The translations under genes and the position numbers were made by a program. The notes under the pieces are model-generated. The model made no database searches and had not been told where the DNA came from. It saw only the letters and a list, made by a program, of their open reading frames with translations. Shown here in pieces: positions 1-41,941 of a stretch of DNA of 41,941 bases. Position 1 is the first letter of the stretch, and every line of letters begins with the position of its first letter. Origin of the DNA: Clostridiaceae bacterium (GTDB lineage: Bacteria; Bacillota; Clostridia; CAYPLH01; DUMO01); assembly GCA_012839865.1 (NCBI GenBank), contig DUMO01000012.1, forward strand, positions 1-41,941, read 5' to 3'.

Positions 1-453
1 GCTGTATGTATGTCATAAAAATTGCTATCTTTTTCTGGTGTAGGCATGGGATTAAAGTGATCCCACTGTCTGGATCCGCTAAAGCTTAGTGCAGGTGGCA
101 CCTGAATATGAAAGCTTCCCGAATGAACCATGTGTGTCTTGCCAACCGAAACACAACTGTATCCATTATCCCTTAATATTCCCATCCACGTAGTTTCCAA
201 ATTATCCATACTGAATTTCCCGTTTCCATGGCACCCCAGCTTCCATGCGTTACGCCCGGTCAGAAACACATGCCTGGAAGGTACACATGGAAGAGATGCT
301 GTATAAAAACCCTTAAAGCTGACCGATTCATCCCTTAACTTCAACATGTTTTCATAACCTTTGCTGAACCCATGGTCAAGCATATCTGAGCGCTGCTGAT
401 CAGACATTATGAATACAACATTATACTTGCCCTTGACCACTTGAAATGACACC
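1..453 (-). CDS. Sulfatase family protein (5' part, cut by the window edge)
   Basis: Translating the reverse strand gives the N-terminal part of a type I sulfatase; the rest of the gene lies beyond position 1. The strand opens with YNVVFIMSDQQR, the usual metal-binding start of the alkaline-phosphatase-like fold. It continues to LPCVPSRHVFLTGR, which carries the C-x-P-S-R signature whose cysteine is converted to formylglycine. A cysteine here, rather than serine, fits either maturase type, and in an anaerobe the radical-SAM enzyme anSME is expected; no maturase gene is in the window. Downstream residues such as GILRDNGY and VGKTHM also fit the family. No ATG lies upstream of the motif in frame, so GTG at 453 is my best start, with a weak ribosome site. 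The substrate (carbohydrate or aryl sulfate ester) cannot be told. Two operator-like palindromes lie upstream. Confidence 0.85.
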
Positions 454-522
454 TCGCATATTCATGTAATTATTTTTATACGCCCTGTTAATAATAACTA
501 TAAAAAATGTTTTTCGAGCATG

Positions 523-536
523 CGTAACCGCTTACG
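523..536. promoter_or_regulatory. LacI-type operator candidate, copy 1
   Basis: The sequence CGTAACCGCTTACG is a near-palindrome with CGTAA/TTACG arms and a central CG-containing core, the usual layout of a LacI/GalR-family operator. It lies about 70 bases upstream of the sulfatase start and matches a second copy at 725-738 at 13 of 14 bases. No LacI-family gene is in the window. A role in controlling the sulfatase is inferred. Confidence 0.5.
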
Positions 537-724
537 TTTATTTCTTCAATTAAGAATCTTGTACAAATCACTTTTACAGTAAATCTACGGTGTATTGCGA
601 ATTTCATGAAGCATACCTTTTTGAACTTTTGCTGCTGATTTGCCTAATAAAAAAGCAGCCACTGTTGACATGATTTATCGTCTGGTCTGTTTAGTATGAA
701 TACTGCATTTAATATATAATTTTC

Positions 725-738
725 CGTTACCGCTTACG
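725..738. promoter_or_regulatory. LacI-type operator candidate, copy 2
   Basis: CGTTACCGCTTACG differs from the copy at 523-536 by one base and sits in a longer imperfect palindrome, TCCGT...ACGGA (723-740). Two near-identical sites 202 bases apart upstream of one gene could allow DNA looping. The rest of 454-1084 is AT-rich with no open frame of note. Confidence 0.45.
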
Positions 739-1084
739 GATAAATTCTAGCACTTCTCTAATCTATTGTCAATATCTCAAATTAATATAGCATTGCATTC
801 AAAGGTATTTGCAGTTGATTCATAAATTAATTAACAATAAAATAGTCGTTCTTAACATGTATAAACAAATAAAATTTAAGCACTTGCAGTAATAAAGATA
901 ATATAGGTAGTACGGGAGTTTACATTGGTGTAATAATACTTGCCATGTTTAACATCCTTAAATTTGTGAAGACTATATACATTCACCTGCCATGCAGGTT
1001 GAAGGGCACAAAACATTGAGGTATTATAAAATTATGAAAAACCTTCCCTTATATAGATGGTAAAATAACAGGCGGTGAATTATT

Positions 1085-2074
1085 TTGAGTCATTTTTTCG
1101 CAGGATTGGCAAGTTTGATTGTTGCAGTAATTTTTATACTTCTCTGTTGTACACTCTACTTCTATAGTCTGGCGATAAAACGCAATAAAAAGGATTTTTT
1201 AAGACATAGCAAGGACCTGGCTCAAACTATGGAAACTTATAAAAATAAAAACTCATTTCAAGAAGCATCGGAACAAGGCGAACAGCTCCCGCCCTTTGGC
1301 GGTAAAGAATGGATTGAAAGTATGCCCTGCGAAACCTGGAACATAGTTTCAAAGGATGGCCTGAAATTAGCAGGTTGCTTTATACCGGCGAAAAAAAGCA
1401 CAGGCAAAACCGTAATCATTGCCCATGGATATTCTTCCAAGGGAAGGGATAACGGCAGCTTTGCAAGATTTTATCATGAAAAGCTTGGTTTCAACGTGCT
1501 TATGCCGGATGCCAGGGGACATGGGGCCAGTGAGGGGAACTATATTGGTTTTGGGTGGCCGGAGCGATTGGATTATCTTCTATGGATTCAAAAAGTAATT
1601 GAGCAGGTTGGAGCTCACTCACGGATTGTGCTTCATGGCATTTCCATGGGAGGGGCTACGGTTATGATGACAAGCGGAGAGGATTTGCCAAAGCAGGTCA
1701 AGGCCATCATCGAAGATTGCGGGTACACTTCCGTATATGACGAATTGTCCTGGCAGATGAGGCGTCTGTACCACTTGCCTCCTTTCCCGCTGCTTCCTAT
1801 AACAAGCCTGTTTACAAAACTGAGGGCGGGATATGATTTTTACGAAGCCTCATCTGTTGAACAGGTAAAAAAGAGCAAAACTCCAATACTGTTTATTCAT
1901 GGGGATTCAGATACCTTTGTGCCTGCATGGATGGTCTGGGAATTATATAACGCATGCAACTCCGAAAAGGATATTTATATTGTGAAAGGCGCAGGTCATG
2001 GTGTGGCTTATGACACAGACAGGGCTTCATATGAAAAAAAGGTGGCTGAATTTATCGGGCGTTACATAGACTAG
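1085..2074 (+). CDS. Membrane-anchored alpha/beta hydrolase
   Basis: This is a 329-residue serine hydrolase of the alpha/beta fold, resembling the YqkD/BAAT-like group. Residues 6-28 form one hydrophobic segment followed by lysines and arginines, so the enzyme is probably anchored with its catalytic part on one membrane face. The oxyanion region is HGYSS near 114 and the nucleophile elbow is GISMGG with Ser187. The acid is probably Asp276 in HGDSDTFVP and the base His305 in GAGHG. The start is TTG, chosen because AGGCGGTG lies 8 bases ahead and no better start exists. The gene stands alone and converges with the fusion gene at 2286. The substrate is unknown; an esterase, thioesterase or peptidase activity is possible. 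Confidence 0.85.
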   Translation: MSHFFAGLASLIVAVIFILLCCTLYFYSLAIKRNKKDFLRHSKDLAQTMETYKNKNSFQEASEQGEQLPPFGGKEWIESMPCETWNIVSKDGLKLAGCFIPAKKSTGKTVIIAHGYSSKGRDNGSFARFYHEKLGFNVLMPDARGHGASEGNYIGFGWPERLDYLLWIQKVIEQVGAHSRIVLHGISMGGATVMMTSGEDLPKQVKAIIEDCGYTSVYDELSWQMRRLYHLPPFPLLPITSLFTKLRAGYDFYEASSVEQVKKSKTPILFIHGDSDTFVPAWMVWELYNACNSEKDIYIVKGAGHGVAYDTDRASYEKKVAEFIGRYID

Positions 2075-2080
2075 GTCTAT

Positions 2081-2182
2081 TGCCCGGAAAACATGATTCA
2101 CGTTTTTCCCGCAGCATTCTTGCTTTGCACATGTCCACCGAATATCAGAATGCCCGGAAAACCTGAATACGTACTTTCCGCC
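2081..2182. repeat. Pair of ~32-base direct repeats with hairpin potential
   Basis: TGCCCGGAAAAC occurs at 2081 and again at 2151, and similarity continues for about 32 bases in each copy. Each copy can fold by pairing CGGAAA with TTTCCG. They lie between the convergent hydrolase and fusion genes, so they may end transcription, although no clean T-run follows. Confidence 0.4.
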
Positions 2183-2285
2183 ACCTTGTCAATATCTTAT
2201 TTTTAAACTCCTGCCTGCCGGGAAGGTTTCAGAGAATTGAAAACCATAACTATATTGCCCAAAAATCGTGCTGACTCACCGTTCC

Positions 2286-4817
2286 CTATGCCGTTGCGAT
2301 TTGGCTTGCTTCATACAAATTCAGTTTTTCAATAGCCTGCTCCCTTATCTTGTATTTCAGGACCTTTCCTGCGGCATTCATCGGAAATTCCGTAACAAAT
2401 TCAATATAGCGGGGGGTTTTGTGCTTTGCCATGTGCAAACGGATGTATTCCCTAAGCTCGTCGGGAGTCATCTCTTCCCCGTCCTTTAGTATCACACACG
2501 CCAAAATCTCCTCTCCATACTGTTTGTCAGGAACCCCTACAACCTGGACATCTCTAACCTTTGGATGAGTATAGATGAAATCCTCTATTTCTTTTGGATA
2601 GATATTTTCGCCACCCCTGATAATCATATCCTTGATGCGTCCGGTTATCTTGAAGCAACCGTTCTCATCCCGCCTTGCCAGGTCCCCTGTATGCAGCCAG
2701 CCATCTTCATCAATTACGGCGGCAGTTGCCTCAGGCATCTTATAGTAGCCTTTCATAATGTTGTATCCTCTTGCAACAAACTCACCGTCAACATTATCCG
2801 GCAAGTCTTCTCCAGTTACAGGATGTACTATTTTGCACTCGACACCGGTCAGAGCACGGCCTACGGTATTGACACGAATATCAATGGAATCATCCACCCT
2901 GCTCATTGTGCACCCGGGCGAAGCCTCCGTCTGGCCAAAGACTATGGTTATCTCCTTCATATTCATTTTGCCGACAACATCCTGCATGACTTTCACAGGA
3001 CAGGGGCTTCCTGCCATAATGCCTGTTCTCATATGGGAGAAGTCGGTCTTCGCAAAGTCCTCATGTTCCATCATTGCAATAAACATTGTCGGAACCCCGT
3101 TTACACAGGTTATCTTTTCCCTGCTGATGCATTCGAGGGAAATCTTCGGGGAGAAGTACGGAATCGGGCACATGGTTGCGCCATGGGTCATACAGGCGGT
3201 CATGGAAAGCACCATTCCGAAGCAGTGAAACATGGGAACCTGAATAAGCATACGGTCTGCAGTTGACAAATCCATGTTGTCTCCAATGGTTTTGCCATTG
3301 TTTACCACATTGTAATGAGTAAGCATTACACCCTTGGGGAAACCTGTTGTTCCCGAGGTGTATTGCATGTTGCAGACATCATGCTTGTTGATGGAATAAG
3401 CGCGGCGGTATACCTCTTCAATCGGGACCCTACTTGCCAGTTCCAAGGCATCATCCCAGGTCAGGCAGCCTTTTTGTCTGGAGTCAATCGTAATTATATT
3501 CCTGAGAAACGGCAGGCGCTTAATATGCAATGGTTTTCCCGCCTCTGCAGTTTCCAGTTCAGGGCAAAGCTCTTTGATAATTGAAACGTAATTTGAATCC
3601 TTGTACCCGTCTATCATAACAAGTGTATGGGTATCCGACTGGCGCAGCAGGTATTCAGCTTCATAAATCTTGTAAGCGGTGTTCACAGTGACTAAAACGG
3701 CTCCAATCTTTGTGGCGGCCCAAAATGTAATAAACCACTGGGGCACGTTTGTAGCCCAAATTGCTACGTGGTCACCGGGTTTTACACCCAGGGCGATCAA
3801 AGCTCTGGCGAACGTATCCACATCCTCCCGGAACTCCGTGTAAGTTCTTGTATAATCTGTGGTTATATATTTAAATGCATACTGGTCGGGAAATTCCTCA
3901 ACAACACGGTCAAGGACCTGGGGAAAAGTCAAATCAATTAATATATCCTTCTCCCAGATGTATTTTCCGGTGTTTGATTTATTGCTGTAAAGCCGGCTCT
4001 TTAAAGAATCCTTTTTTATATACCGGCTCATATAATTTGCAAAATTAGGGAACACAACTCCGGCATCATCAAGGTCAGCCGCCCAGCGTTTTACCCATTC
4101 AAGTGAAATGTAGCCTTCGTAATTAATTGAGCGAAGTGCCATTATCATATCATCAATTGGCAAGTCGCCTTCCCCCACCATGCGATAACGTACTTTCCCA
4201 TTCTCCATTATAGAGTCCTTTAAATGAACATACTTGATATATGCGCCCAGGTTTTGTACTGTCTTGCCTGGTCTCTCACCTGCAAACCTGTAGGTATGAT
4301 GCATGTCCCAGAGAGCTGCCACCGAATCGCTTGCAGCCTGTTCAAGCAGTTTGCAGAGCCTGGTTGTATCAGAATAAACCCCGTTGGTCTCCACCAGCAG
4401 GGTGACACCTTTCTCCTCAGCCAATGGAATCAAATCTCTTAAAGCTGACAAAACAACTTCGTCATCAACTTCTCCTTCGGGATGAGGATTGAGGTCAGCC
4501 AATATTCGGATATATGGAGTTCCAAGTTTTGAAGCCAACATTATGTATTGTTCTATTTCCTGGCGGTTTTTTTGTGCGTCTTCAGGGAATTTCAGACAGC
4601 AGCCCGATGAAAGGCAGGGGATTTCCAGACGCAATGATGATAGCTTCTTCATAGTCTGAGGAAGCTGGGATTCTGTAAAAGGCTTCGCCTTAACTGCAAA
4701 AATTTGGTCGCCAAGTCCTCTTATTTCAATACCATGGAACCCAAGGTCCTTTGCCATGGTATAAATATCAACCCAGCTAAAATTCGGACAACCAAGAGTT
4801 GAAAATGCAAGTTTCAT
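2286..4817 (-). CDS. Sugar-phosphate isomerase/epimerase-like domain fused to AMP-forming acyl-CoA synthetase
   Basis: This 843-residue protein joins two complete enzymes. Residues 1-265 are a xylose-isomerase-like TIM barrel of the AP-endonuclease-2 superfamily, with metal-ligand-type residues Glu143 (LLVETNG), Asp171/His173-His174 (WDMHHTYR), His198 (YVHLKDS) and Glu240 (ISLEW). Residues 290-843 are an acyl-CoA synthetase of the FadD/CaiC type. It has the P-loop YTSGTTGFPKGVMLTH (486-501), the A5 motif FGQTE (627-631), the A7 region WLHTGDL...GRIKD (707-730) and the catalytic lysine of A10 at Lys818 (AAGKVLKYK). It would activate a carboxylic acid to its CoA thioester through an acyl-adenylate. 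The substrate and the reaction of the barrel are unknown. The ATG start has GGAGG eight bases upstream. A T-box leader lies ahead of it. Both domains look intact and no frameshift separates them. Confidence 0.9.
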   Translation of the reverse strand: MKLAFSTLGCPNFSWVDIYTMAKDLGFHGIEIRGLGDQIFAVKAKPFTESQLPQTMKKLSSLRLEIPCLSSGCCLKFPEDAQKNRQEIEQYIMLASKLGTPYIRILADLNPHPEGEVDDEVVLSALRDLIPLAEEKGVTLLVETNGVYSDTTRLCKLLEQAASDSVAALWDMHHTYRFAGERPGKTVQNLGAYIKYVHLKDSIMENGKVRYRMVGEGDLPIDDMIMALRSINYEGYISLEWVKRWAADLDDAGVVFPNFANYMSRYIKKDSLKSRLYSNKSNTGKYIWEKDILIDLTFPQVLDRVVEEFPDQYAFKYITTDYTRTYTEFREDVDTFARALIALGVKPGDHVAIWATNVPQWFITFWAATKIGAVLVTVNTAYKIYEAEYLLRQSDTHTLVMIDGYKDSNYVSIIKELCPELETAEAGKPLHIKRLPFLRNIITIDSRQKGCLTWDDALELASRVPIEEVYRRAYSINKHDVCNMQYTSGTTGFPKGVMLTHYNVVNNGKTIGDNMDLSTADRMLIQVPMFHCFGMVLSMTACMTHGATMCPIPYFSPKISLECISREKITCVNGVPTMFIAMMEHEDFAKTDFSHMRTGIMAGSPCPVKVMQDVVGKMNMKEITIVFGQTEASPGCTMSRVDDSIDIRVNTVGRALTGVECKIVHPVTGEDLPDNVDGEFVARGYNIMKGYYKMPEATAAVIDEDGWLHTGDLARRDENGCFKITGRIKDMIIRGGENIYPKEIEDFIYTHPKVRDVQVVGVPDKQYGEEILACVILKDGEEMTPDELREYIRLHMAKHKTPRYIEFVTEFPMNAAGKVLKYKIREQAIEKLNLYEASQIATA

Positions 4818-4850
4818 TCAAAATTCCTCCTATATTTTTTTACAGTGAAC

Positions 4851-4905
4851 CAGGGGACGGTTCTTCCGGTCCCCGATACCGAAAGGGGCAATTCTCCCCA
4901 GACGT
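4851..4905. repeat. REP-like palindromic repeat (RAYT-associated family)
   Basis: CAGGGGACGGTTC at 4851 begins a copy of the repeat family that flanks the transposase at 39384. A pairing partner GGTCCCC follows at 4868. It lies in the transcribed leader between the T-box terminator and the fusion gene. Confidence 0.65.
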
Positions 4906-4938
4906 CCAACCTTAATGCAGTCACATTCCCCAAGCATT

Positions 4939-5231
4939 AAAAAAGCTTTCGTCTCCATAATTTTCACACAGAGACGAAAGCCAGGCTTCCGTGGTACCAC
5001 TCTTATTGGTATGTAATATACCCACTTTACAGCATCAACTAAAACTAATGCCCTCTTTTATAACGGTCAGACAACCGGTTAAGCCTACTTGCTTACTCTA
5101 TAAGCAAAAGCTTTCAGCCAACTGCTCAAGGGTGAGTTCGTATCGCCATGTGCGCTGTTTCACAGCAACCAACAGCTCTCTTTAGCAACAAAAAGCAATA
5201 CTTTTTCCCTGTCACTGCATTTTTACATTTT
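4939..5231 (-). promoter_or_regulatory. T-box leader, probable leucine (CUC) specifier
   Basis: Read on the reverse strand this is a tRNA-sensing T-box leader. The conserved antiterminator motif AGAGTGGTACCACG is at 5003-4990. It is followed by the terminator hairpin GCTTTCGTCTC / GAGACGAAAGC and a run of six T (4981-4939). Upstream are Stem I elements: an AGAGAG bulge region near 5180, a distal loop GGTTGCTGTGAAA, and GAACTCACCC near 5139-5130. By analogy with known leaders, where GAA precedes the specifier and ACC follows it, the specifier is CUC (5136-5134), meaning leucine. Uncharged leucine tRNA should allow read-through into the fusion gene 120 bases downstream. The T-box is clear; the leucine assignment is less certain, since one-base register shifts would give ACU (Thr) or UCA (Ser). 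Confidence 0.9.
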
Positions 5232-5238
5232 TTCAGAT

Positions 5239-5267
5239 ATGCTACCAGATTAATGGCCGCTTGTCAA
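5239..5267 (-). promoter_or_regulatory. Sigma-A type promoter for the T-box transcript
   Basis: On the reverse strand TTGACA (5267-5262) is followed after 17 bases by TAGCAT (5244-5239), a moderate -10 match. Transcription would start near 5231, just ahead of the first Stem I elements, giving a leader of about 290 bases. Confidence 0.55.
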
Positions 5268-5407
5268 TCAGGTAATTTTGAATATTAACCTGTAAAATAC
5301 TGGGTAGTTGAAATGAATGAAATGTATGTCTATTTGCAGCTGTACAGCAACACTGAATATTTACACCACTTTCAGGAATAATATCTTTGAATGCAATATG
5401 ATTGTTT

Positions 5408-5488
5408 CTAGCGCATCGCGTTAAAATGAAAGCTGCTTAATGCAGATGAACGCTGTGAGGAATAAATACCTTTAGCACATTGTGTTAA
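5408..5488. promoter_or_regulatory. Two operator-like palindromes ahead of the glutamate-synthase-like gene
   Basis: CTAGCGCATCGCGTTAA (5408-5424) and TTAGCACATTGTGTTAA (5472-5488) are related imperfect palindromes, 64 bases apart. Both are followed by AATGAAAG. The second ends 17 bases before the ATG at 5506, so a bound protein would block the promoter or ribosome site. The regulator is not identifiable. The rest of 5281-5505 shows no gene. Confidence 0.5.
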
Positions 5489-5505
5489 AATGAAAGGGTG
5501 ATAAT

Positions 5506-6816
5506 ATGTCTTTAATGCAATATCTATACAGCCGTTTGGCAGATCAGATGCTTGTCAAACTGGCTGATATGAAAATGGTTAAAATGCCGACAGCTGTTGA
5601 TAACTATTCATTTATCAAGTTTATGGGAATAGCTGAAAGAGCAAAAAATGGAAAACCTTTAAGTGAACCTCTTGGCTCAACCCTGGATTTTAAAGACTTC
5701 CAGGATCTTATGTTCCTTCCCGGCCTCTTCCCCCTTCCTGACGGCACACCGCTTAATAAAAAAGTGACAATTGGCCGGAATGCGGCAAAACCAATGGAAC
5801 TTCCTGTGCCCTTTATGATTTCGGCCATGGCTTACGGAGCATCAATAAGCAAGAAAGTTAAATTGGCTCTGGCAAAAGCATCTTCTGCCGTAGGCACAGC
5901 CACCAACTCGGGAGAAAGCGGTTTTTTGGCAGAAGAAAGAGAAATTGCAAAGCTTTATGTGGTCCAATACAACCGTGCCGGTTGGGGTAATGATCCCGCA
6001 CAGTTGAAACAGGCTGATATGATAGAAATTAAAATGGGACAGGGAGCAAGTGCAGGAGACGGTTTTTTAATCAAGCACGAGCGTATAGGAGACGAGTTAA
6101 GAAAACATCTGAAGCTGAAAGAAGGACAGGATGCAGTTATGCCTGCCCGTTTTCCGGATATAAACAATGAAGAGGACCTAAAGAAAAAGGTGGATGAACT
6201 CCGGGAATTGACCGGAGGTGTACCGATTGCAGTAAAGATAGCTGCAGGAAACATCGAAGCCGACCTGGATAAATTAATTTATGCAGGAGTCGATGCCATT
6301 GTATTGGACGGCGCCCAGGGAGAAACCGCCGGAAGTCCGGAAATCCTCATCAATAATTTTGGCATCCCTTCTTTATATGCCCTTGTAAGAGCAGCAACGC
6401 ATCTTACAAACAAAGGTGTCAAGGATAAAATTTCTCTTATAATGACAGGTGGTTTCAGGGATTCCGCCGATGTGCTTAAAGCCATCGCCCTGGGAGCAGA
6501 TGCCATCTATATTGGTTACCCGGTAGCCCTGGCAGCCGCTTATTCACAGCTTAACAGGCTTCCGGCCGGTTCAAGCCCTACAGATTTATATTTGTATGAC
6601 GGCAAGCATACAGATCTGTTCGATGTAAAGGAAGGCGCCGATTGTGCGGGCAATTTCCTGAAAGCCTTGTCGGAGGAAATGGATATAGCTTTGCGCTGTC
6701 TGGGTAAAGACTCCATTCACATGCTTACAAAAAATGATCTGGTGTCATTGACCCGGGAGATGTCACAAATAACCGGGGTTAAATTGGCTTACCCCATTCA
6801 GCCGATAAGCAATTAA
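5506..6816 (+). CDS. FMN-binding glutamate synthase family protein
   Basis: The 436-residue product is the stand-alone FMN-binding barrel of glutamate synthase (Glu_synthase family), without the glutaminase and C-terminal GXGXG domains of full GltB. Typical segments are ISAMAYGASIS and TATNSGESG near 105-140, YNRAGWGNDPAQLKQADMIE near 155, MGQGASAGDG near 178, DGAQGETAGSP near 270 and MTGGFRDSADVLKAIALGAD near 315. It probably carries out an FMN-dependent oxidoreduction related to amination of 2-oxoglutarate, but stand-alone members have few assigned substrates. AAAGGGTG precedes the ATG. The gene is single, with two palindromes upstream. The cysteine cluster expected of full-length enzymes is not seen, so the electron route is uncertain. 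Confidence 0.88.
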   Translation: MSLMQYLYSRLADQMLVKLADMKMVKMPTAVDNYSFIKFMGIAERAKNGKPLSEPLGSTLDFKDFQDLMFLPGLFPLPDGTPLNKKVTIGRNAAKPMELPVPFMISAMAYGASISKKVKLALAKASSAVGTATNSGESGFLAEEREIAKLYVVQYNRAGWGNDPAQLKQADMIEIKMGQGASAGDGFLIKHERIGDELRKHLKLKEGQDAVMPARFPDINNEEDLKKKVDELRELTGGVPIAVKIAAGNIEADLDKLIYAGVDAIVLDGAQGETAGSPEILINNFGIPSLYALVRAATHLTNKGVKDKISLIMTGGFRDSADVLKAIALGADAIYIGYPVALAAAYSQLNRLPAGSSPTDLYLYDGKHTDLFDVKEGADCAGNFLKALSEEMDIALRCLGKDSIHMLTKNDLVSLTREMSQITGVKLAYPIQPISN

Positions 6817-7002
6817 AAATTTAAAGCTCAAGGTGGGACCTCTGTCACCCCTCAAATTTCAGGCTGATTAAAAAATTAAGGCTTGTTATTGTTCAGCATG
6901 GGAAAATAATTTGCAGCCAAAAATTACGATTGGCAGTTAAAAGGGTCAATCCTGAACAAAGCAGATTAATGTAAAACAATAATGTTATATTGGGAGGATA
7001 CT

Positions 7003-7170
7003 ATGGCGCAAAACAATTACAAGGAAAAATTTATTGGAATGCCAATTGAAAAACATGACACCGCAGCATGGGCAAATGTTGCAAAAATGAAGCCGGTTTC
7101 AAAGGTAAATATTCCCGATGAAATACAAGTCATGGATGCAAAGGAATATGTAGATTCCAACCAGAAGTAG
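7003..7170 (+). CDS. CDIF630_02480-family (DUF3787) spore surface protein
   Basis: A 55-residue protein starting at ATG 7003, seven bases after GGGAGG. The in-frame ATG at 6982 lies upstream of this ribosome site and is not used here. HDTAAWANVAKMKPVSKV, IPDEIQV and DAKEYVDSNQK match my memory of the small clostridial family DUF3787, described as spore-surface proteins. There is no signal peptide or membrane segment. The gene is monocistronic and followed by a repeat array. The function is unknown; the family assignment marks the organism as a spore former. No sporulation-type promoter could be recognised with confidence. Confidence 0.75.
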   Translation: MAQNNYKEKFIGMPIEKHDTAAWANVAKMKPVSKVNIPDEIQVMDAKEYVDSNQK

Positions 7171-7263
7171 ATTGCAACACTTTTGGCTTTTTTCATGAAA
7201 AGCAGTGTCTAACGACACTTTTCGGGTATATCTATGCCTGATATTTGGTTTCATGCATAAGAA

Positions 7264-7440
7264 GGGGTCCGATGCCCTGATTTCTATAACAAAAGGGGCA
7301 CGATGCCCCAATTTGATTTTATAAACATAATTCGCAACACCTCAAAACATTAGCAAAAGGAGCACAGTGCCCCAATTTAATCATTAGAAAGGTACAACAC
7401 ACAGCGTCCCAATACATTAACAAAAGGAGCACAATGCTCC
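7264..7440. repeat. Degenerate tandem hairpin array, period about 32 bases
   Basis: Related short palindromes appear at 7264 (GGGGTCCGATGCCC), 7295-7309 (GGGGCACGATGCCCC), 7359-7373 (GGAGCACAGTGCCCC) and 7426-7440 (GGAGCACAATGCTCC). The last three are preceded by CAAAA and followed by CAAT. Spacings of 31, 64 and 67 bases fit a 32-base unit with two decayed copies near 7327 and 7391. The array lies between the spore protein and the terminator before nifJ. Confidence 0.7.
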
Positions 7441-7461
7441 AATATTCTTGCATAAATCAAC

Positions 7462-7486
7462 GGGGGTGCCTTTCAGGCAATCCCCC
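7462..7486. terminator. Strong hairpin between convergent genes
   Basis: GGGGGTGCCTTTCAGGCAATCCCCC (arms GGGGG/CCCCC and GCCT/AGGC) forms a stable stem between the small spore protein and the 3' end of nifJ. The flanks are AT-rich but lack a long T-run, so this is a probable rather than certain two-way terminator. Confidence 0.55.
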
Positions 7487-7598
7487 AATAATAAAATTAT
7501 TCCTGTAAATCAATTAGCTGGCCAATTGGAATATGACAGTATAACTATGTTGGCTGCAGGGCAATCAAGGACTTTTCACAACCTTGTCACAGGAGTTT

Positions 7599-10500
7599 CT
7601 AAAGCAATCCATACTCAGCCAATCTCTTGTATCTTTCAAATCTTTCCCCTGCATATTGGCCTGCCAGGTCAAACATATCATCTGCAACATCCGGGAATGT
7701 ATTCTTAAGCTGGGTATAGCGCACCTCTCCGTTAATAAAATCCTTAAAGCTGCTCTTAGGCTCTTTGGAATCAAGAATAAACGGATTTTTCCCTGCTTTC
7801 CGAAGGTCCGGATTATACCTGTATAGGTGCCAATAGCCTGCTTCTACAGCTTTCCGTTCTTCCATGATGCTAGTTCCCATACCGGTTTTTATTCCATGGC
7901 TGATACAAGGTGAGTATGCAATTATAAGGGACGGTCCTTTGTACTTTTCAGCTTCGATTATAGCCTTAATGGCCTGGTTCATATCCGCTCCAAGGGCTAT
8001 CTGGGCTACATAAACATAACCGTAGGACATGGCAATAAGCCCCAAATCCTTTTTCCTGACCTTTTTACCTGCAGCAGCCAGTTTGGCAACGGCAGCTGTC
8101 GGAGTGGATTTTGAACACTGCCCACCGGTATTTGAATACACTTCCGTATCCATAACAAATATGTTTACATCATCTCCGCCGGCAAGGACATGATCAAGGC
8201 CGCCAAAACCGATATCATATGCCCAACCGTCACCGCCTATTGCCCAGAAAGACCTTTTTACCAGATAATCTTTATTTCTCATGATTTCTTCAATGATGCT
8301 GTTTCCTGTATAATCATAATCCTTAAGCACATCCAGAATTCTCCTGGAAGCTTTCTTTGAGGCTTCTCCGTCATCTATTGAATCAATCCAGTCTTTAAAG
8401 GCTTCCTTGACTTTGGTGTCTTCAACTGTATGATAAGCCTGTGCAATTAACCCGGCAAGCTTCTCCCTTACCTGCTTTGCCCCTAAGAATAAGCCATACC
8501 CAAACTCTGCAGCATCCTCAAACAGCGGGTTTATCCAGGCAGGTCCCCTGCCTTCCGCATTGGTTGTATATGCAATTGATGGAGCGGAGGCTCCCCATAT
8601 GGATGAACAGCCTGTGGCGTTTGAAATTACCATCCTGTCACCAAACAACTGCGTAAGAAGCCTGATATACGGCGTCTCCCCGCATCCGGGACATGCTCCG
8701 TTAAATTCCAGCAAAGGCCGTACAAACTGGCTGCCCTTAAGTGTTCTGGTATCAATCAGTTCATCCTTTGATGCAACAGTCATGGCAAATTCCCAGTTTT
8801 CAGACTCCATCTCAATTTCCTGCTCTGCTGGTTTCATAATCAGTGCTTTTCCTTTCGCAGGGCATACGTCGGCGCAATTTGCACATCCGGTGCAATCCAG
8901 CGGAGCCACCTGAATACGGTATGTCAAGCCCTCAAGTCCTTTGCCTATGGCCTTTTTGGTCTTGAAGGTGTCGGGTTTTCGCTTCTCTTCCTCTTCGTTT
9001 AAAAGGAAAGGCCGAATGGTTGCATGGGGACAAACATAGGAGCACATGTTGCATTGAATACATTTGTCGATTTGCCATTCAGGAATCATTGGTGCTATGC
9101 CCCGCTTTTCGTAGGCTGTGGTACCCAATGGGAATGTCCCATCCTCCATACCCCTGAAAGCACTTACCGGTAATTCATCTCCCTCATGTCTGGCCATGGG
9201 TCTTTGAATGTTCTTTACAAAATCGGGCTCTCCCTTAACGGGCAATTCTTCATCCTTTGCATCTTTCCAGGAAGAAGGCACTTCCACCTTGATTAAGGCT
9301 TCAATTGCCTTGTCAACAGCCGCTATATTCATCTCCACAATATTTCGCCCTTTTTTACCGTACATTTTCTCTATTGAATTTTTAAGATAGCGAATAGCAT
9401 CTTCATAGGGGATAACATTTGCCAGTTTAAAGAAAACCGCCTGCATTACCATGTTGATCCTGTTGCCAAGTCCCACCTTTGAGGCTATCTCCATGGCATC
9501 GATAATATAAAAATTGATATTGTTCTCTGCAATATATCTTTTAATTGAGCCAGGCAGATTTACTTCCAATTCCTCCACTGTCCATGGACATGTAAGTACA
9601 AAGGTGCCGTCCTTCTTCAAACCCTTGAGAAGATCATACTGGTATATGAAAGCTTTATTATGACAAGCTATATAATCTGCATTATAGACAAGATATGGCG
9701 ACCTGATGGGATTTTTTCCAAACCTCAGATGCGAAATGGTAGTTCCTCCGGACTTCTTGCTGTCATAGGAAAAATATGCCTGCACATGCATTTCGGTATT
9801 GTCCCCGATAATTTTGATTGCGGTCTTGTTCGCTCCGATTGTTCCATCCGAACCAAGTCCCCAAAATTTACAGTTGATTGTGCCCTCCGGAGTCATGTCA
9901 ACTATATCTTCTTCGGGCAGTGATGTGAAAGTAACATCATCAGATATGCCTATTGTGAATCTGTCTTTTGGATTTTCTTTTTTAAGATTATTGAATACCG
10001 ACAGTATTTGGGACGGTCTTGTATCTTTTGAGGATAGCCCGTAACGCCCTCCTACTATAACCGGGATGTTTTCAGAACCTTTGAAAGCCTTGACAACATC
10101 GAGATACAACGGCTCCCCGGGTGCTCCGGGTTCCTTTGTCCTGTCCAGCGCCGCTATTTTTTTCACTGTTTTGGGAATGGCATTTAAAAAATGTGTTTCG
10201 GAAAAGGGTCTGTAAAGGCGTACCCTTACAACTCCTGTTTTTTCTCCCTTTGCGTTCAGATAGTCTACTGTTTCACATATGGTATCGCAGGCTGAGCCCA
10301 TGGCCACAATGACATATTCAGCATCCTCCGCTCCATAGTAATCAAACAGTTTGTATTTTCTCCCGGTTGCCTCTCCCAGGCTGTCCATGTATCCCTGAAC
10401 TATATCCGGAACTGCTGCATAGAAGGGGTTGGCGCTTTCCCTTTGTTGAAAATATATATCCGGATTCTGGGTAGTTCCTCTTACCACCGGGTGTTCCGGG

Positions 10501-11126
10501 CTTAAAGCCCTGTTTCTGAACTCCTCAACAGCTTTATGGTCCACAAGATTTTTAATCGTATCGTAATCAATTACACCTATTTTCTGATACTCGTGGGAGG
10601 TTCTAAAACCATCAAAGAAGTGAATAAACGGTATTCTTGACTTTATTGCCGACAGGTGTGCAATAACACCCAGATCCATTACTTCCTGGACATTGGATGA
10701 AGCAAGCATGGCCACACCAGTTTGCCGGCATGCCATCACATCCTGATGATCTCCGTATATGGACAGTGCATGGGTTGCTATAGCCCTCGCAGCTACATGG
10801 AGCACCCCCGGCAAAAGTTCACCTGCCATTTTGTAGAGACTCGGAATCATTAAAAGTAGTCCCTGGGATGCCGTATATGTTGACGCCAATGCCCCTGACT
10901 GCAGCGCACCTCTCATTGCCGCTGCTGCGCCTGCTTCCGACTGCATTTCAATAACTTTTACCGGCTGGCCGAATATATTTTGCTTTCCATGAGCAGACCA
11001 TTCATCTACTACCTCCGCCATCGGCGTTGACGGTGTTATCGGAAATATGGCTGCCACCTCGGTTAATGCATAGGATGCATAGGCCGCAGCCTGATTTCCG
11101 TCCATTGTTTCTTTTTTCATGTTCAT
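7599..11126 (-). CDS. nifJ: Pyruvate:ferredoxin (flavodoxin) oxidoreductase
   Basis: This 1175-residue single-chain PFOR oxidises pyruvate with CoA to acetyl-CoA, CO2 and reduced ferredoxin in the cytoplasm. Domains run in the usual order: the N-terminal transketolase-like domain (YALTEVAAIFPITPSTPMAE), the central gamma domain (WGLGSDGTIGANKTAIKIIG), two [4Fe-4S] ferredoxin motifs (CIQCNMCSYVCP and CTGCANCADVCP) and the C-terminal thiamine-diphosphate domain. The last contains CPGCGE, GDGWAYDIGFGG and DTEVYSNTGGQ. The length equals that of typical NifJ proteins, so the chain is complete. The ATG at 11126 follows AAGGTGAG; a second ATG two codons on is also possible. The gene is monocistronic. 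A role in central fermentation is expected rather than nitrogen fixation, since no nif gene is near. Confidence 0.98.
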   Translation of the reverse strand: MNMKKETMDGNQAAAYASYALTEVAAIFPITPSTPMAEVVDEWSAHGKQNIFGQPVKVIEMQSEAGAAAAMRGALQSGALASTYTASQGLLLMIPSLYKMAGELLPGVLHVAARAIATHALSIYGDHQDVMACRQTGVAMLASSNVQEVMDLGVIAHLSAIKSRIPFIHFFDGFRTSHEYQKIGVIDYDTIKNLVDHKAVEEFRNRALSPEHPVVRGTTQNPDIYFQQRESANPFYAAVPDIVQGYMDSLGEATGRKYKLFDYYGAEDAEYVIVAMGSACDTICETVDYLNAKGEKTGVVRVRLYRPFSETHFLNAIPKTVKKIAALDRTKEPGAPGEPLYLDVVKAFKGSENIPVIVGGRYGLSSKDTRPSQILSVFNNLKKENPKDRFTIGISDDVTFTSLPEEDIVDMTPEGTINCKFWGLGSDGTIGANKTAIKIIGDNTEMHVQAYFSYDSKKSGGTTISHLRFGKNPIRSPYLVYNADYIACHNKAFIYQYDLLKGLKKDGTFVLTCPWTVEELEVNLPGSIKRYIAENNINFYIIDAMEIASKVGLGNRINMVMQAVFFKLANVIPYEDAIRYLKNSIEKMYGKKGRNIVEMNIAAVDKAIEALIKVEVPSSWKDAKDEELPVKGEPDFVKNIQRPMARHEGDELPVSAFRGMEDGTFPLGTTAYEKRGIAPMIPEWQIDKCIQCNMCSYVCPHATIRPFLLNEEEEKRKPDTFKTKKAIGKGLEGLTYRIQVAPLDCTGCANCADVCPAKGKALIMKPAEQEIEMESENWEFAMTVASKDELIDTRTLKGSQFVRPLLEFNGACPGCGETPYIRLLTQLFGDRMVISNATGCSSIWGASAPSIAYTTNAEGRGPAWINPLFEDAAEFGYGLFLGAKQVREKLAGLIAQAYHTVEDTKVKEAFKDWIDSIDDGEASKKASRRILDVLKDYDYTGNSIIEEIMRNKDYLVKRSFWAIGGDGWAYDIGFGGLDHVLAGGDDVNIFVMDTEVYSNTGGQCSKSTPTAAVAKLAAAGKKVRKKDLGLIAMSYGYVYVAQIALGADMNQAIKAIIEAEKYKGPSLIIAYSPCISHGIKTGMGTSIMEERKAVEAGYWHLYRYNPDLRKAGKNPFILDSKEPKSSFKDFINGEVRYTQLKNTFPDVADDMFDLAGQYAGERFERYKRLAEYGLL

Positions 11127-11208
11127 AGATACTCACCTTGCTTCACTGATTTTACTGTTTAACGTTTGTATATTATTCCACGCATAAGCATTATAAATAC
11201 GAATAAAA

Positions 11209-11376
11209 TCAGTGAATAAGGATTCGGTTTTTGAACAGTTGCGGCTCCAGCAGATGGATTCCTCCGTTGTCGTCACCAAATATGATTAATCCGTCCGCCG
11301 TGTATGCAATCGGCCAGTTGTGAAATGCTCCCCGGTTCATATAAAAATTAGAGTTGCCGGCAAAATAGTTGATCAC
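11209..11376 (-). pseudogene. Beta-propeller (PQQ-like) repeat remnant
   Basis: A 55-codon frame reads FHNWPIAYTADGLIIFGDD then NGGIHLLEPQ, which resembles one or two blades of a PQQ/quinoprotein-type propeller. It begins with GTG overlapping the TGA stop of the preceding gene (GTGA) and ends at 11209. No ribosome site or signal peptide is visible, and a whole propeller needs several hundred residues. I therefore read it as the leftover 3' end of a lost gene. The propeller assignment is by motif impression only. Confidence 0.4.
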
Positions 11377-13097
11377 TTAACCACTTGCGTATCCGGATCT
11401 ATGGAAACAGAAGAAGCTTCTCTGCCGGTATCGCCGCCGCTCTTTATTTCGAGATTAAAATTCAGGGCTGATGCGGTTCTATAACCGCCTGTTACATTAA
11501 ATACTTTAAACCCATGCTGGGCCAGGATTCGCTCTGCAAAGTAGCCCCGCAAACCAACCTGGCAGTATACGATTATAGTTTTGTCCTTGTCCAATTCATT
11601 CATCCGGCTTCTCAGGCTGTCAACCGGGATATTGATTGCTCCTTCAATATGGCCTTTCCCATACTCCACTTCGGTGCGGACATCAACCAGCATATAGCCG
11701 TCTTTATCCATGCCTTTGAATTCCTCCCATGTAATGACATGGGACCTTCCCATAAGCACATTTTGCGCAACAAAACCCGCCATATTAACTGGATCCTTTG
11801 CTGAGGAATAAGGCGGTGCATATGCTGTTTCAAGTTCAGTTAGATCATTTACAGTACCCTTTAAGCGGATAACCGTTGAAATAACATCAATTCTCTTGTC
11901 AACCCCGTCACGGCCAACACCCTGGGCGCCAAGTATTTTACCTTCATCATTGAAAATTAGTTTAAGGGTTATTGGTGTAGCTCCGGGATAATAGGAAGCA
12001 TGGGATGAAGGGTGAATTATAATTACCTTGTAGGGAATTCCTTTTGCCTTCAGGGCTTTTTCATTTGCTCCCGTACCGGCGGCAGTCAGTCCAAACACCT
12101 TGATTATGTTGGTTCCCTGAGAACCTTTATATCTTGAATCAAATCCGGCTGCATTGTCAGCGGCAATTCTTCCCTGCTTGTTTGCAGGTCCTGCGAGGGG
12201 TATGGCTGTTTTTGAACCGGTTACAAAATCAACCACCTCAACCGCATCACCAACCGCATAAACATCTTTCACATTTGTCTCCATTTTTTCATTTGCTAAA
12301 ATGTGTCCCCGTACACCGAGCTTTATCTCGCTGCCTTTCAGAAAATCCGTGTCCGGGACTACCCCGACAGCTAAAATTATAATATCTGCGATAAGCTTCC
12401 TGTTGCTGCTTAATGTGGCTTCCACCCTGTTACCGATACTTGCAAATGATTTAACACCATCATTCAAAATCAATTCAACCCCGTTACCGGCTAGTTCTTT
12501 TTCCACCAGTGCAACCATGTCCCGGTCCAGGAAGGCCAAAACATGGGGAGCCGCTTCCGTCAATGTGACATTTAAACCTCTTTCCCTCAGGTTTTCCGCC
12601 ATTTCAACTCCGATAAAACCACCGCCGATTACAATGGCATCGGCAACATCGTTTCTGTCCGCATAATGTTTGATTTTATCCGTATCATGAATATTTCTGA
12701 GGGTGAGTATTCTTTCATTGTCCACTCCCGGAATGTTTGGTACAAAAGCCTTTGAACCCGGTGAAAGAATAAGGTGATCATAGGATTCAACATATTCTCC
12801 CTTTTCTTTGCTTCTTACCGTTACACACTTCTTTTCAGTATCTATATTAATCACTTCACTGTTGGTTCGAACATCAATTGCGAATCTGCTCCTCATGGCA
12901 TCCGGAGTCTGAACCATGAGCCTGCTCCGTTCTTTTATGGTCCCGCCGATATAATAAGGCAACCCACAATTTGCATATGAAATATAATCACCACGCTCAA
13001 ACAAAATAATTTCCGCATGCTCGTCGAGCCTCCTGAGCCTTGCTGCAGCTGAAGCCCCGCCTGCCACACCGCCGACAATTACAACCTTTTTTTTCAT
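11373..13097 (-). CDS. CoA-disulfide reductase / NADH oxidase-like flavoprotein with C-terminal rhodanese domain
   Basis: The 574-residue protein begins at MKKKVVIVGG, where GGAGGTG stands seven bases ahead. The frame continues upstream to 13256, but that part has no homology. Residues 1-450 form the FAD/NAD(P)H disulfide-reductase fold. They include the FAD-binding GGVAGGASAAARLRR, the redox cysteine Cys44 in SYANCGLPYYIGG, the second dinucleotide site VIGGGFIGVEMAENL and YAVGDAVEV. Residues from about 465 onward form a rhodanese domain with DVRTEVEYGKGHIEGA and the active-site loop CQVGLRG. This fused layout is that of CoA-disulfide reductases with a rhodanese tail. Expected roles are reduction of CoA disulfide or per/polysulfides, or oxygen defence. 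The single redox cysteine favours the CoADR type over glutathione reductase. Confidence 0.92.
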   Translation of the reverse strand: MKKKVVIVGGVAGGASAAARLRRLDEHAEIILFERGDYISYANCGLPYYIGGTIKERSRLMVQTPDAMRSRFAIDVRTNSEVINIDTEKKCVTVRSKEKGEYVESYDHLILSPGSKAFVPNIPGVDNERILTLRNIHDTDKIKHYADRNDVADAIVIGGGFIGVEMAENLRERGLNVTLTEAAPHVLAFLDRDMVALVEKELAGNGVELILNDGVKSFASIGNRVEATLSSNRKLIADIIILAVGVVPDTDFLKGSEIKLGVRGHILANEKMETNVKDVYAVGDAVEVVDFVTGSKTAIPLAGPANKQGRIAADNAAGFDSRYKGSQGTNIIKVFGLTAAGTGANEKALKAKGIPYKVIIIHPSSHASYYPGATPITLKLIFNDEGKILGAQGVGRDGVDKRIDVISTVIRLKGTVNDLTELETAYAPPYSSAKDPVNMAGFVAQNVLMGRSHVITWEEFKGMDKDGYMLVDVRTEVEYGKGHIEGAINIPVDSLRSRMNELDKDKTIIVYCQVGLRGYFAERILAQHGFKVFNVTGGYRTASALNFNLEIKSGGDTGREASSVSIDPDTQVVK

Positions 13098-13321
13098 TGG
13101 ATACACCTCCGTTTTAATGGCAATATGACGTATATAGAATATTCCCCTTATATGTTTTTGGAAAACGTAAATCTTTACGCAACTTGATCTGCATTGTAAA
13201 CTTGAACAGTCCTGCAACTTGGATTTATTGTTCATTATGAGTGCAGAAAAATGCATCCTGTGCTTAAAATGTTAATGCCTACCACCTATTATACTATTAC
13301 TGGAATATAATGTCATTAACG

Positions 13322-13330
13322 TGTTATAAT
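13322..13330 (+). promoter_or_regulatory. Extended -10 promoter for hflX
   Basis: TGTTATAAT is an extended -10 element; no clear -35 lies 17 bases upstream. Transcription would start near 13337, giving a leader of about 100 bases. The 13098-13321 interval serves the divergent flavoprotein gene as well and shows no other feature. Confidence 0.5.
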
Positions 13331-13435
13331 ATTTTTATCCATGCTTGAGAAAGAATCATGCCAAACCGGCAAATGCCAGAAGAAGCAGATGCTTATCAAG
13401 TACTGTATACAATAATGATTAACGGAGGTAGCAAT

Positions 13436-14731
13436 TTGGCGGATATAGAAAAAACAAGCGAAAGCACAACCGGGTATAAAACAGAGCGCGCAATTTTGGT
13501 AGGTTTGGAGGTTGCCACAGGAAAAACGGCAACCGGAATCAGCGAACAGGAAAAATCTCTTGATGAATTGGAGGAGCTTTCAGCCACTGCAGGTGTCATG
13601 GTGGTGGGAAAGATTCTTCAAAAAAAGCAGAGTATCGATCCAGCCACTTTCATTGGCAGCGGCAAGCTTGAAGAATTGAACAGTATGTGTGCTGCCATGG
13701 AAGCTGATGTGGTTATTTTTGATGATGAGTTGACAGGTGCACAGATAAGAAATATAGAAAATAAAGTTGGTATCAAAGTAATTGACCGGACAGTGTTGAT
13801 TCTTGACATATTTGCAAAAAGAGCCCGCTCCAGGGAAGGTAAGCTCCAGGTGGAACTAGCCCAGCTAAAGTACAGACTTCCCAGGCTTACAGGTTTGGGT
13901 TCGGAGCTCTCCAGGCTTGGAGGAGGAATTGGTACCAGGGGTCCCGGGGAAACCAAGCTTGAAACCGACCGGCGCCATATCAGGCGTAGAATCAGCTACC
14001 TGGAAAATGAATTGAAAGAAGTTGACAAACAGCGCAACCTTTTGCGATCCGGGAAAAAAAGAAGCCAATTCCCTGTAATAGCTCTTGTGGGTTATACAAA
14101 TGCCGGCAAATCAACATTGATGAACCGCCTTTGTGATGCAGATGTATATGCTGATGATAAACTGTTTGCGACCCTGGATCCAACAACCAGGAAAATGACC
14201 CTGGATGAAGAAAAGACTATTCTTCTGGTGGATACAGTCGGGTTTATCCGCAAACTGCCCCATGAATTGATTAATGCGTTCAAGTCAACCCTTGATGAGG
14301 TGGTTTATGCTGATGCTTTGCTTCATGTGGTAGATGCATCTGATGCTGATTTTGAAAAACATATTGAAGTTGCAGACAACCTGTTAAAGAGTCTTGGTGT
14401 TCTAGAAAAACCTGCAATTACCGTGTTTAACAAAATTGATCTGGTTGACCGCACAAACTGGTCCATACCCTGGGAAAAAAGAGACAATTCAGTGGAAATA
14501 TCCGCTGCAACCGGGTTTGGCATAGAAACCTTGGTACAGAAAATAGTGGAACTGATTGAATCCGATGTTGCTGAACTGGATTTGCTTATTCCATACGAGA
14601 AAGGTAACATCGTAACTTATATCCACGAAAACGGAGCAATAACAAGCAAGGAATATACCGAAGAAGGTTTCAGGATAAAAGCCAGAATTGACAAAGACAA
14701 GTCAGGTATTCTGAAGGATTATTTAATTTAG
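13436..14731 (+). CDS. hflX: Ribosome-associated GTPase HflX
   Basis: A 431-residue HflX GTPase, which binds the large ribosomal subunit and splits or rescues stalled ribosomes. The N-terminal HflX domain includes the conserved FIGSGK and VIFDDELTGAQ. A glycine-rich linker follows (SRLGGGIGTRGPGETKLETD) with a coiled helix. The G domain has G1 GYTNAGKST at about 219-227, G3 DTVGF, G4 NKID and G5 SAATG. TTG at 13436 is chosen as start because GGAGG lies seven bases upstream. The ATG at 13358 opens a longer frame, but its 26 extra residues show no homology and it has a poor ribosome site. The gene is monocistronic, with an extended -10 promoter ahead and a terminator hairpin behind. Confidence 0.95.
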   Translation: MADIEKTSESTTGYKTERAILVGLEVATGKTATGISEQEKSLDELEELSATAGVMVVGKILQKKQSIDPATFIGSGKLEELNSMCAAMEADVVIFDDELTGAQIRNIENKVGIKVIDRTVLILDIFAKRARSREGKLQVELAQLKYRLPRLTGLGSELSRLGGGIGTRGPGETKLETDRRHIRRRISYLENELKEVDKQRNLLRSGKKRSQFPVIALVGYTNAGKSTLMNRLCDADVYADDKLFATLDPTTRKMTLDEEKTILLVDTVGFIRKLPHELINAFKSTLDEVVYADALLHVVDASDADFEKHIEVADNLLKSLGVLEKPAITVFNKIDLVDRTNWSIPWEKRDNSVEISAATGFGIETLVQKIVELIESDVAELDLLIPYEKGNIVTYIHENGAITSKEYTEEGFRIKARIDKDKSGILKDYLI

Positions 14732-14761
14732 CAAATCAAGCATGCAATTTCTGCACTTAAA

Positions 14762-14800
14762 AAGGCCGGTTGAAGTATTTCCCAACCGGCCTTCCCATTT
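14762..14800 (+). terminator. Terminator downstream of hflX
   Basis: AAGGCCGGTT (14762-14771) pairs perfectly with AACCGGCCTT (14784-14793) and is followed by CCCATTT. The stem is strong and well placed about 30 bases after the hflX stop. The T-run is short. Confidence 0.7.
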
Positions 14801-14943
14801 ATAGCAAGATATTTTTTAATCTCAATATAGCGTATCCCCTGATTACCTCATGCCGGGAATAAAATTATCTTTTGCAATACACTCTTGTCCCGCCTTTTTA
14901 AAAGCAATGCAGCCGGAAATACGTTTAAGAACCTCACACCGCC

Positions 14944-15714
14944 TTACAGATTCTTAAGCTTCGATGCGGCATCCTTGTCCAATATAACGGTTATGTCTCC
15001 CTTGTAAATTTGTATTGCAGAGGCTGTAACTTCGTTGGTTACCGGCCCTTCCAAAGCCTTGGCAACAATATCTGCTTTCTTTGCACCATTTGCAAGCATT
15101 ATGGCGCTTCTGGCCTCAAGAATTGTCCCAATACCCATGGTAATTGCATAATGTGGCATTTCTTCCTTAGGTATTCCCGCAGCTTTATAAAATGCTTCAT
15201 AGTTGTCATCAATGGTTTGTTTTGTTAAAGCCTCCACCCTTGTCCTTGATGTAAAGGGTGACCCCGGTTCATTAAATCCCCAGTGGCCGTCCCCGCCGAT
15301 TCCAAGCACCTGAAGGTCAATTCCGCCCGCCTTTTTGATTTCCTCTTCATAAGCCTTGCAAAATTCTTCAGGGTTCTTAGTCAGTCCGTCTGGTATATGA
15401 GTATTTTCCAGCTTTATGTTTATATGTTTGAAGAGTTCCTCATACATAAATCTTGCATAGCTCTGATCCAGATGGTATGGTTTTGACAAATCCATTCCTA
15501 TACCCAGGTATTCGTCAAGGTTAAATGTCTTGACTCTTGAAAAATCAAGACCTTCTTCTTTATGAAGCCTGATTAACTCCCTATATGTTCCAATTGGAGT
15601 ACTTCCGGTGGCAAGACCAAGCACACAATCCGGTTTCCTTCGGATAAGGTCTGCAATTATGCCGGCTGCGTACTTACTCATTTCTTCATAATTTCCCTTA
15701 ACTACAATCTTCAA
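14944..15714 (-). CDS. nagB: Glucosamine-6-phosphate deaminase
   Basis: The 256-residue enzyme converts glucosamine-6-phosphate to fructose-6-phosphate and ammonia, feeding amino sugars into glycolysis. Family hallmarks are LGLATGSTPIGTY near 36, NLDEYLG near 66, GIGGDGHWGFNEPGS near 133-147 with catalytic Asp, His and Glu, and FTSRTRVEALT. A tryptophan replaces the usual isoleucine after GDGH. TTG at 15714 is taken as the start because GGGGTGA lies six bases upstream and the protein then begins MKIVVKG as relatives do; GTG at 15723 is inside that ribosome site. It has no adjacent nagA. An amino-sugar source could be cell-wall recycling or chitin oligomers. Confidence 0.97.
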   Translation of the reverse strand: MKIVVKGNYEEMSKYAAGIIADLIRRKPDCVLGLATGSTPIGTYRELIRLHKEEGLDFSRVKTFNLDEYLGIGMDLSKPYHLDQSYARFMYEELFKHINIKLENTHIPDGLTKNPEEFCKAYEEEIKKAGGIDLQVLGIGGDGHWGFNEPGSPFTSRTRVEALTKQTIDDNYEAFYKAAGIPKEEMPHYAITMGIGTILEARSAIMLANGAKKADIVAKALEGPVTNEVTASAIQIYKGDITVILDKDAASKLKNL

Positions 15715-15811
15715 TATTATCACCCCAAATGTATAAAGTTTTTTCCATACTCTCTATATTAATTTCTAAAAATACTAATTGCAAGCCTTTGTAAGAGAAA
15801 AGTGCATTTTC

Positions 15812-15838
15812 CGGGATAAAAAAAGGTTAATCCCGGCA
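15812..15838. terminator. Small hairpin between nagB and the anti-sigma gene
   Basis: CGGGAT and ATCCCG flank an A-rich loop. On the reverse strand, the arm is followed only by a short A/T mixture. It could be an attenuator in the nagB leader or a weak terminator. Confidence 0.3.
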
Positions 15839-15874
15839 CAAAGGCCTGCAGTAATTTCTTTTACCGAAATAAAA

Positions 15875-15923
15875 GGGGACGGTTTGTATCCGTCAAAGGA
15901 TGCTGCGGATAAAAACCGTCCTC
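15875..15923. repeat. REP-like palindromic repeat
   Basis: GGGGACGGTTT (15875) and AAAACCGTCCTC (15912) form inverted arms of the family seen at 4851, 27688, 39399 and 40264. A nested pair TATCCG/CGGATA lies inside. The position directly after the anti-sigma gene suits a role in transcript ending. Confidence 0.65.
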
Positions 15924-15957
15924 TGTATATTTAAGAAAATAAGAACCATTATTTTAT

Positions 15958-17391
15958 TTATTTGCTTAAATACCTGCCTATAAAATCAGCGAAATCCCTG
16001 CTTATTTCAAATCTTTCTATGAATCCTATATTGGCATAATACATGGAGTCATAATATATACCGTTGCTGTTGTATATCCTGATTGTTACAGGGTCTGCCA
16101 ATGCATTCCCGGCATTACCCTGGTAGCTGGGTGCCACTTGTCCTGGACCTGTATTGCCCATATCCATAATGCCCTGGTGAGATCCGGCTGCAGGGGAATC
16201 ATTTGATACCGGGGCATCAGTTGAAGCTTGCGAATCACTCATTACCGGGGCGGTTCCTGAACCAGAGGAAGCGTTTGCCGCAGGTGTATCACTTCCAACC
16301 TGCGGGTAGCTCACTGCAGGGATATCCCATCCAACTTGTGGGTAGGTTGCTACAGTGGCATCTTTCCCAACCTGCGGAAAGTTCACTACAGGGGTATCTC
16401 CCGCACCAGTTTCCGCCTTATTGTCAATTATAAGGGGCAAGTCTTCTGCGGCATTGCCCGGATACGGTTCAACATCCATTGGCAGGTCTTTCCCGTATTC
16501 AATATAGTCCGGTGCCACAATTTCCCTGCCAACTACATCTTGCGGGTTTATTTTATCCGGTGCCATATTATCGTCAAGTTCAACTCTGCTGTTGGCAGAA
16601 CCGTTGCCCTTATAGTTGAACAGTATATTAAAATACTTGTCACTGGAATTTTTCAATACTGAATAAAGTTCATAGAAACGGGCAATTTCATCCCTGTCCG
16701 TAATTTCTCCCCTGATATCGGTTATGTTATTCAGCTTGCTATTTTCCGAATGCACTATAAACTGAATTTTCAAAATATCCCCGGCATTTTTAATGCCATA
16801 CAGCTTCAGGTATTCGACCGCATCCTCATCCTGGTTGTTGATATAGCTTTCAAAGGCATGGAACCTGAAAAGCCTGTACTCATTATCTTTTTTAACAGCA
16901 ACAATTGCTTCTCCCCCGGCAGGGACATAACTGTAAACTTCACTTCCTGTCAGGTTTTTATCGGGGCTGTTTGTAATATTCCCAATCTTTTCGCCTATAT
17001 CCCTTTCACTGACAGATGCCGGCAGGCCGTATTCCGCCCTCATGTCATCAGGGAGCAGTATATAGTGCCTGCCTCCAATTTGAAATTGGTCGACAATGGG
17101 AGCAACTGCGTCTTCTCCCCTGCCGCCGCCGGCATATCCGAGGTCGGTTGTCGTATTCTCCTGAGGCAATCCGGTATTATAATTTTCCTTCTGCATTCCA
17201 TAGACCAATAAACCTGCTGAAATCACAACCATCAAAGCCAATGCAGGAATCGCTTTTTTCAGGCTAAACAATTTCATAACATTTTCCTTCCTTCTGTCGG
17301 AGTAGTTTAATATATTATCCAGCATTCTCTTCTTTTCTGATTCACCTGGCCTGATTTTTTCAAAAGAATTCTTTAAATCTTCTTTTCTCAT
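15958..17391 (-). CDS. Putative membrane anti-sigma factor with repeat-rich external domain
   Basis: A 477-residue protein whose start overlaps the stop of the sigma gene by four bases (ATGA), the usual arrangement of an ECF sigma factor and its anti-sigma partner. Residues 1-46 are cytoplasmic and charged, with a short motif ENVMKLFSLKK. Residues 47-66 form the only membrane helix. The outer part carries a low-complexity stretch at about residues 325-400 built from 12-residue units such as DIPAVSYPQVGS. The C-terminal 60 residues appear folded. I do not recognise a named domain. The anti-sigma role rests on context and topology. A signal such as cell-envelope stress is inferred. Confidence 0.6.
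   Translation of the reverse strand: MRKEDLKNSFEKIRPGESEKKRMLDNILNYSDRRKENVMKLFSLKKAIPALALMVVISAGLLVYGMQKENYNTGLPQENTTTDLGYAGGGRGEDAVAPIVDQFQIGGRHYILLPDDMRAEYGLPASVSERDIGEKIGNITNSPDKNLTGSEVYSYVPAGGEAIVAVKKDNEYRLFRFHAFESYINNQDEDAVEYLKLYGIKNAGDILKIQFIVHSENSKLNNITDIRGEITDRDEIARFYELYSVLKNSSDKYFNILFNYKGNGSANSRVELDDNMAPDKINPQDVVGREIVAPDYIEYGKDLPMDVEPYPGNAAEDLPLIIDNKAETGAGDTPVVNFPQVGKDATVATYPQVGWDIPAVSYPQVGSDTPAANASSGSGTAPVMSDSQASTDAPVSNDSPAAGSHQGIMDMGNTGPGQVAPSYQGNAGNALADPVTIRIYNSNGIYYDSMYYANIGFIERFEISRDFADFIGRYLSK
16210..16440. repeat. 36-base degenerate coding minisatellite
   Basis: About six consecutive 12-residue units are encoded here, of the pattern D-x-P-x-x-x-[Y/F]-P-Q-V-G-x, degrading toward the C-terminus. 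DNA copies such as CAACCTGCGG recur at 36-base steps. The units lie in the outer domain of the putative anti-sigma factor. Confidence 0.65.
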
Positions 17392-17879
17392 TTAGCATCG
17401 CCTTCCATTTCCATTTTCAAAAGCTTTCTTGCGGCATGAAGCCAGCCTCGTATAGTAGATGCTTTTTTTTTCAACAAGTTGGCTATTTCAACTGTGGAAT
17501 AGCCTTCATAATAGTATAAATACACAGCAGTCCTGTACTTCGGGGGAAGCGCCATAACCTTTTCAAGATTACTGTCCATGTCAAAGGGTTGCTCAACCGC
17601 CACATCCTCCATTTGATTAATGCTGATTCTTTTTGACCACCAATGTTTGAAATAATCCTTGCATAAATTTGCAGCTGTCCTGATAAGCCATGCCTTCTCA
17701 TGCTCCGGACTTTGAAAAACCGTATTGTCCTTCATGAGCCGCATAAATGTGTTTTGAACCATGTCCTCCGTATCCGGCCTGTTTTTCATGTACATGAAGC
17801 AAACGCGGTAGACGGTATCCACATGGCGGTTATACATCTCCAGCAGCTCTTCATTCGTACGCAATAAAGAACTTTTCAA
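17388..17879 (-). CDS. RNA polymerase sigma-70 family (ECF) factor
   Basis: The 163-residue protein has only sigma regions 2 and 4, the ECF layout. Region 2 includes YRVCFMYMKNRPDTEDMVQ and TFMRLMKD. Region 4 is a helix-turn-helix with LPPKYRTAVYLYYYEGYSTV and IRGWLHAARK. TTG at 17879 is preferred, as GGGGGA lies six bases ahead; the GTG at 17897 overlaps that site. It would direct polymerase to its own operon and an unknown regulon, held by the downstream membrane protein. The interval 17880-18267 upstream shows no clear gene, only a terminator-like stem near 18170. Confidence 0.9.
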   Translation of the reverse strand: MKSSLLRTNEELLEMYNRHVDTVYRVCFMYMKNRPDTEDMVQNTFMRLMKDNTVFQSPEHEKAWLIRTAANLCKDYFKHWWSKRISINQMEDVAVEQPFDMDSNLEKVMALPPKYRTAVYLYYYEGYSTVEIANLLKKKASTIRGWLHAARKLLKMEMEGDAK

Positions 17880-18153
17880 ATGGTTTCCCCCTTTCACCAG
17901 TAATACGATTGAGCAGGCAAAAACGTTTTGTGATTTATATAGATTTTCTGAAAAATAATTTTCTGTAAAAATTAATTAACCGGATTCGTATTTTTTATAA
18001 TTTCAATTCTTCCTGTATATAGGTTTGATGTGGTAGAACATGAATATGTTCCTTGGAAAATTTTGATAGAACCGAATCTGAACAGTTGCAACAAGAGAAG
18101 TCTTTGTTGTTTGACCAGGATAGCTCCCTCTGTTATTTAAATCTTGCACAATT

Positions 18154-18187
18154 AAAGGGACAACACTCTAATGTATGTTGTCCCTTT
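18154..18187. terminator. Bidirectional-looking terminator after the CofE-like gene
   Basis: AAAGGGACAACA (18154) pairs with TGTTGTCCCTTT (18176) in a perfect 12-base stem with a 10-base loop. A/T-rich tails lie on both sides. It is about 80 bases past the stop of the gene at 18268. Confidence 0.65.
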
Positions 18188-18267
18188 AAAACATCAAGCT
18201 TTATCTTATCCACATGGATATCAAGTTGATTTAGGAGGGTTCATGCACTGCCAGCGCCTGGCAGGAT

Positions 18268-19458
18268 TTAATCCGCATAATTATCAAAATAACCCTGGAT
18301 ATACACAACAGGTGTACCTTTATCACCGCTGCCTGATACAAGGTCGCAAAGTGAGCCCACAAGGTCGGTTATGCGCCTTGGGGTCGTTCCCTGGGACTCC
18401 ATCGTTCCGAATAAATTATCGGATTTATTTTTAATATACTCAGAAATAGCGGCTTTTAGTTCTTCACCTTTTAGATGCGGGAAATAGTTATCTGCAAGAT
18501 ATTTTATTTTAACCTCATTGGGAGTGCCCTCAAGTCCTTTTGTATATGCCGGTGAAACTACAGGGTCGGCCAGCTCCCAGATATGTCTTGCCGGGTCCTT
18601 AAAGGCACCGTCGCCATATATCAGGACTTCAATTTTCCTGCCTGTTTTTTCTGCCAGCCTCTTCTGAATTTCATCAACATAAATCTGGCAATCCCGCGGG
18701 AAAAGCTTGACAGATTCCTCTGTGGATTTATTCGAACCTAAAAGACCATATTGCTCGTTATATCCGCTGCCATCCACAGGTGCATTAAGAATTTCATCCA
18801 AACCATACACGGTTTTTGCGCCACAGTTTTTCAATAAACGCTTTGTTCTGAACCGCGAGTGAATGTCACAGGCCAAAACACTGTCTGTATAATCCAATAT
18901 TGTCTTTGGTTGATTTGAGAAAATTATTTCACATTCTGCACCGCAATCTTCAATGATGGACCTGTAATAAGCGACATAATCAACGCCGGTAAAACCGTGT
19001 TTTCTTTCACCGAACATTTCTCTATATTGAGCTTCCGTCAATATGTCAGTCCATGGATTAATCCCTTTTTCATCAAGGTCATCCAATGATATGAGGCTGT
19101 TTCCGACTTCATCCGACGGGTAGCTTAACATCAGCACAATTTTCTTTACACCCCTGGCAATGCCTTTAAGGCAAATTGCAAAACGGTTCCTGCTTAGAAT
19201 CGGAAAAATAACTCCAAGGGTGCCATTGCCGAATTTGTTCTGAACATCCCTTGCAATAGCGTCAATGGAAGCATAATTGCCCTGTGCCCTGGCAACAACG
19301 GACTCTGTAACTGCCACAATATCCTTGTCCCTGAGGCTGTAGCCTTCCTGCCTGGAAGCGTTGACAACCGCATCCACAACCAGGTCAACAAGGTTGTCAC
19401 CTTGATTAATTATAGGCATACGCAAACCGCGTGCAACGGTTCCGATAACTCTTGTCAT
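18268..19458 (-). CDS. CofE-like protein (F420-0:gamma-glutamyl ligase family)
   Basis: The 396-residue protein resembles the CofE/F420_ligase family, which in methanogens and actinomycetes adds glutamate to coenzyme F420-0. Suggestive parts are the start MTRVIGTVARGLRMPIINQG, DLVVDAV, DKDIVAVTESVVARAQGNY near 48 and the C-terminal IYGDGAFKDPARHIWELADP near 285. Firmicute members are common where F420 is not made, so the true substrate is likely a different acceptor; this is inference. The gene has no cof neighbours. It is divergent from a LysR regulator across 110 bases, suggesting control by that protein. The ATG start has an AGGTTTC-type site, weaker than most here. Confidence 0.7.
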   Translation of the reverse strand: MTRVIGTVARGLRMPIINQGDNLVDLVVDAVVNASRQEGYSLRDKDIVAVTESVVARAQGNYASIDAIARDVQNKFGNGTLGVIFPILSRNRFAICLKGIARGVKKIVLMLSYPSDEVGNSLISLDDLDEKGINPWTDILTEAQYREMFGERKHGFTGVDYVAYYRSIIEDCGAECEIIFSNQPKTILDYTDSVLACDIHSRFRTKRLLKNCGAKTVYGLDEILNAPVDGSGYNEQYGLLGSNKSTEESVKLFPRDCQIYVDEIQKRLAEKTGRKIEVLIYGDGAFKDPARHIWELADPVVSPAYTKGLEGTPNEVKIKYLADNYFPHLKGEELKAAISEYIKNKSDNLFGTMESQGTTPRRITDLVGSLCDLVSGSGDKGTPVVYIQGYFDNYAD

Positions 19459-19568
19459 GATAAGAAACCTCCGCCTATTTTATTTTTTCACCTTCTGCTT
19501 GTATGATACATCAATATATGTTATAAGTAAAATAAATAATTAAAATAATGGGTATAAGGAGAGCTTAT

Positions 19569-20453
19569 ATGTTACTAAAGCTGGATTTGTACAGGATATT
19601 TTGTGAAGTTGCTTCCTGCAGAAGCTTTTCCAAAGCAGCAAAAGCATTATTCATGACGCAGCCGGCGGTAAGCCAGAGCATCAGCCAGTTGGAAAATATA
19701 TTGGGAACCAGGCTCTTCACAAGGACTCCCAAGGGAGTCACCCTTACCCGGGAAGGGCAACTTGTATACGAATATGCCCGATCTGCAATTAATTTTCTGG
19801 AAACCGGCGAGGAGAAACTGAAGGAGATACAGGGGCTTATCACAGGGGAACTGCGGATAGGAGTCAGCGACACTACAGCCAAGTTCTTCCTTGTACCATA
19901 CCTGGATCAGTTTCACAAACTATATTCAAATATCAAGCTGAACATAATCAACGGAACCTCTGTTGAGCTTTGTGAACTGCTTAAAGCTGGTCATATCGAC
20001 CTTGCCATATGCAATCTGCCTGTTGAAGACCCGGCAATTCATTCGATACCCTGTATGACGGTCCATGATATATTTGTAGCCGGAACTGCATACAAGGATA
20101 AAATAACACACCCTTTGTCATTGGAAGAGTTAACCCAACTGCCCCTTATCTTTCTGGAGCAAAAATCCAACTCCAGGCGTTATGTGGAACGATTCTTCCT
20201 TGGCAAAGGCATCCGACTCAATCCTGAAATAGAACTAGGCTCCCATGACCTTTTGATATTGCTGGCGAAAATCAATCTGGGCATTTCCTGCGTGATAAAA
20301 GAATACACACAAGCTGAAATAGAAACCGGGACATTATTTGAAGTACCCCTGAAAGAACAAATTCCTGACCGCAGCATCGGACTTTGCTACCTTAAGCGGG
20401 TTTTAATGTCTCCAAGTGCCCAAAAATTCTCCTCCCTGATTTTGAATCCATGA
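19569..20453 (+). CDS. LysR-family transcriptional regulator
   Basis: A 294-residue LysR regulator. The N-terminal winged helix contains FCEVASCRSFSKAAKALFMT and QPAVSQSISQLE, and the C-terminal half is the periplasmic-binding-type effector domain (from GELRIGVSDTTAKFFL on). ATG at 19569 is used because AAGGAGA is six bases upstream; the ATG at 19548 is seven codons earlier and has none. It is transcribed away from the CofE-like gene. The intergenic stretch holds a TATGATACATCAATATATG region with T-N11-A spacing as LysR sites have. The effector is unknown; regulation of the CofE-like gene is inferred. Confidence 0.93.
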   Translation: MLLKLDLYRIFCEVASCRSFSKAAKALFMTQPAVSQSISQLENILGTRLFTRTPKGVTLTREGQLVYEYARSAINFLETGEEKLKEIQGLITGELRIGVSDTTAKFFLVPYLDQFHKLYSNIKLNIINGTSVELCELLKAGHIDLAICNLPVEDPAIHSIPCMTVHDIFVAGTAYKDKITHPLSLEELTQLPLIFLEQKSNSRRYVERFFLGKGIRLNPEIELGSHDLLILLAKINLGISCVIKEYTQAEIETGTLFEVPLKEQIPDRSIGLCYLKRVLMSPSAQKFSSLILNP

Positions 20454-20514
20454 GGCAAAAGGCAAAAACTCAGGTTTATTGTTAACTGTTTTTTGCCGGT
20501 CATAAATAAATTAA

Positions 20515-20566
20515 GCAGTGCGTGCAGATTATAAAAAAGAATGCCCGTAATCTGATTTCACACTGC
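20515..20566. terminator. Nested stem between convergent genes
   Basis: GCAGTG (20515) pairs with CACTGC (20561), and inside that CAGATTA (20525) pairs with TAATCTG (20548). It lies between the LysR gene and the ABC exporter gene, which converge. It may end both transcripts, though no T-run follows. Confidence 0.45.
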
Positions 20567-20611
20567 TAAATTTATGTCTGTTTGCAAATCCTCTTTCTAT
20601 GCAATTATTAT

Positions 20612-22228
20612 TTACCAGGCCGTCTTCTTAACCGTAATCACACGGTCATAAAGCTCCTTAGTATCATTAAAAATGACATGGCTTACATTGACAACAGTTA
20701 TATCATCCAATCCCAATATGGTTTTTTCAATTTCCCTGGCTCGTTCCATATCCAGTGAAGCAAAAGCTTCATCCATAAACAGGATGCTCGCCTTGCTCAG
20801 CAGCGCCCGGGCAATAACAATTCTGCTTCTCTCCCCTCCGGAGATGTTCTTTCCGTTGTCATATATCATAGTATCAAGCCCATTGGGCTGCTCCTTTATA
20901 AAGTCGTCCAATCCAGCCGCTTCTATTGCCCGGTTGATTTCCTCTTCGGAGTAATCCTTGTATAAGGTTATATTGTTCCTGATGGTATCTTCAAATATGA
21001 AAACCTGCTGTTCTATATTGGCTATAAGCTTATAATACTGTTCCCTTTTAACATCCATCAAATTGTAGCCGTCGATGAGAATTTCCCCGGCAGTGGGACT
21101 AAAGTATTTTCGTAAAAGTCTGAGCAGCGTAGATTTTCCACCACCGCTGGGCCCCACAATAAGGTATTTCCCATTCCTTTTAAAATTCAGATTAATATCC
21201 TCCAATATCAACTGCTCGCCATCTTCATATTGAAACCCGACATTCCGGAATTCAATTTCTTGACGAAATTCAGGCAAATCAACAGTTTCCGGATGGGTAT
21301 TGGAATTTTCCAGAGTTTTCTCTATCTTTTTAATTAAATCTGCAGTAGTAAATAACTTCGGCAAGCTTTCACTCACGGTATACAAAGGAAACATCATCCT
21401 CTGAATCCCTTCAACAATCAGCAGCAAGCCTCCCGTTGTAACTTTCCCCACTACAGCCAGATAACCGACTCCGCAGATCACCCCATAGAGGGACCCTACT
21501 ATCAGAAAATTTTGAGAACTATGTATAAACGACAGCATCAAGTCGATTAAATAACCCTTCTTCTGAATTTCTTCACTTTTATGATAGTAATCTTCGGTAA
21601 CCTTTTTCTGCAGGTTATAGTTCTTTACAATATGGAATGCAGACAGAACCTCCTTGATATATGAGGTATAGTTGTCAAACAAGTCACTGCGTTCCTTGAA
21701 TGCTTTCTGGCTCGGTTTTGTAGTCAACATTGAAATCACAAGGTTTATTGCAATAATCACCAAAGCCAGCCAAATCATTCTCGAGTCAACCGTAGTCAGA
21801 AGCCATATGCCAACAAGGAAATTTGCTATTCCTTCAAACACCAGGAATATACTGTGAATGAGGTTTAACTCCAGGGTGTTGAAATCATTGGTCAGGGCAG
21901 ACAAATATTTTGCGTTGTTTTCCTTTTGAAATTCAGCAATATTTTTCTGAAATACTTTTGTTATGTAGTATTTCTTGAGTGTAATATTGGCATTTTTTCT
22001 ATAATAATTTTTTATAACAGTATCAAGTACTCCAACGGGCACCAAAAGCGCAGCCATAATTATTACACCCGGAGCCTCTTGTTTCATCAGGTCCATCTGG
22101 CCGGCCAACACAAGATCCAACAACTTCATCATGTGTATGGTCACATAGCCGAAAAATATGGAGTATAGTGACGTAACAATAATTGCCAGAAGCAAATGCG
22201 GGAGAACTTTTATGTATTTTTTCAGCAT
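20612..22228 (-). CDS. ABC exporter half-transporter (TMD-NBD), second of a pair
   Basis: A 538-residue type I ABC exporter subunit with an N-terminal six-helix membrane domain (about 1-300) and a C-terminal ATPase. The Walker A is GPSGGGKST, the signature is SGGERSR, Walker B is ILFMDEAFASLD and the switch histidine is NVSHVIF. The signature deviates slightly from LSGGQ. The start overlaps the end of the upstream partner by seven bases, so the two are translationally coupled and probably form a heterodimer. There is no C39 peptidase domain, so leader-peptide processing is not indicated. Cargo is unknown: peptide, lipid or drug. Confidence 0.93.
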   Translation of the reverse strand: MLKKYIKVLPHLLLAIIVTSLYSIFFGYVTIHMMKLLDLVLAGQMDLMKQEAPGVIIMAALLVPVGVLDTVIKNYYRKNANITLKKYYITKVFQKNIAEFQKENNAKYLSALTNDFNTLELNLIHSIFLVFEGIANFLVGIWLLTTVDSRMIWLALVIIAINLVISMLTTKPSQKAFKERSDLFDNYTSYIKEVLSAFHIVKNYNLQKKVTEDYYHKSEEIQKKGYLIDLMLSFIHSSQNFLIVGSLYGVICGVGYLAVVGKVTTGGLLLIVEGIQRMMFPLYTVSESLPKLFTTADLIKKIEKTLENSNTHPETVDLPEFRQEIEFRNVGFQYEDGEQLILEDINLNFKRNGKYLIVGPSGGGKSTLLRLLRKYFSPTAGEILIDGYNLMDVKREQYYKLIANIEQQVFIFEDTIRNNITLYKDYSEEEINRAIEAAGLDDFIKEQPNGLDTMIYDNGKNISGGERSRIVIARALLSKASILFMDEAFASLDMERAREIEKTILGLDDITVVNVSHVIFNDTKELYDRVITVKKTAW

Positions 22229-23871
22229 GTTATCACCTCATTAAAATAATCGCAGGCCGGATAGCAATTAACCTCCCCGTTTTTCAATTCAATTACATAG
22301 TCATAGTTCTCGGTAACTCCTTCATAATACCGGTGGCTTATTGCAATTACCGTATTATCCAACTCCAGAAAAACTTTTTCTATTTCCTTCCCCAGCTCTT
22401 CATTCAAATTGGAAGTGCCTTCATCCACAAACAGAATCTCTGCATTTTTGGCAATTGCCCTCGCAATTGAAATTCTTTGACGCTGGCCACCGGATAAGTT
22501 TTTCCCGTTTTCCGCCAGTCTTTCATTCAAACCTTCTTTTCTTTCCTCAAGGAGCGCGTCCAGACCTGATACTTTCGCTGCGTAGGTAATTTGCTCCTCA
22601 GGAATGTCCCTGTATAAAGTGATATTGTTCTTTATGGTGTCCTCAAACAAAAATACATCCTGATAGATAAACGCAACCTTGTCATAAAATGATTTTTCCT
22701 CTATTTCCCTGTAATCAACTCCATCAACCTTTATTGAACCATCAAAGTCATCATAAACCATGGCCAGCAAGTTCATCAAAGTAGTCTTGCCTGCCCCGCT
22801 GACTCCCTTTATCAAGTATTTTCTCCCTTTCTCTATGACAAAGGATGCATCCTTTATTATCTGCTTGCTGCCAAAAGAAAAGTTCAGGTTGGACACCTCA
22901 ATCTGTTTCTCAAATTTGAAGGGTTGGTTTCCCCTCCCTATTTTAACTTCATATTCTTCAGGCTTGGCAATTTTATTATAAATAGTGACAGAAGCCTTCA
23001 TTTGATTCCACATGGGAAAAGCTTCAATCAAATAAGAGCTCATGGAACTGCAAAGCTGAAATATGAAGCCAACCATGCCAAGGGAAAGCCCTCCCTGCAT
23101 TTTTGTCCCAAGGTATACCATAACTATTACTGAAACAGCAAAAGCAAAAACGTGAATTACATTCCTCTGCATCTCTGTGAAAACATTTGCTGCAAACTTT
23201 TTCTTTTCCAAACGACTTATTGAACCCAAACTCTTGACCAGAAATTTATCTTCAATATTGTTCAGCTTCAAAATCTCCAACCCGGAAAAGGTATTGGCCA
23301 TATCAGTTGTGAACGTCTCATTGGAAGTTGAAACCTCCTGCTCCAACGAAATTGTCTTCCCGGAAAAGAATCTGGCCAGGAAAAACAACAGAATGGAAAA
23401 TACAAACATGCCGGCAGCCAGTTTGTAATCCAAAACAATGAGAATTATAAACGAAATCAGGAACATCCCGATATTTATCAGGAAATTCAGCAAACTTATG
23501 AAAAACTTATTTTCAAATGTATTAATATCATTGACCAGGTTGGATATGTAAACTTCCTTGGATTTCTGCGAATACTGCTTGAAGGGCATGTTGATAATCT
23601 TGTCAAAAGCCTGTTTTCTTACATCCAAAATTGTATCCCTCATGTATCTGATCCGCAGCATTCTTGATATAAGGAAATTCAAAGGTACATATATAACAAA
23701 GATGACGGTTAAAACCACGATATTTTTATAGTAGCTGGCATCCGCCTTCTCAATTGCACCCAGTATCAGGGCAAACATTACCATCTGCGCATAATGTTCA
23801 ATGATAAACATAAAGGTTGCCACAAGATACTGTATAAATTTTGCTTTACGTTTTAACAGAAGCTCCTTCAT
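22222..23871 (-). CDS. ABC exporter half-transporter (TMD-NBD), first of a pair
   Basis: A 549-residue partner of the gene at 20612. Membrane helices occupy roughly residues 15-290. The ATPase has Walker A GVSGAGKTT, signature LSGGQRQR, Walker B ILFVDEGTSNLN and switch histidine AISHRYYEG. The last two residues of the D-loop deviate (NLN in place of SLD). GAGGTAG stands four bases before the ATG. Together the two chains have four motif sets in which both catalytic glutamates appear intact. A structured region free of genes separates it from the ABC-2 operon upstream. Confidence 0.93.
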   Translation of the reverse strand: MKELLLKRKAKFIQYLVATFMFIIEHYAQMVMFALILGAIEKADASYYKNIVVLTVIFVIYVPLNFLISRMLRIRYMRDTILDVRKQAFDKIINMPFKQYSQKSKEVYISNLVNDINTFENKFFISLLNFLINIGMFLISFIILIVLDYKLAAGMFVFSILLFFLARFFSGKTISLEQEVSTSNETFTTDMANTFSGLEILKLNNIEDKFLVKSLGSISRLEKKKFAANVFTEMQRNVIHVFAFAVSVIVMVYLGTKMQGGLSLGMVGFIFQLCSSMSSYLIEAFPMWNQMKASVTIYNKIAKPEEYEVKIGRGNQPFKFEKQIEVSNLNFSFGSKQIIKDASFVIEKGRKYLIKGVSGAGKTTLMNLLAMVYDDFDGSIKVDGVDYREIEEKSFYDKVAFIYQDVFLFEDTIKNNITLYRDIPEEQITYAAKVSGLDALLEERKEGLNERLAENGKNLSGGQRQRISIARAIAKNAEILFVDEGTSNLNEELGKEIEKVFLELDNTVIAISHRYYEGVTENYDYVIELKNGEVNCYPACDYFNEVITC

Positions 23872-23948
23872 AACTACCTCACTTGTGAATATTTATAATT
23901 TTTAACCAACCTGCTATTTCAAACAAGTTACCCTGATTGCATGTCTAA

Positions 23949-24016
23949 TGCAATCCAAGCCAACCGCAGCGCAAGGTTATTGTTCCAATAACATGCGCTC
24001 CGGTGCTTGCATTGCA
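23949..24016. repeat. Nested palindromic element
   Basis: Three stems nest: TGCAATCCAAGC with GCTTGCATTGCA (23949/24005, 11 of 12 paired), then GCGC with GCGC, then GTTATTG with CAATAAC around a three-base loop. Such a compact imperfect palindrome resembles a miniature inverted-repeat element or an RNA structure at the end of the permease operon. Confidence 0.55.
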
Positions 24017-24109
24017 ATAAAGATTTGCCAATACATTTTTGACAATCGGGTTTATCATTTTATATATGCATGTATATATTTTACTTTCTAATCTAGTACT
24101 TGCCAACTG

Positions 24110-24290
24110 CAAATTGGCGATAAATTAATGTTGCACCGGCTGGTACGGGATTACCGCTATTATGTGACGTGCTCCCGCCGCCTAAGAGGCGGGGGCTTCC
24201 TGGGACTTACCAGCCATTGCCGGTATCATTACCAGGCTATCCCGTTCGCCCAACGGTTCTGAATTTTACTATGTTAAAATAGCTTTTTTC
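24110..24290. mobile_element. IS200/IS605-like end or omega-RNA relic without a transposase
   Basis: A GC-rich hairpin CCCGCC...GGCGGG at 24174-24193, within GTGACGTGCTCCCGCC and GGGGGCTTCC, resembles subterminal hairpins of IS200/IS605 elements and the 3' part of TnpB guide RNAs. It is enclosed by an outer stem GGCTGGTA / TACCAGCC, and then CGGGAT / ATCCCG. No tnpA or tnpB remains. The identification is from memory of such ends and is uncertain. The remaining part of the 23872-24331 gap shows no open frame. Confidence 0.4.
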
Positions 24291-24331
24291 GATTGCCGTA
24301 ATGCCTTTATTCCCCTGGAATCTGTCAGCTG

Positions 24332-25501
24332 TCAGTTTTCAATATAATTTTTCCTTTTTCCAATGGCCAGTGCGACTGCAAAAAATGCCAGTCCAAAACC
24401 TGCAACTATCATTAAATCCGAAAATATTGGCTGCAGATGACGGTAGTCAAACTGCGTGAGCTTCGCTATTGCATTATTTGCCTTCACATACCAATATGCG
24501 GGCGTAAAACTGGCAATTTTCAAAATTGAACCGCTCAGAAGTTCCTGTGGTACAAATACACCGCTGATAAAGCTTGAGCCAAGTCCTATGGTGTTGCAGA
24601 CGGCGTATACTGCATTCTGGCTTTTTATAAGATTACCAATCAGAAAACTGATACTTGCACAGCAAAACGAATATATAAATGAGCTTATAATGAAATATAC
24701 TGTATATGCGTTCAAACTGTTTTTATAATTAAAGATGAAACTCATGACAACCAATATTGCCCAGGAAGCAAATGTAAAAAACAGGTTTGCCAGAATAAAC
24801 TGAAGATTAATGCTGCCAGGGATTACAGGGGCGCAACTGTTTCTCATTTTCAGGTTCCGGTCGTTAAAAACAATCATTAACATGCTCATTCCAAGAATTA
24901 TTACTGAAATTAATGTATAGGCAAAAAAGTTAAAGTAGTTATTGGAATAAGTCGGATAGGTTACTTTTTTACCCGTCGTCGATTTAACTTCTGCATTTGA
25001 GGTTTTTGATAAATCCTCCTTCAAATACTGAACCAGCAATTCCTGGCTGATCCCGTCAATGTTTTTAATATAGAGCCTGGCTGTGTTGAAATACTGATTT
25101 ATGAACAAATCAATGTAAGTGTTGCTTACGGAGTTTGGTACCGTTGATTTATCAATTTTCACATCCGCCCCCTTCATAAATTCTTCTGTAAACCCTGCAG
25201 GAACACGGACAATATATGTTACCTCCCGGAAATAGAGCGCATCCTGCAACTGTGTTTCGTCCAATTCCACAAAATTTACAATTTGCCCAAGGGCTTCCCT
25301 GAATCCATCAATCAATAGGCTGTTATCTTCGCTGATGAATGCAATACTTCTTTTAGCCGGAGTGAAGGATATTTCCTTTTGATATTCTTTGTCAATATCA
25401 GATACCATCAATGCTGTAACAACAGCAGTTAATATAACATAAATCAACATAACCGGTATGTTTTTTCTTATTATCTGCATGCACAGTTTAAATACTTGCA
25501 T
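24332..25501 (-). CDS. ABC-2 type permease, second subunit
   Basis: The 389-residue membrane protein has one N-terminal helix (about 14-33), a long external loop (40-185) and five to six helices in the C-terminal half, the layout of ABC-2/YhgE-like permeases. The loop segment VTYIVRVPAGFTEEFMKGA is typical of ABC-2 membrane proteins. The start lies 14 bases within the end of the upstream permease, indicating coupling. With the paired permease and the ATPase at 26637 it would form a heteromeric exporter. The family is often linked to antibiotic or lantibiotic resistance or lipid export; cargo cannot be read here. Confidence 0.88.
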   Translation of the reverse strand: MQVFKLCMQIIRKNIPVMLIYVILTAVVTALMVSDIDKEYQKEISFTPAKRSIAFISEDNSLLIDGFREALGQIVNFVELDETQLQDALYFREVTYIVRVPAGFTEEFMKGADVKIDKSTVPNSVSNTYIDLFINQYFNTARLYIKNIDGISQELLVQYLKEDLSKTSNAEVKSTTGKKVTYPTYSNNYFNFFAYTLISVIILGMSMLMIVFNDRNLKMRNSCAPVIPGSINLQFILANLFFTFASWAILVVMSFIFNYKNSLNAYTVYFIISSFIYSFCCASISFLIGNLIKSQNAVYAVCNTIGLGSSFISGVFVPQELLSGSILKIASFTPAYWYVKANNAIAKLTQFDYRHLQPIFSDLMIVAGFGLAFFAVALAIGKRKNYIEN

Positions 25502-26627
25502 ATTTCCGCCTCCTTATAATGAGATAGGTTGCCAGGCAATATATCAAGGCAAACCCTGTAATGGCAGCCATATTTAATGCATACTTTGAGAGAGTATCGT
25601 AATAATGCAGGCAATAAAATGAGTCGGTTAATTTATTCACCGGGTTCATCCAGGATAAAAGGGGAAGCTCGGTGTCCACTTTGTACTTGACGCCTTGATT
25701 CATCATACCTGACAAGAATGAACAAAGCATAGTAAAACAAGTAAAAATAGCTATTTTTACTCCCTCACCTTTTTTGACAAGGGCACTTATCAAGGTCCCG
25801 AAGGAAAGCCCCATGACTGAGCCTACAAAAGCAGTCAGCAGAACATAAATTGTCCTTGTGCCAAAGTCCACTTTCAAAATAAATATTAAATAAGCAAGCA
25901 GGATAAGAACCTCGCAAAAATGGAGCAGGAGAGCTGCGGCAGCACTGGATAAAAAAGCTTTCATCTTATGAACCGGAGCCATGTTTACCCTTGCAGCCAC
26001 AGATGATATGTTTGCCTGGATATCGCTAACTTCCCGCAACCCTAAATAACCACCGTAAAAGCATGCCATTGCAATCACAGTATAATAGAAAATCGTTGTA
26101 GCGTCAGGAGCCACCTTTGAAATTGGCACGTCATTAACAAAACTCTTACGGCTGTTGATGTCGGCTAAAAGCGATTGCATTGCGGAAAGGTTTTCAGCCA
26201 GTATAGATTCCGCCGCCGACTCGGTCTGGATGTAAATATCCAGAAAGCTTTTTATAATACTTTGATTTATACCCAGGTTTTTAACAATCAGTTTTATGGG
26301 CTCTTCCGCAATAATATACCCATAAATTTCATCATCCTTCAGCATTTGTTCCGCCTGCTCCTGTGAGGTGACAGAAAGATTGAAAAGTCTTTCATCACCT
26401 TTGGAAGCACTGTCCAGGGCAAGCATGAAACTTTTATTGTTCCGATATTGCCCATTGTCAACAACAGCAATGTTTATCGGGTTAAATTGCTCATTTTTGG
26501 TCAGATTGGATAAAGACATGAAGAAAAATGAAGCAAGCAATATTGGAAACAGCGCTGTCCAGAATAAATTCTCCCAATCACGCAAAAGGCATTTCAACCT
26601 GTATTTAAAAATATGCCTGAACATCAT
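25488..26627 (-). CDS. ABC-2 type permease, first subunit
   Basis: A 379-residue paralogue of the preceding permease, with one N-terminal helix (about 20-38), an external loop containing YGYIIAEEPIKLIVKN and helices from about 185 onward. GGGGGGA, which overlaps the ATPase stop, precedes the ATG. A second ATG is the next codon. Two related permeases with one ATPase suggest a 1:1:2 complex. The loop is longer than the membrane part of the classic drug exporters, as in the YhgE/Pip-like group. Confidence 0.88.
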   Translation of the reverse strand: MMFRHIFKYRLKCLLRDWENLFWTALFPILLASFFFMSLSNLTKNEQFNPINIAVVDNGQYRNNKSFMLALDSASKGDERLFNLSVTSQEQAEQMLKDDEIYGYIIAEEPIKLIVKNLGINQSIIKSFLDIYIQTESAAESILAENLSAMQSLLADINSRKSFVNDVPISKVAPDATTIFYYTVIAMACFYGGYLGLREVSDIQANISSVAARVNMAPVHKMKAFLSSAAAALLLHFCEVLILLAYLIFILKVDFGTRTIYVLLTAFVGSVMGLSFGTLISALVKKGEGVKIAIFTCFTMLCSFLSGMMNQGVKYKVDTELPLLSWMNPVNKLTDSFYCLHYYDTLSKYALNMAAITGFALIYCLATYLIIRRRKYASI

Positions 26628-26636
26628 GAATCCCCC

Positions 26637-27569
26637 CTAATCCCTAAGTTCTTTCCCGGTAATCTCAAGGAAAACGTCATTGAGTGTAGGAAGTTCGGAA
26701 TATATCTTGCCAAACCGGATGTCCTCTTTTTTAACAACATCGAGAATGTTTTCAAGATTATTTCTACCCTTGCTGGATTTAATCACAAGAAGGTTATCCT
26801 TGTAATCAACCGAAATCACATTGGGGAGCCCTTTTATTGCAGAAAGCTGTGTATCTGACAAACCAAAGGTTTCAACGGTGATTTTCTCTCCCATTGTAAT
26901 CATGTCCTTAAGCTGCTCCTTGGTGCCGGTTACGATAGCCCTGCCCTTGTCCAGGATCGTAATCATGCTGCAAATCTGCTCAACTTCCTCCATGTAATGG
27001 GATGTGTATATTACTGTTGCCCCCTGTTCATTAAGCTTCATAATTCCCTCAAGTATTTTGTTCCTGCTCTGAGGGTCAACTGCGACCGTAGGCTCGTCAA
27101 GGATGATTAATTTTGGCTTGTGGGCGATGCCACAGGCGATATTCAGCCTTCTCAGCAAACCACTGCTCAATTTTTTCGGATAGAAATGCGTGTATTCACC
27201 CAGACCTGCAAAATCAATTGCTTCCTTCACAAGTTCTCTTCTCTTGCGCTTATCCGTAATATACAGACCACAAAAATAGTCAATGTTTCCGTATACCGTC
27301 AGCTCGTTGTACACTGCCACGTTTTGCATGACAATGCCGATATCCCGTTTAATATTATAAGCATCAGGGCTCATAGGTTGATTGAATATTTCAATTTCTC
27401 CTTTGTCGTATTTCAGCAGCGACAAGATGCAGTTTATCGCCGTGGTTTTGCCTGAGCCGTTTGGTCCAAGCAAACCAAAAATTTCACCTTCCTTTACCGA
27501 AAGAGACAGGTGATCCAGGGCAACCAGGTTGCCATAGCGTTTTACCAGGTTTCTAACCTTTACTATCAT
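26637..27569 (-). CDS. ABC transporter ATP-binding protein
   Basis: The 310-residue ATPase powers the two ABC-2 permeases. It has Walker A GPNGSGKTT, Q-loop IVMQNVAVY, signature LSSGLLRRL (a variant of LSGGQ), Walker B LIILDEPTVAVDP and switch histidine YTSHYMEE. A C-terminal extension of about 80 residues is present. The start is MIVKVRNLV at 27569, ten bases after GGAGG; the frame runs open to 27719 over non-coding DNA. It is first in an operon with both permeases and is divergent from the two-component genes at 27938, across repeats and a TGACAAATGTCA palindrome (27662). Confidence 0.95.
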   Translation of the reverse strand: MIVKVRNLVKRYGNLVALDHLSLSVKEGEIFGLLGPNGSGKTTAINCILSLLKYDKGEIEIFNQPMSPDAYNIKRDIGIVMQNVAVYNELTVYGNIDYFCGLYITDKRKRRELVKEAIDFAGLGEYTHFYPKKLSSGLLRRLNIACGIAHKPKLIILDEPTVAVDPQSRNKILEGIMKLNEQGATVIYTSHYMEEVEQICSMITILDKGRAIVTGTKEQLKDMITMGEKITVETFGLSDTQLSAIKGLPNVISVDYKDNLLVIKSSKGRNNLENILDVVKKEDIRFGKIYSELPTLNDVFLEITGKELRD

Positions 27570-27661
27570 ATTTATAACCTCCAAAATTATTAGTTCCGAT
27601 TTCATTATCATGATACTATGCCCTTGTTTATGTTGTAAGTGTCGCAAATCACAATCTGAGT

Positions 27662-27673
27662 TGACAAATGTCA
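27662..27673. promoter_or_regulatory. Palindrome upstream of the ABC operon
   Basis: TGACAAATGTCA is an inverted repeat about 95 bases ahead of the ATPase start on the reverse strand. It is a candidate site for the NarL-type regulator encoded next door. A single copy was found, so the evidence is thin. Confidence 0.3.
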
Positions 27674-27687
27674 TATACCGCGGGACC

Positions 27688-27850
27688 AGGGGGACGGTTC
27701 TTGCGGTTCCCTCTGGCAAAGCGCCAGGCCAGGCCGGGACAGGACAGGGGACGGTTCTGTGTTTTATTTGGAGACAGTGGTCTTCACGGACCAGGCAGTG
27801 GCAGGAACCGTCCCCCTAATCCCGCGCTGAGACACAGAACCGTCCCCTGT
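27688..27850. repeat. REP cluster of two nested inverted pairs
   Basis: CAGGGGACGGTTCTGTGT (27745-27762) and its exact inverse ACACAGAACCGTCCCCTG (27833-27850) form one pair. AGGGGGACGGTTC (27688-27700) and GAACCGTCCCCCT (27805-27817) form another. The arms interlock instead of nesting cleanly. The cluster lies between the divergent ABC and two-component operons and may shield them from each other's transcription. Confidence 0.8.
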
Positions 27851-27866
27851 CCCGCCCACATAGTGC

Positions 27867-27895
27867 TTGTAATTACAGGAAAAAAATGATAATAT
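27867..27895 (+). promoter_or_regulatory. Promoter candidate for the two-component operon
   Basis: TTGTAA (27867) and TAATAT (27890) are 17 bases apart, with a short leader of about 35 bases before the ATG at 27938. It lies just beyond the repeat cluster. The match is moderate. Confidence 0.4.
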
Positions 27896-27937
27896 AAGCA
27901 AGAAGCCTATGTAAATGTGAGGATTAGGAATGTTATT

Positions 27938-29053
27938 ATGTATTACAATATAAATTTCTTTGATAAAATTATCATTTTCATTTGTTGCCTGATTGTCTAC
28001 CTTAGCCAGCTAGTCTTCAGCATCAGTGTCGCAGTTGTACTTGTCAGTATTATATTTGGCGGATTCTTAAGCTACTTTGATGACTTTCGGCCAAGAATGG
28101 TTTTGACTGTTGGCTTTTCGGTTCTGGCTTGCTTTGTGCAGGCATTGATTTTTTTCCTGCCGATAATAGCGTATGATATGTTTTTCAACCGTAGCGGTAA
28201 AAGCAATACTTCCATATACCAATACAGTTTTCAGTTTATTAACCTTTTGGGACTAATCCCGGTTTTAAATTTCTTTCAGACTGTGCCATCAGAAATCATA
28301 TCAATCGTAACAGCCATGCTTGCGTTCTCGCTGCTGCTAAGGTACCGCTCAGAAAACCAGTTTAAGCTGCATGCAAAGAATTATGAGCTGATGGATGCTG
28401 CAAGGGAAATGACTATCAAATTGGAGAACCAGGGCAGGGAGTTGATGGAAAAGCAAGACTTTGAGCTAAACCTTGCCACCCTCAATGAGAGAAACCGGAT
28501 AGCCCGGGAGATTCATGACAATGTGGGGCATCTGCTTTCCAGTGCCATCCTGCAGTCAGGTGCACTGCTTTCCATCTGCCATGATAAAAAAATAAAAGAA
28601 AACCTTAAAGCCCTCAAAGACACATTGGACCAGGCCATGAACAGTATAAGAAAAAGTGTTCATCAGTTATATGACGAATCCATTGATCTTGATACGAAAG
28701 TAAGAGAAATAATCGGCCAGTTCACTTTCTGTGATGTTAGCTATGATTATAGCATCAGCACAAATCCGGGCAGAAAATTGAAATACACATTTATAACCGT
28801 TGTAAAGGAAGCCCTGGCAAATATAATAAAACATTCGAACGCGACGCATGTGGAAATCATATTCCGGGAGCATCCTGCGATTTACCAACTGATTATCCGG
28901 GATAACGGTACTGTGGACAAGTTTTCAACAGATGAAGGTATGGGTCTTAAGAACATGACTGACAGGGTATATTCACTTAACGGAAACATAAACATTACTG
29001 CCAAAAACGGTTTTGAAATTTTCATCTCCGTTCCAAAGGAGGGTGCCTGTTGA
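27938..29053 (+). CDS. Sensor histidine kinase, NarL/DesK type
   Basis: A 371-residue kinase with four or five N-terminal membrane helices (to about residue 140), a short coiled stretch, a HisKA_3 domain and an ATPase domain. The phospho-acceptor His lies in ARE-IHDNVGHLLSSA near 192. The ATPase has N box EALANIIKHSNATHVE, G1 RDNG and G2 GMGLKNM. It lacks a sizeable external sensor domain, as in kinases that sense the membrane or a partner transporter. ATG at 27938 is preferred, with AGG nine bases ahead, over GTG at 27917. The regulator gene overlaps its end by four bases. Control of the divergent ABC operon is likely by context. Confidence 0.93.
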   Translation: MYYNINFFDKIIIFICCLIVYLSQLVFSISVAVVLVSIIFGGFLSYFDDFRPRMVLTVGFSVLACFVQALIFFLPIIAYDMFFNRSGKSNTSIYQYSFQFINLLGLIPVLNFFQTVPSEIISIVTAMLAFSLLLRYRSENQFKLHAKNYELMDAAREMTIKLENQGRELMEKQDFELNLATLNERNRIAREIHDNVGHLLSSAILQSGALLSICHDKKIKENLKALKDTLDQAMNSIRKSVHQLYDESIDLDTKVREIIGQFTFCDVSYDYSISTNPGRKLKYTFITVVKEALANIIKHSNATHVEIIFREHPAIYQLIIRDNGTVDKFSTDEGMGLKNMTDRVYSLNGNINITAKNGFEIFISVPKEGAC

Positions 29054-29682
29054 AAGTATTGATAATAGATGATGACAAACTGGTTTGTGCATCACTTAAA
29101 ACAATATTGGAGTCGGATCCGGACATTGAAGTAGTGGGAACAGGAAACAGCGGCCGGGAAGCTGTTGAATTATACGGCAAGCTAAAACCGGATATTCTGC
29201 TGATGGATATCAGAATGGAGGGTATTACAGGAATTGAGGCTGCACAATCAATTCTTGCCCGGGACAAGGATGCAAAAATTCTGTTTCTGACCACATTTTT
29301 GGATAACGAATATATTGTCAGAGCTTTTCAGATCGGGGCCAAAGGATACATATTAAAACAGGATTTTGAAAGCATAAACCCGTCGGTAAAGGCTGTATAT
29401 ACAGGACAGAGGGTTTTCGGGGATGAAATCATTTCAAAATTTTCACCGGTAGCTGTAAGCAGCGCTGCAGATGACACCCAAACCAATATAAAAAAATACG
29501 GGTTGAGTGAAAGAGAACTGGAAATAATCAAGCATGTGGCCAATGGTTTGTCAAACAAAGAAATTGCAAAAAAAATGTTTTTAAGTGAAGGAACAGTTCG
29601 GAATTATATAAGTGTTGTTCTGGAAAAATTGAATTTGAGGGGCCGAACCCAGCTTGCTGTATTTTACTATAAGCATAGTTGA
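29050..29682 (+). CDS. NarL/LuxR-type response regulator
   Basis: A 210-residue regulator with an N-terminal receiver domain (IDDDK at 6-10, phospho-acceptor Asp53 in LLMDIRM, LTTF and the conserved lysine in GYILKQD) and a C-terminal LuxR helix-turn-helix (LSERELEIIKHVANGLSNKE and VRNYISVVLEKL). It starts with TTG overlapping the kinase TGA, behind AAAGGAGG. Phosphorylation by the kinase at 27938 is expected, and its target is probably the divergent ABC-2 operon and maybe the exporter pair. Confidence 0.95.
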   Translation: MKVLIIDDDKLVCASLKTILESDPDIEVVGTGNSGREAVELYGKLKPDILLMDIRMEGITGIEAAQSILARDKDAKILFLTTFLDNEYIVRAFQIGAKGYILKQDFESINPSVKAVYTGQRVFGDEIISKFSPVAVSSAADDTQTNIKKYGLSERELEIIKHVANGLSNKEIAKKMFLSEGTVRNYISVVLEKLNLRGRTQLAVFYYKHS

Positions 29683-29777
29683 AAATTGGTCATACAACAT
29701 GACGCAGTTGTGAAAAGATGTTATTATTGTATCGAAGAGGGGATATATAAATTAGGTTTATTAACTGAAAAAGGAAG

Positions 29778-30998
29778 ATGGAGATGAGTCTTAATCAGAT
29801 GTTTATCCAAAGAAGCAAGGTTCCCCAGAGCGAGCTGGATTTACGATTGAAGCGTTTTTACGGCTACACGGATATATATTACCCTTCCTGGGAAACGGCA
29901 GTTATTTTCAGCAAGGTCAATTTATATTACTTCACAGGAACCATGCAGGATGGAATGCTTTTAATAAGAAAAGGCAGCGAACCTGTTCTATGGGTGCGAA
30001 GAAGTATTGAAAGGGCCCTGGATGAGTCTTCGTTTCCATGCATTAAGCATATGAGCAGTTTCCGTGACGCAGCTTTAAATTTTGAACATAAAGAGGACAT
30101 TATCCACACCGAAACTGAAAATGTACCTCTGGCGCACTGGCAAAGGTTCAGGAAGCATTTTCCCTGCAGGGATGCAGGATCCCTTGACAAGCAGATTTCA
30201 TTGACAAGAGCGGTAAAGAGTGAATACGAGCTTTCCATAATGAAAGATGCCGGGAAAAAGCATGCCCGGGTGTTGGAAGAACTGGTACCCGGTATCCTCA
30301 GGGAAGGGATGAGTGAAGCAGAGTTTGCTGCAGAGCTGTACAAAGTGATGGTAAAGGAGGGACACCAGGGTGTCATCAGGTTTGCAATGTATGATACCGA
30401 GGTTGTAATGGGGCACATGTGCTTCGGTGAAAGCTCAATTTATCCCTCATATTTTGACGGGCCTGGCGGACTCTACGGAATGAGTGCTGCAGTACCGGTT
30501 TTTGCCAGCCGGGAAAGAAAGCTTAAAAAGGGCGACCTGGTTTATGTGGACGTAGCCTTTGGATCTGAAGGGTACCACACCGACAAAACCATGACATATG
30601 TTTTTGGCGGCAAGTTGCCTGAGGATGCTGTAAAAATTCACAAACAATGTGTGGAAATTCAGGATCGCACCGCTGAGATGCTCAAGCCCGGGGAGATACC
30701 TGAAAATATATACAAGAAAAGCATGGATGGCCTTGATGCCGGTTTTATAAGAAACTTTATGGGTTTCGGTGAAAGACAGGCAAAATTCTTAGGCCACGGA
30801 ATAGGTCTCCATGTGGACGAATGGCCTGTTATAGCCAAGGGATTCAAAGATCCTCTTCAGGAAGGAATGGTATTTGCCCTTGAACCCAAAAAGGGCATTG
30901 AAAATATAGGAATGGTAGGTATCGAAAATACATTCATCGTTACACCGGAAGGCGGCCAATGCATCACTGGAGGCAACAAAGGTCTGATTCAGGTATAA
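29778..30998 (+). CDS. M24 family metallopeptidase (Xaa-Pro peptidase-like)
   Basis: The 406-residue protein has a creatinase-type N-terminal domain (1-165) and a pita-bread catalytic domain. Metal ligands lie in VYVDVAFGSEGYHTDKTMTY (both Asp), GHGIGLHVDEWP (His), FALEPKKG (Glu) and GIENTFIV (Glu). The enzyme would cleave an Xaa-Pro bond in small peptides in the cytoplasm, or act on a related amide. ATG at 29778 and 29784 are both possible, with AGGAAG just before the first. The gene follows the two-component pair by 95 bases. The stop codon is shared with the first unit of a tandem repeat. Confidence 0.92.
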   Translation: MEMSLNQMFIQRSKVPQSELDLRLKRFYGYTDIYYPSWETAVIFSKVNLYYFTGTMQDGMLLIRKGSEPVLWVRRSIERALDESSFPCIKHMSSFRDAALNFEHKEDIIHTETENVPLAHWQRFRKHFPCRDAGSLDKQISLTRAVKSEYELSIMKDAGKKHARVLEELVPGILREGMSEAEFAAELYKVMVKEGHQGVIRFAMYDTEVVMGHMCFGESSIYPSYFDGPGGLYGMSAAVPVFASRERKLKKGDLVYVDVAFGSEGYHTDKTMTYVFGGKLPEDAVKIHKQCVEIQDRTAEMLKPGEIPENIYKKSMDGLDAGFIRNFMGFGERQAKFLGHGIGLHVDEWPVIAKGFKDPLQEGMVFALEPKKGIENIGMVGIENTFIVTPEGGQCITGGNKGLIQV

Positions 30999-31154
30999 GC
31001 GAAATCAAAAGGTTTTGTTCCGGTACAAACAAAATCGAAAGGTTTTACCCCGGTATGGGCGAGTCCTTGCATAAGGAAATTGAAAGTCTGGTTCCTGTAT
31101 AGGTGTGATCTACAGGCTTTGTTCCGGTATAAGCAAAATCGATAGGTTTTCTGC
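30992..31154. repeat. Five-unit tandem repeat of about 30 bases
   Basis: Units begin at 30992, 31022, 31052, 31097 and 31126 and follow GGTATAAGCAAAATCGAAAG-GTTTTGTTCC. Units 1, 2 and 5 are closest; unit 3 carries an insertion. The first unit covers the stop codon of the M24 peptidase gene, so the repeat touches the coding sequence. Confidence 0.75.
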
Positions 31155-31193
31155 AGGAGAAGTTGATTTTTTCCACAAATGAAACAGAGAGGC

Positions 31194-31258
31194 TTGGAAA
31201 GCTTTGCACCTTAACCATAGGTGCATTTTTTATGGATATCAAGGTGCAAAGCTTCCAA
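31194..31258 (+). terminator. Nested inverted repeat with a terminator inside
   Basis: The outer arms TTGGAAAGCTTTGCACCTT (31194) and AAGGTGCAAAGCTTCCAA (31241) pair with one bulge. Inside, GCACCT (31206) can instead pair with AGGTGC (31219), followed by ATTTTTTAT, which makes a normal intrinsic terminator on the plus strand. The two pairings compete for the same left arm. Confidence 0.65.
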
Positions 31259-31352
31259 TAGTCGAGCAAACACTTATCTTGACATGCTGCCTTTTTTATT
31301 ATGGATAATTACGGATTTTTGCAAAGCAAGTATTCTTTTGATAAGATACCCG

Positions 31353-33146
31353 TCAGTTTTCATCATAACCGACAACAGTCCATATTCCAGTGCTGTCCTG
31401 CCGGATTAGTTTTTCAAGATATACTCTTCTGACAGGAGATTCAACGGTTACCTCAATTATTGCTCTTGCTCCGTTGTTATATTTTACTTCCAATGCTTCG
31501 TATGCCACCGGATAATCTCCCTCCATGCCATCCGGAAATATCTTCAAACTTACAAAAACCTGCGAAGTAAATACCGGGTCAAGTCGCCAGGGTGTATGGC
31601 CTCCGTCAACACTTTTTTGCTCATTATTCTCTATTTCCATATTAACTGCTACTTTAACCTGAGGCTCGAATTCCTGATCCCGGCTTTCTTCAGGGAATTC
31701 CACACTTTCTCCGGTGATTGCACTGATAAATTCCGCCAATTCTTTAAGGGAGGCATTCCCCACCACCGCATAATCATATTCGGCATCCTGCCAGTGGATG
31801 GAACTGATATCCGTAATACCTGCATATAACCCTGACGACAACACACCGTAGGATTCGGCAAGCGGGGACATGATTTCGGCGGCGTTCTCTCCAACCTTGC
31901 CTAAAACTGCAGTTGAAGCTGCTTTAAAAGAATCGGTTGCCCTGCCCTGGAGGAAAATTACCTTATTTTGTCCTGCTCTTGAAGTGTAATGAAACTTGAT
32001 TATCTTACCGGAAGTTGCAACTGAGATTCCGTCTAATTCATATTCCTCATGATTGATCAGAGGCGCAATGGGAGCAAATCCTGCCAGCATTTGTGCTTCT
32101 TCAGCATCATTGACCATTTGCTCCGGATTTGTCACTACTACCGAATATCCTTCAGGAATACGGTAACTTAGAACTTCGGCCGGTATTCTGCTGTTCAACT
32201 CAATTTCAGTATATGTTACCTTGTACTGCAGTGCATTTTGCATGGACGTTTCTTTTTGCAGGGGCAGTTTCGTCTCCTTGTCAACCCAAATTTTATAGGT
32301 TTGCCCTCCATGGGGTGATACTTCAAAGATGACTGCATCTCTTCCCGCTACTGTTTCTTCCCCGCAGGCTGTAACTTTTGCCGCATTCTTTACATAGTTT
32401 ACTTCATTGTCGAGTTCAAATGTGAACCGGTATGCATCCGGAAAGGCTTCAAACAGATAAACCTTTTCTTCATCAGGGCGAACCTGCCATTTCTTTTCCC
32501 CATTGTTTACTGTAACAAAACCTTCATTGATACCATCTAGCTCTTTTACCCAATACCTGCCCTTTTTGTCTGTATAAACTTCACGCTTTGCCTGTATGAA
32601 TTCCTCACCGTTCTTATTTGTCATTACAATTTCAAGAATGCCATGGTAAGACTGAACATCCTCGATAGCTCTCTCCATTGCAAGTACAATATTAGTCCTG
32701 GCAATTGGCGGAATTGCCAGACTTAGTGCAAATACCAGCATAAGTATTGCGGCAATTGCAGTTCCGGCAATCTTGCGTCGCATTTGTACGGCTGATTTTT
32801 TTGAAATTTGCCCGGTTACACCTTCTCTTCCATAGTCTTTTTGCTTGCAGCAGACCTGAGAAGTTTTTAATGTCTCACCTTCAGCGCTTCCTCTTTGCTT
32901 CTCTTCCTGCTTGCTGCAAACCTCAGAGGCTTTTGACCCATGAGCAGCGATACTCGCAGCCAGACGTTTTGGGAACCCATCCTCCGGCAATGTTGGTTCT
33001 TTAAGTGTGCGTACCAACCTCACAGTTTTTGACAACATTTTAAATCGCCTGGAAGAATGCATGTTTTCATGTTCCAAAGGTTGTTGTTCGATATTCAGCC
33101 TGTCTATATAGTCTGAAATTCTTTTTATGTTGTTTATCAATTTCAT
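31353..33146 (-). CDS. Membrane protein with LolA/RseB-like domain, probable anti-sigma regulator
   Basis: A 597-residue protein following a sigma gene by ten bases. ATG at 33146 is chosen, right after GAGGGG; the frame extends to 33185 without support. Residues 1-120 are cytoplasmic, basic and cysteine-containing (two similar stretches, CSKQEE and CCKQKD). Residues 125-147 form the single membrane helix. The outer part (150-370) reads like a LolA/RseB-type lipoprotein-sensor domain (AMERAIEDVQSYHGILEI, GRYWVKELDG, YKIWVDKETKLPLQKE). A DUF4367-like region follows. In MucB/RseB systems such domains sense envelope damage and control a sigma factor. Here it is fused with the membrane segment in one chain. 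The role is inferred. Confidence 0.75.
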   Translation of the reverse strand: MKLINNIKRISDYIDRLNIEQQPLEHENMHSSRRFKMLSKTVRLVRTLKEPTLPEDGFPKRLAASIAAHGSKASEVCSKQEEKQRGSAEGETLKTSQVCCKQKDYGREGVTGQISKKSAVQMRRKIAGTAIAAILMLVFALSLAIPPIARTNIVLAMERAIEDVQSYHGILEIVMTNKNGEEFIQAKREVYTDKKGRYWVKELDGINEGFVTVNNGEKKWQVRPDEEKVYLFEAFPDAYRFTFELDNEVNYVKNAAKVTACGEETVAGRDAVIFEVSPHGGQTYKIWVDKETKLPLQKETSMQNALQYKVTYTEIELNSRIPAEVLSYRIPEGYSVVVTNPEQMVNDAEEAQMLAGFAPIAPLINHEEYELDGISVATSGKIIKFHYTSRAGQNKVIFLQGRATDSFKAASTAVLGKVGENAAEIMSPLAESYGVLSSGLYAGITDISSIHWQDAEYDYAVVGNASLKELAEFISAITGESVEFPEESRDQEFEPQVKVAVNMEIENNEQKSVDGGHTPWRLDPVFTSQVFVSLKIFPDGMEGDYPVAYEALEVKYNNGARAIIEVTVESPVRRVYLEKLIRQDSTGIWTVVGYDEN

Positions 33147-33156
33147 TTCCCCTCTT

Positions 33157-33691
33157 TCAAGTATTCTTGCCCAGGAATTTCGCAAGTGTATGTAACGCCC
33201 GGTATTGCAGCACCCGGACAGTTACCTCTTTTTTATTCATCTTTACTGCCGTGTCATGCACAGAGTAGCCTTGAATAATTCTTAGTTCAATAACTTTACG
33301 CTGGTCCTCATTCAAGGTGTTCAACCCGCTTTTTATCAACTCCCGAAGTGCAATAAGTTCCGTATCGTCCAATACTGAAGATTCTTCAGGACTTATGGCA
33401 TCAAGGCAAATATCACTGCCACGTCTTTTTATATTACGCCACTTATCTCGAAGAACATTCAAAGCAACTTTTTTTTAAAAAGCTTATAAATTTATCATGG
33501 CGAATATTATTCTTTTTCAGGTAGTCAAGTACTTTTATAAATGCCTCCTGTGTAATATCCTCAGCTTCCTGGCGGTTCTGAACCCTGAAATAAATATACC
33601 GGTAAACCGGTTCCCACGTAATGGCACAAATATCTTCAATTGCCTGTTGATCACCTTCCCGGGCCTTTTTCAGAGTATCTTCATTCAACAT
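33157..33691 (-). pseudogene. ECF sigma factor, reading frame split at an A8 tract
   Basis: Two overlapping frames make one sigma factor. The first (33443-33691) holds region 2: LKKAREGDQQAIEDICAI and YFRVQNRQEAEDITQEAFI. The second (33157-33462) holds region 4: LNEDQRKVIELRIIQGYSVH and VRVLQYRALHTLAKFLG. On the coding strand eight A residues (33476-33469) follow TTTTT. With seven, the sequence reads on as SFLKKVALNVLRDKWRN, giving 177 residues. The ATG at 33691 has AAGGAG eight bases upstream. The change may be a loss mutation, a sequencing slip, or slippage at the homopolymer restoring some full-length protein. The downstream LolA/RseB-like gene is intact, so the system may still operate. 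Confidence 0.8.
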
Positions 33692-33804
33692 TTTTTATGC
33701 TCCTTACTTTGCTGACCTGTATGCATACATTTATATGGACGATTCAAATCCATTTATGTTACATTAGAATTCAATTTTGGGAAAAGAAATCATTTAACAC
33801 ATAG

Positions 33805-33880
33805 CAGCAAGAAGTCTCCCGCCTCTAAGCCACCCTGCTCACTTTAGTAAAAGCGTAGGCGAGAGATGAATTGCTAGATA
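33805..33880. mobile_element. IS200/IS605-like end remnant
   Basis: CTCCCGCCT (near 33817) and AGGCGAGAG (near 33857) form inverted arms, and the adjacent GAAGT and ATGAATTGC contexts resemble ends of IS200/IS605-type elements. No transposase is next to it. Uncertain; based on recall of such ends. Confidence 0.3.
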
Positions 33881-33914
33881 TGTTTATCGAACAAATATTC
33901 GTATTATTATTGAC

Positions 33915-34430
33915 TTGCCATCCCATATAGGAATGACCTATGGCCATAGTTTTTTGGAACTATGTTTCCGAAATATGGATGCTCCGCTACTATATCATGG
34001 CTTTTATGACGCCGTGACAATACGAATGAGCTTCCTTAGGCGTTTTCGCTATTTGATGTTGAATGGTTTTTTTCTACTTGGACTTACATTAGCTGATGTA
34101 TGCATTTTGCTGATAACCGCCGGAACTTGGTTGCCCACAAGCACTTTGCTGATATTTGGTACTATTTTCGCTATGATTTTGTTCGTATTTGAAACTTTAC
34201 ACCTGGTTGTATATTACCTTCTTCAGCCCTATGCCATGGACTGCATTGTAAAGAGCCCCATTTTTAGCACGGTAAACAAAGTTGAAGGTCTTTTGACTTA
34301 TGGTATATTATTTATTCGTGGTGACATCACAAATTTACTTCTACCGATGGCAATTCTCGTATTATTAACGGCCGTAGGCTTCTTTGCTACGTTGCGTGTC
34401 GCACCACATACTTTTAAAAAGAGATCATAG
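33915..34430 (+). CDS. Membrane protein of unknown function, perhaps 5'-truncated
   Basis: A 171-residue frame with three or four hydrophobic segments: near 45-67, 78-102, 125-137 and 143-160. The C-terminal VAPHTFKKRS is basic. I do not recognise the family. Start codons are poor: TTG at 33915 and ATG at 33933 both lack a clear ribosome site. The frame stays open upstream to a stop at 33867. A possible IS end sits just before it, so this may be the 3' part of a larger permease-like gene cut by insertion. The intergenic interval that follows (34431-34658) shows no gene or clear terminator. Confidence 0.5.
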   Translation: MPSHIGMTYGHSFLELCFRNMDAPLLYHGFYDAVTIRMSFLRRFRYLMLNGFFLLGLTLADVCILLITAGTWLPTSTLLIFGTIFAMILFVFETLHLVVYYLLQPYAMDCIVKSPIFSTVNKVEGLLTYGILFIRGDITNLLLPMAILVLLTAVGFFATLRVAPHTFKKRS

Positions 34431-34658
34431 ACCATAAAATAGTCCATAAACGCATTGTTATATCATGCAATAATCGTGTTTTACGCTAAGACAACCACCG
34501 CAAAGGGACAAAATCTTGCAAAATATCAACACTTTTTTTAATAAATTATTTATTTTTGTTGTGAGGTATCAGTCACCACTACAAATTGAGAAATGAATAA
34601 ACCTTTGCAGAAATTATACCTCTGGCTGATAACAAAAGGGATATCAACAGGAATCATA

Positions 34659-35288
34659 TTATTCTATAGTGCAGGTTTCGTCCGGTTTTCGCCTGAACAG
34701 AATAATTGCCCCGCTGATCAGCAAATACATTGCAACTACGACAGACCCTGCTATGTCCATATAATATGAAACAACAGAACCAGGTAAAATTAAGATTGAA
34801 GCAAGGGCTGCACACACGCAGATATCCACAAGGGATTTTGCGCGGTACAGTTTGCTCTGAACAGCAAGTATTGCATTCGGTCCGGCTTTATCGAGTCTGC
34901 GGTATCGAAACCAGAACCACGAATTAGTGGTTGCACCTAAGATTGCTATGACAAGTCCGAGTATCACATTGCCTTTTTCAGCATGGCCCGACAAAAGGGC
35001 TATAAGAATCATAACAATTCCGCTTAAGCACATAGCCAATCCAACACAATAGTTGGCAATACCCTCAAGCTTCGCTTTCTTGATTGCGTTTTCTTCATCA
35101 TCTTTATTGGTAGCGCGAAATATATACCATGAAATGATAATGGCTGCAAGCTCTGCCGTACGGCGTATAAAATCAGCAAGCTGCGTGGAAGATTTGCCAA
35201 GCATCAGCCCCACACCAAGTACAGCAGGTCCCGGGGAACTTAGCAGAACGGATGCCAGCAGCGTATTTTCACCAGATTTCGTTTTCAT
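34659..35288 (-). CDS. Cation-efflux (CDF)-like membrane protein
   Basis: The product has five or six hydrophobic helices. SSTQLADFIRRTAELAAIII, YRAKSLVDICVCAAL and MDIAGSVVVAMYLLISGA recall the CDF (cation diffusion facilitator) layout, in which helix pairs 2 and 5 face each other. The metal-binding His/Asp of true CDF proteins is only partly visible, so transport of Zn or Co is not established. I use ATG at 35288, with GGGAGG 11 bases ahead; the ATG at 35333 has none. It is third in a MarR operon, 60 bases after the kinase-like gene. Confidence 0.6.
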   Translation of the reverse strand: MKTKSGENTLLASVLLSSPGPAVLGVGLMLGKSSTQLADFIRRTAELAAIIISWYIFRATNKDDEENAIKKAKLEGIANYCVGLAMCLSGIVMILIALLSGHAEKGNVILGLVIAILGATTNSWFWFRYRRLDKAGPNAILAVQSKLYRAKSLVDICVCAALASILILPGSVVSYYMDIAGSVVVAMYLLISGAIILFRRKPDETCTIE

Positions 35289-35348
35289 GTAAGCAAAAGC
35301 CTCCCTGCCCCTGTTTTCTGTGTGGGAAATCATATTTGCATTTCAATT

Positions 35349-36071
35349 TCATACTAAAACAAGGCCTCCCCACACCCATAACAAAGGAAGTATTGTTGCT
35401 GCTGCTGCCAAAGGACAGGTTATTGTATCATATCCTTTAAGGGTGAATAACTCCACAACCGTGCAGACTGCCGCTGTAATCGCAGCAATCGGGATATATC
35501 CATGCCATGGCAGCCCCCCGCGAATCAGCAGTACAATCATAACAGATAAAAACGAGACAACAAACATCGCAATGGTTCCTTCCATACTCTTACGGCCTTC
35601 AATCAACTTCCCTGTGACAAAGTGCTTTCCAAAGCGTTTGCCCACCAATGCGGCTGCTGCATCACCAAATCCCCATGCATATATACTTACCAGGACAAGC
35701 ATCTTATCTTTAAACAAGCCCCAGCATACAAGAATGATTATGGCAAACATTCCAAATGCAAGCAATAAGCTGCGTTTCAACTCACCGGTGCTTCGTTCAG
35801 TGAGAAATTTCGAATAGCCTTTGAACAATTCCCCGATGGAAAGTATAGTAAACACAACTATCGCGAAAATTACCGTCGCAATTACCGATATCCACCATGT
35901 TTTAAAGTAATAGACCAATATCAGCACCGAGAAAAGCAAAATGGTATGTAAGGTCTTCCGAAACAATTCAGTTGGAACTTTTAAAAAATAACGTATTAAA
36001 ACCAGGCATGCAATACATACTAAAAAATAGCCAAGCAATACACCCATGCCGGCAAATAACTCAGAAACCAT
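35349..36071 (-). CDS. DGK1/SEC59-like CTP-dependent lipid kinase
   Basis: A 240-residue membrane protein with six or seven helices. Motifs of the dolichol kinase / phytol kinase / DGK1 family are visible: RKTLHTILL near 38, YAWGFGDAAAALVGKRFGKH near 130-150, GRKSMEGTIAMF near 158 and VELFTLKGYDTITCPLA near 207. Family members use CTP to phosphorylate a lipid alcohol or diacylglycerol. Its ATG overlaps the MarR stop as TAATG, so translation is coupled. The exact lipid substrate is unknown. Confidence 0.82.
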   Translation of the reverse strand: MVSELFAGMGVLLGYFLVCIACLVLIRYFLKVPTELFRKTLHTILLFSVLILVYYFKTWWISVIATVIFAIVVFTILSIGELFKGYSKFLTERSTGELKRSLLLAFGMFAIIILVCWGLFKDKMLVLVSIYAWGFGDAAAALVGKRFGKHFVTGKLIEGRKSMEGTIAMFVVSFLSVMIVLLIRGGLPWHGYIPIAAITAAVCTVVELFTLKGYDTITCPLAAAATILPLLWVWGGLVLV

Positions 36072-36517
36072 TACTTAAATCTAACTCCTTGCGATTGAAT
36101 ATTTTGGCTGACACGTACAAGTAAAGTGGAGACATGTTCCAACTCTTCTTCTGTGATGTTACCTTTCAGGGTCTCATAAACATTGTTGTATACATTTGAA
36201 ACGAGTGTGCTGATTTCATTTGCCTTTTCAGTTAAAGTAATTCTGTTCGCCCGGGCAATCTCCGGGTGCTGTTCACGTTTAACATAACCTTTATCCACAA
36301 GTGAATCAATAGTTCGGGAAACAGCTGCTTTTCCCACATCAAGCCGCTCTGTCAGTTCCTCCTGAGTCAATCCCCTGCTTTCTGAAACTAATTGAAAAAG
36401 GATGTCTCCCTCGGAGCTTGTAAGGCCCAACGGCTCCAATTTTGTATTGATTAATTGTCTTGCAGAACGAAGTACTGATTTCAAGCTCAGCCAAAATTCC
36501 TGCATTGTAAGCATCAT
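36071..36517 (-). CDS. MarR-family transcriptional regulator
   Basis: The 148-residue protein has the winged-helix MarR fold: a dimer helix (FWLSLKSVLRSARQL), the DNA-reading part (LTQEELTERLDVGKAAVSRT) and the wing (DKGYVKREQHPEIARANRI). The start is ATG at 36517, six bases after GGAG. The ATG at 36577 cannot be used because it lies upstream of the -10 element. It is first of a three-gene operon with the lipid kinase and CDF-like genes. A perfect palindrome in its own promoter indicates autorepression. Confidence 0.93.
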   Translation of the reverse strand: MMLTMQEFWLSLKSVLRSARQLINTKLEPLGLTSSEGDILFQLVSESRGLTQEELTERLDVGKAAVSRTIDSLVDKGYVKREQHPEIARANRITLTEKANEISTLVSNVYNNVYETLKGNITEEELEHVSTLLVRVSQNIQSQGVRFK

Positions 36518-36548
36518 ATATCGCTCCAAACTGTACGCCAGATAATTA

Positions 36549-36578
36549 ATTATACTATAGGATGGTTGACTAGTCAAC
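36549..36578 (-). promoter_or_regulatory. Self-regulated promoter of the MarR operon
   Basis: On the reverse strand TTGACT (36577-36572) and TATAAT (36554-36549) are 17 bases apart, an almost ideal sigma-A promoter. The perfect palindrome GTTGACTAGTCAAC (36565-36578) covers the -35 element. A bound MarR dimer would block polymerase. Confidence 0.9.
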
Positions 36579-36762
36579 TATATATTGATTTTTACTTTTC
36601 AGCTTCAATTGAAACCAAAAAATACTGCCTTTTCCTTCCTTGGATTCAACACCGCACACACCATCGTGCATTTCAATGACTTTTTTGACAATGGATAGTC
36701 CGAAACCAGTACCCATTATACTTTCCGCCAGGTTGTAATTCGTCTTGCTCAGTTTTGACAAA
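36570..36762 (-). pseudogene. C-terminal remnant of a sensor histidine kinase
   Basis: The frame carries the last part of a kinase ATPase domain: GTGFGLSIVKKVIEMHDG, then VESKEGKGSIFWFQL. The N box, dimerisation and sensor domains are missing. No start codon or ribosome site serves it, and the frame upstream overlaps the Cys-rich protein out of frame. The stop codon lies within the MarR operator. It is a deletion scar between the feo and MarR operons. Confidence 0.75.
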
Positions 36763-36897
36763 TTACTTGCAGTACTTGCAATTGCCGGAACATGCACTCC
36801 CGCAGCTGCATTTTTTATTTTTTGCATCAATGTAAACTTTCTTTAAAGCAAAGATGAAAATAACTGCAAATACCAATCCAATTATTACATTTCCCAT
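36763..36897 (-). CDS. FeoB-associated Cys-rich membrane protein
   Basis: A 44-residue protein with an N-terminal membrane helix (IIGLVFAVIFIFALKK) and a cysteine-rich tail (CSCGSACSGNCKYC, five cysteines plus one near the end). Short proteins of this type sit directly after feoB in many Firmicutes and are named FeoB-associated Cys-rich membrane proteins. The ATG is one base past the feoB stop (TAGTATG), with GAGG upstream inside feoB. It may assist ferrous iron transfer at the membrane; this is inferred from association only. Confidence 0.9.
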   Translation of the reverse strand: MGNVIIGLVFAVIFIFALKKVYIDAKNKKCSCGSACSGNCKYCK

Positions 36898-36898
36898 A

Positions 36899-38920
36899 CT
36901 ATACCTCAACTCCTAACTTGATACGTTTAACCTCTGCTTTCCTGATCATTATAACAACACCGGTAAAAATCAGTATCGAAACTCCTATAGCCGGTACAAA
37001 GCCACTGGCCGGTTTCCCATACATGATTAACGAACCCGCCTGTGAAGCAAGCATTGCCAGGGTGTAGCCTACACCAAGTTGAAAAGCCAGGGCTCTAAAC
37101 AACCACTTTTTTGAACCCATTTCCGAATTCATGGCTCCGATTGCCGCAAAACAAGGCGGTGTAAACAGATTAAATACAAGATATGCAAATGCTGTTACCG
37201 GGGTAAAAAACTGCGTCAAAGCACTTCCCGGTACATTTAAAGCCTCTTCTGAAGCCACTGATAAAAGTACTGCCAGAGTTGCCACTACATTTTCCTTGGC
37301 AATAAACCCTGTAATTGCTGCCGCTGCAAGCTGCCAACCCACAAATCCCAGGGGGATTAAAAGAGGAGCAATCGCTCTTCCCAAAGTTGCCAGAATGCTC
37401 AAACCCTGGTCTTCCACAGGTCTGAAATTCCAGCCAAAAGCCTGAGCAAACCAAACCAGCGTATTTGATACAAGAATAATGGTAGTGGCTTTCAGTATAA
37501 ATGCCTTCGCCTTTTCAAACATTTGCCAAAAGGCATATTTCATGCTTGGTAATTTATATTCCGGAAGCTCCAGGATAAACTGGGATGTGTTTTCCCATAC
37601 AAAAATCTTCTTCAGTAAAAGTCCTCCGATAACAATTATCGTAATGGCAATTAAGTACATGCTTGGCCCTACCCAACCCTTATCCGGGAAAAACACTGCT
37701 GAAAAAAGGGCTATGATGGGAAGTTTTGCCCCGCAAGGTACGAAGGGAGTAAGGATGGTGGTCATTCTTTTTTCATTGACATCTTCAATGGTTCTCGTTG
37801 CCATAACACCAGGAATTGCGCAACCTGAACCTACGATCATCGGAATAATTGATTTTCCCGACAACCCTATTTTTTTGAAAAACCGGTCAAAGACCAATGC
37901 TACTCTGGCCATGTATCCACTGTCTTCCAGAAGCGCCAGGCAGAAAAACAATATCATAATCAAAGGCAGGAATCCTATTACAGCGCCGACTCCGCCAATC
38001 ACCCCGTCAACAATCAGGGCTTGCAGCAGGGGATTAATATTCAAACCTTCCAGAAATCTATTTACCGCATCAGGAACAATCTCTCCGAAAACCACCTCAT
38101 TGAAGTATTCAGACAGGTAACCCCCCAGACCTCCAATGGAAAACGAAAATACAGCCCACATGACTGCAAAAAATATTGGTAAGCCCAGCCATTTGTGGGC
38201 AACAATACGGTCTATTTTGTCATAAAGGTTTATCTTGGTGGCATCTCTCTTTTTGACCATGCATTTTTCAACAATTTCATCTACAAATTTCTGCCTGGCC
38301 ATATCTTCATCATCAGAATTATTCACTGGAAAATCAGGAGCAGTTTGAGGTTTCTCCTCCTTGCCTGCTCTTATTGCTTCCCTCATTAAGTCATTCAAAC
38401 CCTTTTCCGTGGATGCTGTAATTGGAATTACGCTGCAGCAAAGTTCCTTGCTCAGAGCCTCCAGATCTACAGCATCACCTCTTTTGGAGACAATATCGCT
38501 CTTGTTTATTGCAATTACTACGGGAATTCCCAATTCCAGGAGTTGTGTTGTGAAGAAGAGACTTCTGGATATATTTGCTCCGTCCACGATGTTGATGATT
38601 ACATCCGGTGCTTCACCTAATATGAAGTCCCTTGTTATAGCCTCTTCACCTGTAAAAGGTACAATAGAATATGTACCTGGAAGATCCACAATTTTTATAG
38701 CGGTTCTGTAAGGATTGAATTTTTTCTTAAGAAATGCTTCCTTCTTTGCAATTGTAACACCAGGCCAGTTGCCTGCAAATTCTGTTTTTCCGGTAATTGC
38801 ATTAAATACTGTAGTTTTTCCTGAATTCGGGTTGCCCGCAATTGCTATTTTCATCAAGCTCATCTTTTCACTCATTTCTTTACCAACTTTATCCGCATTA
38901 CCTGTCAGCGTCATTTTCAC
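36899..38920 (-). CDS. feoB: Ferrous iron transport protein B
   Basis: A 673-residue FeoB, the membrane pump for Fe(II). The N-terminal G domain has G1 GNPNSGKTT, G3 DLPGTYS and G4 NKSD. A helical GDI-like linker follows. The membrane domain has two Gate regions with the key cysteines: GSGCAIPGVMATR / VPCGAKLPI and TPPCFAAIGAMNSE. GTG at 38920 is my start, six bases after GGGAGG; ATG at 38914 is next best. The open frame reaches 38977 across the Fur-type site. The gene lies after feoA by about 120 bases, with its own iron box, and before the Cys-rich protein. Confidence 0.97.
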   Translation of the reverse strand: MKMTLTGNADKVGKEMSEKMSLMKIAIAGNPNSGKTTVFNAITGKTEFAGNWPGVTIAKKEAFLKKKFNPYRTAIKIVDLPGTYSIVPFTGEEAITRDFILGEAPDVIINIVDGANISRSLFFTTQLLELGIPVVIAINKSDIVSKRGDAVDLEALSKELCCSVIPITASTEKGLNDLMREAIRAGKEEKPQTAPDFPVNNSDDEDMARQKFVDEIVEKCMVKKRDATKINLYDKIDRIVAHKWLGLPIFFAVMWAVFSFSIGGLGGYLSEYFNEVVFGEIVPDAVNRFLEGLNINPLLQALIVDGVIGGVGAVIGFLPLIMILFFCLALLEDSGYMARVALVFDRFFKKIGLSGKSIIPMIVGSGCAIPGVMATRTIEDVNEKRMTTILTPFVPCGAKLPIIALFSAVFFPDKGWVGPSMYLIAITIIVIGGLLLKKIFVWENTSQFILELPEYKLPSMKYAFWQMFEKAKAFILKATTIILVSNTLVWFAQAFGWNFRPVEDQGLSILATLGRAIAPLLIPLGFVGWQLAAAAITGFIAKENVVATLAVLLSVASEEALNVPGSALTQFFTPVTAFAYLVFNLFTPPCFAAIGAMNSEMGSKKWLFRALAFQLGVGYTLAMLASQAGSLIMYGKPASGFVPAIGVSILIFTGVVIMIRKAEVKRIKLGVEV

Positions 38921-38960
38921 CACACATTCCTCCCTGAGACAAATATCCGCCCATTTGATA

Positions 38961-38980
38961 TTGAAAATCATTATCATTAA
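38961..38980 (-). promoter_or_regulatory. Fur-type iron box upstream of feoB
   Basis: TTGAAAATCATTATCATTAA resembles the GATAAT-hexamer pattern of a Fur box (reverse strand AATGATAATGATTTTC). It lies about 45 bases ahead of the feoB start, fitting repression by iron-loaded Fur. Confidence 0.65.
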
Positions 38981-39040
38981 CTAGGTAAATATAAAATGCT
39001 ATTTGATTCATAGCATATTTACATAACAGTCAAATTTATC

Positions 39041-39277
39041 TTATGCACTTAATACTATGGACTTGGCCATATTTTCATCCATCGCATATCTGCTGTCCTT
39101 GATATTTACCACATAATTCCCGGCAAGCTTGGAAATAAGGGTGATTTCTTGTCCTTCAAAACATCCCAGGGTAAAAAGAAACTTTTTCACCTTATCCTTG
39201 CCTTCAATCCCTTTGATTTTATATGTTTCACCAATCTTGGCCTTTGATAATGGCATACTCGCATCATCTACCTTCAT
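39041..39277 (-). CDS. feoA: FeoA domain protein
   Basis: A 78-residue SH3-like FeoA protein, which helps FeoB at the cytoplasmic face. Visible are MPLSKAKIGETYKIKGIEG, FLFTLGCFEGQEITLISK and YVVNIKDSRYAMDENMAKSI, as in the family. The first ATG at 39277 is used; its ribosome site is weak. An iron box lies upstream near 39320. The gap to feoB holds a second box, so the two genes may be both co-transcribed and separately controlled. Confidence 0.94.
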   Translation of the reverse strand: MKVDDASMPLSKAKIGETYKIKGIEGKDKVKKFLFTLGCFEGQEITLISKLAGNYVVNIKDSRYAMDENMAKSIVLSA

Positions 39278-39317
39278 AATTTATTTTCTATTATTAATAT
39301 ACCCTCTTATTGAAAGA

Positions 39318-39337
39318 GATTATCATTTTCATTTAAA
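39318..39337 (-). promoter_or_regulatory. Fur-type iron box upstream of feoA
   Basis: GAGATTATCATTTTCATTTA contains overlapping GATAAT-like hexamers on the reverse strand (AAATGAAAATGATAATCTC). It lies about 40 bases upstream of feoA and matches the box ahead of feoB. Confidence 0.65.
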
Positions 39338-39374
39338 ATTGTCAAGAATAAATTACCTGCAAGCATAGTAAGAC

Positions 39375-39416
39375 AAGGGACGGTTAATGTGGGCAGGACA
39401 GGGGACGGTTCTGTGT
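39375..39416. repeat. REP copies at the 3' end of the RAYT gene
   Basis: GGGACGGTT at 39378 and CAGGGGACGGTTCTGTGT at 39399-39416 belong to the palindrome family. The second copy is inside the last codons of the transposase gene. Confidence 0.85.
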
Positions 39417-40172
39417 CCTATTTTTACATCTCTCTACAATCCCTTTACTTACCCCTGTTAATCTGCTAATCTGCCTTATCGTAAGCCCCTCTTCACTCAG
39501 TCTTTTTATAAGATAATTTCTTATCTTTTTGTCTATTTTTTGAAACTCAGAGGCATTTTTACACTTCGCTATTTTCCATATTATTTCCTTTGCCTGTTCG
39601 TCCGTCAAATAAAAGGACCGCTTCATTACATCTAGGCAAATGTCCCTGCTCGTTTCTTTATGTAACTCTTCCAGTTGTTTTCTGTTAATCATGGTCAGAA
39701 TAAAATCAACATCCACTAATAGGTTATTTTGAGGCTCCATATAACAATTGTAGCTACTGTATGGGTATTCTCCAACATTTTTGGTTAATCCCGCTTCCAC
39801 TGGATTTTGGTGTATATACCGCAGCACACTCAATAAGTATTCTTCATCCTCAATTGCCTCGCTTCGGAATCTGTCTTGAAACAGGTGCCCTACTCTTTTA
39901 TATTTTGTATTGTACCAGTAAACATACCGTCCACAAATTCTTTTGAATATTTTGTCCAATGGTTCATTTTCAACCTTCATTAGCAAATGGATATGATTTC
40001 CCATAAGGCAGTATGCATATAGCTTATACCCGCAAATTAATTTACACTCACTCAACACTTCCAGAAATTTTTCGTTGTCTTCCCTGTCTTCCATTAACTG
40101 TTGTTGGTTAATACCCCTTAACATAATATGATATACTCCCGTTGAGCTGAATCGCCTTGCTTGTCTTGGCAT
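39384..40172 (-). CDS. REP-associated tyrosine transposase (RAYT)
   Basis: A 262-residue Y1 transposase related to IS200 TnpA. The HUH pair is His60 and His62 in GNHIHLLM, and the catalytic tyrosine is Tyr119 in YIHQNPVEAGL. MPRQARRFSSTGVYHIMLRG is the standard N-terminus of the RAYT group. A C-terminal helix-turn-helix (EEGLTIRQISRLTGVSKG) replaces the short tail of IS200 enzymes. The chain ends in NRTQNRPLSCPH, which is encoded by the flanking repeat itself. Family members bind and cleave single-stranded REP hairpins and are thought to spread them. It is a single intact gene with repeats on both sides in inverted orientation. Confidence 0.93.
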   Translation of the reverse strand: MPRQARRFSSTGVYHIMLRGINQQQLMEDREDNEKFLEVLSECKLICGYKLYAYCLMGNHIHLLMKVENEPLDKIFKRICGRYVYWYNTKYKRVGHLFQDRFRSEAIEDEEYLLSVLRYIHQNPVEAGLTKNVGEYPYSSYNCYMEPQNNLLVDVDFILTMINRKQLEELHKETSRDICLDVMKRSFYLTDEQAKEIIWKIAKCKNASEFQKIDKKIRNYLIKRLSEEGLTIRQISRLTGVSKGIVERCKNRTQNRPLSCPH

Positions 40173-40263
40173 TACACATCACCTCTGGGTTATTTTACTA
40201 TTTTGGTAGTGTATATGTCAAGACAGGCAGTCCTTCCCTTATTTTTTTGAATAAAAAACAAGA

Positions 40264-40335
40264 CAGAGAACCGTCCCCTGTCTTGATTTATTCAGGAAAA
40301 ACAGGACAGAGAACCGTCCCCTGTCCCGCCCTGTC
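40264..40335. repeat. REP copies at the 5' end of the RAYT gene
   Basis: CAGAGAACCGTCCCCTG (40264-40280) and AGAGAACCGTCCCCTG (40307-40322) lie 43 bases apart, in the orientation opposite to the copies at 39399. Each is embedded in GACA...TGTC flanks. Confidence 0.85.
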
Positions 40336-41670
40336 TTATTTCTCCAGAACCTTTTTATATGGCGCAACCATGCCTTCATTTATTTTATTCCCTGCTTTAG
40401 CTCGTAGTTTTGGAGAAGACATTAGGGCACCTACAAGATACATTTTCAGAGCTGTCCATTTTTTCTTTTGAGGGAAGTCATATAATCCGTGCTTTTTATA
40501 GAAGCGATGATCAGCTTTCATCATGCCGCGCATCAGCCAGATAAGGTCCCTGAAAACTTTCATTCCGCCAACACCTAAAAAGTTCCTGGGCTGGGTATAC
40601 TTATGACTAATTGCATAGTCAAGTCTTTCAGCAAGCCTGTCTATTTCTTCATCCGGGTTCGTTTCATCACATGCAACTCCTGCGAGGAAGTTGCCTCCTA
40701 CCTCGCTTCGTCCTTCAATAATCATCTGGAGGTTGACCTCTGATGGATAGTTCCCGCTTATCAGGTATCCCACCGGTTTCCCCATGGTCACTGTTCTGTG
40801 ACCATTGCAAAACTGCCTGTCATCATACATTTTAATGGTGAAACCCATGGAATGGTCCCTGATGGAAAAAGCATATACAATTGCATCCGCAGTCTGTATT
40901 TTATTGCGCAGGAAATCATCAAAACCGTCCTTATAAATACATTTACCGTCGACCGCACAGTTAAAGCAGCCTAAACACCCACCCTGGAAAGGATACTCGG
41001 AAATATTGACAATACGGCTCTTATATTTGAACACTGAACGGAATCTGTCAATCATATCATTAAGCTGCTTGTCATCCCTGGAGCAATCCGTAACTATGAC
41101 CACATCCCCGCTCTTTTTATCCTGGGCCGAAGGAGCGGGAGTAACCGGACGATGAGCGGGAGCAGTTACTTTTGGGAGAATGGTTTCATATACATCATTC
41201 TTAACACACCAGCAAACATATTCAAAAAAGTCTTTTGCATTATTTTGCCCACTTTCTGTCAGGAGGTCATCCATGTCCGCAGACAGTCCCCTAATGTACT
41301 TCATGCCAAGGTCCTGACAGTTCTCCTGAATAAATTTATGTGCAGTTACATCATAAAAATGCTTTGAAGTAGTAATCTGAGTAACAAATTTCCCTGACAG
41401 TTCAATGTCATATGCCTTCAAAAGTTCTATAAACTTGTGTAACTGGCTTGGAGCAATAAATGTATATACAGGATAAGAAAAAATAATCAGATCTGCACTT
41501 TTAAAGGCTTCAGTTATATATAAGAAATATTCTTCAATAGATTTTATTCGCTGAGCAACATGAAAATACTGAAATTTATGCTCCGGAAAATTTTTCTCCA
41601 AATACAATGAAGTTTGCAATGTGATGCTGTACTTCCCTCTAGGGCTTCCGTTCAAAACGACAACTTCCAT
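40336..41670 (-). CDS. Double flavodoxin-domain NAD(P)H-dependent oxidoreductase with ISF-type cysteine motif
   Basis: The 444-residue protein has two flavodoxin-like modules. The first (1-165) begins VVVLNGSPRGKYS, a phosphate loop for FMN, with SYPVYTFIAPSQLHKFIELL. A proline-rich linker (APAHRPVTPAPSAQ) leads to the second (185-350), which contains GGCLGCFNCAVDGKC, a C-x2-C-x2-C-x5-C cluster as in iron-sulfur flavoproteins. The C-terminal 90 residues are basic helices, possibly membrane-associated. GGAGG stands four bases before the ATG. It would transfer electrons between NAD(P)H or ferredoxin and an unknown acceptor. The first module lacks the cysteine cluster, so only one module may bind the Fe-S centre. 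Confidence 0.82.
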   Translation of the reverse strand: MEVVVLNGSPRGKYSITLQTSLYLEKNFPEHKFQYFHVAQRIKSIEEYFLYITEAFKSADLIIFSYPVYTFIAPSQLHKFIELLKAYDIELSGKFVTQITTSKHFYDVTAHKFIQENCQDLGMKYIRGLSADMDDLLTESGQNNAKDFFEYVCWCVKNDVYETILPKVTAPAHRPVTPAPSAQDKKSGDVVIVTDCSRDDKQLNDMIDRFRSVFKYKSRIVNISEYPFQGGCLGCFNCAVDGKCIYKDGFDDFLRNKIQTADAIVYAFSIRDHSMGFTIKMYDDRQFCNGHRTVTMGKPVGYLISGNYPSEVNLQMIIEGRSEVGGNFLAGVACDETNPDEEIDRLAERLDYAISHKYTQPRNFLGVGGMKVFRDLIWLMRGMMKADHRFYKKHGLYDFPQKKKWTALKMYLVGALMSSPKLRAKAGNKINEGMVAPYKKVLEK

Positions 41671-41727
41671 ATTATCCTCCTATATGACAAGATGCAGAAA
41701 ATTTTAAAAACGTCAATTTTGAAGGAC

Positions 41728-41760
41728 TGCCAGAGTTTAAAAACCAGGCAGTATTTTTTC
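41728..41760 (+). terminator. Hairpin in the leader of the flavoprotein gene
   Basis: ACTGCC (near 41728) pairs with GGCAGT (near 41748), followed on the plus strand by ATTTTTTC. As a plus-strand terminator it has no gene ahead of it; on the minus strand it may be a leader structure. Confidence 0.4.
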
Positions 41761-41794
41761 AAGCACACCTCTTCTTTTTTACATTATCTGTTTT

Positions 41795-41803
41795 ATTATA
41801 CCA
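41795..41803 (-). promoter_or_regulatory. Extended -10 promoter for the flavoprotein gene
   Basis: The reverse strand reads TATGGTATAATAAAA, an extended -10 (TGnTATAAT). No good -35 was found at 17 bases. The leader to the ATG at 41670 would be about 115 bases. Confidence 0.5.
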
Positions 41804-41821
41804 TACTTTTGATTAGGTGAA

Positions 41822-41941
41822 CTACATCGCCATTGAAATGGCGAGCTTCGAGCTCTCAACGAAACAATGACTGTTCCATCGGTACGCTTCCGGGGTGTCC
41901 AAACCCTCTACTGCTGGAATGGTTTTGTGGCCATTCCTACA
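41822..41941 (-). CDS. Partial open frame at the right edge, unidentified
   Basis: A frame of 39 codons enters from the right edge and ends with TAG at 41824-41822. It reads CRNGHKTIPAVEGLDTPEAY... and then VESSKLAISMAM. Its end has the flavour of C-terminal tails of IS605 OrfB/TnpB proteins, which would fit the IS-end-like DNA elsewhere in the window, but I cannot confirm it. It could also be noise. Confidence 0.25.
   Translation of the reverse strand, partial: CRNGHKTIPAVEGLDTPEAYRWNSHCFVESSKLAISMAM

Follow-up and report, generated by a model that had tools for sequence, protein, structure and literature searches.

The question raised by this locus is why a leucine-responsive RNA leader should precede the gene of an acyl-CoA ligase. 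An earlier note on the window (the whole stretch of DNA analysed here, 41,941 nucleotides from a Clostridiaceae bacterium) had described a full T-box with promoter, Stem I, specifier, antiterminator and terminator. Every one of these parts was found, on the minus strand, and the leader had been located correctly. The covariance-model search that the note proposed places the Rfam family RF00230 at 5224–4967 (score 123.3 bits, gathering threshold 93 bits, E = 4.9e-27); the match runs through the complete model (1–219 of 219) and takes in Stem I, the Stem II/III region and the antiterminator. The promoter is of the sigma-A type, TTGACA-17-TAGCAT with an extended TG (5239–5267). A promoter scan of the region returned such sites at about the number expected by chance, so the assignment is based on position and on conservation, the −35/−10 block aligning across the leaders of orthologues. 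The T-box core AGAGUGGUACCACG occupies 5003–4990 on the minus strand, and the antiterminator with its T-box bulge UGGU spans 4970–5003, as judged by the sequence and the Rfam alignment. An intrinsic terminator of 16 pairs and a T run (4944–4982) shares sequence with the 3′ arm of the antiterminator, and the folding energy of the terminator region is −29.5 kcal/mol (z-score −3.8). Since this arm of the antiterminator (AGAG...CUCU, 5003–4970) lies inside the terminator, the two structures are mutually exclusive. The ribosome binding site, AGGAGG, is at 4826–4831. The leader is confirmed as a complete transcriptional T-box; both its Rfam score and its conservation in orthologues rule out a chance or one-off occurrence.

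One copy of the 12-mer GGGGACGGTTCT lies downstream of the T-box terminator, ahead of the start codon of the gene. This element has eight copies when up to one mismatch is allowed, against 0.04 expected, at 4853–4864, 27690–27847, 39401–39412 and 40267–40321 of the window, and resembles a dispersed repeat.

The Rfam alignment identifies the specifier triplet as CUC (5134–5136, minus strand), a leucine codon, within the context GAA-CUC-A-CCCU-UGAGC; it is kept as CUC or CUG in orthologues. Specifiers were read by a rule that uses the Stem I register and the pairing of the Stem I base, and the rule was checked on the other T-boxes of the host genome. As a script it gave the cognate amino acid for ileS, valS (twice), metG and aroF, together with plausible Asn and Ala calls. 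In its strict form it missed the leaders of pheS, tyrS, thrS and a gene of the aspS type, which have unusual Stem I bases and read by eye as UUC, UAC, ACC and GAC. An Ala (GCA) T-box of the same genome (L004) stands before an Lrp/AsnC-like regulator, which is followed by an aminotransferase. For the window leader, Asn, Thr, Ser and His frames are ruled out by the Stem I register and the CUG variants; because two leaders have CUG and the base after the codon varies, leucine is favoured over the overlapping Thr and Ser frames. The host genome encodes a tRNA-Leu(GAG) with an ACCA end (discriminator A), to which the UGGU bulge is complementary. The leucine-type specifier of the earlier note is thus borne out by the aligned CUC, by the presence of the matching tRNA and by a leucine codon in 53 of 55 orthologue leaders.

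The leader serves a single gene (2286–4817, minus strand, ATG at 4817), which is monocistronic and lies between a convergent and a divergent neighbour, both on the other strand. It encodes an 843-residue protein, full length in its orthologues. The product is an acyl-CoA ligase, as had been claimed, and the ligase carries an N-terminal TIM barrel fused to it. The barrel (residues 22–244, 4086–4754) is of the AP_endonuc_2/xylose-isomerase-like type and is recognized by its domain match, predicted structure and invariant columns; its metal-type residues are E143, D171, H198 and E240. The AlphaFold model of the barrel has a pLDDT of 88.8, and Foldseek matches it to AsbF, Art22, UlaE and IolI at TM 0.7–0.8. 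We take these matches of a predicted model to define the fold and not the reaction. The AMP-binding (acyl-CoA ligase) domain PF00501 covers residues 303–692 (2742–3911, E = 2.5e-91), and the AMP-binding C-terminal domain PF13193, with the AAGK lysine, covers residues 743–818 (2364–2591; domain match and conservation). The motifs YTSGTTG, GQTE and GRxKD as well as the AAGK lysine are kept in orthologues, and the two domains with their catalytic motifs place the protein in the ANL superfamily. Of the NCBIfam models, PRK12583 (NF009233) fits the ligase half most closely, with 696.6 bits under a curated cut-off of 832. Elsewhere in the window, 11373–13256 on the minus strand encodes a CoA-disulfide-reductase-like protein with a rhodanese domain at its C-terminus.

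When GTDB species genomes were scanned, 542 relatives came to light, and leaders were read for the best 80 of them. Nearly all of these 80 are full-length fusions with 75–85% identity; their hosts include Acetivibrio, Ruminiclostridium, Thermoclostridium, Desulforamulus, Sporomusa and many uncultured lineages. At least 350 nt of upstream sequence was available for 77 leaders (the window counted in), a set biased to close relatives, and 55 of the 77 have the T-box motif. The specifier is leucine in 53 of the 55, as CUC in 51 (46 read by script, five by eye) and as CUG in two, both read by script. The remaining two are a leader without Stem I (L021) and an ambiguous one (L049); three leaders that had been missed by a stricter first motif were confirmed by Rfam. 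Among the 80 close orthologues no conserved neighbour recurred in more than six loci, and the fusion gene stands alone. When the class was sampled evenly, the fusion turned up in 53 of 148 genomes. Outside one clade, described below, 18 of the 32 fusions with upstream sequence have the T-box motif and 14 (∼ 44%) have none. The link of the fusion gene to leucine is strong, and a role for the fusion in leucine supply is well supported.

We consider it probable that the leucine T-box drives an isovalerate-activating ligase, which feeds a route to leucine through VOR (a 2-oxoacid:ferredoxin oxidoreductase) and IlvE. When leucine is short, uncharged tRNA-Leu(GAG) would base-pair both to the CUC specifier and to the UGGU bulge, the antiterminator would form and the fused acyl-CoA ligase would be made. 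The ligase would most likely activate isovalerate (3-methylbutyrate) taken from the medium; a VOR-type enzyme would then carboxylate isovaleryl-CoA reductively to 4-methyl-2-oxopentanoate, which IlvE would aminate to leucine. We infer that isovalerate is what the ligase acts on and that flux runs in this direction; context supports the steps of VOR and IlvE as well as the tie to leucine supply. This scheme leaves the TIM barrel without a role.

The context comes from loci in which the fusion has conspicuous partners. One relative (G076) has an operon of VOR alpha, beta and gamma subunits, ilvE (a branched-chain aminotransferase), a LeuA-like gene and the fusion (L239:4359–11724), in which almost every gene touches or overlaps the one after it. 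Downstream of the G098 fusion come a P-loop gene, VOR, a regulator and an MbcS-like ligase, and G134 has the same gene set in a divergent arrangement. VOR adjoins the fusion in 3 of the 53 sampled loci, the full ligase–VOR–aminotransferase unit occurring in G076 only. At the level of whole genomes, VOR is present in 48 of 53 with the fusion versus 54 of 95 others (Fisher p = 1.4e-5, kinship not corrected). The host itself has a VorB-type VOR alpha subunit on contig C45, apart from the fusion (568 bits against a cut-off of 399, a family-level match), and its genome also contains an IorA-IorB-PaaK cluster. The reductive carboxylation proposed in the earlier note thus finds support in the G076 operon, in the VOR genes of G098 and G134 and in the co-occurrence of VOR with the fusion, and we would grade the VOR step as moderately supported.

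Iso-branched fatty acids offer a different explanation. The isovaleryl-CoA needed for them is usually derived from leucine, and because a leucine shortage would starve the cell of this precursor, a leucine T-box would be sensible even if no leucine were synthesized: the ligase would salvage isovalerate, or another branched acid, as a primer for iso-branched membrane lipids. This is consistent with T-box logic, and MbcS of Staphylococcus aureus does the same job for 2-methylbutyrate and isobutyrate (PMC10026030). However, the VOR/IlvE operon, a LeuA-derived partner and a transcript shared with leuS in a relative (see below) point to amino-acid supply, and lipid genes are not prominent among the conserved neighbours. 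We therefore regard lipid priming as unlikely. Less likely still is a part for the enzyme in fermenting or degrading leucine, with an incidental T-box. Amino-acid fermentation also uses VOR and AMP-forming ligases, as is generally known, but a T-box switches its gene on when leucine is scarce, which is the wrong sign for breakdown, and the leucine codon is kept in 53 leaders across many genera.

Twenty of the 53 fusions in the class sample form one supported clade on the tree, and a search upstream of these 20 found no T-box motif. Here the fusion lies directly downstream of a LeuA-like gene, mostly with an overlap of a few bases; L286:8441–9847 is an example of such a LeuA-like gene. The LeuA-like proteins are without the RDGEQ, HxHND and GER catalytic motifs, and their best-conserved columns are those of the C-terminal allosteric domain. 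PF08502, the LeuA allosteric domain, was found in all 20 rows scanned (19 LeuA-like proteins and, as a reference, the LeuA-family protein of the host). The LeuA-like partner would constitute a second link between the fusion and leucine. We read this as sensing of leucine through RNA in the one group and, perhaps, through a dead LeuA in the second.

The same clade bears on the function of the barrel. In the non-LeuA group the E-D-H-E residues are invariant, both domains are fused in every full-length orthologue, and hydroxy-keto sugars and 3-dehydroshikimate are substrates of known members of the fold. All this would suit an enzyme whose ligase acts on the product of the TIM barrel and not on isovalerate, the fusion making a different leucine-related acyl-CoA in two steps. 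Most fusions of the LeuA-coupled clade, however, have lost the barrel metal residues while all of their ligase motifs are intact, and in Desulforamulus a ligase with no barrel is under a leucine T-box, so that we give a two-step enzyme of this kind little credence. In our reading ligase activity is probably the common core of both groups.

The Desulforamulus case is that of Desulforamulus aeronauticus, where a CUC T-box (148.6 bits) is followed by a stand-alone ligase and then by leuS. This ligase is 53% identical to the ligase part of the fusion; the fusion of the same species is itself without a T-box. Among the members of the leucine T-box regulon of the relatives are leuA, leuS, ilvB and isopropylmalate synthase.

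Pairs of a T-box and an acyl-CoA ligase were also seen for other amino acids, each at a single locus. A Phe T-box (UUC) precedes the phenylacetate-CoA ligase PaaK in Thermoclostridium caenicola (L181:236–1913), and a Tyr T-box (UAC) precedes another acyl-CoA ligase in Sporomusa acidovorans (L209:9509–11450). The host genome has a ligase similar to the latter (L094). An Ile T-box (AUC), with its core near position 13371 of L239 on the plus strand, stands before a fused XRE regulator–MbcS-like acyl-CoA ligase and is divergent from the VOR-fusion operon; it was read from the sequence and scores below the Rfam gathering score. It is conceivable, and we put it forward tentatively, that anaerobic Clostridia have a T-box-run salvage of acids (for Leu, with the single Phe, Tyr and Ile cases), in which the ligases activate the acid one carbon shorter than the amino acid that the T-box senses, and that in one lineage the leucine T-box gave way to a catalytically dead LeuA, which retains its leucine-binding domain and serves the ligase as a protein sensor of leucine.

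LeuB scored above its cut-off in 35 of the 37 fusion genomes tested, and the host has LeuC, LeuD and a PRK03437-type LeuB (L149:15511–18428, L150:3932–5464); leucine therefore need not come via isovalerate. The sole LeuA-family protein of the host resembles citramalate synthase and is below every cut-off. Weak scores with the leuA and leuB models had raised the possibility of a plain leucine auxotroph, against which LeuC, LeuD and LeuB of other subfamilies speak. Since most relatives keep leuB, the isovalerate route would be a supplement. One genome (G012), in which neither LeuB nor LeuA scored over the cut-offs, nevertheless carries the fusion behind a T-box; because this is a draft genome, the case is only suggestive.

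The conservation of a leucine switch before one ligase family would supply a candidate gene for isovalerate activation and tell when that gene should be switched on. The list of T-box targets would also grow, and the two groups of fusions may represent two interchangeable means, RNA and protein, of coupling one enzyme to leucine.

Formation of leucine from isovalerate was established in the rumen by labelling (Allison, 1962; 1966, as cited in PMC7356843), and rumen and other anaerobes have been known to carry it out since the 1960s. That pathway would likewise need an acyl-CoA ligase, a 2-oxoacid:ferredoxin oxidoreductase and an aminotransferase. The portions of the literature searched name no gene for the isovalerate activation step, whereas here a candidate for it and its regulation are named. 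Among ligases, S. aureus MbcS is a methylbutyryl-CoA synthetase that is poor with isovalerate and feeds lipids (PMC10026030). Like the candidate described here it is an AMP-forming ligase for branched short acids, and both G098 and G134 have MbcS-like genes in their VOR clusters, but MbcS is from a different branch of ligases (an MbcS-like gene and the fusion share ∼ 26% identity). The fusion differs from the PRK12583 fatty acid CoA ligase subfamily (NF009233) by its added N-terminal TIM barrel and by a score under the cut-off. The T-box literature searched describes no T-box on such a ligase, although the surveys of Vitreschak (2008) and Gutierrez-Preciado (2009) possibly mention one. With the leucine T-boxes of leuS, leuA and ilvB (for example the CUC leader of Bacillus subtilis ilv-leu) the window leader has in common the RNA architecture, the CUC codon, which is the specifier in 74% of the Leu T-boxes in TBDB (PMC7778990), and transcription antitermination. 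Its target, in contrast, is a TIM-barrel-fused acyl-CoA ligase and not a tRNA ligase, a transporter or a classical biosynthetic gene: the T-box itself is ordinary, and what it controls appears, within the literature searched, to be new.
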